Of a DNA stretch of 64,000 bases, positions 1 to 64,000 are shown piece after piece; position 1 is the first letter of the stretch; every line of letters starts with the position of its first letter. The translations under genes and the position numbers were made by a program. The notes under the pieces were generated by a model. The model was given only the letters and a program-made list of their open reading frames with translations. It made no database searches and had not been told where the DNA came from. Source of the DNA: Candidatus Altimarinota bacterium (GTDB lineage: Bacteria; Patescibacteriota; Gracilibacteria; UBA4473). The stretch is taken from contig JAGLIF010000004.1 in the NCBI GenBank assembly GCA_023143095.1, positions 1-64,000 of the forward strand. The letters are read 5' to 3'.

Positions 1-484
1 GTACTTCTCCATCTCCGCAATAGGTTGGCGGTGCATTAATAAAAGTCGTTAACGAACCTGGATTATTTATAGTACAATTTGCTGATGCTGTAACATCAAG
101 AATAACTGAACTCGTTACACGCCCTGGTCCAATATCTTCTTTTGTATAAAAATTAAGTGCTGTAACCACACTCTTTCCTACTCCTAAAACATAGCCACCG
201 AGACTGTAAGTTTGTGAACCACTGCTCGCCGTACTGCTATTTCCACTTGGATCGTAAACTACCAATGAAATTACCTCACCCACACTGTTCCAATTTTTGG
301 TAATTGAATTAAGGGTTACATCACAAGTACCTGTATTAGAAATCGTATATTTATGATTAAATGCAGTTCCTGGATCAAAAGTAGAAGCTTGAGATGATGG
401 TAAAAAAACCAAAAAACCAAGCACTATTCCCATAAATTTTAGAGAAAGATTTCTCAATTGAGACCGACTTAAAAAATAATTCAT
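1..484 (-). CDS. Secreted protein, N-terminal part, runs off window start
   Basis: The frame from the ATG at 484 down to base 1 is open for 161 codons and leaves the window, so this is the amino-terminal part of a longer gene. It begins with a basic segment and a hydrophobic stretch (FMGIVLGFLVFLPSSQA) that looks like a signal peptide, cleaved near residue 33. The mature part is Ser/Thr/Asn/Gly-rich and probably beta-structured, with few charged residues. The last visible residues read PPTYCGDGEV, which resembles the start of the Cys-rich CGDG repeats (DUF4215/Myxococcus-type) seen in extracellular proteins; that match is suggestive only. It starts 4 bases after the stop of the small lipoprotein gene, so the leftward genes are probably co-transcribed. 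Confidence 0.7.
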   Translation of the reverse strand, partial: MNYFLSRSQLRNLSLKFMGIVLGFLVFLPSSQASTFDPGTAFNHKYTISNTGTCDVTLNSITKNWNSVGEVISLVVYDPSGNSSTASSGSQTYSLGGYVLGVGKSVVTALNFYTKEDIGPGRVTSSVILDVTASANCTINNPGSLTTFINAPPTYCGDGEV

Positions 485-488
485 TTTT

Positions 489-668
489 TTAAAAATCAAC
501 TTTTACAGGACCTTGTGTTTCTACTGGCTTACTCGGCTGAATGTTTTCTACTTGGCGTTCTTCTGGTGTTCTGAGAATTTGATCTTCTTTTTTCTCCTCA
601 GGAAAACATCCCGTCAACAACACAGCAAGGACTAAAACAAACCCGAAACCAATTATATTTTTTATCAT
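489..668 (-). CDS. Small lipoprotein (59 aa)
   Basis: From the ATG at 668 the product starts MIKNIIGFGFVLVLAVLLTG followed by Cys21: a positively charged start, a hydrophobic core and a lipobox L-T-G-C, so it should be lipid-anchored on the outside of the membrane. The mature part is only about 39 residues, charged and Pro-rich, with no recognisable domain. A longer reading would begin at a TTG (701) inside the upstream gene; the ATG gives a signal peptide of normal length and is preferred. It lies between the large peptidoglycan-binding protein and the secreted protein, with tight spacing that suggests one operon. Its function is unknown. Confidence 0.7.
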   Translation of the reverse strand: MIKNIIGFGFVLVLAVLLTGCFPEEKKEDQILRTPEERQVENIQPSKPVETQGPVKVDF

Positions 669-690
669 TTTTGTTTTTTTCAATATTTTC

Positions 691-3600
691 TTAAATACCA
701 ACTGTTTCCTCAGGAATAGTCGAAATTATTCCATCTTCTCCTTCTATAGTTACTTCACATGTTTCTCCTCCCCCACCTCCTCCACTACTACCTCCTCCTG
801 CATTCCACATAGATAAAAACATTCCAATTGGAATCGTAGGATGAACTGTTCCTACAGACCAATTATCTTCATTTGCTCTTCTGGAAGGTGCTTTTTTTAC
901 TTTCTGTGAAACAACCGAAGAAATATTTTTTATCAAACAAGCATTGAGACATACCCCTCTCAACATAAAATTAAACTGTATAGTTTGTTTTATCCCGCCA
1001 ATAGTAACTTCTCGTTCAATTGGCACAATACTCATCTGTTCCGAATTAAAGACTTTATCAATTTCTTTTTTTATTGTCGCATTTTTAGAATCTGTTTCAT
1101 ACTCATTTCGTCCAGTATTGATAACACTCGTAAGATTATTTTTAAGCGACTTGAACTGTTCACTTTTTCTATTAAAAATAAAAGACTTCGCAATCGCGTC
1201 TGTTATTTCCTCCTTCTTAACTGGAGGTTTCAAAAAACTGAACTGTTTCTCAATATGTGAAAGGATAATATCACTTACAGTTTGATCTGAAGTTTCGATA
1301 TTTACCAATTGGTTACTCTTCGCTTCATCATTTTTTAAGACATTCCTCAATTCATCTCTAGCTTTTTCATTAAATGCTGGCAATGCCAATTGTTTTTGTG
1401 CTATCACTCTTTGAATCTTTCGAATCAAATTCTTATCAAATGTTCCAGATACTTCAACCATTGAAAATGGATTTGTCGTTGCTGATGTAGTATGAAGTTT
1501 TAAATCAAGACTTATATCTTTCCCACCAATTGTAAATTTTTGTTGATCAATCGCTTCATAAAATCTAGCATAAGAATCTGTTGGAATATCCTTAAATTTT
1601 TTCTCTATTTCTGACGAAATCCCAATTTCTTGTTCTGCTTCAAACCCAAATCCTCTTTTAAAAAGTTCTTTTGTCTTTTGGTCTGGAGTCATTCCTTTCA
1701 TTTCAGATTTTGTCTCCATATCTTTCCTTTCTTTGGCTTCTGACTTTTTGAGCCATTCTGGTTTTTCTTGTACTTCCACCTTGTTAGAACTTTTTTCAAG
1801 TGATTTCAAAACATTCTTCAAGAATCCTGTAGACCCATAATAATAATTCTCGTTTTTTCTTCGGTTAATATTAACACTATTTCTAATTTCTTTATAAAGC
1901 TGTTCAAGTTTTCTTCGATCACCACCTCCTTCTAAAGCATCATTGATAGCAATCATTTTTTCCCGAATATCTTTGATAATCTCTGATGGATAATATGACC
2001 CGCTTAGAAAACCTAACTTAATTTCACTCTTTATAAATCCATCTTTATTTTTTTGTAAATCTTCCAATTTGTTCAAAACCTGTTCTGCTATAGCCGTATA
2101 TTCTTTAATCCTTCCTTTGTAAGGAGCTAACTTCGTCATATTTTCCTTTTCCAATATATCTAGTTTTTGTGTTCGGATAATATGCCCTTCTCTTGATACC
2201 AAATCAAGATTCCTATTGTATAACTGATTTCGCAACTGGATATAATTATAATACTCTTTTACTTTTTTAGCAGAAGGTATTGGTGATTTTTCCATTTTTG
2301 TTCCCAAGTATTTCTTTTCAAATTTTGCAATTTTTTCATCCACTTCCGCATAAGCTTCTTCTGGAGTATTAATACCTTTAAAAGCTCGAAATAAAAAGAA
2401 ATCCAATTTTCGAACATCCTTAATTTCTGCTTGCACCACTACTTTCTCATATCGCTTATTTCTTTCCGCACTCTCATCAATAACTTTCTCTAGTGGATTA
2501 TCAATCTCATATGTTCCTGCTTTAGTCGTCTTTGAATGTTCTCGAAGTTGTTTATTTGTTGTCTGCAAATAATAATCTGTCGCATACATATCAAGAGCTT
2601 TCAAGTCTTGTTGAATTAAATCAAACTCTTCTTTTTTTAGTTCAGACGATTTTGATATTTTTACTTCCAATGCTCCTAAAAGAGATTCTTCATCCTCCGA
2701 AAGAGTTTTTAGCTCTGCTTTTTTCTTTGTTAATTCCGCATGTCGAGCAATAATGTCCAACTTGCGTGTTTCTACAAGATTTAGATCTGTTGAAGATCCC
2801 AAGGTTATCCGAAACGCTTCAATAAAAAGCCCCGCTGTCCAAACTCCTGATGCTGCAGATGCCGCCAGTGAAGCAATCACTGACCATTTTACTGTTTCCC
2901 AACCAAATTTCTTAATTCGACTAGAAAGTGCTTTTGCATCTTTCCCGTCCAATCTTTCCCCCGACATTTCAGCCACTTTCTGCATTTGTTCAGGTGTCGG
3001 AGCTCCTTCTTGTTCTAAAAGTTTTTCGATAACCTTCGCTTTTTCTGAATCTAGTTTATCTAAAAGCAATTTCGCATTTTCAAAATTTTCTGGAGTTGTT
3101 CCTAAAAACTGTTGATATCGGTCAAAATTTTCTACTGCAATTAAATCTTGATTCTCCATACCTCGTGCGTTTTCCATGTTAGTGAAAAGCCCTAAAATTC
3201 CATGCCGATCCGAAATTGTTCCTAATTTTGTTTCTCGTACTCCAGCTCGTTCATTGAGCAGTGTTTCTGCCACCACTCGACGATCAGCAATCCTATTATG
3301 AAAGGTGCTTGCCTCCTTGAGAGTCAAAATTAATCTATTTTGATCTATTTTATAAGTCTTCTCTTTAGTATTTTCAATAAATGGTTTCACTACTGTATCA
3401 CTCAAAGCTGTTTCTTCCTGTTTAGCAAGATCTTTAGCCTTTTTTGTCTCTACTTTATGAAATTCTTCCGTCTGTTTTTTTGTTTCTAACGCTCTTAATT
3501 TCTGTGTCAGTGCTCTCCGTGTTTGCGGTCCAACAACACCATCTGATTCTATTTTCAAAAATTTTTGAAGCTCTTTTACTTTACTCTCTGTTCCTTTTCC

Positions 3601-3903
3601 AAAAAAACCATCGGCTGAATTTAATGATTTTCCATTTTTTTCATAAGTTGCCTCCATAATACCAAGTGAAATCAATACTTTCTGCAATGTTTTCACCTCT
3701 TCATTCTTATTCGGATTTCTTCTTAAACTTCTCCCCGTTTTGCAAAGAGCCTCTAGCTGAACTATATCAACTTTATTCCACTTTTCATCAAGTCCATCTA
3801 AAGTGGAAAGTGCTTCTGGTATAGAAGACGGACTGTTTTCCATCTTAAAAATAACTCTTTCTGAATATTCAAGCGCAACAACCGTATTTTTTAGTATTTT
3901 CAT
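691..3903 (-). CDS. Large protein with N-terminal peptidoglycan-binding domain (1070 aa)
   Basis: Residues about 69-137 match a PG_binding_1 domain: LQKVLISLG, then DGFFGKGTESKVKELQKFL and DGVVGPQTRRAL, the usual three-helix repeat that binds peptidoglycan stem peptides. The rest is unfamiliar: long Lys/Glu-rich, probably helical or coiled-coil stretches, one hydrophobic segment at about 338-366 that could cross the membrane, and a C-terminus with a Gly/Ser run (about 1030-1042) followed by an acidic tail. There is no cleavable signal peptide at the start. It heads a leftward operon with a lipoprotein and a secreted protein and is divergent from an 833-aa unknown. A cell-wall-linked structural role is inferred; no enzyme motif was seen. 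Confidence 0.75.
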   Translation of the reverse strand: MKILKNTVVALEYSERVIFKMENSPSSIPEALSTLDGLDEKWNKVDIVQLEALCKTGRSLRRNPNKNEEVKTLQKVLISLGIMEATYEKNGKSLNSADGFFGKGTESKVKELQKFLKIESDGVVGPQTRRALTQKLRALETKKQTEEFHKVETKKAKDLAKQEETALSDTVVKPFIENTKEKTYKIDQNRLILTLKEASTFHNRIADRRVVAETLLNERAGVRETKLGTISDRHGILGLFTNMENARGMENQDLIAVENFDRYQQFLGTTPENFENAKLLLDKLDSEKAKVIEKLLEQEGAPTPEQMQKVAEMSGERLDGKDAKALSSRIKKFGWETVKWSVIASLAASAASGVWTAGLFIEAFRITLGSSTDLNLVETRKLDIIARHAELTKKKAELKTLSEDEESLLGALEVKISKSSELKKEEFDLIQQDLKALDMYATDYYLQTTNKQLREHSKTTKAGTYEIDNPLEKVIDESAERNKRYEKVVVQAEIKDVRKLDFFLFRAFKGINTPEEAYAEVDEKIAKFEKKYLGTKMEKSPIPSAKKVKEYYNYIQLRNQLYNRNLDLVSREGHIIRTQKLDILEKENMTKLAPYKGRIKEYTAIAEQVLNKLEDLQKNKDGFIKSEIKLGFLSGSYYPSEIIKDIREKMIAINDALEGGGDRRKLEQLYKEIRNSVNINRRKNENYYYGSTGFLKNVLKSLEKSSNKVEVQEKPEWLKKSEAKERKDMETKSEMKGMTPDQKTKELFKRGFGFEAEQEIGISSEIEKKFKDIPTDSYARFYEAIDQQKFTIGGKDISLDLKLHTTSATTNPFSMVEVSGTFDKNLIRKIQRVIAQKQLALPAFNEKARDELRNVLKNDEAKSNQLVNIETSDQTVSDIILSHIEKQFSFLKPPVKKEEITDAIAKSFIFNRKSEQFKSLKNNLTSVINTGRNEYETDSKNATIKKEIDKVFNSEQMSIVPIEREVTIGGIKQTIQFNFMLRGVCLNACLIKNISSVVSQKVKKAPSRRANEDNWSVGTVHPTIPIGMFLSMWNAGGGSSGGGGGGETCEVTIEGEDGIISTIPEETVGI

Positions 3904-3928
3904 AATTTCCAGATAAAAATATCCAGCT

Positions 3929-3980
3929 ATTCTACCATAAAATTAAGTCAATTGCAAGAACTTTAAATTTATGGTATAAT
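3929..3980. promoter_or_regulatory. Divergent promoters sharing one palindromic -35 hexamer
   Basis: Rightward: TTGCAA at 3952-3957, a 17-bp spacer, TATAAT at 3975-3980, 28 bases before the ATG at 4009. Leftward: the same hexamer read on the other strand is also TTGCAA, followed by 17 bp and TAGAAT (complement of 3929-3934), upstream of the ATG at 3903. Both are near sigma-70 consensus. Because both -35 contacts are the same six bases, the two promoters should be mutually exclusive. No Shine-Dalgarno sequence is obvious before either start. Confidence 0.7.
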
Positions 3981-4008
3981 TAAAGGATAGAGTCGTTTTT
4001 GAAAAACT

Positions 4009-6510
4009 ATGAAATTTATTAAAAAAAAGGATTTTGAAACTTTAGAAAAAAAACTTTTAGTTTATAATAAACCAACATCCAATCCTGAAATCGCTCAAGA
4101 AAGTGATGAAGCCAAAAAACAAGCTAAAGCAGAAATTTCCCGTGCTTTAGAAGATTTGAAAAAAACTATAGAAGTCGGAGAAAAACCAAGAGATTTACCA
4201 ATTGGAGATCAATTAGACATGCTTCTATTTTTATCAAAACAAGAAAATCTTTTAGATGATGACATAGATGATATTTTTTCGATGGAAAATATTAAAAATA
4301 TTTTGAAACGAATAAATACAAAATTTGCCCCAAAAATTTCTCGTAGTTTTCGTAGTAAAACAAAAAATCTCGAAATTGGAAATAATGGAAAACTTTATAA
4401 AATTATTTCTCAGCTTTCTGAAGAAGCTTTGTTAACTTTCGTAACAAATGAAAAAACCGCAGCTTTTGAACTTTTTACAAACAGAGACGGCAAAAACTAT
4501 CAAGTTGATTTCTTTAATATTGATTTCCTTGATAGAAATGTTTCACTGCTAGATATTCTTCCACCAAATCAAATATACATTCGTATAGGAAAAGCTTTTT
4601 ATGTAAGACAAGCAAAAGGATATGTTTCAATTCATCCCGCTGATGCCAACTCAATTGCGCGAATTGAGACAGGAACAACTCTTGAACTTTTAGACAAATC
4701 ACCACTAAATAACTGGTCAACAAAAGAAGTAAATGCGTTTAATAATTTAAATCTTAATTCAGAAAAAGAACTAGTTGAAGGTGAAAAACAACGAACTCAA
4801 AATTTTGAAATGTATCAATCAATGAAACTGCTAGTTTCATCGATGCGAGAAAAAAGTGAAGACGATAAAAAGTTAAAAATCGTTGCCGAAAGCTTAGATG
4901 CTTTTTATATAAAAAATAAAACTTTATCTTCAAAAGAGTTTACAAAAAATATCAATGATGAAATTGAGTTGATGCTAAATTCTGATCCCCAAAATTTAGA
5001 CAAATTTAAAAATCTCATTAACAATTTTATTGTTAAAAATATAGAGAAAAAACAACATTTAATCTCTCACAGTGATGAACGAATTGAATCTTTCCTTGAT
5101 ACCTATTGTCCTAATAAAACTGAAGAGGATAAAAATAAAATTATTACAACTCTCTTGACAGAAGTGGATAAAGAAAAAGATTTTTCTGTAGACAAAATGA
5201 AACAAATTTTAGCAAAATTCAGTTTTGAATTTTTAGTTAAAGATAAAGTTAGTACCGCGCGACTCTTTACACTTTTGAAAAAACGACACACAATTATTTT
5301 TCAAAATCACAATAACGAACTGTTTGTAAAAAAAATAGAGATAACCCTCCTCCAATCTAAAATAGATCTCAAAAAAGAAGAAACTCAAAAAGACGAAAAC
5401 ATACTAAGAGAACAAATGATTCTCTTTTTTGAAAAAAATAAAATTTTCTGTATTTCACAGGATATTTATGATGCAAAAACATTGTTAACATTGTCTACTG
5501 ACAATCTTGAAACTCTTCTAGTTAATTATAAAAATCAAACTTATAACGATATATTAAGTAACAGTTCTCCATTAATTCAAGTTCAACTCGACAACGATCT
5601 TGATACTTCTACACGAGACCTCTTTAAAATTATTTCGAAAAAGAAAGAGATTGTTAGTAAAACAGAGGAACTCTCTAATTTAGAAATACAAAAAAATATA
5701 CTTCAAGACGGTCTTAGTGGTTGGGGAAATCGTTTTGACCAATTAATTTCTAAAACGGATGTCTTTGATAAGATTAGTATCTCTATCGAAAAAGGTGATT
5801 CTTTTCTCGATAAAGTACAAGAGATTTATAAAAAACTAAAAGAAAAAAAGGATTCTAGTGCTAAAACAACTCTCTCACAAAATGAAAACTTTCAAACACT
5901 TTCTGTAGAAAGACAAGAGGAAGTAAATAATATTCTTTGGGGAAAACAAACTGGACTATCTTTTGTCAAATACGGAGAAGAAGGTCCTGTTTTTCAATTG
6001 GGCATACCAAAACAAGCAATCGAATATAATCTCGAAAAAGATACTTTCATGGTTATTGGAATTGATGATTTCAACGAAGAATATCTTACATTTAAAGCTG
6101 AAGCCTCCTCCATCCCAAAAATGCAACTCTTTTCTGCAATGCATGAATCTAATTATTTTAATTCTGATACCTCTCTCTCACAAGACGGTAAACGCTTAGG
6201 AAAACTTGAGCTTAATATGTTTTTGAATAACTATTTTGGAGCTACCGCCGATACCAGAATCCTTCGACCAGATGAAGTAAACTCTTGGTATAATCTTGGT
6301 CTTGAATTGAGAGAACGAGGGATAGGATTATCCGGACTATTAAGAAAACTCAGCGTCCTCGATAACAACGGAAAACTGATAAGCGAAAAAGGAATAAATA
6401 TACGAAACACCCTTGATGAACTTCTAGATGCTGCATTGGTGAATAATGATGAACCATTGAATCAATTGCTCAAGAACTCTCATCAAAATGAACCCATTAT
6501 CGTTTCATAA
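4009..6510 (+). CDS. Unknown 833-aa protein, divergent partner of the 1070-aa protein
   Basis: I do not recognise a family. The protein is Lys/Glu/Asn-rich, mostly helical in appearance, lacks a signal peptide and has no clear membrane segment. The C-terminal 250 residues are more globular (for example WGKQTGLSFVKYGEEGPVFQ and a segment near LRPDEVNSWYNLGLELRERG). It starts at the first ATG downstream of a good promoter (TATAAT at 3975-3980) and stops at TAA 6508-6510. Its divergent pairing with the large peptidoglycan-binding-domain gene through a shared -35 hexamer suggests that the two products work in the same process, but nothing in the sequence shows what that is. Confidence 0.75.
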   Translation: MKFIKKKDFETLEKKLLVYNKPTSNPEIAQESDEAKKQAKAEISRALEDLKKTIEVGEKPRDLPIGDQLDMLLFLSKQENLLDDDIDDIFSMENIKNILKRINTKFAPKISRSFRSKTKNLEIGNNGKLYKIISQLSEEALLTFVTNEKTAAFELFTNRDGKNYQVDFFNIDFLDRNVSLLDILPPNQIYIRIGKAFYVRQAKGYVSIHPADANSIARIETGTTLELLDKSPLNNWSTKEVNAFNNLNLNSEKELVEGEKQRTQNFEMYQSMKLLVSSMREKSEDDKKLKIVAESLDAFYIKNKTLSSKEFTKNINDEIELMLNSDPQNLDKFKNLINNFIVKNIEKKQHLISHSDERIESFLDTYCPNKTEEDKNKIITTLLTEVDKEKDFSVDKMKQILAKFSFEFLVKDKVSTARLFTLLKKRHTIIFQNHNNELFVKKIEITLLQSKIDLKKEETQKDENILREQMILFFEKNKIFCISQDIYDAKTLLTLSTDNLETLLVNYKNQTYNDILSNSSPLIQVQLDNDLDTSTRDLFKIISKKKEIVSKTEELSNLEIQKNILQDGLSGWGNRFDQLISKTDVFDKISISIEKGDSFLDKVQEIYKKLKEKKDSSAKTTLSQNENFQTLSVERQEEVNNILWGKQTGLSFVKYGEEGPVFQLGIPKQAIEYNLEKDTFMVIGIDDFNEEYLTFKAEASSIPKMQLFSAMHESNYFNSDTSLSQDGKRLGKLELNMFLNNYFGATADTRILRPDEVNSWYNLGLELRERGIGLSGLLRKLSVLDNNGKLISEKGINIRNTLDELLDAALVNNDEPLNQLLKNSHQNEPIIVS

Positions 6511-6833
6511 TGCATTGTCATTTTATGTCCAGACTTGAAAAATCCCCCTCCCTCATACCCACACAGGCAGACAGGAAACTATATAATTTTATGAAACTCT
6601 GATAAAAACGAAAAGGACAAAATAAGAAATACATTTTGTATTTAGTTTCCATTTTTTCATCGAAATCACATTTTATTTTTAATTTATGTACTGATTATAA
6701 TCATGATTTAAATAAGTACATAGAACTATGTAATAAAAACAAAATATCGTAGATCCTGAAACAAGTTCAGGAAGACAAAATACATGGATTCTTGCCTTCG
6801 CAGGAATGAGGGCAAGTGGGCAAGAGATAATTA
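6511..6833. repeat. Intergenic repeat patch: imperfect 38-bp palindrome and hairpin modules
   Basis: A 38-bp near-palindrome at 6685-6722 differs at three positions from the perfect copies at 43787 and 44203. A MITE-like left end (GAAACTCTGATAAA) lies at about 6591-6604. At 6743-6777 there is a variant of module C fused to the module B arm (TCGTAGATCCTGAAACAAGTTCAGG), followed by module A, the hairpin CTTGCCTTCGCAGG near 6791-6804. No gene was found here. The patch separates two converging genes and may contribute to termination. Confidence 0.65.
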
Positions 6834-8915
6834 TCAAAGAGTACTCAAAGGCAATCTCAAACAAATAATAGTTCCCATTCCAATATCACTCTGGAGTACT
6901 TTTAATGTTCCATAATGACCTTTCACAATGCCTTTTGTTATTGATAATCCTACTCCTAATCCACATTCTGACAAATTTCTGCTAAATGCTACAACATAGA
7001 GTAATTCAAAAATCTTTTCCCAATTCTCCTTTTCTATTCCTATCCCATTATCTTCAAAATCAAACACAACTTCATCTTCCATTATATCTACTTTAATCTT
7101 AAGTCGCTTAAATTTTTGTTGATTAAAAAAGAATGCATTTTTTATAATCTCCCTAACTGCAATTTTTAAATTATGAAAATCAAATTCTAGCAATTTCCCT
7201 TTTAGATTTTTAGCCAATTTCAATTCAATCTCTCCATCCCATACTTCTTTAAGTATTGCATCAAAAAAAATTTCCAGCGTCCCAAAAGTTTTTTCCAATG
7301 GCATCATCTGATTTTTCCATTGAAAAGCTTCTGATACACGATTCAATTTGTGTGACAACTCTTGCAATCCTTCTTGAGAAGACAACAAAAACTCTTGATC
7401 TTCTATTTTCAATTTTTTCCAATCAATAAGGTTTTTCAAATTTTCTGCCAAAAACAAAGGCGTTCTGATTTCATGAATCAATCCAGTCATAAACTCCTTT
7501 TCTGCAGTCAATGAATTTTCAAGATTCTCTTTTATGACTTTCTGATTTAAATATTTTGATATATAGATTGTTGCATTTTTCAATAAAATTTTTATCTCAG
7601 ACATCTCTTGAGAAGAAAAGAGCTTTCCATTTATTTTTTGTTCCAAAAAAAACACTCCCAAAAAAAATTTATCGCTATCTAAAACTGGAATAGCTGCAGA
7701 CACCATGTAAGCTTCCATATTTTTTTTTATCTGTTCCAAATCATTTCTTCGTTCTATATTTCGAATTTCATAATCCACTTCTTCTTTGACCAAATCCTGC
7801 CCTGGATGAGTTTGAAAAAACTGAAAAAGCGATTGAAATTTTCCAGAAGAAATATCCCCTGCAAAAACAAAATAAGAAGCCTGAATTTCCAAAATCTTTG
7901 TCAATTCTTCAATTCCAAAATTCATTGATTTTTTAAACCCTTTCAAACTTTCTCTAATCGCTTTAAGAGAATTTCGTTTTTTGTGATAAAATACATAATT
8001 CCAAAATATATCAAAAGTCTCTAGTGTCCATTTCCATAAAATAACCACAATTCCTCCTCCAATAAGACATAATATTCCAAAAACTTCTATCGAAATACTT
8101 CCATTATCAAACAATTTTAAACAACACAAAAAAAGAAGCATATACAAAAAAGTATTGGAAACATAAATCATTACTCGTTGAGCAGTAATCCATAAATCAA
8201 AAAATCTTTTAACAAAAAGTAAATAACCAACAAAAAGTAAATCGACAAAACCAACAATATGAGCAATCCAAACAAAACTATAATCTTGGAGAAAAAGAGG
8301 ACGAATTATGTTGAAATAAACAATTCCCGTATATATGAAAAACGCAACCAACATATAAGCATTCTTTTTTGTTTCTATTTGATGATTCTTTTTTCGCATT
8401 CCAATGATTGCATTGATTATAGACGGAATAATTAATGCACTTGATATCAAAAAAGATAGCACTGCGACATGTCCTAGTTCTAAAATAAAAGTATGTGTAT
8501 CAATTATTTTTACGCCAATGACAGTTAACCCAGGATACAAGTTCAAAAATAAACTAATTAAAGACACCAATCCAATTATAGAAGATTCTAAGATACCTAA
8601 CTTTTTTGTAGGATTTTTTAACAAACAAGAAATATAAAAAAGTCCTACCATAAAAAAATTTCCTCCAAGATTATTCAAAATCGCAATCCCCTTTGCAAAC
8701 CTTTCTCCCATCATAATTAAAAATTCTGACTGAAAATAAGCATCCGTAAACACCCACAAAAAAATAGAAAACGCATAGAAAACATATCCATTTATAATTC
8801 TTGTATGCTTCTTATTAAACAAAATATAACCAATCCAAAAAAGGTTTAAAAACGATATAAGAAACAATAAAGTTCCTTGAGGATATTCTAAAAGAGATTT
8901 CCAAAAATTTATCAT
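6834..8915 (-). CDS. Membrane sensor histidine kinase with GAF-like linker (693 aa)
   Basis: About eight or nine hydrophobic segments fill residues 12-300, so the N-terminal half is a multi-pass membrane sensor. A GAF-like region follows (about 330-455). The kinase core has the H-box HEIRTP with phospho-acceptor His481, an N-box with Asn593 (REIIKNAFF), the G1 box DNGIG (622-626) and the G2 box GLGVGLSITKGI (652-663). It should autophosphorylate and pass phosphate to a response regulator. No regulator is adjacent; the nearest is at 42011, beside its own kinase, so this one is an orphan here. Its ATG overlaps the stop of a 37-codon ORF (ATGA), implying translational coupling. It ends with TGA. 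Confidence 0.9.
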   Translation of the reverse strand: MINFWKSLLEYPQGTLLFLISFLNLFWIGYILFNKKHTRIINGYVFYAFSIFLWVFTDAYFQSEFLIMMGERFAKGIAILNNLGGNFFMVGLFYISCLLKNPTKKLGILESSIIGLVSLISLFLNLYPGLTVIGVKIIDTHTFILELGHVAVLSFLISSALIIPSIINAIIGMRKKNHQIETKKNAYMLVAFFIYTGIVYFNIIRPLFLQDYSFVWIAHIVGFVDLLFVGYLLFVKRFFDLWITAQRVMIYVSNTFLYMLLFLCCLKLFDNGSISIEVFGILCLIGGGIVVILWKWTLETFDIFWNYVFYHKKRNSLKAIRESLKGFKKSMNFGIEELTKILEIQASYFVFAGDISSGKFQSLFQFFQTHPGQDLVKEEVDYEIRNIERRNDLEQIKKNMEAYMVSAAIPVLDSDKFFLGVFFLEQKINGKLFSSQEMSEIKILLKNATIYISKYLNQKVIKENLENSLTAEKEFMTGLIHEIRTPLFLAENLKNLIDWKKLKIEDQEFLLSSQEGLQELSHKLNRVSEAFQWKNQMMPLEKTFGTLEIFFDAILKEVWDGEIELKLAKNLKGKLLEFDFHNLKIAVREIIKNAFFFNQQKFKRLKIKVDIMEDEVVFDFEDNGIGIEKENWEKIFELLYVVAFSRNLSECGLGVGLSITKGIVKGHYGTLKVLQSDIGMGTIICLRLPLSTL

Positions 8916-9025
8916 GAAAAAATCTTTCTAATCAGATAATCTACATAATCACAATCTATTCCTTTATCAATCCTAGATTTCTTCTTCCTTTTTAGTACAA
9001 CTTTTTTTACCTCTTCAATTCCCAT
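8912..9025 (-). CDS. 37-aa basic peptide ORF translationally coupled to the histidine kinase
   Basis: On the minus strand an ATG at 9025 opens 37 codons, starting MGIEEVKKVVLKRKKKSRID and ending KIFS, with a TGA that overlaps the kinase ATG as ATGA (8912-8915). The peptide is strongly basic in the middle and has no hydrophobic segment. A TATAAT (complement of 9051-9056) lies about 25 bases upstream, without a convincing -35. The overlap is the usual layout of translationally coupled genes, so this may be a real micro-protein or a leader peptide that controls kinase translation. Confidence 0.5.
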   Translation of the reverse strand: MGIEEVKKVVLKRKKKSRIDKGIDCDYVDYLIRKIFS

Positions 9026-9208
9026 ATTTCAAAAAATACTAAACTCTTTAATTATACTTTTTATTGTAATATACGGGTTTTTCAAGCTAATCTTCACTTT
9101 TTCTTAACTTTTTTTTCATTTTCGCTTAATAAACAACATTAAAGAAAACTAGTTTAAACTCTAAAAGACTTGATATCCAAACATGATACTTGACAGCACT
9201 TAATCATT

Positions 9209-10009
9209 ATGCAAAATATCAATATGAAAAACGAAAATATCGAAACTGATGAAAACCATGAAGATATCCTTAGCAAAGCAGAGACGATTAAAACATCTCT
9301 CCTTGAAATACAAAAAATACAAACAAAGTTGAAACAAGAATTACATATTTTGCATCATTCTTTACAAAGAACAAGAGATATTATGAAGATTGTCGAAAGA
9401 ACTCCAATAGAAGAACGCAATTCAGTTTGGAAGGAATTACCTAAAAAAATTATGAAACAAAACTCTGACTTTTCGGATAAAAAATCAGCGTTAAATATAG
9501 CAGCTGAGACAGAAAACGAAACTCTGATGAATTTGATTGATTTAAACCTCCCCATGGAAGAAAAATATAATGTTGTTTTAGAAACTCCATCTGACAAAGA
9601 GATTGCTAAATTAAAAAAAATACCTATTAACACGAAATCTTTTCACAATGATTCTCATTCCAAAAATCCACAACCATTTCATCATAGACTTTTGAACTGC
9701 CTACTAAAAAGAAAAAGCCCTCAGGAAGAAGTATCTCTAAATGATAAAGTTGATTTTTCTCAAACACAAAAACTAAATGTAACAGACAAAACTTTTCCAA
9801 TTTCTCATGAACAATTAGTTGCTCTAAGTATTACATTTGTAGTGGAAAACTTTATGCCTGCCTATCCAATTGACAATGTACATAACATCCAAAAAGATCC
9901 ATATTCAAAAGAACCAACTGCTAGTGTTTGGCAAAATAAAAATGAAAAAACTTTTTCTTTTGGAGGTCAGTCCTTAATTTATCTTTTACATGAAAAGGAA
10001 GAAGTTTGA
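9209..10009 (+). CDS. Unknown 266-aa cytosolic protein
   Basis: No family was recognised. The first 80 residues form a likely coiled coil (heptad-like Leu/Ile/Glu/Lys pattern around SKAETIKTSLLEIQKIQTKL). The middle is polar and Lys-rich, and the C-terminal 70 residues look more folded (LVALSITFVVENFMPAYPID). There is no signal peptide or membrane helix. It diverges from the histidine kinase and its coupled small ORF and converges on map with a 4-base gap. The ATG at 9209 is the first in frame; an in-frame ATG six codons in is an alternative. The reading frame, length and lack of a competing ORF support a real gene. Confidence 0.65.
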   Translation: MQNINMKNENIETDENHEDILSKAETIKTSLLEIQKIQTKLKQELHILHHSLQRTRDIMKIVERTPIEERNSVWKELPKKIMKQNSDFSDKKSALNIAAETENETLMNLIDLNLPMEEKYNVVLETPSDKEIAKLKKIPINTKSFHNDSHSKNPQPFHHRLLNCLLKRKSPQEEVSLNDKVDFSQTQKLNVTDKTFPISHEQLVALSITFVVENFMPAYPIDNVHNIQKDPYSKEPTASVWQNKNEKTFSFGGQSLIYLLHEKEEV

Positions 10010-10013
10010 GTTT

Positions 10014-10766
10014 CTACGCAAAGATCTCAAAACCATCTTTTGTGATTACTCCACAGTATTCCCACTGACAAGCATCTTTGCCATCCAAAGTCACCACAGT
10101 CCATCCATCTTTGAGAGTTTTGTTGTCTGGTTTTCCAGCTGAAACGATTGGTTCTATACAAATTGTCATACCTTCTTTAAGACGCGCTCCTGTTTTTGGA
10201 TTTCCGTAATTAAAAACATGCGGATCTTCATGTAATTCGTAGCCAATTCCATGTCCAGTATATTCTTCAACTAAACGATACCCACCTTTTTTGACTACTC
10301 GTTCTATCGCGTGTCCTATATCTCCTACATAATTACCTAGACGCGCTGCTGAACATCCCGCTTCCAACGCTGCTTTTACGCAATTGCAAAACTTCTCTCG
10401 AGCAAGGTTTTTCCCCTCTCCACCTACAACCACAGAAAAAGCCGCATCCGCATTTAAATCTTTATAAATCACTCCACAATCCACAGAAAGCAAGTCTCCA
10501 TTTTTGAGTTTTCTACTATCGGGAATTCCATGCACAATCTCCGAATTAATCATCGTACAAAGAGTTTTGGGAAACCCTCTATATCCCTTAAATCCTGGAA
10601 TCCCTCCAGCGTTTCTGATAATCGATTCTGCTATATTATCAAGTTTTTCCAACGAAACTCCTTCTCGCACAGATTCCAAAACTGCCAATTGTGCAACTCT
10701 CAAAATTTTCCCTGCTTTACGCATAAGCTCAATTTCTTTTTCGTTTTTAATATAAATCTTCGACAT
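10014..10766 (-). CDS. map: Methionine aminopeptidase, type I
   Basis: The 250-aa product has the standard length of type I enzymes and all the metal ligands: Asp96 and Asp107 (SVDCGVIYKDLNAD), His172 (GHGIGYELHE), Glu205 (CIEPI) and Glu236 (WEYCGV), plus the catalytic His79 in SEIVHGIP. It removes the initiator methionine from nascent proteins in the cytosol. It follows adk with a 57-base gap on the same strand, matching the adk-map order common in ribosomal-protein operons, here without secY. It converges with the unknown gene at 9209, leaving only 4 bases between stops. Confidence 0.97.
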   Translation of the reverse strand: MSKIYIKNEKEIELMRKAGKILRVAQLAVLESVREGVSLEKLDNIAESIIRNAGGIPGFKGYRGFPKTLCTMINSEIVHGIPDSRKLKNGDLLSVDCGVIYKDLNADAAFSVVVGGEGKNLAREKFCNCVKAALEAGCSAARLGNYVGDIGHAIERVVKKGGYRLVEEYTGHGIGYELHEDPHVFNYGNPKTGARLKEGMTICIEPIVSAGKPDNKTLKDGWTVVTLDGKDACQWEYCGVITKDGFEIFA

Positions 10767-10823
10767 AAAATAAAACGGTTTATTTTTTTACTAATTAATC
10801 TCTTGTTTTATCAGTATTTCCTA

Positions 10824-11450
10824 TCATAACTGCTGAATTTTTTCCAAAATATCTTTCGCCACATCTTTAGATGCTTGTTCTCCATCTACGGAAAGAAGTT
10901 TTTCTCGTTCTTCCCAATTCACTAAAAGCGGTTTAGTAAAAGTTTCAAAGTTCTCTAATCGTTTTCGAATTGATTCCTCATTATCATCTGATCTGCGAGA
11001 AAGATTTTTTGAACCGCATTTTGGACAAATATTCCCTCCAAAATTTTCTCCACAATCATTACAATTCGCTCGAGACAATAATCTCTTCATTGCCTCTTCT
11101 TCCGAAAGTTTTATCTCTAATGCATAAAAACTTCTTCCAACATTTTCCAATGATTGTTCCAAAGAAATTCGTTGTTCTTGGGATCTAGGAATCCCATCAA
11201 AAATAATTGGGGTATCTTTATCGGCTTTTTGGACAAAATTTTCAACAATTTTCATTACTAACTCGTTTGGAACCAAATCCCCCCGATCAGTAATATTTTT
11301 AACCATTTTTCCCAATTCGGAATCTTCTGCTGCAATTTTTCGAAGCTCTGATCCCGTTTCAAAAATCGTAAACGGAATTTTTTGAGTTAAAATTTTCCCT
11401 TGAGTCCCTTTTCCTGAACCCTGCTTTCCAATAAGAATAAGATCTTTCAT
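10824..11450 (-). CDS. adk: Adenylate kinase with zinc-finger lid
   Basis: The P-loop GKQGSGKGT is at residues 8-16, followed by the adenylate kinase signature FDGIPRSQEQ. The lid carries two Cys pairs (CNDC and CPKC), the zinc-binding type of lid. At 208 residues it is a standard long-type enzyme that interconverts ATP + AMP and 2 ADP. It is first in an adk-map unit; its promoter reads TTGCTT-16-TAGAAT on the minus strand (11481-11508), back to back with the L25 promoter. Confidence 0.97.
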   Translation of the reverse strand: MKDLILIGKQGSGKGTQGKILTQKIPFTIFETGSELRKIAAEDSELGKMVKNITDRGDLVPNELVMKIVENFVQKADKDTPIIFDGIPRSQEQRISLEQSLENVGRSFYALEIKLSEEEAMKRLLSRANCNDCGENFGGNICPKCGSKNLSRRSDDNEESIRKRLENFETFTKPLLVNWEEREKLLSVDGEQASKDVAKDILEKIQQL

Positions 11451-11480
11451 TATTTTTTGTTATGAGTTCTTTACGAAAAT

Positions 11481-11508
11481 ATTCTAAAAAATTTTAATAA
11501 ATAAGCAA
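11481..11508 (-). promoter_or_regulatory. Promoter of adk-map
   Basis: On the minus strand TTGCTT (complement of 11503-11508) is followed by 16 bp and TAGAAT (complement of 11481-11486). Transcription would start about 25 bases before the adk ATG at 11450. Confidence 0.6.
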
Positions 11509-11525
11509 AACTTCACACATTAATT

Positions 11526-11553
11526 TGACAAGAAAGACGCAAATTATAGAATC
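11526..11553 (+). promoter_or_regulatory. Promoter of the L25 gene
   Basis: TTGACA at 11526-11531, a 16-bp spacer, TAGAAT at 11548-11553. This is a perfect -35 hexamer. The implied start near 11560 leaves almost no leader for the ATG at 11569 but a normal one for the ATG at 11587, which helps choose the start. Confidence 0.7.
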
Positions 11554-11586
11554 GCTCGGCATTTTGCAATGATTTATGTGAATAAA

Positions 11587-12243
11587 ATGACAGATAACTT
11601 TACTTTGGCAACAGAAAAACGAAAAAGCTCTAAACACTCAGCACGAAATACCAGACAAACAGGAAAAGTTCCTGGAGTGATTTATGGACACGGTATTGAT
11701 TCTATTGCTGTCTCTATTGGTTACTCTGATCTACTCAAAACATTCCGAAAAGCCGGACAATCCTCTATTATTGACTTAACTATTGATGGAAAAACAACAA
11801 AGGTTTTAATTCATCAATATACACTTGACCCAGTAAAAAACACTTTTACACATATTGATTTTCTTGCGATAAATATGAAAGAAAAAACAATGGTGCGTAT
11901 TCCTCTCCGTTTTGTTGGAGAATCAGATGCTGTAAAGAATCTTGGAGGTGTTTTCCTTACAAATCACAACGAATTGGAAATCCGATGTTTTCCATCTGAA
12001 ATTCCACATGAAATTAAAGTAGATATTTCAAGTTTAGAAAATCTACACGATCATATTTCTATTGCAGACTTAGACTTACCAGAAACCTTAGAACTGATGA
12101 ATCTTGATAAAAAAACTATTCTTTGTTCTATAACTGGTCGAGCCGCTGAAGAAGAGGCATTGATAGCAACCGAAGGAATAGAAGGAGAAGAGGAAGCATC
12201 TTCTGAAGAAGGAGAAGAAGCTTCTGAAGAAAACTCTAAATAA
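11587..12243 (+). CDS. rplY: Ribosomal protein L25 (TL5/CTC form)
   Basis: The start MTDNFTLATEKRKSSKHSAR and the segment GKVPGVIYGHG are typical of the L25/TL5/CTC family that binds 5S rRNA. The two-domain length (218 aa) places it in the CTC form rather than the short enterobacterial L25. The C-terminus is a very acidic Glu/Ala/Ser tail. An in-frame ATG at 11569 would add six residues, but it lies only about 9 bases after the expected transcription start, so 11587 is preferred. The aminotransferase gene follows 34 bases later on the same strand. Confidence 0.95.
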   Translation: MTDNFTLATEKRKSSKHSARNTRQTGKVPGVIYGHGIDSIAVSIGYSDLLKTFRKAGQSSIIDLTIDGKTTKVLIHQYTLDPVKNTFTHIDFLAINMKEKTMVRIPLRFVGESDAVKNLGGVFLTNHNELEIRCFPSEIPHEIKVDISSLENLHDHISIADLDLPETLELMNLDKKTILCSITGRAAEEEALIATEGIEGEEEASSEEGEEASEENSK

Positions 12244-12277
12244 TTCTAAAAAATCTACAAAATAAGTTTTTCTAACC

Positions 12278-13066
12278 ATGTTTATTTGTTTTGATGGTAA
12301 TTTTCTAAAGCCAAAAGAAAACAGTTTAGTCTCCCCTTTTTTGAATGCCACTATGTTTGGATATTCAGTTTTCGAAACTCTTCGTACATATGATTCGACT
12401 CAAATTTTTTGTAAAGAAACTCACTTAGATCGATTGTTTAAATCAGCAGATATTTTGAAATTAACTCTTCCTATTGACCGAAAAGAGCTTTCTAAAAACC
12501 TAGATATTTTGGTAGAAAAAAATCAACAAATAAAACAAGATCTTCGTATTAAAATTTTTTGTTGTGAAGATTTTTATTGGATTCGAACTCAACTTTTAGA
12601 TGAAATTCCAACAGATTTTTATACAAAAGGTATAGAAGTATGCGATCAAGTCTTTGAACGAAGCTTTCCTAAGGCTAAATATGCAAATCCCGCCTATCCG
12701 TTTTTTCTAAAAATCCAACCAAAACATTGTTTTGAAACAATTTTTTTCAATGAAACTGGTTTTTTACGAGAAGGAAATATTTCAAATATCTTTGTTGTTT
12801 TAGATAAAAAAATAGTCACGTCCAAACAAAATATCTTATCAGGCATTACGCGTGAAAAAGTTTTAGAAACTTCTCGCATATTAAATATAAAAACCGAAGA
12901 ACGAGAAATTACTAGAGAAGAAGTTTCCTCTTCTGACGCTTTGTTCTTAACCAATACAACAAAAGAAATCGTTCCCATTCGAAAATGGGGAAACTGGGAA
13001 AAACAAGATTTTGAAATAGCGCATCTTTTGCGAAAACATTTTCCAAAAGGAAATACTGATAAATAA
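12278..13066 (+). CDS. Class IV PLP aminotransferase / aminodeoxychorismate lyase-like
   Basis: The fold-type IV pattern is clear: an N-terminal FGYSVFETLRTYD, then THLDRLFKSA with the phosphate-binding Arg, LREGNISNIFVV (the EG..SN cofactor motif) and SGITREKVLE. Family members include branched-chain aminotransferase, D-amino-acid aminotransferase and ADC lyase; the substrate cannot be assigned. The PLP lysine is probably in FFLKIQPK, but the distance from this Lys to the EG motif is roughly a dozen residues shorter than usual, as if a helix had been lost. A perfect palindrome at 13078-13105 directly follows the stop. Confidence 0.8.
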   Translation: MFICFDGNFLKPKENSLVSPFLNATMFGYSVFETLRTYDSTQIFCKETHLDRLFKSADILKLTLPIDRKELSKNLDILVEKNQQIKQDLRIKIFCCEDFYWIRTQLLDEIPTDFYTKGIEVCDQVFERSFPKAKYANPAYPFFLKIQPKHCFETIFFNETGFLREGNISNIFVVLDKKIVTSKQNILSGITREKVLETSRILNIKTEEREITREEVSSSDALFLTNTTKEIVPIRKWGNWEKQDFEIAHLLRKHFPKGNTDK

Positions 13067-13077
13067 GCTTCCTCACT

Positions 13078-13105
13078 AAGTCCGGACTCTCTAGAGTCCG
13101 GACTT
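13078..13105. terminator. Palindrome AGTCCGGACTC family, likely terminator
   Basis: Perfect 13-bp arms AAGTCCGGACTCT / AGAGTCCGGACTT with a 2-base loop, 12 bases after the aminotransferase stop. It belongs to the intercistronic palindrome family repeated through the window. It has no strong U-run, so termination is inferred from its position. Confidence 0.6.
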
Positions 13106-13110
13106 TAATC

Positions 13111-13139
13111 TTGCTTTTTTGTTAGAAATATGGTATAAT
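13111..13139 (+). promoter_or_regulatory. Promoter of the glycosyltransferase gene
   Basis: TTGCTT at 13111-13116, 17 bp, TATAAT at 13134-13139, 24 bases before the ATG. The sequence TATGGTATAATTA is shared with the promoter at 3975. The short leader has no Shine-Dalgarno sequence. Confidence 0.65.
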
Positions 13140-13163
13140 TAGCTGATATACTCTCTTTCTCTA

Positions 13164-14075
13164 ATGCTGTTTTCTCCAAAATTTTCCATTATTATTCCCT
13201 CTTGCAATGAAGGAATATGGCTTGAAAAAACCGTTCGTGGAGTTCTGGAAAACACCAATTATCCAGACTTTGAAATCATCGTTATCGCTGATGCTTGCAC
13301 AGATAATTCCACTGATTTCTTAAAAAAGAAAAAAATTCCGAATGTAAAACTCATCGAAACATCATCTATTTTCGGTGCTATGAAAACAAGAAATATGGGG
13401 GCAAAAGAAGCCGAAGGAACCTTATTAGTTTTTATCGATTCTCACGAAATCCCACAAAAAGAAAACTGGTTATCCTCTCTCGCCAAAGAACTTCAAAATG
13501 AAAAAGTTGGAGCCGTTTCGTTAAAAATTCCACACTTAGAAGAAAAAGATCGAATAGGTTATATTTATACTATAGAAAACTGGGCACTAGAACCAACTTG
13601 GATTGTTCCAAACAATTTGAATTCGGTTCAGCAGACTCCAGCTATTCCTGGTGGATGTTTTGGTATTCAAAAAAAAGTTTTTGAAAAACTAGACGGATTT
13701 GATGAAGGCTTAAAACTCTGGGGACGAGAAGATTTTGAATTTTCCTTGCGTATCTGGCGTGCTGGATATGATCTAGTTTTTTCCCCAAAATCCGCCATTG
13801 CACATTCATATGATCGAAAAAGAAATTTTGAAATCTCTTACCAAGAAGTTGATTATAATACAATTCGAACTGCACTTCTCCTTTTTTCAGAGAAATATGT
13901 GCAAAAAGTATTCGCTGCCATTAAAAAAACTCGACCTGAAAGCCTCTCTTCAATCATTGATGCCGTTAAAAAAAGTCCTGATTTTTATCAACGAAAAAAC
14001 AACTTAGACCGACAATCTATACGAAGTTTCGAAGAATATATTGAAACTTTTTCCAAATTTTTACCAAAGAATTAA
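13164..14075 (+). CDS. Family 2-type glycosyltransferase resembling polypeptide GalNAc-transferases
   Basis: A GT-A fold enzyme of 303 aa. The N-terminus FSIIIPSCNEGIWLEKTVRG binds the nucleotide sugar. The metal-binding DxH motif is DSH in LLVFIDSHEIP, and the acceptor-side motif is WGREDFEFSLRIWRAGYDL followed by AIAHSYDR. The DSH motif and the W-G-x-E-x-x-E/D-x-S-x-R-I-W pattern are hallmarks of the GT27 (pp-GalNAc-T) branch rather than typical GT2 enzymes with DxD. There is no membrane helix. It has its own promoter and the malic enzyme gene follows. The acceptor is unknown. Confidence 0.85.
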   Translation: MLFSPKFSIIIPSCNEGIWLEKTVRGVLENTNYPDFEIIVIADACTDNSTDFLKKKKIPNVKLIETSSIFGAMKTRNMGAKEAEGTLLVFIDSHEIPQKENWLSSLAKELQNEKVGAVSLKIPHLEEKDRIGYIYTIENWALEPTWIVPNNLNSVQQTPAIPGGCFGIQKKVFEKLDGFDEGLKLWGREDFEFSLRIWRAGYDLVFSPKSAIAHSYDRKRNFEISYQEVDYNTIRTALLLFSEKYVQKVFAAIKKTRPESLSSIIDAVKKSPDFYQRKNNLDRQSIRSFEEYIETFSKFLPKN

Positions 14076-14138
14076 ACTGTTTCATTTGGATTTTTTTTTA
14101 TTTCAACTAAACTTTCGTAAAAATAACTCTTGTAAAAC

Positions 14139-15275
14139 ATGAATTATGGTGAAGAATCTGTTTCAACTCGAAAACTTTCAGGCGGTCAAATTTTTACAGG
14201 ATTAAAAAAAAAACTTAAAACAAAAGAAGATTTATCAATCTATTATACGCCTGGTATCGCCGAACCTTGTCGACTCATTGCACAAGATAAAACTCTAACA
14301 AAAACCTTAACAATTAAAAAAAATTCCGTAGCAGTTATTTCTGATGGAAGTGCTGTTTTGGGACTAGGTAATATTGGTCCAGAAGCTGGATTACCAGTTA
14401 TGGAAGGGAAAAGCATGCTATTTAAAAACTTTGCCGATATTGATGCATATCCCATTGTTTTAGCTACACAAGATACAGAAGAAATCATTCAAACAGTTAA
14501 AAATATTGCTCCAACCTTTGGTGGAATTAATCTAGAAGATATCTCTGCACCACGATGTTTTGAGATAGAAAAAAGACTTTCAGCAATGCTCGATATTCCC
14601 GTTTTCCATGATGACCAAGATGGAACTGCCATGGTTGTCCTCGCTGGACTAAAAAATGCCCTTCGCGTTGTAGGAAAAAAGAAAGAAGACATCAAAATTG
14701 TCTTTTCAGGTTCTGGCGCTGCGGGTATTGCAGTAGCAAGACTATTAAAACACTGGGGAGTACAACATATAAAAATGGTAGATTCAAAAGGTCTTATTTC
14801 TTGTAAGAGACTAGGTCTAACTTTCCCAAAAAAAGAATTTTGTTCAACACAAACTGGTGATTTAGCTTTAGCTATAAAAGGTGCTGATGTTTTTATTGGT
14901 GTTTCAAAACCCAATATAGTAACTCAATCTATGATTGAATCCATGAATTCTGATGCAATTGTGTTTGCTATGGCGAATCCTAATCCAGAAATCCTCCCCG
15001 AACTTGCAAAAAAAGGCGGTGCTCGCATCGTAGCAACAGGTCGATCTGATTTTCCAAACCAGGTAAATAATGTCCTTATTTTTCCTGGATTTTTCCGCGG
15101 ACTCCTAGACTCTGGTATTTCAAATATTACAACTGAAATGAAAATAGCTGCAGCCGAAACATTAGCCAGTTGTATTTCTAATCCCACAGAAGAAGAAATT
15201 ATTCCTTATGCCTTAGATTTTAATATTGTACCAAAAATTGCCGCTACGGTAAAAAACTTTGCTAAACATAAGTAA
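14139..15275 (+). CDS. NAD(P)-dependent malic enzyme (short bacterial type)
   Basis: The product is 378 aa, the short bacterial form. Motifs include [12 protein letters not shown] (catalytic Tyr), [37 protein letters not shown] (catalytic Lys), [11 protein letters not shown] (metal-binding Asp pair) and a Rossmann segment [15 protein letters not shown]. It converts malate to pyruvate and CO2 with reduction of NAD(P); cofactor choice cannot be read from sequence. It follows the glycosyltransferase on the same strand after 63 bases without an evident functional link. Confidence 0.95.
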
Positions 15276-15467
15276 TTTTATTTCTATATTGTTTTAGATT
15301 TTGTGAGTCTACCAAAACCTTGTATTTCCAGATTCTGAAAATCTAGACTTTAATTACTCTCATATCAGTAAAAACTAGTATTTAAAATGAAAAGTTGCAC
15401 GAAATAAAAAATATTCTAGAATTCGTTTGATCAAAAAAAGACGCTCAATAATTGTTAATTTGTTTTT
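15276..15467. promoter_or_regulatory. Intergenic region with promoter for the protease gene
   Basis: TTGCAC at 15395-15400, a 16-bp spacer and TAGAAT at 15417-15422 form a plausible promoter ending 45 bases before the ATG of the processing protease. A weak hairpin (CCAGATTCTGAAAATCTAGA around 15329-15348) after the malic enzyme gene may be a terminator. Nothing else was seen. Confidence 0.5.
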
Positions 15468-16838
15468 ATGCCACATTATGAACGAAACATTCGATTTATT
15501 CTTTTTCTAATCTTACCTATTTTAGGTTTCATTTTAGGATGGAGTTTGAGTCAGAAAAACTCAGAATACCTTCCAAGTGACGCCTTAACCATCGAAATAA
15601 AAAACAAAGACTCTTTGGAAATCCCAAAGATTGAATCCTTAAATATTTTTCGAAAAACAGAACCAAAAAATGTAGATTTGGATGTTTTCTGGGAAACATG
15701 GAACGCCATGGAAGCAAATTTCTTACACCAAGATAGATTGGAAACTAAAGAGCAAATTTATGGAGCAACCAAAGGACTTGTCAAATCTCTTGATGATCCT
15801 TACACCGTTTTTATGACACCAAAAGAAAATCAGGAATTTGAAGAATCTATCAACGGAGAATTCGAAGGTATCGGTGCTGAAATCACTATTAAAGATGATC
15901 AATTGACAATTGTTTCTCCTCTCAAAGGCTCACCAGCTGAAAAGTCTGGACTAAAACCAGGTGATATGATTTTCAAAATTGATGGTGAACAGAGTTTTGG
16001 ACTTTCTATTGAAGAGGCTGTTATGAAGATTCGCGGACCGAAAGGCGAAAAAGTAACCTTAACCGTTATTCGCAAAGAACAAAAAAAACCAATTGATATT
16101 GTTATCGTAAGAGATAATATCATTATTCATGCTGTAGAATGGGAAAAAAAAGACGATATTGCGATCATTACCATTTCTCAATTTGGAAACAGTGCCATGA
16201 AGGAATTTCAAGAAATTGCTTCTGAAATTTTATTGGAATCTCCTAGAGGAATCATCGTTGATCTACGAAACAATGGCGGTGGACTTTTAGATATTTGCGT
16301 TAAAGTTTTAACTGAATTTTTAGAAGAAAGCGTTGTGGTAAAAACAAAAGGTCTAAAATTTGGTGATACTGGAGACCTCATGAGTGGGAGAGGTGGATCT
16401 TTTTTAGATATTCCGCTAGTAGTACTTGGAAATGAAGGCTCTGCGAGTGCTTCTGAAATTTTTATGGGAGCAATTCAAGACCACAATCGAGGACTTTTCT
16501 TAGGCGAAAAAACTTTCGGGAAAGGTTCTGTTCAAAATGTAATTCCTCTTTCAGATGGATCTAGTTTAAAAGTAACCATTGCCGAATGGCTCACTCCTAA
16601 TGGACGATCAATAAATAAAGAAGGTATTCATCCAGATGAAAAAATAGAAAGAACAAACGAAGATTATGAAAATAATTTTGATCCAGCTATGGAACGAGCA
16701 CTAGATTTAGTAGGAACAGATGAAATGATACAAATTTTAGCTTCTGACAGAGAATGGATGCATCCACCAGAAAAAAATCTAGAAATTTCTGAAGAAAACA
16801 TTATTTTAGAAACGATAGAAGATGAAATACATGATTAA
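15468..16838 (+). CDS. C-terminal processing peptidase (S41, Ctp/Prc family)
   Basis: The order is an N-terminal membrane anchor (FILFLILPILGFILGWSL, about 11-28), a PDZ domain (about 125-215; GSPAEKSGLKPGDMIFKIDG) and an S41 protease domain. The catalytic Ser is in GNEGSASASE near residue 325 and the Lys in FGKGSVQ near 352, the Ser-Lys dyad of tail-specific proteases. It acts outside the membrane, trimming or degrading exported proteins. It overlaps the VanW-family gene by 17 bases, so the two are co-transcribed and probably both act on the envelope. Confidence 0.95.
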   Translation: MPHYERNIRFILFLILPILGFILGWSLSQKNSEYLPSDALTIEIKNKDSLEIPKIESLNIFRKTEPKNVDLDVFWETWNAMEANFLHQDRLETKEQIYGATKGLVKSLDDPYTVFMTPKENQEFEESINGEFEGIGAEITIKDDQLTIVSPLKGSPAEKSGLKPGDMIFKIDGEQSFGLSIEEAVMKIRGPKGEKVTLTVIRKEQKKPIDIVIVRDNIIIHAVEWEKKDDIAIITISQFGNSAMKEFQEIASEILLESPRGIIVDLRNNGGGLLDICVKVLTEFLEESVVVKTKGLKFGDTGDLMSGRGGSFLDIPLVVLGNEGSASASEIFMGAIQDHNRGLFLGEKTFGKGSVQNVIPLSDGSSLKVTIAEWLTPNGRSINKEGIHPDEKIERTNEDYENNFDPAMERALDLVGTDEMIQILASDREWMHPPEKNLEISEENIILETIEDEIHD

Positions 16839-18078
16839 AAAAAGTTTCGCAATACTTCTTTTTGGATTTGTTTTCTTAAATCAAGATGCTTCTGCCAAAA
16901 GTGTTTCTGTGCCTAAAGACCTAAATCTTATTTTCGAAGATCGAATTATTACCCTAAATTTTGAGGTACAACCACAACTATTATTAGAATCACCTCAACA
17001 TTTTTTAGTAATTAAAGGCAAAAGATTGGATTTAGATATGCAAGGAATTTTACCGATGAAAAATGAGTTTTTTGAAATACAAACACAGTTTAAAACTCAA
17101 GTTTCTCCAAAAAGTCTCCATGACTTTTTTGCTTCAGCATCCCTGTTGAAAGACAAAAGAAATGCTCCTGTAGAAATCAATTTTGATGAAAAAGGTAAAA
17201 TCACCTTTACCGGAAAACCTCATAATGGTTATGAAATTGAAGAAGCTAAATTGGTAGAACTTATCAATGAAGCCCTTCATTCTGGAACAAAAAATGTTCG
17301 AGTACCCGCCAAAAAAGTTTTCTCTCATATTGTTGTACATCCTGATTTAGAAAAAGCGGGAATACGAGACATTGTCGCAATAGGAGAATCTAATTTTACT
17401 GGATCTTCTATAGCAAGAAGACAAAATATTTTAGCAGGAGCTAATAAGTTTAATGGAATTATGCTAAAAAAAAGCGAACGATTTTCCTTTAATAAAATAC
17501 TGGAATCAGTTAAAGAAAAAGACGGTTTTGTGAAAGAACTTGTTATTAAAGGAAAGGAAACAAAAAAAGAACTTGGAGGAGGTGTATGCCAAGTTTCAAC
17601 CACAGCATTCCGAGCCGCTTTTTCTGGAGGATTTCCAATCTCCCAACGAAAAAATCATTCTTATGCTGTTCCTTATTATAAACCATTTGGACTCGATGCT
17701 GCCATCTATTTGGGTGCACTTGATCTGCGATTTAAAAATGATTCTCCTGGAAACCTATTAATTCAAACATTCATCGAAGATGATAATTTGTTTTTTGTTT
17801 TTTATGGAACATCAGACGATAGACGAGTGTCATTTGAAGGTCCTTTTATTTCCGATTATAAAAAAGCCCCTGAAGCAATTGTATATGAATCTGAAGATAT
17901 CCCACTTGGAAAAATGCAAGAAATTTCTGACTCACACGATGGATTTCGTGCCGAATGGATCAGAAAAATAACAAAAGATAATGAAGAGACAAAAGAAAGC
18001 TTTGTTTCATCTTATCGACCTTGGCCTGCAAAAATACTGAAAGGAAAGAATCTATCGCTTTTAAATAAAGTTAATTAA
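16822..18078 (+). CDS. VanW family protein
   Basis: A signal peptide (IKKSFAILLFGFVFLNQDASA) is followed by a region like PG_binding_4 (about 60-180) and then a VanW domain: FSFNKILE, the signature ELGGGVCQVSTTAFRAA, and RKNHSYAVPYY with GLDAAIYLGALDLRF. VanW proteins sit beside glycopeptide-resistance genes in some Gram-positives but their biochemical role is not settled. The gene overlaps the 3' end of the ctp gene; ATGs at 16822 and 16831 are both possible, and the second gives a more typical signal peptide. An exported, wall-associated role is likely. No resistance genes are nearby. Confidence 0.9.
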   Translation: MKYMIKKSFAILLFGFVFLNQDASAKSVSVPKDLNLIFEDRIITLNFEVQPQLLLESPQHFLVIKGKRLDLDMQGILPMKNEFFEIQTQFKTQVSPKSLHDFFASASLLKDKRNAPVEINFDEKGKITFTGKPHNGYEIEEAKLVELINEALHSGTKNVRVPAKKVFSHIVVHPDLEKAGIRDIVAIGESNFTGSSIARRQNILAGANKFNGIMLKKSERFSFNKILESVKEKDGFVKELVIKGKETKKELGGGVCQVSTTAFRAAFSGGFPISQRKNHSYAVPYYKPFGLDAAIYLGALDLRFKNDSPGNLLIQTFIEDDNLFFVFYGTSDDRRVSFEGPFISDYKKAPEAIVYESEDIPLGKMQEISDSHDGFRAEWIRKITKDNEETKESFVSSYRPWPAKILKGKNLSLLNKVN

Positions 18079-18145
18079 GGAAACCCTTTTGGTTGTAAAA
18101 ACCAAGAAAAAACTTTAAAATTTCCTTGTTTCTTTGTTTTTTTCA

Positions 18146-20416
18146 ATGCAGAAATTTTTCAATTCAAAGTTAGATCAGCTTCTTTTTCTTCTTTTTTTTA
18201 GTTTAAGCAGTTTTTTTCTTTTTAAATATTTATCTTTTTATCCTTCCTATCAAGAAGGCTTTTCAACTGGAAATAACTTTTCTTCCAACATTAAAATAAT
18301 TGCTCCTCTTTTCTTGTTTTTAATAATTTGGTTTAGTCTTTTCCTCTATTATCAAAACCGAAAAATCACCCCTCTCCGCATTTTACTAAATTTTTTGGGA
18401 GGAATAACACTGGGAATGATTCTCTTTGCTTCGATAGCTGGAGGGAAAGATATATTTAAGAATATTGCAGTAAGCATGGTCTTTCTCAATATACTAGGAA
18501 CACTTCTTCTTTTTTTAATTGGAGTAATTCTCTTTACTCTTTTTTTAACGGGTGTTGGATCGGGAATTCTAAAAGGAATAAAACAACAACAGGAAAAGAA
18601 ACTCCCCCTCCTCTCCAAATTTTTCATAGGATTTATAACTCTAAGTTTCGTAGGATTTGGATTGGCAAAAATTGGATTTTTTAACCTTGAGGTTTTTTTA
18701 GGACTTTTTGTTTTATTGAGTTTTGTTTTTTGGAAAAACCTTAAAACCGTTTTTAAAACTATTTTCATAAACAGAGAAGTAACACTTTCAAAAACTGAAC
18801 TGTTCCTTGTCTCTCTTTTAGGAAGTGTCATCGTTTTAAACTTTATACAAAGTTTTTATCCTTTCTCCGTAGGATGGGATTCTATGAATCAATACCTATT
18901 AACCGTTAATACACTTATCGAAAATGGCACACTGCGAAGTGGACTATTCCCTCCTTTTATTGAAATCGTTCTTGCCATTTTTGGAAAATTTTTTGGACTT
19001 TCAGGGGTTCAATTTCTCCTTAATTTCTGGGGAAGTCTATTAATTTTCTCCTTTTTTCATCTAGCACGCTCGTTCAATATTTCACGAACAACTAGCCTCC
19101 TTCTCGTTTCTAGTTTTTTTGTTTTACCAACTATAAGTTTCCAACTTTCTCGAGACCTCAAATTAGATCTTATTTTTTTACAATTAATTTTAACAGCCAT
19201 ACTCCTCTGGAAACAAAAAGCTTTTCCATTGTCAGCCTTTTTATTTGGATTTGCAGTTTTATGTAAACTGACAGCCCTGTGGCTTTTTCCTTTTTTAATC
19301 TTACTTTTTTTATTCATCCCAAACCAATCCAAAAATCAATTTAAAAGATTAAAAAAAAGTGGCTACTTACTTCTTCTTCTTGGACTGCCCATAGGATTTT
19401 GGAGTATTATTAATGTTTTAGATGTAGGACATTTCCCTAAAAACCTAAACCAGGCTCGAATTATCTTTTTGCAAGGAAAAATAGAAACACCTGTATTAAA
19501 AATAACTCCAACAAAAACACAATCTCATCAAAAGATTGTTTCCACTGCTTTCCGTGAAGAAGTCTCCAGGTATTCTGGTTTCAAAACACATTTTTTGGAA
19601 AAAGTCTGGGCAATTTTTTCTAGTCCAGAAATTCCTGATAAAAATAAACAATATGTTGATCTTGGCTTTTTATGGCTCGGAAATCTCATCTTTTTAATTT
19701 TTGGATTTTTAATTTTTTGGAAAAAAATAAAGCAAGAATACAAATGGTTTTTAGGATTGGGACTTTCCTTTTTCTTCTTTTGGATTTCTATTGGACAAGG
19801 AATTGCTTGGTATGGACTTCCTTTCCTCGCACTTCTTTACTTACTTTCCGCTTCCTTTATCTCTACTCAGCCACTCAAAAGAACTTCTCAAGCTTTTACT
19901 TTTTTTCTTATTATTTCACTCTTACTCGGAATCTTTTCTAGACTTGAACATAGCTTTAAACAAAATTTTCTCACCACAATTTCTTGGGCAACATTCCCAA
20001 CAAATGAAAACAAAGAACGACTGGAAAACTCCTTTTTTAACGAAGAAAAACAAGCAGCAGCAATCTTAAATAAAGACAAAACTTCCAAAATTCTACGAGT
20101 GGGAACTATGGCACGATTTTTTATTCAAAATGGAGAAAACCGTATTTTTGAAGATCCTCAGTTAGATTTATTTCAACAACTCACCATTGAAGCAGATACT
20201 CTAATCATTCTTGATCGATTAACAAAAAATAACATTCGTTACTTATTAATTGACCGAGGTGCAACATCTATAGAAAAAAATCCAGAAGGATCTCTTCATC
20301 AAAAATTTAAAAAATTAGAGTCCTTTTTAGAAAGATCTTTAGTGCAAAAAAAGATTCAATTATTAATTAATGGAAACCGAATCGTTTTAATCAAAGTGTC
20401 AAGCATAAAAGATTGA
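18146..20416 (+). CDS. Multi-spanning glycosyltransferase, GT39/ArnT-like (756 aa)
   Basis: A membrane protein with about a dozen hydrophobic segments. The extracytoplasmic loop after the first cluster contains PFSVGWDSMNQYLLTVN, followed later by LSRDLKLDLIFLQL and CKLTALWLFPFL, a pattern shared with polyprenol-phosphate-dependent mannosyl and aminoarabinosyl transferases (GT39/GT83, PMT_2-like). The C-terminal part is a soluble extracytoplasmic domain. A reading from a TTG at 18134 exists, but the ATG at 18146 is preferred. It is likely to transfer a sugar from a lipid carrier to a surface protein or polymer. It precedes two very large secreted proteins, which are possible acceptors. Confidence 0.8.
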   Translation: MQKFFNSKLDQLLFLLFFSLSSFFLFKYLSFYPSYQEGFSTGNNFSSNIKIIAPLFLFLIIWFSLFLYYQNRKITPLRILLNFLGGITLGMILFASIAGGKDIFKNIAVSMVFLNILGTLLLFLIGVILFTLFLTGVGSGILKGIKQQQEKKLPLLSKFFIGFITLSFVGFGLAKIGFFNLEVFLGLFVLLSFVFWKNLKTVFKTIFINREVTLSKTELFLVSLLGSVIVLNFIQSFYPFSVGWDSMNQYLLTVNTLIENGTLRSGLFPPFIEIVLAIFGKFFGLSGVQFLLNFWGSLLIFSFFHLARSFNISRTTSLLLVSSFFVLPTISFQLSRDLKLDLIFLQLILTAILLWKQKAFPLSAFLFGFAVLCKLTALWLFPFLILLFLFIPNQSKNQFKRLKKSGYLLLLLGLPIGFWSIINVLDVGHFPKNLNQARIIFLQGKIETPVLKITPTKTQSHQKIVSTAFREEVSRYSGFKTHFLEKVWAIFSSPEIPDKNKQYVDLGFLWLGNLIFLIFGFLIFWKKIKQEYKWFLGLGLSFFFFWISIGQGIAWYGLPFLALLYLLSASFISTQPLKRTSQAFTFFLIISLLLGIFSRLEHSFKQNFLTTISWATFPTNENKERLENSFFNEEKQAAAILNKDKTSKILRVGTMARFFIQNGENRIFEDPQLDLFQQLTIEADTLIILDRLTKNNIRYLLIDRGATSIEKNPEGSLHQKFKKLESFLERSLVQKKIQLLINGNRIVLIKVSSIKD

Positions 20417-20454
20417 TTTTTATCGTAAGACACAGGAAAATATAGGAAGATATC

Positions 20455-22977
20455 ATGAAAAAAATATTAAACATTTTTGGCGGAATTTTGAGTTGTTTGT
20501 TTTCTACTATCACATTAGCTCAAATTCCTGTCAAAATACCTATTCCTGATCATAAAATTATCAAAATCAAAACTGTAGAGATTTCTCCCATAGAAGTCGC
20601 TCTTTTTAAATCAACATCTGAAATACCTCTTGCTGGAAGGCTTTTTGTTGATGTGGATACACCTATTGAAACCATCTCTTTTACTCTTTTTGATAAAAAC
20701 AAAGCAGAAGTCTGGAATAGCATGCTAGCTGATTTAAAAACCTCTGCTGGAGAAAAAGGATTTTATCCTTTTTCTTTTTCCAATAAAGAAATAAATCTCA
20801 AAGGTGTCTACTTCCTACAAGTAGCCATATTAGATAAAGATGAAAAAGAAATCGCTTCTGGTGGTCAAGATTTAAATCTAAATCTATCAGATGGAATAGA
20901 AAAATTAATGGTATCTGAATTAGTTGTTATTGATGATGTGGATGAAGTAAAAGTAGGTTTTATTTTTCAAAATGACGATGTCAAAAGAAATGTTCGATTT
21001 CAAGTACGAATAGTAAGAAATGTCGCTAAAAGTGCTTCCGTTGAAAATTTAAATGGGAAACTTCAGTCTTTCTCTCCAAATGAAAAAAGACGAATTGATT
21101 TTTCTCTTAAAAAAGAGTTTAAACCTGGACCTTATTTACTAAAAGTTTCTGTTCTATCCGAAGATGGAATCCCCCTATCTGGAGAACTCCAAGGAGCTTT
21201 TTTTGTAGACGGGAACTTTGTTGTTCTAACTGATAAAATACTTTCCTTTGATGAAAATTTAACAGACTTAGAAGGGACATTTTCCTTTGCAGGCAAAATT
21301 AGAGAGGCTACAGGAAGAGCCACTCTAAGAGCTAGATTAACACTAAAAGATGGCGAAACAACTCTTTTTGAGGAAACAAAATCTATTATTGCTTCTCAAG
21401 GAAAAATAGAAGGAGACTTTGATATAACTCTTTCTCAATGGACAACACAATTTTCTGGAACCATCGAGATTATTCGAGCAAATAAAGTTATTTTAACAGA
21501 AGATATAAATTCCTCAATCTTTACAGCAAAAATTCCAGGAACACAAACCGTAACAACTGAATCAATTGAGAAAACAATTGCACCTATTCTTACCCGACTT
21601 TCAAACAAAATACTTTTATTAATCGCTGTACTAACCTTTACATTGATGCTTATACTTTTTCACATTATAAAAACAATAAAAAAATCATTTAACATTTGGC
21701 TCTTGACTATCTTATTAATTCCAAATATTTCGTTTGCAGTAGATGCAACAAGCAATGATGCTCTATTCTCAGATCATCCACTTTTACGGTGGTTCCATCC
21801 AATTAATACTTGGTCATTTAACCCAACTGACACTACTCTTGATCGATTTCAAATGATAAGAATCGAAGGAGAGGTTTTTGATGTACTTACGACAGAAGGC
21901 TTCCTAACCAATGAAATTAAACAGTTTCGGTTACAATTTTCGGATGGAATTAATGTCTTGCAATATCCTTATCTACCCTCTGATCCTACCTTAACCATTT
22001 CTACAGATAAAGTTCGCTATACTTGGGAAATCAATCTCAATAGTTTAAATGATCTCTATACACTGAATGGTGGAACTGACCCAATCACTGATTTTGGTAA
22101 TGGTGATTTGTCCATCCAAGTTTTGATGTTCAAGGGTCCTGATGCCTCTTGTAATGATTTGCCACCTGCTGATGATGGAAGCTGTTCAGGAACGAATAGT
22201 GCTTGGTATGGAACCGACTGGACAGGAGAAATTGTGATCGACTCAACACCTCCAACGATTGATAATTTTGCTTATAATCCTGACTTTACTGTTACAGGTT
22301 TTACAAATCTTCCGACAGAGATAACTATAAGTTGTTCTGAACCTTCTAGTGAAAGTGGATGTTTTACTGAGAACTATCCACCTTTCGATGTAAAAGGGAA
22401 TTTTTGTAGTGATTCAAATACTTGTGATAACAATTCTCCACGAGGATTTGAAGTTTGTGATAATGTTGGAAATTGCACCACTCCTACAAACAATGAGCTT
22501 GCCATTAATTGGTATGATTCCAAACCCCCCATTATCAACTCTCTTCAGCTCTTATTAAATAGTATTAATGGTCTTGGTCCTATTGGACATCCAGGCAATC
22601 TAAAAGCTAATGCAACATATTCTTTGGAGTTAAATTCAACTGAACCTAATACAACACCTCAAACATCAGTTGATGATGATGCATGTGGAGATCCGAGTCT
22701 TAGTCCTTTTAAAGTAGTCGATACTACTCATTGTGCAGAAAAAGAGGTTGCCTGTGTAGTAACTAACTCTGGGTATTCTAATCGAGGAATAGATAGTGGA
22801 GCTGGATGTATCTCAACTGAATGTGGTGTTGGATATACCTTTGACGGAAATTATTGTGTTCCTCTTTGTAGTTTTGACAGATTTGATCCTGTCTTTATGT
22901 GTTTTGGATTAATGGAAGATCCTATCACTGGAGTCCCTATCGAACCTTCTTTCCAACTTTCAAACCCAACTCCTTAA
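20455..22977 (+). CDS. Large exported protein, two extracellular halves joined by a membrane hairpin (840 aa)
   Basis: No family was recognised. A signal peptide (LNIFGGILSCLFSTITLAQI) is followed by about 370 residues of beta-rich repeats. Then come two adjacent membrane segments (about 385-402 and 412-427: LLLIAVLTFTLMLILF and IWLLTILLIPNISFA). The second half is Thr/Asp/Pro-rich with many Cys residues (ISCSEPSSESGC, VCDNVGNC), consistent with an extracellular disulfide-bearing region. The second segment ends like a signal-peptide cleavage site (SFA-V), so the gene may be an in-frame fusion of two exported proteins. AGGAAG lies just upstream of the ATG, one of the few Shine-Dalgarno-like sites here. 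Confidence 0.8.
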   Translation: MKKILNIFGGILSCLFSTITLAQIPVKIPIPDHKIIKIKTVEISPIEVALFKSTSEIPLAGRLFVDVDTPIETISFTLFDKNKAEVWNSMLADLKTSAGEKGFYPFSFSNKEINLKGVYFLQVAILDKDEKEIASGGQDLNLNLSDGIEKLMVSELVVIDDVDEVKVGFIFQNDDVKRNVRFQVRIVRNVAKSASVENLNGKLQSFSPNEKRRIDFSLKKEFKPGPYLLKVSVLSEDGIPLSGELQGAFFVDGNFVVLTDKILSFDENLTDLEGTFSFAGKIREATGRATLRARLTLKDGETTLFEETKSIIASQGKIEGDFDITLSQWTTQFSGTIEIIRANKVILTEDINSSIFTAKIPGTQTVTTESIEKTIAPILTRLSNKILLLIAVLTFTLMLILFHIIKTIKKSFNIWLLTILLIPNISFAVDATSNDALFSDHPLLRWFHPINTWSFNPTDTTLDRFQMIRIEGEVFDVLTTEGFLTNEIKQFRLQFSDGINVLQYPYLPSDPTLTISTDKVRYTWEINLNSLNDLYTLNGGTDPITDFGNGDLSIQVLMFKGPDASCNDLPPADDGSCSGTNSAWYGTDWTGEIVIDSTPPTIDNFAYNPDFTVTGFTNLPTEITISCSEPSSESGCFTENYPPFDVKGNFCSDSNTCDNNSPRGFEVCDNVGNCTTPTNNELAINWYDSKPPIINSLQLLLNSINGLGPIGHPGNLKANATYSLELNSTEPNTTPQTSVDDDACGDPSLSPFKVVDTTHCAEKEVACVVTNSGYSNRGIDSGAGCISTECGVGYTFDGNYCVPLCSFDRFDPVFMCFGLMEDPITGVPIEPSFQLSNPTP

Positions 22978-22991
22978 ATTTAAATACTAGC

Positions 22992-25232
22992 ATGAAAAGA
23001 TTCTTTACATTTTTGTTCTCTATTATTGTTAGCCTTACTAGTTCCTCTGGCTTTGCAGCTGAAATTGAGGTTGCAATTTCGAAATCTGGAATTGATTTGG
23101 ATACTTCAACTCTTCAAATAACAAATTTTACTGGGCCAAACCCTACTACATGTTCTTTGACCAACCCAACACCTCTTTCTGATCCCCTTTTGAATTTTAT
23201 TAATATCAACGGTAATACTATTGATCAAGAAATTGTTAATCTAACTTGTTTCAAAGAAGTTGGTACTTATTCTCTCACGCTTTCTTTAGTAGATATGGCT
23301 GGCAATATTGCCACACCAGAAACTTATGATTTAACAATCAAACCTGCAGAAGCTTCTATACCACAAAGTACTTTTACTCATTGTTCTTCTTTCATTGCAG
23401 ATAATTCCGATGATTGTGCAACAACGGTTACGCTTAAAGATGAATTTGGTAATCTTATTCCAAACAGAGTTGATAATACACTTTCTATAAATGGACAACA
23501 AGTAAATGGTTCCTATGATACAACTCTTGATGCAAGTGAAGCCTTTATTAACGGAATACGATTTGATTTCACAAGCACTCCTGCAGAAAAAACTGATGTT
23601 AATGGAAATTTATTACTAGATATTACTGCTATGGTTCCTTCGTTAGAAATTATTGATAGTAATCTTGTTGATAATGATGGTAATCCACTTTTTCAGTTAG
23701 GAAAAGAAATGGCTCGTTCCGTTCTCTTTAATTTAAAAACACCTAAAATAGATGACTATGGAGATATTATAGCAGCTACATTCGAAATATTGGATCTTTC
23801 AACTAATTTAACTGCTACACCTCCACTAAGAACTGAAATTAGTGATAATGATGGGGCAGATCCAAGTGATCCTCTGGACTTCATATTTGGATCTCCAAAA
23901 ACTTTCTATGTAAATCGTACAGAGTCAGGAAACTTATCTAATCCTGTTATGAATACTCTAGGAGTCCTCATAAAGGGACTGAGTCCTGTCGGTACAGTAT
24001 TTATCAACGAAGATTTAACAACTGGCTATTTACTTGATGCTATAACTAATTCATTTGTAACAAAATTAATGTTAGAGATTGGTGGAACTCCCACAACAGA
24101 TTTAGCTGTTACTTTTGGAACAGTTATAAACTATTCTGCCAAGGCACTTGATCCCGTAAATGTAAGCAATAATAATAATATTATCTATCCTTCCACCACT
24201 CTAGGAAATATGGTTGGAACAGATTTTGTTTTTGATGATCCTGAAGATATTGAAACTTGTAATCCTTCCGAAACTAGTGAGGTTTCTGCCATTATTGTTG
24301 GGGCAGACATTGAAGGACAAGTCCTTATGACTAACAATACTTTGGCTACTAACCCTGGTGATAACCTTCTCAATATGGGAGGAACAACTACCAAAGATAT
24401 GCGAGAAGGCATTACCAGAAGTGTTTATGAATTACTTCGCGGACGAAATTATATTGATGCTAGCGGTGGAAAAATACTTGATATTTCTAGCGATAGTATC
24501 GCTAACTTCGGAGAAAACGATGTCTTATATTATAATGGTGGAACCGTTACTATCGGTACTGGTGGACAAACATTTGTTGGAGGTCAAAGAACGATTGTCA
24601 TTGAAAATGGAAATTTATTTATTAAAGGCGATATTGTTTATGGTAATGATACTACTGATTCTTTAGGTATTGTACTTATCAATTCGGATTGTAACGATAA
24701 ACAATTGGGTAATATATTCATTGATAATGATGTCCAAAAAATAATTGGAACATACTTTTCAGATGGAGGAATTATGAGTAGTGCAACAACCTTAACGGCC
24801 GTTCCTACTCTTGCAACAATCTTTGCTGATGACGGAGTCGTTGCAAATCGAAATATTGATGGTGGAAATAGTTCTTCTGTTTTTGGAAAACAACTTTTAT
24901 TAGAAGGAACGCTTCTAACGCGAAATACCTTGGGAGGATATGTAACTTTACCACTCTTTACACCATTTGGCATCGCTTCAACAGTTGAAATTCCAGGATT
25001 ATCTTCTGATGAGGAAGAAGCAATCTTATACGATGCTCATTTTATTCGACGATATATTCCAAGTAGCACATCAAGTAATACTATTGTAGATAATCCTGGT
25101 TGTGTTCCAGATGTCGCTGATCCTACTTTCTGTGAAGCCAATAGTCATTCTTTTGTTATTCGTCCAGATGGTCGAGTGAAAATTTATACTCCACCAGGAT
25201 TCGATAGTGCTGCTACTGTTATTGCTCACTAA
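22992..25232 (+). CDS. Large secreted protein (746 aa)
   Basis: From the ATG at 22992 the product starts with a clear signal peptide (MKRFFTFLFSIIVSLTSSSG then FAAE). The frame is open upstream to 22899, inside the previous gene, but the signal peptide fixes the start. The mature protein is acidic, Asn/Thr/Gly-rich and beta-structured. The last third has turns such as GGTVTIGTGGQTFVGGQRT and IVIENGNLFIKGDIVYG that look like a stacked beta domain, and SRRYIPSS-type sequence near the end. There is no sorting signal or C-terminal membrane helix. It lies 14 bases after the 840-aa exported protein and is probably its operon partner on the cell surface. Confidence 0.8.
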   Translation: MKRFFTFLFSIIVSLTSSSGFAAEIEVAISKSGIDLDTSTLQITNFTGPNPTTCSLTNPTPLSDPLLNFININGNTIDQEIVNLTCFKEVGTYSLTLSLVDMAGNIATPETYDLTIKPAEASIPQSTFTHCSSFIADNSDDCATTVTLKDEFGNLIPNRVDNTLSINGQQVNGSYDTTLDASEAFINGIRFDFTSTPAEKTDVNGNLLLDITAMVPSLEIIDSNLVDNDGNPLFQLGKEMARSVLFNLKTPKIDDYGDIIAATFEILDLSTNLTATPPLRTEISDNDGADPSDPLDFIFGSPKTFYVNRTESGNLSNPVMNTLGVLIKGLSPVGTVFINEDLTTGYLLDAITNSFVTKLMLEIGGTPTTDLAVTFGTVINYSAKALDPVNVSNNNNIIYPSTTLGNMVGTDFVFDDPEDIETCNPSETSEVSAIIVGADIEGQVLMTNNTLATNPGDNLLNMGGTTTKDMREGITRSVYELLRGRNYIDASGGKILDISSDSIANFGENDVLYYNGGTVTIGTGGQTFVGGQRTIVIENGNLFIKGDIVYGNDTTDSLGIVLINSDCNDKQLGNIFIDNDVQKIIGTYFSDGGIMSSATTLTAVPTLATIFADDGVVANRNIDGGNSSSVFGKQLLLEGTLLTRNTLGGYVTLPLFTPFGIASTVEIPGLSSDEEEAILYDAHFIRRYIPSSTSSNTIVDNPGCVPDVADPTFCEANSHSFVIRPDGRVKIYTPPGFDSAATVIAH

Positions 25233-25267
25233 CAGACACCCATTGGAAACTATCAAAATAAATTATC

Positions 25268-26266
25268 ATGGAATATTTCAAAATATTGAGCATTGGATTT
25301 GTTTTGAGCTTTATCGGCGTTCTTTTGGCTGTTAAACTTTTCCCAAAAATTAAGCTATTGGATTTTCCACAACGATACGGACTTACACGAAACCGCCTTC
25401 CCTATCCTGGTGGTATAATTTTAGGACTTTTGTTTTTGGGACTGTTACTACTTGATCCTCGCTTTTTAATTTTAGGACTTCCACTCCTTTTGTTGGGCGG
25501 ACTTAGTTTTTGGGATGATCGAAAAACTCTTCCAGCAAAATTTCGACTTTTTTGTCATTTCCTAATTGCTATTTTAGTTTACTTTTTGGGTATAAAAATT
25601 GAATTTATCGGTAACCCTTTCGCCCAAACTAATTTTGAATTATCTCAACAATTTCCAATTCTCGCTTTTCTTTTAACTATCTTTTGGATTGTTTCGATTC
25701 AAAACGCCATGAACTGGTTTGATGGATTATCTGGACTCGCACCAGGAGTCTCTGCCATCGGATTCTTTGTTCTTGGTCTTTTAGGACTTTTGCGACCAGA
25801 ATTACTTTTTGATCCTACTCATCATACCATCACTTTGGCTAATTTTTACTTAACAGGAATTTGTCTTGGAGGATTTTATTTCTTTTGGACAAAGAAAATT
25901 GTTTTAGGAGATAGTGGAAGTCAACTTTTGGGCTTTTTGTTGGCAGTAATGGCAATTTTCTCTGGTGCAAAAATTGCAACAACCCTTCTCGTCCTAGCTC
26001 TTCCTATTTTGGATTTTTTTATAGTTATCTTGCGACGAATCATCATTGATCGAAAGTCTCCATTTCAGGGAGATTTAAACCATTTACATCACAATCTAGC
26101 TCGAAAACTCTCTGAAAAATGGGCAACCCTTTTTCTACTCTTAGTTTCCTTCCTATTTGGAGGTATTGCAGTATTTCTTGTTGGAACACAAAAGCTCATT
26201 GCACTTCTCTTCGCTACCGTTTTTGTTTTAGGATTAACAATTAGAACCTCAAAGTCCGAACTCTAA
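25268..26266 (+). CDS. Undecaprenyl-phosphate sugar-1-phosphate transferase (WecA/TagO/MraY family)
   Basis: A 332-aa polytopic membrane enzyme with the family signature motifs: LSFWDDRKTLPAKFR (Asp pair), QNAMNWFDGLSGLAPG (nucleophile region), VLGDSGSQLLGF and HLHHNLARKL (the His motif of the GlcNAc-1-P/WecA type). It attaches a sugar-1-phosphate to undecaprenyl phosphate at the inner face of the membrane, the first step of surface polysaccharide or glycoprotein glycan synthesis. The sugar cannot be told from sequence. Its stop TAA (26264-26266) lies in the centre of a perfect palindrome, and the last residues KSEL are encoded by that palindrome. Confidence 0.92.
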   Translation: MEYFKILSIGFVLSFIGVLLAVKLFPKIKLLDFPQRYGLTRNRLPYPGGIILGLLFLGLLLLDPRFLILGLPLLLLGGLSFWDDRKTLPAKFRLFCHFLIAILVYFLGIKIEFIGNPFAQTNFELSQQFPILAFLLTIFWIVSIQNAMNWFDGLSGLAPGVSAIGFFVLGLLGLLRPELLFDPTHHTITLANFYLTGICLGGFYFFWTKKIVLGDSGSQLLGFLLAVMAIFSGAKIATTLLVLALPILDFFIVILRRIIIDRKSPFQGDLNHLHHNLARKLSEKWATLFLLLVSFLFGGIAVFLVGTQKLIALLFATVFVLGLTIRTSKSEL

Positions 26267-26279
26267 GAGTTCGGACTTT
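26251..26279. terminator. Palindrome containing the stop codon of the WecA-like gene
   Basis: Perfect 14-bp arms AAAGTCCGAACTCT / AGAGTTCGGACTTT around one A. The TAA stop sits at the centre. It separates this gene from the converging aldolase gene and could act in both directions. Confidence 0.65.
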
Positions 26280-26317
26280 GGAATCTCCACCTATATGTAT
26301 ACACACAACCTGCCTTT

Positions 26318-27256
26318 TTAACCTCTTATCTTTCCACCACTCCCCAATACATCAATTTTGTGTTCTACCATTTTCTGAATTTCATCTCGTGCTGGTCCCA
26401 AATATTTCCGCGGATCAAATTCTTTTGGACTCTCTATAAAAACTTTTCTAATCATGGCTGTCATCACTAGTCGCAAATCCGTATCAATATTTACTTTAGA
26501 AATACCAAGCTTTGACGCTTCTTTAATTGTTTCCTCCAAAACTCCTCGCGCTCCAGCCAAATCTCCTCCATATTTATTTACTATCTTTACATATTCTTGT
26601 GGCACACTTGAACTTCCATGCATCACCAATGGTACACCTGGCAACACTTCTGTTAGTTTTTGCACTCGAGGAATATCTACTTTCCCATCACTTTGAAATT
26701 TATACGCACCATGAGAAGTCCCTATCGCACACGCAAGAGTATCGCATCCTGTTTGCGCTTTAAAATCCACTGCTTCTGCTGGATCAGTAAGTCGTGCATC
26801 TTTCTCATCTACTGAAACATGTTCTTCAATACCTCCTAATTTCCCCAATTCAGCCTCTACAATCACACCTTTCGCGTGAGCAAAATCTACCACTTCTTTA
26901 GTAATACGAACATTTTCTGCAAAATCATAATGCGATGCATCAATCATCACCGAATTAAATCCCGCCTCAATTGCACTTACACAAGTCTCCAAATCCGCTC
27001 CATGATCTTGATGTACAATAATCGGAATCTGTGGATATTGATCAGCCAAACTATAAATAATATCCATCAACATTTTCGTGTTAGCATATTTCCTCGCTCC
27101 AGAAGAAAGTTGAAGAATCAATGGAGCATTCTTTGCTGCATGAGCTCCCAAAATCGCCTGAGAAATTTCCATATTGTTCACATTGAAAGCTCCAATAGCA
27201 TATCCATTTTCATAGGCGTCCATCATGAGTTCTAACGGGTTTTTTACAATTGCCAT
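26318..27256 (-). CDS. fba: Class II fructose-bisphosphate aldolase
   Basis: The zinc and substrate motifs are intact: IVHQDHGADLETC, SVMIDASHYDF, VEAELGKLGG, CAIGTSHGAYKF and VMHGSSSVP, with KVNIDTDLR near the end for phosphate binding. The length of 312 aa fits the class IIA/B enzymes. It cleaves fructose-1,6-bisphosphate in glycolysis in the cytosol. It is transcribed alone and converges with the WecA-like gene. No clear promoter was identified in its 5' region, which contains an imperfect palindrome of the AGTCCGGACT family. Confidence 0.97.
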   Translation of the reverse strand: MAIVKNPLELMMDAYENGYAIGAFNVNNMEISQAILGAHAAKNAPLILQLSSGARKYANTKMLMDIIYSLADQYPQIPIIVHQDHGADLETCVSAIEAGFNSVMIDASHYDFAENVRITKEVVDFAHAKGVIVEAELGKLGGIEEHVSVDEKDARLTDPAEAVDFKAQTGCDTLACAIGTSHGAYKFQSDGKVDIPRVQKLTEVLPGVPLVMHGSSSVPQEYVKIVNKYGGDLAGARGVLEETIKEASKLGISKVNIDTDLRLVMTAMIRKVFIESPKEFDPRKYLGPARDEIQKMVEHKIDVLGSGGKIRG

Positions 27257-27338
27257 TTTTTAAGGGGGTTATGAGTTACTTAAAGAATCTCTAACAAATG
27301 AATTTTAACTAAAAATAATTATTTTTCCAGATAATTTT

Positions 27339-27367
27339 CAAGTCTGAGCTCTTCGAGTCCGGACTTG
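27339..27367. repeat. Imperfect palindrome of the AGTCCGGACT family
   Basis: CAAGTCTGAGCTC and GAGTCCGGACTTG face each other around TTC with mismatches. It lies between two divergent genes (fba and the Tad locus), so it cannot be a simple end-of-gene terminator here. Confidence 0.5.
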
Positions 27368-27409
27368 AGATTTATGAAACAAAAATGAAGACCGAAATTG
27401 ACGACTAGT

Positions 27410-28162
27410 ATGCTTTTTAGCATGGTTAGTTCTACCATGAAAAAACATTGTCACTGCAGATGCGCTAAAAGTTTTAAAGATCGTTTTTGGGGAATACTCA
27501 AAAAAAGAGATTTGAATACACCACTCTTTTTTCCTCACTGCCAAAGTGTTCACACTTTTTTTATACCAGAACCCATCACTCTTGTGTGGGTTGATCAAAA
27601 TTTTGAAATTATGAAGATTGAGAAATCTGTACCACCCAACCGCATGCGATTTTGTCCAAAAGCTTTTGGGGTTTTTGAGTTTAAGCGTTCAGATGGAATA
27701 AAGGAACTGAAACGAGGAAAAACCTTATTCCCACGATTCCACAAAGACTCATCTGGACAAGCACTAGTCGAAGCCGCTATTCTTTTTCCACTTTTTATTT
27801 TGCTTGTTTTCGGATTTCTACAATTGGGTTTAGCTTTATCTGAAAAACAAAAATTGGCCTACACGGCTAATTATGCAACACAAGTTGGTTCTCTTACCAA
27901 CAATGATCAAAAAATTTCAGGCGCCGTTGAAGAATCTTTTTTACCAACAGATATTTCGTTATCTGTTTTAAATCATTCTGCAGCCACTCAAAACGAAATA
28001 CCAAGCAGTGATAGACGATATAATGATTTTTTAACCGTTCAACTAAGAAAAGACTTTTCCCTTCATGTGCCTTTTTTATCTTTATCTGTGTTGCCTCTTG
28101 AAGCTAAAAGTTCCGCTCGAATTTTATGTAATAACTCCACTTTTCCATATGTTTGCGAGTAA
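27410..28162 (+). CDS. Fusion of a DUF192 domain with a TadE-like pseudopilin
   Basis: Residues about 20-95 resemble DUF192, especially the Tad-cluster variety: FPHCQSVHTFFIPEPITLVW, then VDQNFEIMKIEKSVPP and FCPKAFGVFEF. Residues about 112-250 are a TadE-like protein with its single N-terminal hydrophobic helix (DSSGQALVEAAILFPLF, about 113-142) and a small extracytoplasmic domain. No ATG, GTG or TTG separates the two parts, so the reading is one in-frame chain. The track-length start is a TTG at 27398; the ATG at 27410 is preferred. It is the first gene of a Tad-like locus and overlaps the next gene by 14 bases. Confidence 0.75.
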   Translation: MLFSMVSSTMKKHCHCRCAKSFKDRFWGILKKRDLNTPLFFPHCQSVHTFFIPEPITLVWVDQNFEIMKIEKSVPPNRMRFCPKAFGVFEFKRSDGIKELKRGKTLFPRFHKDSSGQALVEAAILFPLFILLVFGFLQLGLALSEKQKLAYTANYATQVGSLTNNDQKISGAVEESFLPTDISLSVLNHSAATQNEIPSSDRRYNDFLTVQLRKDFSLHVPFLSLSVLPLEAKSSARILCNNSTFPYVCE

Positions 28163-28694
28163 AAAAAAACAGGTCGGATCACTTGTCTCTTTTACAGCAT
28201 TAATCTTGCCAGTGCTTTTGCTTATAGGAGCTTTAATTTTGGAAAGTGGAAACTTTTATATTCGTCACACTCAATTGGAAAATTTAACTCGACAAGCTGC
28301 CAACAGCGGACTAATTGCTTTTTCACAAATTCTTGAACAATCCGCCAATGAAAACAAAGACAATCTTTGTCTGGTTGAGATTCCCCCAGAAATTTGTAGC
28401 TCACTTAATCTTTTTGATTTCTTAACACTCAGCCAAGTACAAATCCTAGCTACAAATACTCTAAACCAAAATGCCATCAGAAATAATATAAACGATTTTT
28501 TAGTTATTTATGATCCACAACAACAAATAAATTCTGAAAATATTTCTATCATTTTTCCCGTTGAGGAAATAACTGAATCCGTAAAATTAAAAGTTGTAAT
28601 CGAAATCATTCCAAACCAATTCTTTTCCAATTTCTTAGACACTCTCCACTCCATCAAAACCATCGGTATTTCTTATTTATCTCTCCCCTTTTAA
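28149..28694 (+). CDS. TadG/TadF-like pilus assembly protein
   Basis: From the ATG at 28149 the product (181 aa) begins MFASKKKQVGSLVSFTALIL, with a single hydrophobic helix (about 11-32) and ESGNFYIRHTQLENLTRQAA, the pattern of TadE/TadF/TadG-like N-terminal domains. The rest is a small extracytoplasmic domain. A longer frame reaches back to 28065 within the previous gene but gives an unlikely N-terminus. The overlap with the DUF192-TadE gene and the 3-base gap to cpaB show one operon. Assignment rests on the N-terminus and context. Confidence 0.7.
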   Translation: MFASKKKQVGSLVSFTALILPVLLLIGALILESGNFYIRHTQLENLTRQAANSGLIAFSQILEQSANENKDNLCLVEIPPEICSSLNLFDFLTLSQVQILATNTLNQNAIRNNINDFLVIYDPQQQINSENISIIFPVEEITESVKLKVVIEIIPNQFFSNFLDTLHSIKTIGISYLSLPF

Positions 28695-28697
28695 TAC

Positions 28698-29438
28698 ATG
28701 CAAAAATTATTTGAATATTTTCGAAAAAGAAGCAAAAAAAAACTCCCTCTTCCAACTATCACCCTTCCATACAATCGGGAGATAAAAAAACAACAGAATA
28801 AATTTTTATTATCCTTTGTACTATTTTTGATTTTAAGCGGCTTTTATACCTATCTTTATACACAAGAAAAAATCCGACAAAACCAGCTCAAAACGGTCTT
28901 AGTTTTCAAAGAAAATATTGAAGCACCGCAAATAATAAAAGAAACGAACATCAAAAGAATAAAGATGCCTCAAAAACATCTCCCTATAGGATACTTTGAT
29001 AGTTTTGAAAAGATAGAGGGCTTAACCTTAATTCGTGACGGCGTAGAAAAAGAAATTTTGCTTTCCCATAATTTTCAAGAAGAAACTAATCCTTCCTCCA
29101 TTAGCGCAAGATTTTCTGAATCTTTTGCACTTACGATAAATGAAGATTGGTTTGAATCTTCTTTTCCACAAATACACAAAAATGATCGCATTGATATTTT
29201 GGTAAGCAATCCCAAACAAAGCCTTTCTAACACTATTAGTATTGCTCAAAATTTAAAAGTCTTAGATATCCAAAAAGAAAAAAACGGACAAAGTTTTCTC
29301 GTTCTAAATACTTCTGAAACAGAGGCTCAAACGATTCTTTTTTCTCGAGGATTACACTTGCCTATGCAACTCCTCATTCGTCCTGCTAAGAAAAAAACTA
29401 TTTCCTTAATGAAATCTGAAAATGAATTTATCGAATAA
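28698..29438 (+). CDS. cpaB: CpaB/RcpC-like Flp pilus assembly protein
   Basis: The 246-aa product has a cytoplasmic basic N-terminus, one membrane helix (about 35-53; FLLSFVLFLILSGFYTYL) and a SAF-like domain (about 65-125: FKENIEAPQIIKETNIKRIK, then GVEKEILLSHNF), followed by the RcpC/CpaB C-terminal region (DRIDILVSN). CpaB proteins are membrane-anchored Tad assembly factors. It sits between the TadG-like gene and cpaE and overlaps cpaE by 17 bases. Confidence 0.85.
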   Translation: MQKLFEYFRKRSKKKLPLPTITLPYNREIKKQQNKFLLSFVLFLILSGFYTYLYTQEKIRQNQLKTVLVFKENIEAPQIIKETNIKRIKMPQKHLPIGYFDSFEKIEGLTLIRDGVEKEILLSHNFQEETNPSSISARFSESFALTINEDWFESSFPQIHKNDRIDILVSNPKQSLSNTISIAQNLKVLDIQKEKNGQSFLVLNTSETEAQTILFSRGLHLPMQLLIRPAKKKTISLMKSENEFIE

Positions 29439-30159
29439 AATACCTATCGCTAAAATTGTCGGTTTTCATAGCCCAAAAACCTCTGGTTGCACCACAATTG
29501 CACTTAACACAGCAATATTGCATCAATCCCTTTATCCAACAAAAAAGATTGCCTTATTACAATTGACTGCCTTTCCTGATTTACATTTTCAATCTGGTCT
29601 TGAACCCATTTATGATATAGGACAACTTTATGATTTCCTCAAAACTGACGAATGGACACCATCCTTGTTAAATAAGATAAAACAAAATCAAGGATGCGAT
29701 TTGTTTTTTTCACCATCCTTTTCGACTTGGAAAAATTTATCTTTAGATAATTTTCAACATATTTTTTCACTAATAGCTCAAAACTATGATCTTCTTTATC
29801 TTGACCTACACGCCTCTATTCCTAGCTCCATTCAAAAACTTATGCATGAAAAATTAAATCTGCTTTTTTTGATTTCCAACATTGATCCACCTTCTCTCAA
29901 TGCCACTACTATTTTTTGGGAATCCTTTCCGAATTTGCAACACAAAATCAAATTAATACTCAACCAATGTCCTAAAGGACGAGAGAATGAAATAAAAAAT
30001 CGCTTTTTAGGAACAGATATCCCATTAGATACCACTTTTATTTCGGATTCAAAATATCTCTGGCACCAAATTTATGAGGGATTTCCCATTGCATTTCAAA
30101 AAGAATCGAAGCTTAAAAAACAAATCATCTCTTTTATAGAAATTCTTGAAAGTGTTTGA
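29422..30159 (+). CDS. CpaE/TadZ-like MinD-family protein with degenerate P-loop
   Basis: The N-terminus IAKIVGFHSPKTSGCTTIAL aligns with the deviant Walker A of MinD/ParA proteins, but the P-loop lysine is replaced by Cys and the signature lysine position is altered. Later motifs fit the fold: YDLLYLDLHASIPS (Walker B-like) and LFLISNIDPPSLNAT. TadZ/CpaE proteins localise Tad machinery and are often degenerate ATPases. The product is 245 aa, shorter than CpaE proteins with a receiver domain. It lies between cpaB and cpaF. ATP hydrolysis is doubtful from the sequence. Confidence 0.75.
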   Translation: MNLSNKIPIAKIVGFHSPKTSGCTTIALNTAILHQSLYPTKKIALLQLTAFPDLHFQSGLEPIYDIGQLYDFLKTDEWTPSLLNKIKQNQGCDLFFSPSFSTWKNLSLDNFQHIFSLIAQNYDLLYLDLHASIPSSIQKLMHEKLNLLFLISNIDPPSLNATTIFWESFPNLQHKIKLILNQCPKGRENEIKNRFLGTDIPLDTTFISDSKYLWHQIYEGFPIAFQKESKLKKQIISFIEILESV

Positions 30160-30178
30160 AAATAATAAAAACAGCTCA

Positions 30179-31336
30179 ATGCAAACCAATTTATTGACCA
30201 TCCAACAAAAACTGTATGAAAAAACGATTGCTTTCATGCAACAACAAAATGAAACCGTACCGCATGAAATAAGGGTTCGTGAAATAGTGCAAAAATTCTT
30301 AAATCAAGAACAATTATTTGTTCCTAAAAATATATTTCAAAGACTTTTAGAAAGTATTACTTTTGCCATTATTGGATTTGGACCGCTTGAATTTCTCTTG
30401 AGAGACGATGATGTAAGTGAAATTATGGTTAATGGTTTTTCTTCTGTTTTTGTGGAAAAAAATGGCTCTATAGAAAAAACCTGTTTCTCCTTTCTAAACG
30501 AAAAACAATTGATTCAGACTATCAATCGAATCGTTGGGAAAGTAGGCAGACGCATCGACGAAAGTCATCCTCTCGTTGATGCTAGATTAGCAGATGGCTC
30601 AAGAGTAAACGCTATTATTCCTCCATTATCTCTGTGCGGAGCAACCCTAACTATTCGTAAATTTCCCAAAAAAATCTTTGTAATTTCCGATATGTTAAAT
30701 AGAAATTCTCTTACTCAAAAAATGGCTGATTTTTTGGAAACCGCTGTCGTTTCCAAACAAAATATCATTATTTCTGGTGGAACTGGTGCTGGAAAAACTT
30801 CCACACTAAACGCTTGTGCAAGTTTAATTCCTCACAAAGAACGCTTGATTACAATTGAAGATGCGGCAGAAATTCGAATAAATCATCCTCACTTAGTTTC
30901 ACTCGAATCTCGAACTGCCAACTTAGAAGATGTTGGTGAAATTTCTATTCGAACTTTATTAAAAAATGCTCTTCGTATGCGTCCAGATCGTATCGTAGTC
31001 GGTGAAATACGAGGAGAAGAAGCTATCGATATGCTCCAAGCAATGAATACCGGACATAAAGGATCACTCACAACTGTTCATGCAAATTCTCCTCTCGAAA
31101 GCCTCTATAGAATTGAAACAATGGTACTTTTAGGTGCTTCAAAAATACCTCTTTCGGCCATACGCCCTCAAATTATTCAAGGAATTGATATTGTAATTCA
31201 ACAACAACGACTTCCTTCAGGAGAACGAAAAATCATAAAAATCTCCAAAATGGAAAAAGAGAAAGGATTAAGTGATTATACACTAAAAGATCTTTTCGTT
31301 TTTAACTTAAAAACAAACAAATTCGAACAACTTTAG
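30179..31336 (+). CDS. cpaF: CpaF/TadA secretion ATPase
   Basis: A hexameric type II/IV secretion ATPase that powers pilus assembly at the membrane. Motifs include the N-terminal FGPLEFLLRDDDVSEIMVNG, Walker A GGTGAGKTSTLN, the Asp box ITIEDAAEIRI, Walker B MRPDRIVVGEIRG and the His box TGHKGSLTTVHANSP. The length is about 385 aa. In-frame TTG (30146) and GTG (30152) starts overlap the cpaE gene; the ATG at 30179 is the simplest choice. Every catalytic motif is intact, so the system should be active. Confidence 0.95.
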   Translation: MQTNLLTIQQKLYEKTIAFMQQQNETVPHEIRVREIVQKFLNQEQLFVPKNIFQRLLESITFAIIGFGPLEFLLRDDDVSEIMVNGFSSVFVEKNGSIEKTCFSFLNEKQLIQTINRIVGKVGRRIDESHPLVDARLADGSRVNAIIPPLSLCGATLTIRKFPKKIFVISDMLNRNSLTQKMADFLETAVVSKQNIIISGGTGAGKTSTLNACASLIPHKERLITIEDAAEIRINHPHLVSLESRTANLEDVGEISIRTLLKNALRMRPDRIVVGEIRGEEAIDMLQAMNTGHKGSLTTVHANSPLESLYRIETMVLLGASKIPLSAIRPQIIQGIDIVIQQQRLPSGERKIIKISKMEKEKGLSDYTLKDLFVFNLKTNKFEQL

Positions 31337-31357
31337 AAAACTCTGATAAAAACAAAA

Positions 31358-32137
31358 ATGAATTACTTTATTTATCTTTTTACAGAAACAATTCTTACTT
31401 CAAAATGGATTTTGTGGAGCTGTATTTTAGTTGGGTTTGCACTCTGTTATATTTTTATAATTCGTTTTTATGTAAGCAGAACTTTAGCAACTCATGGAAA
31501 GAAAAAATTTTTCCCTAATAAAAAAAGAGATAGAAAAACACTTTCTTATTTTGAAAAAAACAAATTCTTTTTTTCTATTTTCAATAAAAACAATCAAATA
31601 AAAAAAATGGTTGTACAACTTCCAGCTTTCTTACAAGCTCTTTCTTCTTCTTTACAAGCTGGATACTCTATACAAAAAGCTTTTTTGTTTTTGGAACAAG
31701 AAATTGAAAACCCTCTAAAAAATGAAATTCAAAAGATAAACAACCAACTTTCTCTTCATATTCCATTAGAAAAAGTACTTTCTAATTTCGCACAAAAAAT
31801 AAATAATCCTGAAATCTATTTTTTCACCGAAAGCACCATTATCCAATTAAAAACTGGTGGAAATTTGGTAAACCTTTTTAACAAAATCAGCACTCTCATC
31901 GAAGAAAAACTAAAACTCCAACGAGACATTAAATCTTTTACCTCTCAAGGTAAATTAAGTGGCATTTTTATAGCTTGCCTGTGTCCAATCTCACTTCTTT
32001 TTTTCTATTTTTTTTCACCCAGTCACATGGAAATATTACTCCATTCTTCAGCAGGAAACTTTTTACTCGGATTCTCGATTTTACTTGAATCTATTGGATT
32101 TTTCTTCATCTGGAAAATTGTAAAAATAAAACTTTGA
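31358..32137 (+). CDS. tadB: TadB-like pilus assembly membrane protein
   Basis: A type II secretion F-like (GspF) protein of 259 aa with an N-terminal membrane helix (about 15-37), the conserved cytoplasmic segment LPAFLQALSSSLQAGYSIQK and two C-terminal helices (LSGIFIACLCPISLLFFYFF and LLGFSILLESIGFFFIW). It forms the inner-membrane platform with TadC. Its short leader contains AACTCTGATAAA, matching the end of the MITE-like repeats. It is followed by tadC after 13 bases. Confidence 0.88.
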   Translation: MNYFIYLFTETILTSKWILWSCILVGFALCYIFIIRFYVSRTLATHGKKKFFPNKKRDRKTLSYFEKNKFFFSIFNKNNQIKKMVVQLPAFLQALSSSLQAGYSIQKAFLFLEQEIENPLKNEIQKINNQLSLHIPLEKVLSNFAQKINNPEIYFFTESTIIQLKTGGNLVNLFNKISTLIEEKLKLQRDIKSFTSQGKLSGIFIACLCPISLLFFYFFSPSHMEILLHSSAGNFLLGFSILLESIGFFFIWKIVKIKL

Positions 32138-32150
32138 TAACCCTTTCTTT

Positions 32151-33023
32151 ATGTTACTTCTCTTTTTTCTTTGGACTCTTGTCTATTTGTTTTTCTGGAA
32201 ATATTATGCACTCAAAAAATGGAACCCTTCCGTCTTTTTTTCTTGCCATTCTTTTTGGTCGCAAAAAAAGAAACAAAACAACTCTTGGAACCACCTCAAG
32301 TACTGGAAATCACTCACAACACCTGGTTTCCTTGTAAAATATTTAGTACATCACCAAAAAATATCAGAAAATTTTTTTCTTCTCAACAAAAATATAACAG
32401 TAGAATCTTTTAGTCGGCTTAAACAATTAATTTTAAATATTAGTTGTATTTATTTTTGGATATACATTTTTTTTGGTGAAGTTTCTTGGTCAAAATCCTT
32501 TTGGATTTTATTTTTTTTCCTCCTTCTCTTTTTTCTCCCCGATCTCCATCTCCAAACACAAAAAAAACGACAAGAAATGATTTTAGCTCAAGAAATACCT
32601 TATTTCATCGATCTTCTCTCCTTTACCCTTTCCTCTGGACTTAGTATTGAACAAGCACTCTTTTTTGTTTCTCATAAAAAACCTCAGACCATCGCCAAAA
32701 TCGTAAATAAAAAATTACAAGAACTCAATTATGGAATTGGGTTAGAACAGATTTTTAAAGACCTAAAAAAAATCATTCCAAACCAGTCTTTTTGTCATTT
32801 TGTTTCCAGTATTTCGCAAGCACAAAAACTCGGAGTTCCTTTGAGCTATACTTTAGAAATACAATCAAAACTCATCCGAACAAGACGACGGCAACACGCC
32901 GAAGAACTGAGTCGAACCGCAGCAGTAAAAATATCCTTGCCATTGGTATTATTTATCTTCCCAGCGTTACTAATGCTCTATATTGGTCCAGGAATTTTGC
33001 ACCTAATGAAATCCCGACTCTAA
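32151..33023 (+). CDS. tadC: TadC-like pilus assembly membrane protein
   Basis: The second GspF-like platform protein (290 aa). Membrane helices lie at about 2-17, 95-130 and near the C-terminus (ISLPLVLFIFPALLMLYIG). The conserved core is EIPYFIDLLSFTLSSGLSIE followed by QSFCHFVSSISQAQKLGVPL. It ends the Tad block; no Flp pilin, TadV prepilin peptidase or RcpA secretin gene follows. It converges with miaB, leaving 11 bases between stops. Confidence 0.88.
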   Translation: MLLLFFLWTLVYLFFWKYYALKKWNPSVFFSCHSFWSQKKKQNNSWNHLKYWKSLTTPGFLVKYLVHHQKISENFFLLNKNITVESFSRLKQLILNISCIYFWIYIFFGEVSWSKSFWILFFFLLLFFLPDLHLQTQKKRQEMILAQEIPYFIDLLSFTLSSGLSIEQALFFVSHKKPQTIAKIVNKKLQELNYGIGLEQIFKDLKKIIPNQSFCHFVSSISQAQKLGVPLSYTLEIQSKLIRTRRRQHAEELSRTAAVKISLPLVLFIFPALLMLYIGPGILHLMKSRL

Positions 33024-33034
33024 AGATTCTAACT

Positions 33035-34378
33035 TTATTCAAGTATTCCTATCAGTGTATAGTGATATGCTTTGGTAATCTTTACCATCACTTCTTTGCC
33101 GATAAGCGACCTGCCAGAAGAAAAATGTACTTCTAAAAATTCCCTACTTCGACCAATATTTTCATATAATCCATCTTCCCTTTTCTCCGATTTTTCCACC
33201 AATACTTCCAAAGTTTTCCCTATAAACGCTTTTCTCCCAAGATGTGCATGCGAATTAATAAGTTTATCAAAAAGATGAAAGCGTCTTTTTTTTTCATCCG
33301 AATCAATAAATTGGTCTTTCCTTTTCGCCGCTGGTGTTCCTCTTCGTGGAGAAAAAATCGCTGTATAAGAAAAATCAAACTTCACTCTATCGGCAAAATC
33401 ACAAAGTTTCTGAAAATCATCCTCACTTTCTCCTGGAAATCCCACAATAATATCTGTAGAAATCATGCAATTAGGTATAACCTTTCGTATCTTTCGTATA
33501 ATCTCTTCATACTGATCAACAGAATAATTTCTATTCATTGCACGAAGAATCTGATCCGAACTATGCTGCACTGGCAAATGAATATACGGACAAATACATT
33601 TCAATGTTGCTAAAGTCTCTATCAATTCCTCAGTAAAATCTTGTGGATGAGCAGATGTAAACCGAATTCTAGAAAGTCCTTTATCACTAAGTGTGTCGAT
33701 CTTTCGCAAAAGTTCGGCAAAACATCGTTTTCCCTCATAGGTATACGAATTCACATTTTGCCCTAACAAGGTAATCTCAATCGCCCCCTGTTCAACAAGC
33801 TTTTCACATTCTCCAAAAATCTCAGGCAATAAACGAGACACCTCCCTTCCTCGTGCATACGGCACAATACAATACGCACAAAACTTATCACATCCTTGTA
33901 TGATGGGTACTAAAACTTGTGATTTGTTTTCCGTTTTTGGCATAATACGAAAATAATTTTCAATAATTCCATTCCCAAAACTTTCAGTAAAACTAGAAAA
34001 ATCATGTAAAGGAAAATGTCTTTCCAATAACTTTGGAATTCGTGCGGTATCTTCAATTCGAAAAACCATATCAATCGCTTTATTTTGTAATAACAAATCT
34101 TTCGATGTTTCCCTATCCCCTGTTTTTCGCACCATACATCCCGTTACCGCAATATATTTTTGTTTATGGTTTTTGATAAACCCGTTTGCTTTATTCTCAG
34201 CCGTTTGCCGTACTGAACAAGTATTGACAATAATTATATCAGCAGTCTTGAACTCTTCTGATTTTTCAAATCCACAATTTTCCATAACCCGAACCACTCT
34301 CTCTGAATCAGAGTAGTTCATTTGACACCCAAAAGTTTTGATAGCATATTTCATAACAAATGGATTGTGATTTTCCAT
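33035..34378 (-). CDS. miaB: tRNA-2-methylthio-N6-isopentenyladenosine synthase
   Basis: A radical-SAM methylthiotransferase of 447 aa. It has the N-terminal UPF0004 domain with three cluster-binding Cys (TFGCQMNYSDSERV, VNTCSVRQ, VTGCMVRK), the radical SAM CxxxCxxC in GCDKFCAYCIVPYARG, and a C-terminal TRAM domain. It adds a methylthio group to A37 in tRNAs reading UNN codons. MiaB rather than MtaB or RimO is favoured by the CMVRK and YARGREVSR segments. The ATG at 34354 would remove eight residues and is an alternative start. Confidence 0.93.
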   Translation of the reverse strand: MENHNPFVMKYAIKTFGCQMNYSDSERVVRVMENCGFEKSEEFKTADIIIVNTCSVRQTAENKANGFIKNHKQKYIAVTGCMVRKTGDRETSKDLLLQNKAIDMVFRIEDTARIPKLLERHFPLHDFSSFTESFGNGIIENYFRIMPKTENKSQVLVPIIQGCDKFCAYCIVPYARGREVSRLLPEIFGECEKLVEQGAIEITLLGQNVNSYTYEGKRCFAELLRKIDTLSDKGLSRIRFTSAHPQDFTEELIETLATLKCICPYIHLPVQHSSDQILRAMNRNYSVDQYEEIIRKIRKVIPNCMISTDIIVGFPGESEDDFQKLCDFADRVKFDFSYTAIFSPRRGTPAAKRKDQFIDSDEKKRRFHLFDKLINSHAHLGRKAFIGKTLEVLVEKSEKREDGLYENIGRSREFLEVHFSSGRSLIGKEVMVKITKAYHYTLIGILE

Positions 34379-34402
34379 GTAAAAAAATCAATAAAAAACA
34401 TT

Positions 34403-34430
34403 TTGACTAAACTCTCTTTATGTATATAAA
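34403..34430 (+). promoter_or_regulatory. Promoter of the two small genes
   Basis: TTGACT at 34403-34408, 16 bp, TATAAA at 34425-34430, ending 31 bases before the ATG of the 53-aa ORF. It lies between miaB and the small genes, which diverge. Confidence 0.55.
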
Positions 34431-34461
34431 TACTATAAAATAATTTTTATAAACAATATAG

Positions 34462-34623
34462 ATGAATAATGAAATTAGATTAAACGAAACCGAACCAAGT
34501 AAAACAACTTCTCCTAACTCTCCTGATCAGGAGTATTTAGAAAAAATTTTAGAAATCTCTTCTAAACAAATTAGCGATATTTTAAATACTCCAATAAATG
34601 TTTCCCCAAATATTAGAAACTAA
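34462..34623 (+). CDS. Small 53-aa protein, truncated relative of the next gene
   Basis: The ATG at 34462 opens 53 codons (MNNEIRLNETEPSKTTSPNS, ending PNIRN) and stops at TAA 34621-34623. Residues 22-43 (DQEYLEKILEISSKQISDIL) resemble residues 18-41 of the following 107-aa product (SPEYFEKSLESVCDRALKQI), so the two look like paralogues, this one lacking the C-terminal half. It has a promoter-like sequence upstream. The function is unknown; it is polar and cytosolic. Confidence 0.45.
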   Translation: MNNEIRLNETEPSKTTSPNSPDQEYLEKILEISSKQISDILNTPINVSPNIRN

Positions 34624-34706
34624 AAGAATTAAATAATATTCGAAAAAACAACTCAACAAGTTACTAAATATAATGAAAGTATAATTTAAAAAAATCCTCA
34701 AAGATA

Positions 34707-35030
34707 ATGTCAATAAATAATAACCACAATAACCAAGCTGAACTAGGCGAAAGATTTTCTCCTGAATATTTTGAAAAATCTCTGGAAAGCGTTTGCGATA
34801 GAGCTTTAAAACAAATTAACGGTATTTTGGATAACCAAGGTAGAGCAGCTTCTAAAACCATAGAATTTTTAAAAGAAAAAAAAGTACAAGTGAAAGAAAT
34901 AATTCAAATAGTCACCAGCTACAACGAACTTGTAAACAATTGTTCTCCAATTGGAGAACAAGCTTGTGCAAATTTAACAAAAACTATAGAAGAGGCAATA
35001 AATAAACTTACTCCACTTCAAAAGGATTAA
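34707..35030 (+). CDS. Unknown small helical protein (107 aa)
   Basis: A Gln/Asn/Glu-rich product predicted to be mainly helical, with two Cys residues near the C-terminus (NNCSPIGEQACANL). No domain was recognised. Its N-terminal third resembles the preceding 53-aa ORF, suggesting local duplication. It converges with prs, with 51 bases between the stops. There is no signal peptide. Confidence 0.6.
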   Translation: MSINNNHNNQAELGERFSPEYFEKSLESVCDRALKQINGILDNQGRAASKTIEFLKEKKVQVKEIIQIVTSYNELVNNCSPIGEQACANLTKTIEEAINKLTPLQKD

Positions 35031-35081
35031 TCTATTGGCAAATTCTGTATTATCTCAAATTATCCACAATTCACTCCTTTT

Positions 35082-36017
35082 CTACAAATACAATTTAGAT
35101 ACAGATTTATGTTCTACCACATTTTTCATCACCTCCCCAAACAGTGGTGCTATTGAAAGTGTTTTATAATTTTTTGGTGTATTTTCAACTGGCAAGGAAT
35201 CTGTACAAATAATTTCTGTAAAATTTGTTTCTGAAAGTCTCTCTCTGGCAGGTCCAGAAAAAATTGCATGTGTAGCACAAAGATAAACCTCTTCATTTGC
35301 TCCAGCAGCTAAAAGTGCCTTTTTTGCCGCACAAACAGATCCCGCCGTATCAATCATGTCATCAATAATAATTGGAGTCTTTCCTTTTACATCACCAATA
35401 ACATGCGTGACTTCACTAACATTATGTTCTGGTCGTTGTTTATGCAAAATAGAAAGCGGAATTCCTAATGCATCGGCAAATTTCTTGGCCATTTTCGCTC
35501 CCCCAGCATCTGGAGAAACTACTATTGCATCTTTTAAATTTTTCTTTTGAAAATAATTCACAAATAATCTTTGCGGGTTTAAGTTGTCCAAAGGACAATC
35601 AAAAAATCCTTGAATTTGATCTGAATGCAAATGGAGCGTAATCACATGATCCGCTCCAGCCTTGTGGATAAGGTCTGCAAAAAGTTTGGCTGAAATGCCT
35701 TCTCTTGGTGTATGAATTTTGTCCTGCCGTGAATAAGCAAAATAAGGTAAAATAACATGAATTTTCTCTGCAAAACTTTGTCTTGCTGCATCAATCATGA
35801 GAAAAAGTTCCATCAAATCTTCATTCATAAATCCCGTTCGACAAGTTTGAATCAAGAAAACCTCTTGTCCTCGAAAGCTCTCATCAAATTTCACATAAAT
35901 CTCTCCACAAGAAAATTTCTTAATTGTCATAAGAGAAAGTGGAATCTTTAAATTTTGACAAACTTCTTTGGCAAACGCTTGATTACTTGATCCAGAAAAT
36001 ATTTTTAAATTTGACAT
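35082..36017 (-). CDS. prs: Ribose-phosphate pyrophosphokinase (PRPP synthetase)
   Basis: Makes PRPP from ribose-5-phosphate and ATP for nucleotide synthesis. The signatures are intact: LPYFAYSRQDKIHTPREGIS, the catalytic loop VVSPDAGGAKMAKKFA, HKQRPEHNVSEV and the PRPP-binding IIIDDMIDTAGSVCAAKKA. The length is 311 aa from the ATG at 36017; an in-frame ATG at 36026 would add three residues. Its 5' region carries a MITE end (AAGGAAATACTAATTTAATA, from 36030), the same sequence that ends other repeat copies. Confidence 0.96.
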   Translation of the reverse strand: MSNLKIFSGSSNQAFAKEVCQNLKIPLSLMTIKKFSCGEIYVKFDESFRGQEVFLIQTCRTGFMNEDLMELFLMIDAARQSFAEKIHVILPYFAYSRQDKIHTPREGISAKLFADLIHKAGADHVITLHLHSDQIQGFFDCPLDNLNPQRLFVNYFQKKNLKDAIVVSPDAGGAKMAKKFADALGIPLSILHKQRPEHNVSEVTHVIGDVKGKTPIIIDDMIDTAGSVCAAKKALLAAGANEEVYLCATHAIFSGPARERLSETNFTEIICTDSLPVENTPKNYKTLSIAPLFGEVMKNVVEHKSVSKLYL

Positions 36018-36028
36018 GTTTCGCATAG

Positions 36029-36316
36029 TTTTAAGGAAATACTAATTTAATAAACTCGTATCTTTCCACCTTCATCCTTGAGTTCGAACTCTTTTTCTTC
36101 TGCCCTTCCACTCATTCCTACTTTTCCCCTTCATTTTGCTAAACTTTTTTGGTTTTGTAAAGAAACCCTGATAAATAAACTTACATAAAAAAACAACAAT
36201 TTTTTATTTTATCATTCTTGTTTTTTTCAGTGTTTTCTTAAACGATTGATGAAAAAATATATTATTTGGAAAAAGAGTTATTTTTTGTTAAAATTTATTT
36301 ATCAGAGTCTCCTTAA
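36029..36316. repeat. MITE-like end fragments and element upstream of the GT2 gene
   Basis: At 36029-36061 a terminal fragment matches the end TTATTAAATCAGCGTTTCC seen at 47463 (inverse orientation). From 36159 an AAGAAACCCTGATAAA left end, an inner end near 36228-36241 (CAGTGTTTTCTTAA) and a right end TTTATCAGAGTCTCC (to about 36313) mark one or two small inverted-repeat elements. The part at 36258-36316 resembles the element at 49293-49371 (shared TTGGAAAAAGAGTTATTTTT). A longer reading of the GT2 gene would start inside this repeat. Confidence 0.6.
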
Positions 36317-36326
36317 ACTATACTCA

Positions 36327-37127
36327 ATGCAAAATGATTTGATTTCTATTATTACAGTAAATTACGGAAACTCCGCAAAAATTAAAAAATTATGGAAATC
36401 GTTAAAACAAAACCTCTCCATTAAATTCGAATTTATCGTAGTAGATAATGCTTCCCCTCATAACGATGCGCAAAATTTTGATTTTTTAGAAAAAGATTCT
36501 GCCAGCCATCTTGTTAAATTATCAGAAAACATCGGTTTTGGCGGTGGCAACTGGGAAGGTTCTCGATTTGCGACTGGTAATATTTTGGCAATCATAAACC
36601 CTGATATTGAAATACAAACCAACTGTTTTGAAAAATTATTATCAGTTTTAAACAATCCACAAAATAATGCAGGTATAGTTGTTCCACAACTAGAAAACCC
36701 TGATGGAACCCTGCAAGAAAATTGTCGAAAATTCCCATCTCTTTCCGAGCTTTTTTTACGAAGAACTTTTAAAACTGAAAACCCTTTAAAAAAGGAATCC
36801 CTGCAAAAAGAATCCGAATTTTTCCCAACTCAATGGGCTCAAGGCAGTTTTTTGGTAATGAAAAAAGAATTTTTCATAAATACACTAAAAGGATTTGATC
36901 CTCGTTTTTTTCTTTTTTTAGAAGACACTGATCTATGTCGAAGAACTTGGGAAAACGACAAAAGAGTCTTGTGTGTAAAATCCGCTAGAGCCTTTCATGG
37001 CACAACTCGACTTTCTGGAGGAACCTTTTTTCAAGTTTTGCGAAAAAAAACTTTTTGGATTCATGTCGTATCAACTTTTAAATATTTTATGAAATATCTT
37101 GGACATAAAAAACCCAAAATTAAGTAA
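36327..37127 (+). CDS. Family 2 glycosyltransferase, rhamnosyltransferase-like
   Basis: A GT-A enzyme of 266 aa. LISIITVNYGNSAKIKKLWK and FIVVDNASPHN form the nucleotide-binding part, followed by ENIGFGGGNWEGSRFATG and the metal-binding INPDIEI (DxD-like), then FFLFLEDTDLCRRTW near the acceptor site. This matches the WbbL/rhamnosyltransferase-like group acting on surface polysaccharide. An ATG at 36246 would add 27 residues encoded by repeat DNA, so the ATG at 36327 is preferred. It is followed by tatD after 32 bases. Confidence 0.9.
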   Translation: MQNDLISIITVNYGNSAKIKKLWKSLKQNLSIKFEFIVVDNASPHNDAQNFDFLEKDSASHLVKLSENIGFGGGNWEGSRFATGNILAIINPDIEIQTNCFEKLLSVLNNPQNNAGIVVPQLENPDGTLQENCRKFPSLSELFLRRTFKTENPLKKESLQKESEFFPTQWAQGSFLVMKKEFFINTLKGFDPRFFLFLEDTDLCRRTWENDKRVLCVKSARAFHGTTRLSGGTFFQVLRKKTFWIHVVSTFKYFMKYLGHKKPKIK

Positions 37128-37159
37128 AATAGAGAGATTTATCAACCTTTCCATTCCAT

Positions 37160-38041
37160 ATGAATTACCCACTTTTTGACACACATACACACCTTTATTT
37201 CCCTTCGTTTGCTGGAAAGTTAAATGAAGTATTAGCCGATTGCACACAAAAAAATGTGAAACACCAAATACAAATTGGATGTGATGAAATTACAAGCCAA
37301 GTTGCATTAGATATGGCAAAACAATACGAAAACTTTTATTGTACTCTTGGTCTCCATCCTTCTGACACAAATAAAATCGGAATAAAAGATTTAGAACATC
37401 ATCGATATGTCGGAAACAACAAATATATTCCAAAAGCCAAAAATTTTGATGAACTATTTTCCTTTTTTTCAGAAATTTTTAAAAAAAATGCCGAAAATAT
37501 CGTTGGTTTTGGAGAAACTGGTTTTGATCTCTATCACGAAAATTCAACTGAAATATACGAATTGCAAAAAGACAGTTTTTTTCGTCATTTAACACTTTGC
37601 GAACAATTTAATCGTCCTTTTATTTTGCATTCGCGAAACGCCAAAAAAGAAACTTTGGAAGTACTAGAAGCTGAATTTTCTAAACGAAAAAACTTGCGAG
37701 GAATTTGGCATTGTTTTTGTGAAGATGCTCAAACCGCACAAATTGCTACAGGACAATTTGGAATGTTTTTAGGTATTGGAGGGATTCTTACTTACAACAA
37801 TACTGAAAATATTCGAGAAGCAGTGAAACAAACTCCTATTGAATTTTTAGTAACCGAAACCGATGCACCATTTCTAATTCCTCGAAAAGCCAAAAACAAA
37901 AAAGTTCGACTTAATTCTGCTGCTCTGCTACCAGAAGTTGTCGAACTCATTGCCGAAATAAAAAATATGGAACAAGAAGAATGCGCCCATATTTTATATG
38001 CCAATGCAAAACGAGCATTCGGATTGGAGTTCGAACTCTAA
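37160..38041 (+). CDS. tatD: TatD-family metal-dependent deoxyribonuclease
   Basis: The metal ligands of the amidohydrolase-like TatD fold are visible: FDTHTHLYFP, FGETGFDLYHENS, FILHSRNAKKE, GIWHCFCEDA and TETDAPFLIPRK. At 293 aa it is slightly longer than usual, with an insertion near residues 75-100 (YVGNNKYIPKAKNFDE). The last residues EFEL and the TAA stop are encoded by a palindrome shared with the converging trmH gene; the two stop codons overlap as CTAA. Confidence 0.92.
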   Translation: MNYPLFDTHTHLYFPSFAGKLNEVLADCTQKNVKHQIQIGCDEITSQVALDMAKQYENFYCTLGLHPSDTNKIGIKDLEHHRYVGNNKYIPKAKNFDELFSFFSEIFKKNAENIVGFGETGFDLYHENSTEIYELQKDSFFRHLTLCEQFNRPFILHSRNAKKETLEVLEAEFSKRKNLRGIWHCFCEDAQTAQIATGQFGMFLGIGGILTYNNTENIREAVKQTPIEFLVTETDAPFLIPRKAKNKKVRLNSAALLPEVVELIAEIKNMEQEECAHILYANAKRAFGLEFEL

Positions 38042-38052
38042 GAGTTCGAACT
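38027..38052. terminator. Shared palindrome containing the overlapping stops of tatD and trmH
   Basis: GAGTTCGAACTCT and AGAGTTCGAACT flank one A. The TAA of tatD (38039-38041) and the TAG of trmH (complement of 38038-38040) both lie in the centre, so one palindrome closes two converging genes. Confidence 0.65.
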
Positions 38053-38712
38053 ATGTCTTTTTTTTGCCTTTACCTTTCGTTCTTCTTTTTGTTCCTGTTT
38101 AAACTCTTTTATTTCTATTTGTTTTTTTATAAATTGTTGCACTAGTGTTGTTTGTTCCTTTTTGGAAAGATGAAACAATGCTTCTTTCCGTTGCCTAGTC
38201 ATCTCCGAAAGACAAATTGCTGCCGCTACACTGACATTAAAGCTTTCCGCAAATCCTTGCATCGGAATATATACCTTCCAATCTGCCATGCGTTTAACCG
38301 TTTCTGAAATTCCTTTGTGTTCATTTCCTAAAACCAATGCTATTTTTTTAGTTTTGGTAAAATCAGTTTCAAAAAAATTTTGTGCCTCTTCATCTAAAAT
38401 TGTAGAAATAATTGAAAAATTTTCCGATTTTAATTTTTCAAGACAGATTTTTGTAGAATCAAAAACTTCAAAATCAAGCCATTTATTTGTAAACGCTGAA
38501 GATTTTCTAAATTTTCTTTCTCTAGGATCAAATTCCTCTTGGTTCTCAAAAATAAGATAAATTTTCTGGATACCAAAAGCGTCTGCTGACCGCAAAATTG
38601 CTGCAATGTTGTGTGAGTCATGAATATCTTCCAAAACAAGCACAAAATCTTTTTGCCGACGAGATGCAATTCGTTGATAAAATTGTTTTCGTTTTTCGGT
38701 AATTTCAGTCAT
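38038..38712 (-). CDS. trmH: SpoU/TrmH-family RNA 2'-O-methyltransferase
   Basis: SPOUT-fold methyltransferase motifs: VLVLEDIHDSHNIAAILRSA (motif 1), LVLGNEHKGIS (motif 2) and PMQGFAESFNVSVAAAICL (motif 3), which form the trefoil knot and bind SAM. TrmH-type enzymes methylate G18 of tRNA. The C-terminal tail is very basic. A longer reading starts at 38784, but the extra 24 residues come from repeat DNA (module C), so the ATG at 38712 is used. The exact RNA target is inferred. Confidence 0.88.
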   Translation of the reverse strand: MTEITEKRKQFYQRIASRRQKDFVLVLEDIHDSHNIAAILRSADAFGIQKIYLIFENQEEFDPRERKFRKSSAFTNKWLDFEVFDSTKICLEKLKSENFSIISTILDEEAQNFFETDFTKTKKIALVLGNEHKGISETVKRMADWKVYIPMQGFAESFNVSVAAAICLSEMTRQRKEALFHLSKKEQTTLVQQFIKKQIEIKEFKQEQKEERKVKAKKRHSSNS

Positions 38713-38869
38713 CAGTGCAAAGAATAAAGGAAACACTGGTAAAAACAAAAAGGAAAAAACAAAATATCGTAGATCCCGTTTCAAGAACGGGAAGACATTT
38801 TTTTCTTACGAGTTTATTAAGTCAGAAGTATCAAACACAGGATGACAATACAAGAGGAAAGTAAACTTT

Positions 38870-38976
38870 GGGAGTTTGAGGGTAAAACCGTGTTTGAGCG
38901 ACACAAAAAATAAATCTTGGGTAAATAATTTCTCTTAGCGAGTTTTTTTACCCTCAAGACTTTTTGGTTCTTTTTA
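38870..38976 (+). repeat. 107-bp three-way-junction element, copy 1
   Basis: Runs from GGGAGTTTGAGGGTAAAA to TTTTTACCCTCAAGACTTTT and TTCTTTTTA. The terminal arms GAGGGTAAAA and TTTTTACCCTC pair, enclosing two hairpins (GTGT..ACAC and the AACTC..GAGTT type, weaker in this copy). Interrupted on the right by the 183-bp MITE. Confidence 0.8.
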
Positions 38977-39159
38977 GGAAACTCTGATAAATAAACTCGC
39001 AATAAAAAAATAAAGATTTTTATATAAGTTTTGTTGAATAAATTTTTTTTGATAGTCCTCTATCAAAAGGAATTTTGAGATAAAAATTAATTAAAAGATT
39101 CTTTTTTTGTGCGAAAGGAGACTTCTTGTTTTATTTTTTTTGTTTTTATCAGAGTTTCC
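38977..39159. repeat. 183-bp MITE-like element, copy 1, nested in the 107-bp element
   Basis: Perfect terminal inverted repeats GGAAACTCTGATAAA / TTTATCAGAGTTTCC, flanked by TTA on both sides (38974-38976 and 39160-39162). Uninterrupted copies of the host element have one TTA at this point (CTTTTTAGTCATAAAA). An internal hairpin TTTTGATAG / CTATCAAAA lies near 39047-39068. There is no ORF or transposase. Confidence 0.8.
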
Positions 39160-39424
39160 TTAGTCATAAAAAGAATGAAATGAATTACTATAAAATGGGT
39201 TCCTGCCTTCGCAGGAATGAGGGAAGACCATTTTTGTCATCCTGAACGACCCTACTGTCGTCCTGAACTTAATTCAGGATCTCTGTCTTTTTTTCATAAT
39301 AACAAGAAAGACAAAATATCGTAGATCCCGTTTCAAGAACGGGAAGACATCTTTTTCTTACGAGTTTATTAAGTCAGTATTTTTTTAATTGTTAATTTTT
39401 AATTATTCATGGATAATTAATTTG

Positions 39425-39997
39425 ATGATTGGTTTTTTACAAGGCACAGTTTTAGAAATATTCCCTAAAAAAATTTTAGTGCTCACTCCTTCTGGAGTGG
39501 GATATGAAGTGTATCCTAGCATGAACTTATTAGGAAATTGCCAACAAGAAAAACCTTTTTCCGCTTATATTTTTACGGTTGTAAAAGAAACCGAACTCTC
39601 TCTTTATGGTTTTGAAAATCTGGACGAAAAGGCTCTCTTTGAAAAAGTTCTATCAATTTCTGGTATTGGACCAAAAATGGCTTTGCAAATTGTTTCTGGG
39701 TCAGTGGAAAACTTCCTCTCCGCTGTTGAAAATGGAGATGAAGCTATTATCTGTAAAATTCCAGGCATTGGGAAAAAAATGGCACAAAAAATTATTGTAG
39801 AATTACAGGGAAAAATCGATCTTTCCTCAAATCCATCTGGCAAAGGTGTACAAAGAAGTGCTAGTTGGGATGAAGCCACCGATGCACTGAACAATTTGGG
39901 CTATGACCGAAACACTATTGAAAAAGTCTTGTCCTCCGCTCCAAAAAACGCTGGAACAGAAGATTTAGTAAAATATTTTCTTTCCAGTGGATCTTAA
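39425..39997 (+). CDS. ruvA: Holliday junction DNA helicase subunit RuvA
   Basis: Starts MIGFLQGTVLEIFPKKILVL, the OB-fold of RuvA, followed by two helix-hairpin-helix motifs (LSISGIGPKMALQI and CKIPGIGKKMAQKI) and a C-terminal domain III (ATDALNNLGYDRNTIEKVL) that contacts RuvB. The length is 190 aa, normal for the family. A TTG at 39389 extends the frame but gives a non-RuvA N-terminus. It leads a unit ruvA-yidD-rseP-kinase-regulator. No ruvB or ruvC was seen. Confidence 0.95.
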   Translation: MIGFLQGTVLEIFPKKILVLTPSGVGYEVYPSMNLLGNCQQEKPFSAYIFTVVKETELSLYGFENLDEKALFEKVLSISGIGPKMALQIVSGSVENFLSAVENGDEAIICKIPGIGKKMAQKIIVELQGKIDLSSNPSGKGVQRSASWDEATDALNNLGYDRNTIEKVLSSAPKNAGTEDLVKYFLSSGS

Positions 39998-40017
39998 ACA
40001 AAACCTGATAAATAAAA

Positions 40018-40335
40018 ATGAACTACAAAAGATTCATTCGAACTTTTCTTCTTTTTCCCGACAAATTGTTGGCAAAAGCAGCCTCTTGGCTTATAAAAAT
40101 CTATCAAAAAACTATTTCTCCCGACCATTCTCAATTGGGAGAAAGTTGTAAAATTTCTGGTTGTAAATTTTATCCTTCCTGCTCACATTATGCCTTAATT
40201 GTATTAAAACAAACTGGTTTTATACTAGGTATTTGGAAAATATTTTGGCGAATTTTACGATGTCATCCTTTTTCAAACGGAGGTGTTGATTTCCCTAGAA
40301 AAGTTGAATTTTTTGAAAAAACCAGTAAAAACTAA
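40018..40335 (+). CDS. yidD: Membrane protein insertion efficiency factor YidD
   Basis: The YidD/UPF0161 pattern is clear: LIKIYQKTISPD, CKFYPSCSHYALIVLKQTGF and ILRCHPFSNGGVDFPRK, with an amphipathic N-terminal region. It is associated with YidC-dependent membrane insertion. The product is 105 aa. The 20-base spacer from ruvA contains CCTGATAAATAAA, matching the MITE end. Usual partners (rpmH, rnpA, yidC) are not in this window. Confidence 0.93.
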   Translation: MNYKRFIRTFLLFPDKLLAKAASWLIKIYQKTISPDHSQLGESCKISGCKFYPSCSHYALIVLKQTGFILGIWKIFWRILRCHPFSNGGVDFPRKVEFFEKTSKN

Positions 40336-40363
40336 GTATTAAAAATAATTCCTGTTCCATATT

Positions 40364-41314
40364 ATGATTCTTCTTTCTATTCTGGCTTTTATTGTTATTT
40401 TTTCTTCATTAATTCTTATCCACGAAGCTGGTCACTTCTTTGCAGCTAAAAAATCTGGCGTAAAAGTTTTGGAATTTGGATTAGGATTTGGAAAAAAAAT
40501 ATATGGAAAACAAGTAGGTGAAACCGAGTTTACAATCAATGCTATTCCTTTTGGAGGATTTGTTCGCATGGAAGGGGAAGAAGAAGCCTCCAATGACCCG
40601 CGAAGTTTCCGTAATGTCGTTCTTTGGAAACAAATGATCATTACGCTTGCTGGAGTTTTTATGAATTTCGTTTTTGCAATTCTACTCCTTTCCATTTTAT
40701 TTTCATTAGGAACAAATCCTATTTTGATTTCAAAAAATGACTATATCAAAGCTTACGAATCTGGTGCTTTGGTGCTTCAAAACAAAGACGGTTCCACTTT
40801 TGCTTCTGTTGAAACTTTTCCTTCTCTAGACGATGCAGTTGAAAGTGCTGGAGATGCCGATATAAAAATGACTTTTGTACAAAAAATAAAAAAACCTTTC
40901 CTAAAAGCATTACCTTTTGCTTTCACTGAAACTTTCCGAATATCTTGGGCTGTCGTTGAAAAAGTATCTGAAATACCTATTGAAATCATTGAAAATCATA
41001 AATTGCCCGATGGAATGGCTGGTCCACTTGGTATCGCTGAGGTAACTCACAAAGTAGTTCCTCTCGGCATCCTTGCATTGCTCAAACTCGCCGCACTCTT
41101 ATCTATTTCTCTTGGCGTTATGAATCTTTTGCCTATTCCAGCATTAGATGGAGGAAGATTTTTCTTTCAAATCCTCGCTCTATTGCTCATGCCTTTCAAG
41201 ATAAAACATAGTGAAAAACTTGAAGAATGGGCACATGTCGGTGGATATTTTCTATTAATGGGGTTTTTATTAGTGGTAACTTGGAATGATATTGTACGAA
41301 TCTTCTTTTTGTAG
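40364..41314 (+). CDS. rseP: Site-2 intramembrane metalloprotease (RseP/M50B family)
   Basis: The zinc motif HEAGH is in the first helix (SSLILIHEAGHFFAAKKSG), followed by EFGLGFGKKIYG and IPFGGFVRMEGEEE. The third ligand motif MNLLPIPALDGGRFFF is near residue 255. At 316 aa it is short: the PDZ region expected between these parts is reduced to a poorly conserved segment of about 70 residues (roughly 120-190). It cleaves transmembrane substrates within the membrane, often in envelope-stress signalling. It stands directly upstream of a kinase-regulator pair. Confidence 0.93.
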   Translation: MILLSILAFIVIFSSLILIHEAGHFFAAKKSGVKVLEFGLGFGKKIYGKQVGETEFTINAIPFGGFVRMEGEEEASNDPRSFRNVVLWKQMIITLAGVFMNFVFAILLLSILFSLGTNPILISKNDYIKAYESGALVLQNKDGSTFASVETFPSLDDAVESAGDADIKMTFVQKIKKPFLKALPFAFTETFRISWAVVEKVSEIPIEIIENHKLPDGMAGPLGIAEVTHKVVPLGILALLKLAALLSISLGVMNLLPIPALDGGRFFFQILALLLMPFKIKHSEKLEEWAHVGGYFLLMGFLLVVTWNDIVRIFFL

Positions 41315-41355
41315 CATTTATTTAAAGTATAGGTTTCCTTATCTCCAAAAAAAAC

Positions 41356-42030
41356 ATGAAGATTACTGCTGATTTTCTTGAGGAAAATTTTCCACATTTT
41401 ATTCATCAGCTTCAAAATTCTGTACAATTAATGCTGCTTAATTGGGAACTTTTTCGTACAGAAAAAAACAAAGTTTATCTAAAAGAAATAAAGCAACAAA
41501 TAAACTATACTGTGAAACTTTTTTCACAGATATCCACAAGTCCGTTGACCTTTGAGGCACTCAACAAAAGACTTCTGAAAGTGGAAGTAAAAAGTCTTTT
41601 GATTAAAATTTTTGAAGAATTCTCTGAACAAATCCACAAACAACCTGTTCCTTCTGAAAAAGAAAACGATTCTTTTTTTGCTTTTCTAGATGTTTTTTAT
41701 TTTGAAGAAGTCCTGCGACTTCTCTTCGAGAACGCTATTAAATACACTCCTAAAGGCGAAAACATTATTTTAGAATTAAGTCAAAATGAAGAAAATATTT
41801 TAATTACCTTGAAAAACACAGGTGTTGGGATTAAAAAAGCATTGCAAGACAAAATATTTGAACCTTTTTCACGAGGAGATACTCAAAAAGAAGGAATGGG
41901 GTTAGGACTCCATATCGCTCAAAAAATCGTTCAATTACATGGTGGCAATCTCAAAGTTGATAGTGATGAAGAATCGTTTGTTTCTTTTTTTATTTCTCTT
42001 CCCAAATCAAATGAAAATACTTCTCGTTGA
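41356..42030 (+). CDS. Small soluble histidine kinase lacking a sensor domain
   Basis: A 224-aa protein consisting of an unusual dimerisation region (residues 1-90; candidate phospho-acceptors His14 or His17 in FPHFIHQLQNS) and a HATPase domain. The N-box LLFENAIKYTPKGENI and the G2 box KEGMGLGLHIAQKIV are good. In the G1 box the expected DxGxGI reads NTGVGI, so the conserved Asp that contacts adenine is Asn. There is no membrane segment or PAS/GAF domain. Its end overlaps the regulator gene by 20 bases, so they form a pair. Kinase activity is uncertain. Confidence 0.85.
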   Translation: MKITADFLEENFPHFIHQLQNSVQLMLLNWELFRTEKNKVYLKEIKQQINYTVKLFSQISTSPLTFEALNKRLLKVEVKSLLIKIFEEFSEQIHKQPVPSEKENDSFFAFLDVFYFEEVLRLLFENAIKYTPKGENIILELSQNEENILITLKNTGVGIKKALQDKIFEPFSRGDTQKEGMGLGLHIAQKIVQLHGGNLKVDSDEESFVSFFISLPKSNENTSR

Positions 42031-42670
42031 AGATAATTCCGCAATGATGAAGATATTGAGAACGGCTCTAGAAAAAGAACATTTTTTGGTTAATTGTGCC
42101 AATGATGGAGAAGAAGGATTTAAAAAAGCAAAAACCAATAAATACGAGATAATTTTGTTAGATTTGATGCTACCCAAACGATCTGGATTTGAAATCATTC
42201 GAAATTTAAGAGCACTTCGGATTCAAACACCTATTTTGGTTATTTCCGCAATGATGAACTTGGAGGATCGGGTTATTGCACTCAATCTAGGCGCAGATGA
42301 TTATTTGGTAAAAAACTTTTCTATTTCCGAATTTATCGCCCGTACAAAAAGCCTTATTCGCCGTTCAAACAAGAAAGGAAACAATGTTTTAACTTGTAAA
42401 AATCTAGTCTTTAACATTACGCACAATTTGGTAAGCAAAGATCAAAAGCCAATACCCTTGACCAGAACCGAATTTAGAATTTTGTTAAAATTAATGTTAA
42501 ATAAAAATAAACTAGTTCCTGTAGATTCTTTAATAAAAAGCGTTTGGAAAGAAGAGTCAATACGAGTTGTTTCCAACAAACTCAGCGTTCATGTCCGTGC
42601 ATTGCGAAAAAAATTAGGAAAAGAATTAATCGTAAATCAACGGGATTTTGGATATATGATTATAGGTTAA
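42011..42670 (+). CDS. OmpR/PhoB-family response regulator
   Basis: From the ATG at 42011 (MKILLVEDNSAMMKILRTAL) the product is 219 aa: a receiver domain with acidic residues at 8-9, phospho-acceptor Asp in IILLDLMLPKRSG (about residue 52) and the conserved Lys in DDYLVKNFS, where the usual Pro after Lys is Asn. A winged-helix DNA-binding domain follows (PIPLTRTEFRILLKLMLNKN and VRALRKKLG). A frame extension to 41939 lies in the kinase gene and is not used. Targets are unknown. Confidence 0.93.
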   Translation: MKILLVEDNSAMMKILRTALEKEHFLVNCANDGEEGFKKAKTNKYEIILLDLMLPKRSGFEIIRNLRALRIQTPILVISAMMNLEDRVIALNLGADDYLVKNFSISEFIARTKSLIRRSNKKGNNVLTCKNLVFNITHNLVSKDQKPIPLTRTEFRILLKLMLNKNKLVPVDSLIKSVWKEESIRVVSNKLSVHVRALRKKLGKELIVNQRDFGYMIIG

Positions 42671-42768
42671 TCTTGATTTTTTTCGTACGAGTTTATTAAA
42701 TCAGCATTTCCCTAAAAGAATTAAAAAATAGGTCGACCTTTGTTCTCCTACAAGTAAACTTATACTTG

Positions 42769-43398
42769 ATGTCATCTCAATACGATCAATTCGCTAAAGA
42801 TTTTTCTGCCACCAGACAAAAATCCTGGCCTGAATTTGATCTTTTTTTGCCAACAATAAAAAAAATGGATCGGGTTTTAGACTTAGGATGTGGAAATGGT
42901 CGACTCAGAGATAAACTTTCAACAAATATTGTTCCGCTTGGTCATTATTTTGGATTTGATCTTTCCGAGAAATTACTTGAAATAGCCAGAAAAAATAATC
43001 CCAAAGATCATTTTTTTCGCGGGACTTTCGCCAAAGACCTTCCCTTTGGATCAGAAAATTTTAATTTCGTTGTTTCAATTGCAGCCTTCCATCATTTGCT
43101 CAATAAAAAAGACCAACACAAATGCTTGTCTGAATGTTTCCGAGTACTAAAACCAAACGGCAAAATCTTTCTTTCTACTTGGATACTTCCTAAAAAATAT
43201 TTTTGGAATAATTTTTGGCACGGAAGAGTTTTCACCAAAAACTGGATTATTCCTTTTGGAAAAGAAAAACATACCCGAACATATAGATGGGTATCTGAAA
43301 ATGATCTTACAAGATTACTCAAAAAAGCTGGATTTAAAGTCCTATTATCTCAGCGATTTAAAAATCGAAATTTCGTGATTTTAGCTGAAAAAATTTGA
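42769..43398 (+). CDS. SAM-dependent methyltransferase, Trm9/ALKBH8-like
   Basis: A class I methyltransferase of 209 aa. The N-terminal YDQFAKDFSATRQKSWPEF and motif I VLDLGCGNGRL, with FDLSEKLLEIA, SIAAFHHL and RVLKPNGKIFLSTW, resemble the Trm9/ALKBH8 tRNA wobble-uridine methyltransferase group rather than ubiquinone or rRNA enzymes. The end, RTYRWVSENDLTRLLKKAGF, also fits. The ATG at 42769 is one codon after a TTG. It could methylate a tRNA modification, but related metabolic methyltransferases share these motifs. Confidence 0.8.
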   Translation: MSSQYDQFAKDFSATRQKSWPEFDLFLPTIKKMDRVLDLGCGNGRLRDKLSTNIVPLGHYFGFDLSEKLLEIARKNNPKDHFFRGTFAKDLPFGSENFNFVVSIAAFHHLLNKKDQHKCLSECFRVLKPNGKIFLSTWILPKKYFWNNFWHGRVFTKNWIIPFGKEKHTRTYRWVSENDLTRLLKKAGFKVLLSQRFKNRNFVILAEKI

Positions 43399-43585
43399 GA
43401 AGTGTTTTCCCAGATAAAATAATTGTCTTCCCGGACAAAATAATGTCTTCCCGGACTTGATCCGGGATCTACGATATTTTGTATTTGAAAATGAAATTTT
43501 TCTTAATTTTATATCTATTCTGTACTTGAATAAAACAACAGAATAAAGTTATGCAGACCTATTTTCTTTCCATTCTTTTTATGAC

Positions 43586-43692
43586 TAAAAAGAACCAAAA
43601 AGTCTTGAGAGTAAAAAAACTCGCTAAGAAAAGTTATTTACCAAAAATTTATTTTTTATGTCGCTCAAACACGGTTTTACCCTCAAACTCCC
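43586..43692 (-). repeat. 107-bp three-way-junction element, copy 2
   Basis: Inverse orientation, inside the first 416-bp unit. It differs from the other copies at one arm position (GAGAGTAAAA instead of GAGGGTAAAA). Confidence 0.75.
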
Positions 43693-43786
43693 AAAGCTTA
43701 CTTTCCTCTTGTATTATCATTCTGTTTTCGAGTTCGAACTTGGGGGACTTAAAGTTCGAACTCTATACACTAATCTTCTTTGTAGT

Positions 43787-43824
43787 TATGTACTTATTAT
43801 AATCATGATTATAATAAGTACATA
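43787..43824. repeat. 38-bp perfect palindrome, copy 1
   Basis: Arms TATGTACTTATTATAATCA and TGATTATAATAAGTACATA are exact complements with no loop. Identical at 44203-44240; a copy with three changes is at 6685-6722. Confidence 0.9.
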
Positions 43825-44001
43825 ATATCATCAAATAATTGTCTTCCCGGACAAAATAATGTCTTCCCGGACTTGATCCGGGATCTACGATATTTTGTAT
43901 TTGAAAATGAAATTTTTCTTAATTTTATATCTATTCTGTACTTGAATAAAACAACAGAATAAAGTTATGAAGACTTATTTTCTTTCCATTCTTTTTATGA
44001 C

Positions 44002-44108
44002 TAAAAAGAACCAAAAAGTCTTGAGGGTAAAAAAACTCGCTAAGAGAAATTATTTACCCAAGATTTATTTTTTGTGTCGCTCAAACACGGTTTTACCCTC
44101 AAACTCCC
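44002..44108 (-). repeat. 107-bp three-way-junction element, copy 3
   Basis: Inverse orientation, inside the second 416-bp unit. The arms GAGGGTAAAAAAACTCGC and GTTTTACCCTC are restored to consensus here. Confidence 0.75.
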
Positions 44109-44202
44109 AAAGCTTACTTTCCTCTTGTATTATCATCCTGTTTTCGAGTTCGAACTTGGGGGACTTAAAGTTCGAACTCTATACACTAATCTTCTTTGTA
44201 GT

Positions 44203-44240
44203 TATGTACTTATTATAATCATGATTATAATAAGTACATA
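44203..44240. repeat. 38-bp perfect palindrome, copy 2
   Basis: Identical to 43787-43824. Confidence 0.9.
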
Positions 44241-44250
44241 ATATCATCAA

Positions 44251-44460
44251 ATAATTGTCTTCCCGTTCTTGAAACGGGATCTACGATATTTTCCTTTTCT
44301 CATTATAAAAAAAAGACAGAAATCCTGAATCAAGTTCAGGACGACAGTAGTGTCGTTCTGCCACCCCCAAGTTCGAACTCATAGAGTTCGAACTCTATAC
44401 ACCAATCTTCTTTGTAATTAGTTTTCCTTTTTGTTTTTATCAGCGGTTGCTATACTAACT
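44251..44460. repeat. Partial third repeat unit: modules C and B, palindrome, MITE end
   Basis: ATAATTGTCTTCCCG restarts the 416-bp unit, then the sequence switches to module C (TTCTTGAAACGGGATCTACG), module B in inverse orientation (about 44317-44356), a palindrome AGTTCGAACTC / GAGTTCGAACT (44370-44394) and a right MITE end TTTTTATCAGCGGTTGC (about 44435). No gene was found. Confidence 0.7.
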
Positions 44461-44488
44461 ATACAAAAATAACTTACTCAATTATTAA

Positions 44489-45553
44489 ATGTATTTTGAT
44501 TCTGCTGCTACCACACCACTCGATCAACGCGTAAAAAACGCAATGATTGATGTTATGGATGTTTTTGGTAATGAAAATTCAAAACATTGTTATGGCTTTG
44601 AGTCACGAAAGGCAATCGATACCTCACTTGCCAAAATAGCTAAAATCTTAAAGGTTTCTCCCGATCAAATTTTCATCACTTATTCTGGAACCGATGCAAA
44701 TCGCCGTGCCATTACTTCTAGTGCAAAACGATTTGGCAATGAAAACCTCTATTGTTCTGCAGTGGAACATAGTTCTATTTCAGACGAAATTTTGAAACAA
44801 AATACCTTTGATCCACGCGGAAAAAATTGGGAAAAACTACAAGAAAAAAACCCCAAATTTCTCGCTCTCATGCATGCTAACTCTGAAACAGGCGCTATTT
44901 ATGACGGCAAAATGTTAAGAGAAATGTTTCCAAAAGCGTTTATATTGCGAGATTATGCTCAAAGTTTTGCCAAAGGGATTCTGCCAGATTTCGAAAATTG
45001 TGATTTCGGAACTTTCGCTCCATCCAAGTTTTACGGTCCAAAAATGATTGGACTAATTTACCTAAAAAACCCCGAGAACTTTCCAGAAATATCCAAAGAC
45101 AGTCATACCAAAAATGTGTACCAAATTGTTGGCATGTCCAAAAGTTTTGAAATCTGGAATCAAGAGAAAGAAGTAAATCAAAAAAAACTAAAAAAATGGC
45201 AAACGCAAATAGAAGATTTTATCACTCAAAATATTCCAGACTATAAAATACACGAAAAAAATAACCCACGCGTAACAGGACTATTTAGTGTGGCTTTTAA
45301 GGGAATTCGTGGCGGTGAGCTAATGACAATCTTATCGAATGAAGAAGGCATTGGTATCTCTACTGGTGCTGCCTGCACTTCCGACATTCTCAGTGCAACT
45401 AGAATTTTGAAATACATTGAACATGACCACACTTGGCAATTTCCAATACGCATCGGACTGCATAAATTTTTGACTGACAAAATGGTAACTGATTTTTGTG
45501 AGATTTTAGCGCATTATATCAAAGAAATACGAAAACAAGGCTCTAGTCGATAA
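44489..45553 (+). CDS. Cysteine desulfurase (NifS/IscS-type, PLP-dependent)
   Basis: Starts MYFDSAATTPLDQRVKNAM, the family N-terminus. The PLP region includes LMHANSETGAIYDG and RDYAQSFAKG; the PLP lysine is in APSKFYGPKM, where the usual His before Lys is Ser. The active-site loop GAACTSDILSATRIL contains the catalytic Cys. The length is 354 aa, a little short. It removes sulfur from cysteine for Fe-S clusters or tRNA thiolation. No iscU or thiolase gene is adjacent, so its partner is unknown. Confidence 0.9.
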   Translation: MYFDSAATTPLDQRVKNAMIDVMDVFGNENSKHCYGFESRKAIDTSLAKIAKILKVSPDQIFITYSGTDANRRAITSSAKRFGNENLYCSAVEHSSISDEILKQNTFDPRGKNWEKLQEKNPKFLALMHANSETGAIYDGKMLREMFPKAFILRDYAQSFAKGILPDFENCDFGTFAPSKFYGPKMIGLIYLKNPENFPEISKDSHTKNVYQIVGMSKSFEIWNQEKEVNQKKLKKWQTQIEDFITQNIPDYKIHEKNNPRVTGLFSVAFKGIRGGELMTILSNEEGIGISTGAACTSDILSATRILKYIEHDHTWQFPIRIGLHKFLTDKMVTDFCEILAHYIKEIRKQGSSR

Positions 45554-45578
45554 AAATTCATTTTTTGGATAGCATAAA

Positions 45579-45956
45579 TTAAAAATCATCCATTCCGATA
45601 TTCTCAACATGTTCACAAAAGATTTTATTATTTTTTACTTCCAGAAAAATAGCATCAATCTGAAAAGCTGGCATTTCAGCTAAGTGTAATTTTTTAAAAA
45701 AATAAGCAGAAATTGCACTGAGCATTTTCATGATTTTAAATCGTGTTACCGATTCCTTTATATTGGATAGACTGTTATATGTTCTGGTTTTTACTTCTAC
45801 AAAAACATAATTTTTCGTTTGTGGATTTTTGAAAATAAGATCGATTTCACCACCTTGCGCATAGAAATTTTTTTCGATAAAAACCAAGCCTTTCTTTATC
45901 AAATATTTTGCAGCAATGGCTTCTCCTTTGTTTCCTAAAATTTTTTTAGCATCCAT
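45579..45956 (-). CDS. YraN/UPF0102 family, endonuclease-like protein
   Basis: The 125-aa product starts MDAKKILGNKGEAIAAKYLI and contains FYAQGGEIDLIFKN and YVFVEVKTRTY, the UPF0102 pattern resembling the PD-(D/E)XK active site (E..GEIDLI..VFVEVK). Its biological role is unsettled; it often accompanies rnhB. It converges with the cysteine desulfurase. Confidence 0.92.
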   Translation of the reverse strand: MDAKKILGNKGEAIAAKYLIKKGLVFIEKNFYAQGGEIDLIFKNPQTKNYVFVEVKTRTYNSLSNIKESVTRFKIMKMLSAISAYFFKKLHLAEMPAFQIDAIFLEVKNNKIFCEHVENIGMDDF

Positions 45957-46558
45957 AAAGAAAAAAGAGTGATATTTTTCACATATTCCACAAAAAGAAT
46001 TCTTTTAAAAAGAGGTTTTCTTCATTTAGCTTTAATAATGAAGGAGAAATTTTTCCCTCATTTCTGCACCCTCTCCTCATCCCTGCGTAGGCAGGAACCA
46101 ATTCTCTGTCTTCCCCACATAAAACAATGTCTTCCCGTTCTTGAAACGGGATCTACGATATTTTGCATTTGTCCTCATCTTTGTTTTTACTTCCCCCTCA
46201 TTCCTGCCTCTCCGCCCTCATCCCTGCGTAGGCAGGGATCTATTTTACAGTGATTCATTTCATTCTTTTTATAACTTAAAAAGAACCAAAAAGTTTTGAG
46301 GGTAAAATAACTCGCTAAGAAGAGTTATTTACCACAAATTTATTTTTCATGTCGCTCAAACACGGTTTTACCCTCAAACTCCCAAGTCTTACTTTTTTGT
46401 AGATAATTTTCTATGAAAAAAGACAGAGATCCTGAATCAAGTTCAGAACGACAATCTTTTTTCTCTCCTCCTTCTTGCCCTCCTTCCTGCACCCTCTCCT
46501 CCTTCCTGCGAAGGCAGGAATCCATTTCCTTTACATGAAAAATTGATAAAATAAAAAT
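45957..46558. repeat. Repeat-rich intergenic region
   Basis: Contains module A hairpins (CCTGCGTAGGCAGG at about 46082-46095, again near 46217-46230 and CCTGCGAAGGCAGG near 46497-46510), module C in inverse orientation (about 46136-46162), the 107-bp element in inverse orientation (46277-46383) and module B in inverse orientation (about 46427-46453). ORFs here are spurious translations of repeats. Confidence 0.8.
46277..46383 (-). repeat. 107-bp three-way-junction element, copy 4
   Basis: Inverse orientation: AAAAAGAACCAAAAAGTTTT, GAGGGTAAAATAACTCGC and GGTTTTACCCTCAAACTCCC. One of the more diverged copies. Confidence 0.75.
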
Positions 46559-47362
46559 ATGAAAATAATCTCTTGGAATGTAAACGGACTTCGAGCGGTA
46601 AAACGAAAAGGCGAACTAGATAACCTTTTAGATAACTATAATCCTGATATTTTACTCCTACAAGAAACCAAATCCAAACCTGAACAATTATCAGAAAAAT
46701 TGGTGAATCATCCTGATTATCTACAATTTTATAATTCTGCCGAACGCCCAGGTTATGCAGGAACATCCATCTGGATAAAAAAGACCTGTGAAGAAATCTT
46801 TTCTAACGAAAACTCTCCCATGGAATTTTCAGATGGAATGCCAGATTTTACAGATAATGAAGGGCGTATTTCTAGAATTGATTTTCAAAGAGGAAACGAT
46901 GCTTTTTCCATTCTGGGTATCTATTTCCCCAATGGTGGCAAATCCCAAAAAGCATGGGAAGAGAAATTAGTATTTTATGAAAAGTTTTTGAACTATACTA
47001 ATACCCTCCGATCTGAAGGAAAAATCGTAATCTGGGGAGGAGATGTAAACTGTGCACACGAGGAAATCGATCTAGCTCGACCTAAAAATAATATGAAATC
47101 CATTGGGTTCTTGCCCGAAGAACGCACCTGGATTTCCAAGTGTATCAAACAAGGCTGGATAGATATTTGGCGAAAAACCAATCCCAAGACGGCTGATGTG
47201 TATTCTTGGTGGCATGTGATTACTCGTTCCCGCCTGAGAAATGTTGGATGGCGGATTGATTATTTTTTTTGTGACGAGAAATTTTTCCCAAAAGTTAAAA
47301 AAATTGAGTATCTCAATAATCAAATGGGATCTGATCACTGTCCAGTGATGTTAGAGGTTTAA
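46559..47362 (+). CDS. xth: Exodeoxyribonuclease III
   Basis: An EEP-family nuclease of 267 aa: MKIISWNVNGLRAVKRKG, LLQETKSKPEQL (metal Glu), GYAGTSIWIK, GGDVNCAHEEIDLARPK, WWHVITRSRLRNVGWRIDYF and the final SDHCPVML with the catalytic Asp-His. It acts as an AP endonuclease and 3' exonuclease in base excision repair. It is isolated between repeat regions. The sequence before the ATG (ATTGATAAAATAAAAAT) again resembles the MITE end. Confidence 0.96.
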   Translation: MKIISWNVNGLRAVKRKGELDNLLDNYNPDILLLQETKSKPEQLSEKLVNHPDYLQFYNSAERPGYAGTSIWIKKTCEEIFSNENSPMEFSDGMPDFTDNEGRISRIDFQRGNDAFSILGIYFPNGGKSQKAWEEKLVFYEKFLNYTNTLRSEGKIVIWGGDVNCAHEEIDLARPKNNMKSIGFLPEERTWISKCIKQGWIDIWRKTNPKTADVYSWWHVITRSRLRNVGWRIDYFFCDEKFFPKVKKIEYLNNQMGSDHCPVMLEV

Positions 47363-47484
47363 CTAAAGGAAACACTGATAAAAACAAAAAGGACAAAATA
47401 ATATACCCTTTTCGTACAAAAAAATAATCTTAAAATCTTGATTTTTTTCTTACGAGTTTATTAAATCAGCGTTTCCTTTAAGGA
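47363..47484. repeat. MITE-like element with GGAAAC termini, short form
   Basis: Left end TAAAGGAAACACTGATAAAA (about 47368-47387) and right end TTATTAAATCAGCGTTTCC (about 47459-47477) are near-perfect inverted repeats. The interior is A/T-rich with no ORF. It is shorter than the 183-bp form. The rest of the gap to 47554 holds a module A fragment and no gene. Confidence 0.7.
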
Positions 47485-47554
47485 GCCTCCGCAGGAATGA
47501 GAGAATGAAATAAGAGTTCAAACTCGAAAACAATGAGTTTTTCAGTGTTTCCCT

Positions 47555-48649
47555 TTAATTGTTAAATTTGAAATGCATCACATCTCCATCTTTAACGATA
47601 TAAGTCTTGCCTTCCATCCTCATTTTTCCTGCTTCTTTGGCTCCCCCTTCTCCTTCATATTGTACAAAATCTTCATATGCAATTACATCTGCTTTAATAA
47701 ATCCTTTTTCAAAATCCGTGTGAATTTCTCCTGCCGCTTGCGGAGCTGTCGCGCCTTTTCTGATAGTCCATGCTCTCACTTCTTGCACACCAGCGGTAAA
47801 ATAACTCTGCAAACCTAGTAACTCAAAGGCTTTCTGAATCAAATTCTCAAGCCCTGATTTTGTTGTTCCAATCTCTGCTAAAAACTCATGTGCTTCTTCA
47901 TCGGACAAATCAACTAATTCTGACTCTATTTGAGCACAAACCGAAAGAACTGGAATCTCAGGACGAAGAGACATTTTTCCACGAAAATCTGATTCATTAA
48001 AATACATAAAATGATCTTCTGAAGCATTTGCCACAACCAAAAACTTTTTCTCCGTTAATAAATTAAATTTATGAAAGAATTTCTCTTCTTCTTCTGAAAT
48101 ATCCAAAGAACTCGCCAACTGATTACTTTCTAATGCAATTTTTACTTTTTGTAATAGTTCCAATTCTTTTTTCGCATCCTTATCTCCTGTTTTAGCTTTT
48201 CTTCCTACTCGTTCAATTTGCCGATCTACACTTTCTAAATCTGCTAAAATCAATTCTGTCAAAATCACTTCAAGATCCGATTTTGGATCAACTTTCCCTG
48301 CTACATGATGAATTTCTGAAGATTCAAAATCCCGTAAAACATGACAAATAGCGTTACATTCTCTGATATGAGATAAAAATTTATTTCCTAACCCCTCCCC
48401 CTTGCTCGCTCCAGCCACTAATCCAGCAATATCGACAAATTCTACCGTTGATCTTTGCACTCTTTCTGGATTTACAATAGATGCCAACTTGTCCACACGC
48501 ATATCAGGCACTGGCACAATTCCGATATTTGGATCAATCGTACAAAATGGAAAATTCTGTGCATCAGCTTGAGCAGATTTAGTCAAAGCATTAAAAAGTG
48601 TTGATTTCCCTACATTCGGCAAGCCAACTATTCCAATTTTGATGTTCAT
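47555..48649 (-). CDS. ychF: Ribosome-binding ATPase YchF
   Basis: An Obg-family P-loop protein of 364 aa: G1 GIVGLPNVGKSTLFNALTKS, G3 VDIAGLVAGASKGEGLGNKF, a helical hairpin, and a C-terminal TGS-like domain (RAWTIRKGATAPQAAGEIHT). It hydrolyses ATP in preference to GTP and associates with ribosomes. It is transcribed leftward from a promoter TTGAAA-16-TATTAA (48688-48715 on the plus strand). Confidence 0.97.
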   Translation of the reverse strand: MNIKIGIVGLPNVGKSTLFNALTKSAQADAQNFPFCTIDPNIGIVPVPDMRVDKLASIVNPERVQRSTVEFVDIAGLVAGASKGEGLGNKFLSHIRECNAICHVLRDFESSEIHHVAGKVDPKSDLEVILTELILADLESVDRQIERVGRKAKTGDKDAKKELELLQKVKIALESNQLASSLDISEEEEKFFHKFNLLTEKKFLVVANASEDHFMYFNESDFRGKMSLRPEIPVLSVCAQIESELVDLSDEEAHEFLAEIGTTKSGLENLIQKAFELLGLQSYFTAGVQEVRAWTIRKGATAPQAAGEIHTDFEKGFIKADVIAYEDFVQYEGEGGAKEAGKMRMEGKTYIVKDGDVMHFKFNN

Positions 48650-48687
48650 TTTTAAATGTGAAAAATTAATATTTCGCGTTTATATTC

Positions 48688-48715
48688 TTAATACCCCAAA
48701 TTAATAATCTTTCAA
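48688..48715 (-). promoter_or_regulatory. Promoter of ychF
   Basis: On the minus strand TTGAAA (complement of 48710-48715), 16 bp, TATTAA (complement of 48688-48693), ending about 38 bases before the ATG at 48649. A moderate match. Confidence 0.45.
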
Positions 48716-48747
48716 GCAAGTCCAAACTTGAAAAAACAAAAAATCTT

Positions 48748-48776
48748 TTGACAAAAAATTCTAAAGAATACAAAAT
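48748..48776 (+). promoter_or_regulatory. Candidate promoter of the structured RNA
   Basis: TTGACA at 48748-48753 is a perfect -35; CAAAAT at 48771-48776 (17-bp spacing) or TACAAA at 48769-48774 (15-bp) could be the -10. It lies just before the folded segment at 48788. Confidence 0.4.
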
Positions 48777-48787
48777 GTATTCAACTA

Positions 48788-48950
48788 GAGTGTACGATAT
48801 TTTCTTAGATGCTTCTTCTTCCAATCAATTCTCCTCGGGATTGGAAATTTTGTCTCCCGTGGGAGGCAGAAAACCACACCCACTTAACAAATAGGGGAAA
48901 AGAGTTTCTAAGAAAAAACGGCATTTTGGTGTGTCTACTCGTTTTTTTTA
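48788..48950 (+). ncRNA. Candidate structured RNA of about 160 nt, class unknown
   Basis: Several helices nest correctly: GAGTGTA (48788-48794) with TCTACTC (48934-48940); a perfect 10-bp helix TTTTCTTAGA (48800-48809) with TCTAAGAAAA (48907-48916); a hairpin TTCCAATC / GATTGGAA (48819-48826/48839-48846); and a hairpin TGTCTCC-CGTG-GGAGGCA (48851-48868). The fold is followed by TTTTTTTT (about 48942-48949), like an intrinsic terminator tail. A TTGACA lies about 40 bases upstream. No known class (tmRNA, RNase P, SRP, 6S) could be matched by eye. Confidence 0.45.
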
Positions 48951-48955
48951 TCCGT

Positions 48956-49207
48956 CTAATCACAAAAACCACCTCTTTTAGAAAGGTATAAGGAAACTTT
49001 ATCCTTTATATTCTGAAGATCTTCAGGAGACCCTTTTTCTATTACTTCTTCAATAGAAAATATTCCCTTGCTAGTCTTTATCCTCAAATTATCAATAACA
49101 CCTTTTCCACAAGTATCTTCTGCAAAAGCTTGATGCGATATTACTTCTTTAACTAAAAATTTCCTTTGTTCCTCTTCAATTGAATTAACAGCTTGTCTTT
49201 CTTCCAT
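48956..49207 (-). CDS. Unknown small protein (83 aa)
   Basis: The ATG at 49207 opens 83 codons (MEERQAVNSIEEEQRKFLVK) ending in KRGGFCD. The product is charged and probably helical, with SIEEVIEKGSPEDLQNIKDK in the middle and Cys residues at about 33 and 82; no domain was recognised. There is no signal peptide. It ends 6 bases from the candidate structured RNA and faces it. Codon use and length are plausible for a real gene, but only the ORF supports it. Confidence 0.5.
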   Translation of the reverse strand: MEERQAVNSIEEEQRKFLVKEVISHQAFAEDTCGKGVIDNLRIKTSKGIFSIEEVIEKGSPEDLQNIKDKVSLYLSKRGGFCD

Positions 49208-49292
49208 AATATTTTGGAGTTATAATTTATCACATGGTAAGAATAACTTTCATTTTTGTCAAAATGTATTTACCAAAAAACAGCTTTTCATA

Positions 49293-49371
49293 TTAAGGAG
49301 ACTCTGATAAATAACATTCTTTGGAAAAAGAGTTATTTTTAGTTAGAGTTTATTTATAAAAGTTTCCTTAA
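49293..49371. repeat. 79-bp MITE-like inverted-repeat element
   Basis: TTAAGGAGACTCTGATAAAT at the left and TTTATAAAAGTTTCCTTAA at the right form terminal repeats ending in TTAA. The interior TTGGAAAAAGAGTTATTTTT is shared with 36264-36283. It sits 42 bases upstream of the PBP1A start. Confidence 0.7.
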
Positions 49372-49413
49372 AACCATTGCACAAAACAAAATTTTCCTTA
49401 AAAATATCTTTAC

Positions 49414-52400
49414 ATGCGAATAAGAAATTTTCGTCGAAAAAGGAAAGGAATTTCATGGATAAAAGAAAAACTTTTTCATAAAAAACAAAAAAGATTTTCT
49501 TTTAAAAAGATTTTTCTTGTTGGAAGTGGCTTATTGATTGCTTTTCTTTTTTTGTATGGAAGTTTTTTCTTACCTTCAGTAAGTGAAGCTGATCAACTCA
49601 GTTTTGTCGAATCTACCATTATTTATGATCGAGCAGCACTAGCAAAGATTGAGAAAAATCCTCAATCCGACCTCACTGAAAATGTACTTTATGTTATTCA
49701 TGGAGAAGAAAATCGAGAATATCTCCCTTTGTCGGAAATCTCCCCTTGGATTACTAAAGCAACTTTAGCTATTGAAGATAATCGATTTTATTCTCATTTT
49801 GGATTTGATGTTTTTGGTTTGACAAATGCTATACTAGGACAGTTTGGTATTGGTACCCCACGAGGTGGATCTACTATTACACAACAGTTAGTAAAAAATA
49901 CTTTTTTAAGTCGAGAACGAACTATTACTCGTAAATTCAAAGAAATTCTTCTATCCATAAAAATGGAGTGGAATTATGAAAAAGATGATATTTTAGAACT
50001 CTATCTCAACAAAATCCCTTATGGTTCTAATTCACACGGAATTGAGGCTGCTGCTAAAACTTTTTTTGGAAAATCATCTAGAGATTTAACACTAGCTGAG
50101 AGTGTTATCTTGGCAAGTCTCCCTAGAGCTCCTACAAAATTTTCTCCTTATGGATCTAATAAAGATCTTTTGATGGGCTTTTATGAATTAAATAAAGATA
50201 CTGGTGAAAAATCCTATAAAAAAGGTCGAAAAGATCTTGTTCTTGAGCGAATGCTTGATCTAAAAATGATCACATTTGAGCAATTCAAACAAGCTTTTGC
50301 AGAAACAAAAGAGCTCGAATTCAAACGAGCACAAACGGATATCAGAGCTCCACATTTTGTCTTTTATGTACGAGAAAAACTTGAAGAAAAGTTTGGAAAA
50401 GAATTTCTCAGGCAAGGAGGATTAAAGATTTTCACCACTCTTGATCCAGAATTACAAACTCGTGCCGAAGAAATCATTCAAACTAAGTCCGCCCACTACT
50501 CTGGAACTTATGGTGCAAAAAATGTAGCACTGGTTTCTATACAAAACGAAACTGGGGAAATTTTATCTTATGTTGGAGGAAAAGATTTTTTTGATGAAGA
50601 AAATGACGGACAAGTCGATGTCCTTACTTCTCGAAGACAACCTGGCTCAAGTTTCAAACCTTTGACCTATGCAACCGCTTTCGAAAATGGATATACTCCA
50701 TCAACCGTATTATTTGATGTAGAAACCGATTTTGGAGGTAATTATACTCCTCAAAACTTTGACGGAATCTTTCATGGTCCTGTTTCTGCTAGACAAGCAT
50801 TGAATGAAAGCTTGAATATTCCAGCTGTAAAAATGGCCTTTTTAGCAACTCCTAAAAAAATCTTAGAAAATGCAAAAAAACTTGGTATAAAAGTTGAAGG
50901 AAATGCAAAGAGACACCAAGTAGGATTAGGACTTGGCGTTGCTGAAATCGAACCGCTTTCTCACATCAATTCTTTTCAAGTTTTCGCTGGAGACGGCAGT
51001 TGGTTCGAACCTTCTGCTATTTTGGAAATTCATAATTCGACAGGTACTATTTTGGAAAAAACTGATATTAAGAAGAAAAAGAAAGAGGGTTTAGATCCTG
51101 AAATTGCCGCTCTCATTCGCCATATTCTGACTGATGAATCTTCTAGACCTACCACCAATGATTTTGACTGGAATGTTCTGCTTCAGCTGGAAAAATGGAA
51201 TAATGGAGCCAAAACAGGAACTTCCAATCGAACCATAAAAAATCCAGAATTTAACAAGGAAGAACCAGAAGATGAAGAAAAAAATCCTAAATTTGTAACC
51301 GCTCCTGGAGATTCTTGGACTATTGGCTTTACCCCACATCTAATTACTGGCGTTTGGGTCGGAAATAATAGAGGAGAACCAATGAAAATTGGAGCTACTG
51401 GACTCGCTGTAGCAGCACCTATTTGGAAAAAATTTATGACTGATGCTCATGATATATTGGTCGAAAATGGAATTGATCCCAAAAAACTATATAATGAACC
51501 AATCCCTCTTAATGTTCGAAATATTAATAAGTTTTCTGGAAAACTCTCTTCTAATCTTACTCCCCCAAAACTCGTCAAAGAAGCCTTTTTTGCTAGTTTT
51601 TCTATTCCCGTAGAAACAGATAATTCTATTAAAATCATTGAAATTGATAAAATTTCTGGGCAACCTGCTACCAGTTACACTCCTTTTTATGCCCGAACAC
51701 AAAAACATGTTTTGAGTTTAAAATCCATTCGCCCCGATATGCCAAACTGGCAAAGTCCTGTGGAAGAATGGCTCAAAAAACACTCTCAATTTGCAACCAG
51801 TCTTGGTTCTATCACAGAAGAAAGTGATACCCCTCTTGAAAGTTCTTTTTCCGTTGATAGATTCTCTCGAATTAGTTCTCTACGAGATGATGTCCACAAT
51901 GATTTTACAAACAAAAATCCCCCAGTGATAAAAATCTTATCCCCGCGAAGTAGCGGAGAAGTTGCTCGTGGAGATATAGAAATAACCGTATCCGTTTCTG
52001 CAAGATTTGGAATGAAGGTTGTCGAATTTTATTTTGATGATCAACTTGTCGCAGATGAAACAAATCCTCCTTTCACAGGTAAATTCAAAATTCCAACCAA
52101 TGTTGAATTTAACAGTAAGCACACCATTCGCGCCGTTGCCATTGATAAATTACTCAATTACTCAGAAGAGGAAATTTCTGTCAAAATAACTCCTGATAAA
52201 AATGCTCCTGAAATTATTTTTTTAGGACCGATAGGAAACCAAAAAATACCGCTAAATTCTGAAATTCAAATCTTAGCAATTATTCGTGATTTTGAATCAC
52301 AAGTAAAAAAAGTTGAATTTTTTCTTGATGAACAATCCTTGGGAACTGTAACAAAACAACCTTTCTCTAAAAACTTCATCTCCAATGGAAAACTTGGTCG

Positions 52401-52767
52401 ACATTCTTTGAAAATTAAAGCGTGGGATGTACATGACAATGTTTCTGAAAAATCAATTCCTGTTATATTTGATAGAGAAAAATTATTAACAATAACTTCT
52501 CCTATAATTGAGAAAATCATAAAATATCGAAATTCTATCTCTATTGATCTCTCTTTTCCAGAAGCTGAAAATATAGAGTTTGCTGAGTTTTTGATTGTTC
52601 AAAATGAAACAGTCCTTTTCCATGAAAAATGGACGGATATAAAAAAATTCAGACAATTCCAAATTCCAAGAAATCTTTCTACCGGAAAAGCAAGAGTTCA
52701 ACTTTTTAGCAAACTAAAAGAGAATGATGGACTTTTATCAAGTCCTGAAAAATCCCTTGAATTTTAG
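49414..52767 (+). CDS. Bifunctional penicillin-binding protein 1A with Ig-like C-terminal domains
   Basis: The order is a basic cytoplasmic tail, a membrane helix (about 37-53), a GT51 transglycosylase (AIEDNRFYSHFGFD, GGSTITQQLVKN, EAAAKTFFGKSSRDLTLAES), a transpeptidase with the nucleophile in GSSFKP (about Ser412), SLN in NESLNIP and KTG at about 600-602, then two Ig-like modules (about 840-1020; PPVIKILSPRSSGEV and APEIIFLGPIG) in the C-terminal part. It polymerises and cross-links peptidoglycan outside the membrane. At 1117 aa it is much longer than most PBP1A proteins because of the tail, which may bind the wall or partners. Confidence 0.96.
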   Translation: MRIRNFRRKRKGISWIKEKLFHKKQKRFSFKKIFLVGSGLLIAFLFLYGSFFLPSVSEADQLSFVESTIIYDRAALAKIEKNPQSDLTENVLYVIHGEENREYLPLSEISPWITKATLAIEDNRFYSHFGFDVFGLTNAILGQFGIGTPRGGSTITQQLVKNTFLSRERTITRKFKEILLSIKMEWNYEKDDILELYLNKIPYGSNSHGIEAAAKTFFGKSSRDLTLAESVILASLPRAPTKFSPYGSNKDLLMGFYELNKDTGEKSYKKGRKDLVLERMLDLKMITFEQFKQAFAETKELEFKRAQTDIRAPHFVFYVREKLEEKFGKEFLRQGGLKIFTTLDPELQTRAEEIIQTKSAHYSGTYGAKNVALVSIQNETGEILSYVGGKDFFDEENDGQVDVLTSRRQPGSSFKPLTYATAFENGYTPSTVLFDVETDFGGNYTPQNFDGIFHGPVSARQALNESLNIPAVKMAFLATPKKILENAKKLGIKVEGNAKRHQVGLGLGVAEIEPLSHINSFQVFAGDGSWFEPSAILEIHNSTGTILEKTDIKKKKKEGLDPEIAALIRHILTDESSRPTTNDFDWNVLLQLEKWNNGAKTGTSNRTIKNPEFNKEEPEDEEKNPKFVTAPGDSWTIGFTPHLITGVWVGNNRGEPMKIGATGLAVAAPIWKKFMTDAHDILVENGIDPKKLYNEPIPLNVRNINKFSGKLSSNLTPPKLVKEAFFASFSIPVETDNSIKIIEIDKISGQPATSYTPFYARTQKHVLSLKSIRPDMPNWQSPVEEWLKKHSQFATSLGSITEESDTPLESSFSVDRFSRISSLRDDVHNDFTNKNPPVIKILSPRSSGEVARGDIEITVSVSARFGMKVVEFYFDDQLVADETNPPFTGKFKIPTNVEFNSKHTIRAVAIDKLLNYSEEEISVKITPDKNAPEIIFLGPIGNQKIPLNSEIQILAIIRDFESQVKKVEFFLDEQSLGTVTKQPFSKNFISNGKLGRHSLKIKAWDVHDNVSEKSIPVIFDREKLLTITSPIIEKIIKYRNSISIDLSFPEAENIEFAEFLIVQNETVLFHEKWTDIKKFRQFQIPRNLSTGKARVQLFSKLKENDGLLSSPEKSLEF

Positions 52768-52918
52768 ATAAATACATTCCTGTTTCACTCCCTCATTCCT
52801 AAATCCACCCCGAGTTCGAACTCCTAGAGTTCGAACTCTATATAAATGTCTTCCCGTTCTTGAAACGGGATCTACAACATTTTGCCTTCTTCTTTACGGG
52901 GGGGAAATCCCTTGAATT
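52768..52918. repeat. Palindrome and hairpin modules after the PBP1A gene
   Basis: GAGTTCGAACTC (52812-52823), CTA, GAGTTCGAACTC (52827-52838), followed by module C in inverse orientation (TTCTTGAAACGGGATCTAC, about 52857-52875). The palindrome is a candidate terminator for both converging genes. Confidence 0.7.
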
Positions 52919-53215
52919 TTAAGTTTCTAGTGGAACTGCTTCAAAGAAATTTACAAAAAACTCATTTTCCAAAAGTTTTCTCTCAGTGTTCTTTAAAGTT
53001 TTTTTCAAGCTTTTTACTCGACGCTTTCTATGAGGAAAAATTTTTTGTTTCCAAAGTTTTGCAAAAAAATGTTTTTGCCGAACAAAGAATGAAATTTCTT
53101 TTTCAATTTTTAAAATTTCCCGTAATAATTTGTTTCGCTCTTTTTTAAACTTTTTAATCTCACTCTTTAGTTCACTCGCCATATAATCTTTTTGCATTCT
53201 TGTTAAGAATAACAT
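52919..53215 (-). CDS. Small basic coiled-coil protein (98 aa)
   Basis: The ATG at 53215 opens 98 codons. The product is strongly basic and helical, with heptad-like spacing around SEIKKFKKERNKLLREILKI and HRKRRVKSLKKTLKN. No family was recognised. In-frame Met7 and Met12 are alternative starts (Met12 gives MASELKSEI). It could be a nucleic-acid-associated or structural small protein; only its length, composition and lack of competing ORFs support it. It diverges from ribD. Confidence 0.45.
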   Translation of the reverse strand: MLFLTRMQKDYMASELKSEIKKFKKERNKLLREILKIEKEISFFVRQKHFFAKLWKQKIFPHRKRRVKSLKKTLKNTERKLLENEFFVNFFEAVPLET

Positions 53216-53258
53216 ATTTTTAATATTTTGTAAAGCCCTTGTTTTCCATCATTCTAAA

Positions 53259-54290
53259 ATGAATTCTTCTTCATATAATTTCCTCGATTATGCCCGAAAG
53301 TTAGCGGGGAAAATCAATCCGCATTTTACAGCTCCCAACCCAAGAGTTGGATGCGTTATCGTACAAAAAGGAAAAATTCTTGCCAAAGGAGTTCATGAAA
53401 AATACGGAAACCCTCACGCCGAAGCAATGGCAATTGAAAATTTGATAAAAGCTTTTCCACAAAAAAATGATTTTTCTGATTGTGAAATTTTTATCACACT
53501 TGAACCATGCGACCAATTTGCAGAAAAAAATACCCCTTCCTGCACCGAACTACTTTTGAAAAAAAACTTTGGAAAAATATGGATTGGCTCACTAGATCCT
53601 CATTTTCAAGGAAAAAACATAAAAAAACTTCAAGCTCACGGACAAACTGTTGAAGTTCTAAACAATTCGAAATGCCAAGAACTCAATCCTTTTTTTGAAA
53701 CTTTTATTGTAAATAAAAAACCTTTTATCACTCTCAAGATTGCTCAATCATTGGATGGGAAAATTACTAATTCTTCAAAATACATTACGAATGAAATTTC
53801 TCGCAACAAAGTTCATGAAATGCGAGCACGCTACTCCGCCATTCTCACTACTACCGAAACGGTTTTGAAAGATAACCCTATTCTCGACTGCCGCCTATCT
53901 CAAAATGACCTTAAATTTTTACCTTCAAACCCTGATATTATCGTTTTGGGAAAACGAAAGATTCCTAAATCTTTTAAACTTTTTCAAATCTCCAATCGAA
54001 AAATTTTGTTTTTTAATACTTTGGAAGATTTTTTGGAAAGTGAGGAAATCAAAAAAATAGATTCGATTATGACTGAATGTGGAGGAATAATGAACAGCAA
54101 ACTTTTGAAACGAAAGCTTGTAGAAAATATCTTCCTTTTCATCGCTCCAATGGTTATCGGCAAACAAGAAAAAAACAATTTTGTCAGTGCTGTTGATCTC
54201 AAAGATTTTGTAATTCATGAAGTGAAAAATTTGGAAGGAGATATCTTTGTGGAGGGTAAAGTAGTAAGAGTTCGAACTTGGGGGGCTTAA
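53259..54290 (+). CDS. ribD: Bifunctional riboflavin biosynthesis deaminase/reductase
   Basis: The N-terminal cytidine-deaminase-like domain has PNPRVGCVIV, GNPHAEAMAI (zinc His and catalytic Glu) and TLEPCDQFAEKNTPSC (zinc Cys pair, two residues wider than the usual spacing). The C-terminal reductase domain starts at about residue 155 (ITLKIAQSLDGKIT) and includes ECGGIMNSKLL. It catalyses two steps from the GTP-derived pyrimidine toward riboflavin. No other rib gene is nearby. The last residues RVRTWGA and the TAA stop are encoded by an intercistronic palindrome (54268-54301). Confidence 0.92.
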   Translation: MNSSSYNFLDYARKLAGKINPHFTAPNPRVGCVIVQKGKILAKGVHEKYGNPHAEAMAIENLIKAFPQKNDFSDCEIFITLEPCDQFAEKNTPSCTELLLKKNFGKIWIGSLDPHFQGKNIKKLQAHGQTVEVLNNSKCQELNPFFETFIVNKKPFITLKIAQSLDGKITNSSKYITNEISRNKVHEMRARYSAILTTTETVLKDNPILDCRLSQNDLKFLPSNPDIIVLGKRKIPKSFKLFQISNRKILFFNTLEDFLESEEIKKIDSIMTECGGIMNSKLLKRKLVENIFLFIAPMVIGKQEKNNFVSAVDLKDFVIHEVKNLEGDIFVEGKVVRVRTWGA

Positions 54291-54301
54291 AGTTCGAACT
54301 C
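54268..54301. terminator. Palindrome containing the ribD stop codon
   Basis: GAGTTCGAACTT and AAGTTCGAACTC flank a G-rich loop; the TAA stop (54288-54290) is in the loop and right arm. The same loop sequence occurs at 43732-43763 and 44148-44179. Confidence 0.6.
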
Positions 54302-54558
54302 TAATAACAACCCTCATTCCTGCGGAGGCAGGAACCCATGTGATTTGTCTTCCCGGACAAAATAATGTCTTCCCGGACTTGATCCGGGATCTACGACATT
54401 TTGCCTTTATCGTTATAAAAAAAAGACAGAGATCCTGAATCAAGTTCAGGACGACAATGAGAGTGAGAAAGTCCGGACTCTGCGGAGTCCGGACTTGTGC
54501 CCCCCCTCTATCCCAACAAATAATTGAAAAATAAAAAGGAAAAAGTAAACTCCTGCTG
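54291..54558. repeat. Repeat modules A, C, B and a palindrome
   Basis: Module A (CCTGCGGAGGCAGG, about 54317-54330), module C in inverse orientation (CCCGGACTTGATCCGGGATC, about 54373-54392), module B arm (GATCCTGAATCAAGTTCAGG, 54431-54450) and palindrome AAGTCCGGACTC / GAGTCCGGACTT (54469-54496). No gene was found. Confidence 0.75.
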
Positions 54559-56352
54559 ATGCACGAAAAGATTATCATTCTTGATTTTGGCGGACAATAC
54601 GCACACTTGATTGCAAGTAGAATCCGTCGTGAAAATGTTTTGGCTGAAATTTTTAATCCAGAAGATATTTCTGTTGAATCTTTAAACAATCCGCTCATCA
54701 AAGGTATTATTTTGAGTGGCGGACCGCAAAGTGTGTTTGAAAAAGATTCTCCTAGATGCGACCCAGCTATTTTTGAATTAGGAAAACCCGTTTTAGGAAT
54801 TTGTTATGGTCATCAATTTTTGAGCCATTCTTTGGGAGGAAAAGTGCAACCTGGAAAAATTAAAGAATATGGTCGCGCCTCGCTAAAACATGATGAAACT
54901 TGTCCACTTTTTACAAATATACCAAAAGAATCTGTTTTTTGGATGAGTCATGGCGATGAAGTGGTCACTCTTCCAAAAGGGTTTCAAACCTGTGGAAATT
55001 CGGAATATTGTGAAAATTCTGCCGTTTGGCATCCAAAAAAAAACTTATTTGGTATTCAATTTCACCCAGAAGTTACTCATTCCAAATTCGGAAGTCAGTT
55101 GCTCCAAAATTTCATTGAAATTTGTGAAGTTGCGCATGATTGGACTATTGAAAAGTTTTTTAAAGAACACGAAACAACTCTTCGGGAAAAAATCGGTAAC
55201 AAAAATGTTTTTCTCTTCGTTTCTGGAGGAGTTGATTCTACTGTTGCGTTTTCTTTCCTTTCAAAAATACTCGGGGAAAATCGCGTTCGAGGGCTTTTTG
55301 TAAACACAGGACTTCTGAGAAAAAATGAAGCGGAGTTTGTAGAAAATGCACTAAGAAAGATGGGGGCTGATCTAACAGTTTTGCATGAGGAAACTCGATT
55401 TTTGGAAAATTTAAAGAATGTTTTTGATCCAGAAAAAAAACGGGAAATCATCGGAAATACCTTTCTACAAGTACAACAAGATTTTTTCTCAAAAAATGAT
55501 CTGCACGATGATTGGATTTTAGCACAAGGCACCATTTATCCTGACACCATCGAAACAGGCGGAACAAAAAATTCTGCCAAAATAAAAACTCATCACAATC
55601 GAGTTCCAGAAATCCAAAAACTTATTGATCAAGGTCTCGTCATCGAACCCCTCGCCGAACTTTATAAAGACGAAGTACGAAACCTTGGAGAATTACTCAG
55701 TTTGCCGCACAATCTCGTTTGGAGACATCCTTTCCCTGGACCTGGTCTAGGAGTACGCATTCTATGTAGTAAAGAAGATAAAACTCTTCAAGATAAGTCA
55801 TTTCAAAAACAAGTTCATTCTGACTTTATTCAGTTACCAATTAATTCTGTGGGAGTTCAAGGAGACGCACGAACCTATCGACATCCGGCAATCTTGCGAA
55901 AACAATCGTTTCATATCGAAAACCTAGAATATTTTGCCACAAATCTCATCAATAAAAATCCTGAAATCAATCGAGCCCTTTTTCTTTTAGGAACTAAATC
56001 TAAAGAAGATTTCAAAAGTTGTAAAGTCAAAAAATGTTTTGTGACTAAAGATCGTATTAAAACGCTTCAACAAGCCGATGATTTCGTTACTCAATCTTTG
56101 GAATCCATGACCCTCTATGGAAAAGTTTGGCAATTTCCAACTGTACTCATTCCAATTTCTTTCAATGGGATAGGCGAAGAATCTATCATCTTGCGTCCTA
56201 TTAATTCCATCGATGCCATGTCCGCCTCGGTTGGAAACTTGCCTTGGGAATTTTTTACAAAAGTAACAGCACAGATTTTGACTAATCCAAAAATTTCTGC
56301 GGTATTTCTCGATATAACAAGCAAACCTCCAGGGACTATTGAGTGGGAATAG
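54559..56352 (+). CDS. guaA: GMP synthase with extended (human-like) dimerisation domain
   Basis: The N-terminal class I glutamine amidotransferase has LGICYGHQFLSHSLGG (catalytic Cys near 82) and GIQFHPEVTHS. The ATP-pyrophosphatase domain follows with FVSGGVDSTVAFSFLS. The C-terminal part is longer than in common bacterial enzymes (597 versus about 525 aa): after LPINSVGVQGDARTYRHPAI an extra segment of about 75 residues runs to VLIPISFNGIG, and the protein ends TSKPPGTIEWE. This layout resembles the long form of human GMPS. It makes GMP from XMP. Confidence 0.95.
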   Translation: MHEKIIILDFGGQYAHLIASRIRRENVLAEIFNPEDISVESLNNPLIKGIILSGGPQSVFEKDSPRCDPAIFELGKPVLGICYGHQFLSHSLGGKVQPGKIKEYGRASLKHDETCPLFTNIPKESVFWMSHGDEVVTLPKGFQTCGNSEYCENSAVWHPKKNLFGIQFHPEVTHSKFGSQLLQNFIEICEVAHDWTIEKFFKEHETTLREKIGNKNVFLFVSGGVDSTVAFSFLSKILGENRVRGLFVNTGLLRKNEAEFVENALRKMGADLTVLHEETRFLENLKNVFDPEKKREIIGNTFLQVQQDFFSKNDLHDDWILAQGTIYPDTIETGGTKNSAKIKTHHNRVPEIQKLIDQGLVIEPLAELYKDEVRNLGELLSLPHNLVWRHPFPGPGLGVRILCSKEDKTLQDKSFQKQVHSDFIQLPINSVGVQGDARTYRHPAILRKQSFHIENLEYFATNLINKNPEINRALFLLGTKSKEDFKSCKVKKCFVTKDRIKTLQQADDFVTQSLESMTLYGKVWQFPTVLIPISFNGIGEESIILRPINSIDAMSASVGNLPWEFFTKVTAQILTNPKISAVFLDITSKPPGTIEWE

Positions 56353-56964
56353 TTTAAGTCAGGACTTAGGCTGTTTGTTTTCAAGTTCAAACTATCTCTC
56401 CTCATTCCTGCTCTTCCCTCCTCATTCTTGCTCTTCTCTCCTCATTCCTGCGAAGACAGGAACCCATTCTCTGTCTTTCCGCATAAAACAATGTCTTCTC
56501 GGATAAAAAAATGTCTTCCCGGATAAATAATGTCTTCCCGGACTTGATCCGGGATCTACGATATTTTGCCTTACTTTGTTCTATTCCCCTCATCCCTGCG
56601 TAGGCAGGGATCTATGTGTTTTATCTTTCATGTACAAAATAAAAGTAAGATATGGGAGTTTGAGGGTAAAACCGTGTTTGAGCGACACAAAAAATAAATC
56701 TTGGGTAAATAACTCCTCTTAGCGAGTTTTTTTACCCTCAAGACTTTTTGGTTCTTTTTAGTCATAAAAAGAATGGAAAGAGAATGGGTTCCTGCCTCCG
56801 CAGGAATGAGAGAAGACAATTTTTGTCATCCTGAACGACCCTACTGTCGTCCTGAACTTGATTCAGGATCTCTTCCCTTCGCAGGAAGAACACAAAATAT
56901 CGTAGATCCCGTTTCAAGAACGGGAAGACATTTTTTTCGAATCGAGTTCGAACTCTGTTTGTTT
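56353..56964. repeat. Repeat cassette: A, C, A, 107-bp element, A, B, C, palindrome
   Basis: In order: module A hairpins with pieces of module C (56400-56570), A again (CCTGCGTAGGCAGG, about 56596-56609), a spacer TGTACAAAATAAAAGTAAG, the 107-bp element (56654-56761), A (CCTGCCTCCGCAGG, about 56792-56805), B (about 56836-56868) and C (about 56901-56928). The following GST-like gene ends inside the next palindrome. No gene was found. Confidence 0.8.
56654..56761 (+). repeat. 107-bp three-way-junction element, copy 5
   Basis: Consensus copy: GGGAGTTTGAGGGTAAAACC through GTGTTTGAGCGACAC, AACTCCTCTTAGCGAGTT and TTTTTACCCTC to TTTTTGGTTCTTTTTA, followed by TCATAAAAAGAATG without the MITE insertion. 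Confidence 0.85.
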
Positions 56965-57435
56965 TCAAGTCCGGACTCTAAAGAGTCCGGACTTAGCACA
57001 TTTTTTCTTTACTCGCTCGGTATAGGTCGTGATTTCTTTTGGGAACTCTATTTCTAAAAAAGTTTTGAACTCTATTAAATCCCCCGCCAAAACACAATCG
57101 ACAACCGAAAAAGTGGGACCCATGACAAAAAACTGATCTTCTACTTTATCTATAATTTCTTGAAAATAAGGATTCAGTTTTTTAAGTATTTCTTCTTGCT
57201 GCTTATTTTCAAAAAGAGATTTGTCTGGCAACACTCCCTCCGCCCATTGAATTTCTCCTTCCACAGGTCCAATAAATAAAATCGGATGTGGAAATTGAAA
57301 CTCCAACTCTCGCAAAACATCCATCGAATTTTTTATTCTCTCAAAAGAAATTGATTCGTGATCAATCCCTTTGTAGCTCAAAAAAAGAATTATTCTTTGG
57401 CTCAACTGATTATGTTTTGGGTGAAGTAAAGCCAT
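56965..57435 (-). CDS. Glutathione S-transferase-like protein (156 aa)
   Basis: The product looks like a truncated GST-type fold: an N-terminal segment HNQLSQRIILFLSYKGIDHE with SISFERI, a middle with GVLPDKSLFENKQQE and a C-terminal FFVMGPTFSVVDCVLAGDLI that resembles the GST C-terminal FS(V/L)AD motif. No catalytic Tyr, Ser or Cys can be identified. The last residues SGLFRVRT and the TGA stop are encoded by the palindrome at 56967-56994. The family assignment is tentative; the ORF is clearly longer than the spurious repeat ORFs around it. Confidence 0.55.
   Translation of the reverse strand: MALLHPKHNQLSQRIILFLSYKGIDHESISFERIKNSMDVLRELEFQFPHPILFIGPVEGEIQWAEGVLPDKSLFENKQQEEILKKLNPYFQEIIDKVEDQFFVMGPTFSVVDCVLAGDLIEFKTFLEIEFPKEITTYTERVKKKCAKSGLFRVRT
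56967..56994. terminator. Palindrome at the 3' end of the GST-like gene
   Basis: AAGTCCGGACTCT / AGAGTCCGGACTT around two A residues. It encodes the last codons of the minus-strand gene. Confidence 0.6.
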
Positions 57436-57638
57436 GTCTTTTTTATTCTAATAAAATCTTAATTTTTTTCGAATCGAGTTCGAACTCTGTTTGTTTTCAA
57501 GTCCGGACTTAAGAGAAGACTTGAGAGAAGAAAATGTTTTCGAGTTCGAACTCTTTTCCTAAATATCCCCACCCCCATCCCCGCGTAGGCAGGGATCTAT
57601 GTGTTCTATCTTTCATGTACAAAATAAAAGTAAGACCT

Positions 57639-57746
57639 GGGAGTTTGAGGGTAAAACCGTGTTTGAGCGACACAAAAAATAAATCTTGGGTAAATAACTC
57701 CTCTTAGCGAGTTTTTTTACCCTCAAAACTTTTTGGTTCTTTTTAG
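57639..57746 (+). repeat. 107-bp three-way-junction element, copy 6
   Basis: Consensus copy; one change in the right flank (CCCTCAAAACTTTTTGG). Confidence 0.85.
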
Positions 57747-57959
57747 TTATAAAAAGAATGGAAAGAGAATGGGTTCCTGCCTCCGCAGGAAGAACACAAA
57801 ATATCGTAGATCCCGTTTCAAGAACGGGAAGACATTTTTTTCGAATCAAGTTCGAACTCTGTTTGTTTTCAAGTCCGGACTTAACTTTTCCTAAATATCC
57901 CCACCCTCATCCCCGCGTAGGCGGGGATCTATGTGTTCTATCTTTCAAAAGTAAGACCT

Positions 57960-58066
57960 GGGAGTTTGAGGGTAAAACCGTGTTTGAGCGACACAAAAAA
58001 TAAATCTTGGATAAATAACTTCTCTTAGCGAGTTTTTTTACCCTCAAGACTTTTTGGTTCTTTTTA
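57960..58066 (+). repeat. 107-bp three-way-junction element, copy 7
   Basis: Interrupted on the right by the second 183-bp MITE, at the same position as copy 1. Confidence 0.8.
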
Positions 58067-58249
58067 GGAAACTCTGATAAACAAACTCGCAACAAAAAAA
58101 TAAAGATTTTAATATAAGTTTTGTTAAATAAATTTTTTTTGATAGTCCTCTATCAAAAGGAATTTTGAGATAAAAATTAATTAAAAGATTCTTTTTTTGT
58201 GCGAAAGGAGGCTTCTTGTTTTATTTTTTTTGTTTTTATCAGAGTTTCC
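58067..58249. repeat. 183-bp MITE-like element, copy 2
   Basis: Same length and nearly the same sequence as 38977-39159 (about five differences), with GGAAACTCTGATAAA / TTTATCAGAGTTTCC ends and flanking TTA. Because it sits at the same point of the host element, the composite was probably duplicated as a whole. Confidence 0.8.
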
Positions 58250-58438
58250 TTAGTCATAAAAAGAATGAAAGAAATTACTATAAAATAGTTCCCTGCCTCC
58301 GCAGGAAGAACACAAAATATCGTAGATCCCGTTTCAAGAACGGGAAGACATTTTTTTCGAATCGAGTTCGAACTCTGTTTGTTTTCAAGTCCGGACTTAA
58401 CTTTTCCTAAATCTTAATTTTTTTGTTAAAATTTCATT

Positions 58439-58984
58439 ATGAAAAAATTTAAAATTCTTTCCCGAGAAAAAGTATTGGATTCACAATGGTGTCCAATTGA
58501 AAAACAAATAGTAGAACTGCCAAATGGAAAAGAAACCGAATGGTTTGTACATATGAATGCGGACGCTGTCATCGTTGTACCAATATTGAAGAATGGAAAC
58601 ATTTTACTCCAAAAAAATTATAAACACGGATGTGGTGAATGTATCACTGAATTTTGTGCTGGCATGATTGACAAAGGCGAATCACCAGAAAAGTGTGCCC
58701 ATCGTGAGTTTTTGGAAGAAACAGGATTTCAAACGAAAAAATTGGTAAAAATAGGCGAAGTTTTTGCAAATCCAACTGGATCAATCATGAAATATCATTT
58801 CTTTCTGGGGTTTGATTGTGAAAAAATTGCAAATCCCCAACAAGAAGAATCCGAACAAATTGAAGTTTTTGAGGTAGAAAACCTAAAAGCTGCCCACGAA
58901 CTTTTAACTAATTCCAATACAAAAACCTCTTCTGCAACGCTCACTGCCTTGCTTTTGGCTCAAAAAAGGGTTGACAATCTATAA
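58439..58984 (+). CDS. NUDIX hydrolase, ADP-ribose pyrophosphatase-like
   Basis: A 181-aa protein with a perfect Nudix box: GMIDKGESPEKCAHREFLEE followed by TGF (GX5EX7REUXEEXGU). Upstream WFVHMNADAVIVVPIL and downstream EVFANPTGSIMKYHFFLG fit the ADP-ribose pyrophosphatase subgroup, though the substrate cannot be fixed. The leader follows a repeat cassette directly. The promoter of rplJ begins inside its last codons (TTGACA at 58971). Confidence 0.93.
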   Translation: MKKFKILSREKVLDSQWCPIEKQIVELPNGKETEWFVHMNADAVIVVPILKNGNILLQKNYKHGCGECITEFCAGMIDKGESPEKCAHREFLEETGFQTKKLVKIGEVFANPTGSIMKYHFFLGFDCEKIANPQQEESEQIEVFEVENLKAAHELLTNSNTKTSSATLTALLLAQKRVDNL

Positions 58985-58998
58985 GTAATTTTTATATT
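58971..58998 (+). promoter_or_regulatory. Promoter of the rplJ-rplL operon
   Basis: TTGACA (58971-58976), 16 bp, TATATT (58993-58998). The -35 lies in the 3' end of the NUDIX gene; transcription would start at about 59005, exactly where the L10 leader begins. Confidence 0.7.
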
Positions 58999-59002
58999 TG
59001 TT

Positions 59003-59058
59003 TCGTCGTCAAAGACCGCAGGTTGTCTGTAAAGATATAAACCCTGCCGAGACGGAGA
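59003..59058 (+). promoter_or_regulatory. Ribosomal protein L10 leader (autoregulatory RNA)
   Basis: The conserved pieces of the L10(L12)4-binding leader are visible: CGTC (59007-59010) pairing with GACG (59051-59054), AAAGACCGCAGG (59011-59022) with GCAGG pairing to CCTGC (59043-59047), and CCTGCCGAGACGG (59043-59055). Known L10 leaders mimic the 23S rRNA site so that excess L10-L12 represses the operon. About 100 bases separate it from the rplJ ATG. Confidence 0.85.
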
Positions 59059-59155
59059 AAAGCAAACTTTATCCTTTTTATTTCTTATTGCTTTAAGGTC
59101 GCTCCAATTGCTCGTAAGATTTTGACACAACAAAAAACTTACCTTTTTTAAAAAA

Positions 59156-59704
59156 ATGGCAATTACACGACAAAAAAAAATAGATCAACTCGCTGCTCTT
59201 GAAGAAAAGTTCAAAAATGGAGCAGGTGTGGCTTTTGCTAAATTTTCTGGTCCTACTGTAAACGAGGTTCAGGAGATTCGACGAGCCCTTCGTAAAGACG
59301 GAATGAGCTATACGGTAATCAAAAAAACATTGATCGCTTTAGCGGCGAAAAATGCAAAAATTGCTGATTTTTCTTCAGATGACTTAGATGGAAATGTGGC
59401 AGTTATTGTTTCAGACAATGATGCCATCATGCCTGCTACAACTATCAAAAATTTGAAAAAAGATTTCTTCGATAGGGAATCTAAAACTTCAAAATTTGAT
59501 TTTGCTGGGGCTATTTTCGAGAGTCGTCTTTTAAACGAAGAAGAAACAGCTATTCTCGCCAATACTCCAAGCCGAGAAGAATCTTTGGCAAAAATTATTG
59601 GCACACTCCGTTATGGACCGCGCGGAATTGGTTCAGCACTTATCCATGGACTTCGTGGCATTACGATGGCACTCAAAGAAGCGGACAAATTCGCAAAAAC
59701 CTAA
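59156..59704 (+). CDS. rplJ: Ribosomal protein L10
   Basis: Starts MAITRQKKIDQLAALEEKFK and includes FAKFSGPTVNEVQEIRRALR, with a C-terminal helix ALIHGLRGITMALKEADKF that binds L12 dimers. The length of 182 aa is normal. L10 anchors the L12 stalk on the large subunit and represses its own operon through the leader upstream. A poly-A stretch precedes the ATG and no Shine-Dalgarno sequence is present. rplL follows after 32 bases. rplA and rplK are not in this window. Confidence 0.97.
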   Translation: MAITRQKKIDQLAALEEKFKNGAGVAFAKFSGPTVNEVQEIRRALRKDGMSYTVIKKTLIALAAKNAKIADFSSDDLDGNVAVIVSDNDAIMPATTIKNLKKDFFDRESKTSKFDFAGAIFESRLLNEEETAILANTPSREESLAKIIGTLRYGPRGIGSALIHGLRGITMALKEADKFAKT

Positions 59705-59736
59705 GTCTAATTATTTAAATTTTAATTTTTAAAACC

Positions 59737-60132
59737 ATGTCAGAAGAAACAACAATAACACTTGCCAAAGAAGAGCAAGCGGTGGTAGATTCCATCGAAA
59801 AATTAACCGTTATTCAAGCAAATAATGTTGCTAAATACTTTGAAGAAAAATACGGAATTTCAGCGGCTGCACCTGCGGCTGTTGCGGCAGCACCTGCGGC
59901 TGAAGAAGACGCTGTAGAAACAAAATCTGCTTTCAATATAGTTCTTAAAGATTGCGGAGCTCAAAAAATCGCAGTTATTAAAGTAGTACGAGAAATCACA
60001 GGACTTGGTCTTGGTGAAGCAAAAACTTTGGCAGAAAGCGGAGGAACAGTAAAAGAAGATGTAAAAAAAGACGAAGCAGAAGAAATGAAAAAGAAATTCG
60101 AAGACGCTGGTGCGACAATCGAACTAGAATAG
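59737..60132 (+). CDS. rplL: Ribosomal protein L7/L12
   Basis: A 131-aa product with an N-terminal dimerisation domain (QAVVDSIEKLTVIQANNVAK), an Ala-rich hinge (AAAPAAVAAAPAAEEDA) and the C-terminal domain FNIVLKDCGAQKIAVIKVVR, ending with the conserved LGLGEAKTLAE and AEEMKKKFEDAGATIELE. L12 recruits translation factors to the ribosome. It is co-transcribed with rplJ and followed by strong palindromes (60141-60184). Confidence 0.97.
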   Translation: MSEETTITLAKEEQAVVDSIEKLTVIQANNVAKYFEEKYGISAAAPAAVAAAPAAEEDAVETKSAFNIVLKDCGAQKIAVIKVVREITGLGLGEAKTLAESGGTVKEDVKKDEAEEMKKKFEDAGATIELE

Positions 60133-60140
60133 AAAAATCT

Positions 60141-60184
60141 AAAGTCCGGACTCTGCAGAGTTCGAACTCTATGAGTTCGAACTC
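60141..60184. terminator. Compound palindrome after rplL
   Basis: A truncated AAAGTCCGGACTC palindrome is joined to GAGTTCGAACTC (60158-60169), TAT, GAGTTCGAACTC (60173-60184). It lies 8 bases after the rplL stop and would terminate the operon. Confidence 0.65.
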
Positions 60185-60231
60185 GGGATGTTTTTGACTT
60201 CCCTGCTATTTCCACCTATAAATATCCTACC

Positions 60232-60714
60232 ATGTATGAAATTCAAACTGGCAAGGATAATAAAATTCTCAGAACCGTAGCCATACCGGTAGAGGTTTTT
60301 GACGAAGAGTTAAAAAAAATTGTCGATCAAATGGAAGAAACCATGAAAACTCCTGATCCTAAAACTAAGATCAAGGGAATTGGTCTAGCGGCAAACCAAG
60401 TAGGCATCTTGAAACGAATTATCATTGTAACTTTTAATGTAGAAAATTCTAAAAGACAAAAAGTTATTCCTATGATTAATCCTGAAATCTTGGAAATTTC
60501 ACTTAAACAAAAAACACTTGAGGAAGGGTGTCTTAGTCTTCCTGATCAGTTTGCTAAAATTTCCCGCCCATCAAAAGTAAAAATTCGTTGGCAAAACCTC
60601 AAAGGGCATCTGTGCGAAAAACGACTGGAAAAATGGGCTGCGCGAGTCTTCCTTCATGAATATGATCATTTGGAAGGCAAACTTTTTATAGATTATCTTT
60701 CATCAAAAAAATAA
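60232..60714 (+). CDS. def: Peptide deformylase
   Basis: The three metal-site motifs are intact: GIGLAANQVGI (motif 1), EEGCLSLP (motif 2) and HEYDHLEG (motif 3, HExDH). At 160 aa the length is normal. It removes the formyl group from nascent proteins and complements the methionine aminopeptidase at 10014. It has its own stretch between rplL and ftsH. Confidence 0.96.
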   Translation: MYEIQTGKDNKILRTVAIPVEVFDEELKKIVDQMEETMKTPDPKTKIKGIGLAANQVGILKRIIIVTFNVENSKRQKVIPMINPEILEISLKQKTLEEGCLSLPDQFAKISRPSKVKIRWQNLKGHLCEKRLEKWAARVFLHEYDHLEGKLFIDYLSSKK

Positions 60715-60729
60715 TCTTATTTTTAGTGA

Positions 60730-60758
60730 TTGCAAAATCATGAACATTTCAATACAAT
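60730..60758 (+). promoter_or_regulatory. Promoter of ftsH
   Basis: TTGCAA at 60730-60735, 17 bp, TACAAT at 60753-60758, 28 bases before the ATG at 60786. The -35 hexamer is the same as that shared by the divergent promoters at 3952. Confidence 0.65.
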
Positions 60759-60785
60759 TTCGTCGTTTTTATTAAAAGATTTTGA

Positions 60786-62633
60786 ATGAAAAAACAGGGA
60801 CCTAAAAATTTACCAAACAAAAGAAATCCTTTTTCTTTTTTATTAATCATTGCTCTTTTGGGAGCAGGATTAGCTTTGTTCTTTCAGCCAGAGGGCAGTA
60901 TTTTTAAAAAAGAAGATGTAGAGAACATTCCAATTTCACAACTTTTACAAAAATACCGAGCCAATGAGTTAGAAAAAATCGTTATTGATGATCAAACTAT
61001 TACAGCAAAAACCATAGATGGGGAAAATGTGGTCTCTATCAGAGAACTTTCTTCAAATATAAAAGACTTGGGACTTAACGATCCAGAAATAGAAACTATT
61101 GTCGAGATCAAAGATACAGCTTCTAGTAAATTTTGGGTTAATCTTTTGATTGGTGCAGCTCCTTTTTTACTTTTGATTATGTTTTTGGTTTTCCTTTCGA
61201 AAAGAGCAGGAAATATGGGCGGAGAAAGTGGTCCTTTTAGCTTTGGAAAGTCTCGTGCCAAGACTTATGATAAAACGAAACATAAGACAAGCTTTGAAGA
61301 CATAGCTGGCGCGGAGGAAGCAAAAGAAGAAGTTTTTGAAATCGTTGATTTTCTAAAACATCCTAAAAAATACCACAAATCTGGAGCAAAAATTCCTAAA
61401 GGAATTTTACTTGTTGGACCTCCTGGAACAGGTAAAACTCTTATAGCACGAGCCATTGCTGGGGAAGCCAGTGTGCCGTTCTTTTCCGTTTCTGGTTCGG
61501 AGTTCGTAGAAATGTTTGTTGGTGTCGGTGCAAGCCGTGTACGAGATCTGTTTAAAACAGCGAAAAAAAATGCTCCTGCAATTATTTTTATCGATGAAAT
61601 TGATGCAATTGGAAAACAACGAGGTTCTGGTTCAGGAGGCGGTCATGATGAACGAGAACAAACACTCAACCAAATTTTGACAGAGATGGATGGTTTTGAA
61701 CCAGACGCTTCTGTTATTGTTTTGGCAGCGACAAACCGACCTGATGTTTTGGATAAGGCGCTTTTGCGTCCTGGTCGTTTTGATCGACGCGTTCATATTG
61801 ATCTTCCAGACATGAATGCTCGCGAAAAAATCCTTGCCGTTCATTCTAAAAACAAGCACTTGGAAAAAAATGTTGATTTAAAAAAAATCTCTTCCAAAAC
61901 CGTGGGATTTTCTGGAGCTGATCTTGAAAATGTGATGAATGAGGCAGCTATTTCTTCGGTAAAACAACGAAAAAAAGATATTGCTCAGGACGATATTGAT
62001 AATGCTGTTGAAAAAGTTTCTCTCGGACCTGCTAGAAAATCACGAAGAATCAATAAAAAAGAACGGAATATTATTGCCCATCATGAAGTTGGACACGCTA
62101 TTTCTGGACATTTTACCAAAAACTGCGAACCCGTTCACAAAATCTCAATTATTTCTCGTGGCGGCGCACTTGGAGTAACTTGGTTTTTGCCGACAGAAGA
62201 CACCTATCTAAATTCTGAACAAAAAATGAAAGACGAAATGGTTTCTCTTCATGGCGGACGCGTAGCAGAACGCCTTATCTTTGGTCAGACTACCACTGGC
62301 GCTTCCAATGATTTGGAACGAATTACAAACATTGCTCGTTCTATGATTATGACTTATGGAATGGGAGATGAGAAACAACTCGGTCCAGTCGTTTTTCATA
62401 AAAAAAGCAGAGGGTTTTCTGGTATTGAAATAGAAAGTGAAAAAGAGTTTTCTGAAAACACCGCTCGACTTATTGATAAAAATGTACAGATATTGGTGCA
62501 AGAAGCCGAAGACACATCGACTAAAATATTAAAGACAAATTTACAACTTTTAAAAACCATATCTAAAGATTTGTTAGAAAAAGAAAATATTTCTCAAAAA
62601 GAGTTTTTGGCTTATTTTGAAAAGAAAAGTTAA
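60786..62633 (+). CDS. ftsH: ATP-dependent zinc metalloprotease FtsH
   Basis: Two membrane helices (about 15-35 and 117-137) flank a short external domain. An AAA+ domain follows with Walker A GPPGTGKT (about 212-219), Walker [12 protein letters not shown] and the second region of homology [20 protein letters not shown]. The M41 protease has HEVGH near 433 (HEAGH in most homologues). The product is 615 aa. It degrades misfolded membrane proteins and regulatory substrates. gmk follows after 27 bases. Confidence 0.97.
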
Positions 62634-62660
62634 GGAACTTCTGATAAATAAACTTTAAGC

Positions 62661-63239
62661 ATGACACAACAAGGAAAAATCTTTTTTATTTCTGGTCCTT
62701 CTGGAGTAGGAAAAGGGACTCTTATTTCCGAGTTGCAAAAAAAATATCCTGAATTTGTTTTTCCGCCTAGTTGCACGACACGATCACCTCGTCCAGGAGA
62801 AAAAGAAGGTGAAACTTACTTTTTTATTTCACTTGAAGAATTTAAACAAAAAATCAAAGAAGGTGCTTTTTTGGAATACGCTTGCGTCCATTCACAAAAC
62901 TTTTACGGAACACTCAAAGAAGCTCTTTTGCGTCCGTTGAAAGAAGGAAAAATTGTTATTCGAGAATTTGATGTTCAGGGATTTGAACAAGCCAGAAAAA
63001 CTCTTCCAAAAGAATCTTTTACCTCTATCTTTCTAAAACCCGCTGAAAAAGTAGAATCTCTCATTGAACGAATTCGTGCACGCGCACCAATCTCTGATGA
63101 TGAGATAAAAAAAAGAGTTTTGTCTATGAAAAAAGAACTTAAAAAAGCTGGAATATATGACCATATTATCATCTCTAAATTTGGAGAAATAAATCGATTG
63201 GTCAGTGAAACCGAAGCTATTATTTTTGGAAAAGATTAA
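62661..63239 (+). CDS. gmk: Guanylate kinase
   Basis: P-loop FISGPSGVGKGTLISEL at the N-terminus, then PPSCTTRSPRPGEKEGETYF (GMP binding), FLEYACVHSQNFYGTL and REFDVQGFEQARK. At 192 aa it is complete. It phosphorylates GMP, the product of the guaA pathway also present in this window. The spacer before its ATG contains CTTCTGATAAATAAA, again like the MITE end. It ends an ftsH-gmk unit. Confidence 0.97.
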   Translation: MTQQGKIFFISGPSGVGKGTLISELQKKYPEFVFPPSCTTRSPRPGEKEGETYFFISLEEFKQKIKEGAFLEYACVHSQNFYGTLKEALLRPLKEGKIVIREFDVQGFEQARKTLPKESFTSIFLKPAEKVESLIERIRARAPISDDEIKKRVLSMKKELKKAGIYDHIIISKFGEINRLVSETEAIIFGKD

Positions 63240-63318
63240 AACCAGTTCCTTATTTTACAATGAAAAACCGCACTGTCAACGCAAAACAAACGATTTTAGT
63301 CATTTTCTGTAACATTTC

Positions 63319-63470
63319 GGGGTCTCTTTTCGTTTTAGATAGTGGTATTTAATATGGAAGAAATCGTGATTCTAAGCTTGACTTTGAGTTATCTTCTCAT
63401 AAAGTACCACTACTCTGGTCGACCTGCTCCTTTGTAAAAAAAGGGAAGGCTCTCGATCCGCTTCCTGTAT
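63319..63470 (+). ncRNA. Candidate structured RNA downstream of gmk, 6S-like layout
   Basis: No ORF occupies 63240-63540. Long-range pairings can be drawn: GGGTC (63320-63324) with GATCC (63455-63459, one G-U); CTTTTC with GGGAAG (several G-U); AGTGGTA (63341-63347) with TACCACT (63405-63411); and ATGGAAGA with TCTTCTCAT inside. On the 3' side GGTCGACC is a small palindrome. A closing stem, a large bubble and a terminal stem recall 6S RNA, but no consensus was matched. Confidence 0.35.
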
Positions 63471-63560
63471 GGGAATGTGAAAAAAAGATGATCTTTGGAA
63501 TAACGGCCGGAAACAAGGGATTTAAAAAAAACGAATCATTGTTTCTAGAAAAACAATATT

Positions 63561-64000
63561 ATTATCTACTGTCACGACCCTACTGTCGTCCTGAACTTGA
63601 TTCAGGATCTCTGTCTAAAACTTATCTACAAAAAAGTAAGACCTGGGAGTTTGAGGGTAAAACCGTGTTTGAGCGACACAAAAAATAAATCTTGGATAAA
63701 TAACTCCTCTTAGCGAGTTTTTTTACCCTCAAGACTTTTTGGTTCTTTTTAGTCATAAAAAGAATGAAAGAAATCACTATAAAATGGGTTCCTGCTTCCG
63801 CAGGAATGAGGGAAGACAATTTTTGTCATCCTGAACGACCCTACTGTCGTCCTGAACTTGATTCAGGATCTCTGTCCTCCGTAAGGAAGAACACAAAATG
63901 TCGTAGATCCCGTTTCAAGAACGGGAAGACATTATTTTACAGGAGAAAACATTATTTTTTACAGGAAGACAATTTTTGTCCTCCTGAACGACACTTTTTT
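63561..64000. repeat. Repeat cassette: B, 107-bp element, A, B, C, B fragment
   Basis: Module B (about 63577-63612), the 107-bp element (63645-63752), A (CCTGCTTCCGCAGG, about 63791-63804), B (about 63838-63870), C (about 63901-63930), then fragments of C and B to the window end. No gene was found. Confidence 0.8.
63645..63752 (+). repeat. 107-bp three-way-junction element, copy 8
   Basis: Consensus copy, uninterrupted on the right (TTTTTAGTCATAAAAAGAATG). Confidence 0.85.

Follow-up and report, generated by a model that had tools for sequence, protein, structure and literature searches.

The 48788-48950 stretch of the window, by which we mean the whole 64,000-nucleotide stretch of DNA under analysis, is almost certainly the 6S RNA gene, ssrS, of a Candidatus Gracilibacteria member (Patescibacteria). 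A global regulator of transcription long known in bacteria, 6S RNA mimics an opened promoter and thereby blocks RNA polymerase; most work on it has dealt with Escherichia coli, Bacillus subtilis and a few other organisms. The locus carries a conserved, single-copy RNA, about 160 nt long, that has a promoter of its own and shows both the rod-shaped fold and the sequence motifs of 6S RNA. It belongs to a known RNA family and is ordinary in kind; what is new is a copy in Patescibacteria, very small bacteria that have received little study, and the assignment of a function to an otherwise blank intergenic region.

Identification of the 6S RNA gene

The Rfam scan of the whole 64-kb window gave a single match above threshold, to RF00013 (6S/SsrS), which lies at 48779-48936 (+) and spans positions 1-187 of the 187-position model with 46.6 bits. 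The gathering score (cut-off) of this family being 46.4 bits, the match passes it by only 0.2 bits, and because of this thin margin the identity was tested independently with relatives, lineage models, covariation and E. coli. The host genome, of about 1.2 Mb and 97% complete, holds no other 6S match, and the transcript probably extends from about 48783 up to a U-run.

Matches to RF00013 were present in 16 of the 60 sampled relatives, one per genome, four of them above the cut-off. The covariance model built from seven Gracilibacteria loci on the correct strand recovered 6S RNA in 18 of 20 genomes of the family and in 123 of 288 genomes of the class, with one match in each. A second lineage model, made from Gracilibacteria sequences alone, scores the window RNA at 133.8 bits (48774-48954). 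Run on 3 kb around ssrS of E. coli K-12 (locus L142), it gave one match only, to ssrS itself, with a weak score in the right place (18.6 bits, E = 0.00024; match 1479-1685, annotated gene 1484-1666). The initial annotation had left the RNA unassigned and had proposed a covariance-model search against Rfam; that search provided a full-length match above the cut-off, and with the recovery of E. coli ssrS by the lineage model the label of unassigned RNA has to be abandoned.

Conserved structure and sequence motifs

The elements of the locus are as follows, all on the + strand.

48748..48753 (+), -35 hexamer TTGACA of the 6S promoter
48771..48776 (+), -10 hexamer CAAAAT, after a 17-bp spacer
48779..48936 (+), 6S RNA, extent of the RF00013 match
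48784..48796 (+), closing stem, 5' strand, paired with 48919-48930; helix 1 of the 31-sequence alignment
48800..48809 (+), second helix, 5' strand; helix 2 of the same alignment, register from folding
48812..48825 (+), predicted pRNA template with start at U48825 and pRNA 5'-AUUGGAAGAAGAAG, from alignment with E. coli U44
48815..48822 (+), helix beside the central bubble ('downstream duplex', P2), 5' strand, paired with 48895-48902
48823..48836 (+), central bubble, 5' side, unpaired in the 31-sequence consensus, with a conserved AAUCAU element
48837..48840 (+), GGGA motif; 48837-48839 pair with CCC 48879-48881
48849..48870 (+), terminal hairpin with loop CGUG, stem 48849-48857/48862-48870
48878..48883 (+), ACCCAC motif, from the Rfam match and the alignment
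48882..48894 (+), central bubble, 3' side, region of the '-10'-like element in E. coli 6S RNA
48895..48902 (+), helix beside the central bubble, 3' strand (GGGAAAAG); helix 3 of the 31-sequence alignment
48907..48916 (+), second helix, 3' strand; helix 2 of the same alignment
48919..48930 (+), closing stem, 3' strand, inside the conserved CGGCAUUUUGGU
48942..48949 (+), run of eight U (T) in the sequence, possible terminator tail

The initial annotation had described a structured RNA of about 160 nt, and its features do lie where it had placed them: region 48775-48952 folds at -52.0 kcal/mol, against -36.3 +/- 3.65 in shuffles (z = -4.31), and none of 200 shuffles did as well. Taken alone, the perfect 10-bp long-range helix formed by 48800-48809 (TTTTCTTAGA) and 48907-48916 (TCTAAGAAAA) is less remarkable, since a perfect Watson-Crick helix of this length also occurred in 1 of 300 mononucleotide shuffles and in 22 of 300 random 163-nt segments of the AT-rich window; it is conservation that settles the presence of a structured RNA.

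In seven correctly oriented Gracilibacteria sequences, aligned without recourse to structure, compensatory (two-sided) changes affect 24 of the 43 consensus pairs. The larger alignment comprises 31 sequences, each match being read on its own strand and fitted to the structure of the model, and shows such changes in 30 of 43 pairs, with a covariation score of 0.597 against 0.245 +/- 0.011 in shuffles and at most 0.141 in slid structures; the observed values were reached by 0-1 of 500 shuffles. Fitting to the model favours its own structure, and the structure-free alignment agrees with it. Covariation in the 31 sequences supports a closing stem, a large central bubble, an interrupted internal stem and a terminal loop.

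Two-sided changes are found in 6 of 14 pairs of the closing stem, where 96.8% of the cells are paired, and in 5 of 7 pairs of the helix next to the bubble (85.9% paired). The second helix, which contains the 10-bp pairing, has them in 6 of 6 pairs; in the alignment the window sequence is one base out of register here, and the register from folding is the better one. The closing stem and the long-range helix of the initial annotation are thus both present, and the compensatory changes it had proposed to look for exist. Of its two internal hairpins, the one with the CGUG loop stood, with two-sided changes in 9 of 9 pairs, whereas the other did not.

This other hairpin, 48819-48826/48839-48846, has 8 bp and is preferred by the lowest-energy single-sequence fold, in which it would hide the predicted pRNA start. 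We rejected it as a conserved element, all eight pairs forming in the window, seven in one relative (L107) and zero to six in the others. Nearly specific to the window sequence, it could represent an alternative free state of this 6S RNA.

The 6S sequence elements GGGA...ACCCACCU and CGGCA are present and agree with the Rfam consensus. The GGG-CCC pairing is found in all 31 aligned sequences, and the CG of CGGCA is invariant. Fold, motifs, central bubble, promoter and the divergent placement of ychF all fit 6S RNA and support this identity.

Promoter and genomic context

The TTGACA noted upstream by the initial annotation occupies 48748-48753 and is conserved among the loci of the family, 15 of 17 having TTGAC at this place and the other two TTGCC. 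The -10 position corresponds to TAAATT/TACATT-like hexamers of the relatives, 17 bp after TTGAC, so that transcription would be expected to start near 48783-48784, where the closing stem begins. The eight-U tail was likewise found, as an eight-T run at 48942-48949; its role as a terminator is tentative, no separate hairpin lying directly before it.

Pfam confirmed both neighbours that had been named, a YchF GTPase at 47555-48649 (-) and a transglycosylase/transpeptidase of the PBP1A type at 49414-52767 (+) with two C-terminal Big_7 Ig-like domains. The nearest named relatives of this ychF come from Candidatus Gracilibacteria MAGs. In 10 of 16 relatives of the family, ychF adjoins the 6S RNA divergently. 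An 83-aa frame at 48956-49207 (-) is convergent with the 6S gene; Pfam gave no match for it, and no homologue adjoins the 6S genes of relatives.

The window also contains an interspersed repeat in at least eight copies, at 46083, 46224, 46506 and 56448 (+) and at 39214, 56803, 57788 and 63803 (-). It translates as S-[FS]-L-R-[RK]-Q-[EG]-[PS]-I, has a palindromic DNA core such as CCTGCGTAGGCAGGAACC and looks like a REP/MITE-type element.

Proposed mechanism

The second lineage model aligns U44 of E. coli, the pRNA start of its 6S RNA, with U48825 of the window, where pRNA synthesis is predicted to begin. By analogy, the RNA likely acts by open-promoter mimicry, sequestering the holoenzyme of the primary sigma factor until pRNA synthesis releases it, as in the established 6S model, which derives from studies of E. 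coli and B. subtilis (reviewed in PMC8876501). As a member of its family, it would mimic an open promoter: the central bubble and the internal stem would bind RNA polymerase carrying the primary sigma factor, which would be held idle as growth slows. The 3' side of the bubble, 48882-48894, may play the '-10'-like role described for E. coli 6S RNA (PMC8876501). On the return of nucleotides, the polymerase would use the RNA as a template from U48825, and the short pRNA (about 5'-AUUGGAAGAAGAAG) would open the helix 48815-48822/48895-48902 and set the enzyme free.

The genome encodes one primary-type sigma factor (a 417-aa frame) and three short ECF-like ones, as typed by length and score only. 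A holoenzyme to sequester thus exists, together with alternative factors that could profit from it.

Alternative explanations

The RNA might resemble 6S RNA and yet bind the RNA polymerase core instead of the sigma holoenzyme, as does the actinobacterial Ms1, which is structurally related to 6S RNA (PMC9130861); it would then make no pRNA. We consider this very unlikely: the full-length match is to RF00013, no Ms1-type family appears among the Rfam matches even at E up to 10, and conservation extends to the predicted pRNA start region and the downstream helix. The marginal Rfam score (46.6 vs 46.4) could also be taken to suggest a chance resemblance between 6S RNA and a new structured RNA of Gracilibacteria. 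Such a coincidence is extremely improbable, as many relatives match independently, E. coli ssrS is picked up by the lineage model where it is annotated, and the RNA matches 6S RNA in motifs, size and fold.

To read the stretch as a cis-acting leader or as coding is to rely on ORFs that exist mechanically, one of 60 codons at 48809 and another of 48 codons at 48748, and the probability of this reading is next to nil. The initial annotation had seen no convincing ORF here and had named protein conservation of the 60-codon frame as one observation that would speak against an RNA. This frame was rejected as coding: its start and frame are not conserved, with an ATG in the window only and stops in most relatives, and it matched no Pfam family. 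A leader fits poorly with the next + strand gene, which begins some 460 bases on with the opposing 83-aa frame in between, and with the neighbours of the 6S RNA, which vary among relatives. Together with the conserved promoter, these observations bear out the earlier view of an independent non-coding RNA, which we identify as 6S RNA.

Distribution in Patescibacteria

RF00013 matched 28 of 380 sampled genomes of the phylum, five of them above the cut-off. With the second lineage model, 6S RNA was found in 128 of these 380 genomes and in 150 of 288 genomes of the class; its E-values are approximate, and partial matches of low score around 1e-4 are doubtful. Two matches were found in just one genome of the phylum, which suggests that false positives are rare. 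Two Patescibacteria genomes outside the class, L134 and L139, also carry 6S RNA candidates; that of L134 passes the RF00013 cut-off with 60.2 bits.

In Patescibacteria, 6S RNA is probably both common and under-annotated. There is good reason to believe that it is widespread and usually single-copy across this group (the candidate phyla radiation), and largely overlooked as most copies do not reach the Rfam cut-off. In the open-access papers searched, we found no report linking 6S RNA with Gracilibacteria, Saccharibacteria, CPR bacteria or the candidate phyla radiation; the one paper naming Patescibacteria concerns mitochondrial protein targeting. If this distribution is true, these reduced genomes would keep a global RNA-based control of RNA polymerase, perhaps with lineage-specific release structures. 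The 6S gene of the window shows a global transcription regulator to be retained in Patescibacteria genomes of 1.2 Mb. By raising the count from 28 to 128 of 380 genomes, the lineage model opens the distribution of 6S RNA across the radiation to testing.

Comparison with known systems

With E. coli 6S RNA (RF00013), the window RNA shares the full-length match, the rod fold with its central bubble, the GGGA...ACCCACCU and CGGCA elements, a pRNA start aligned with U44, its own sigma-70-type promoter and its single copy. It differs in being shorter (about 160 nt vs 183 in E. coli) and A+U-richer, and its gene lies beside ychF, whereas that of E. coli lies beside zapA/fau. Unlike E. coli-type 6S RNA, most relatives of the window RNA score near or below the Rfam cut-off. 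Ms1 RNA of Actinobacteria is also a rod-shaped, 6S-like RNA that binds RNA polymerase, a binding presumed for the window RNA; Ms1 binds the core enzyme, however, and the window RNA has no Rfam match to an Ms1-type family. With B. subtilis 6S-1 RNA, the window RNA has in common the general architecture and the presumed mechanism; on release, the B. subtilis RNA uses a central bubble collapse helix (PMC8876501).
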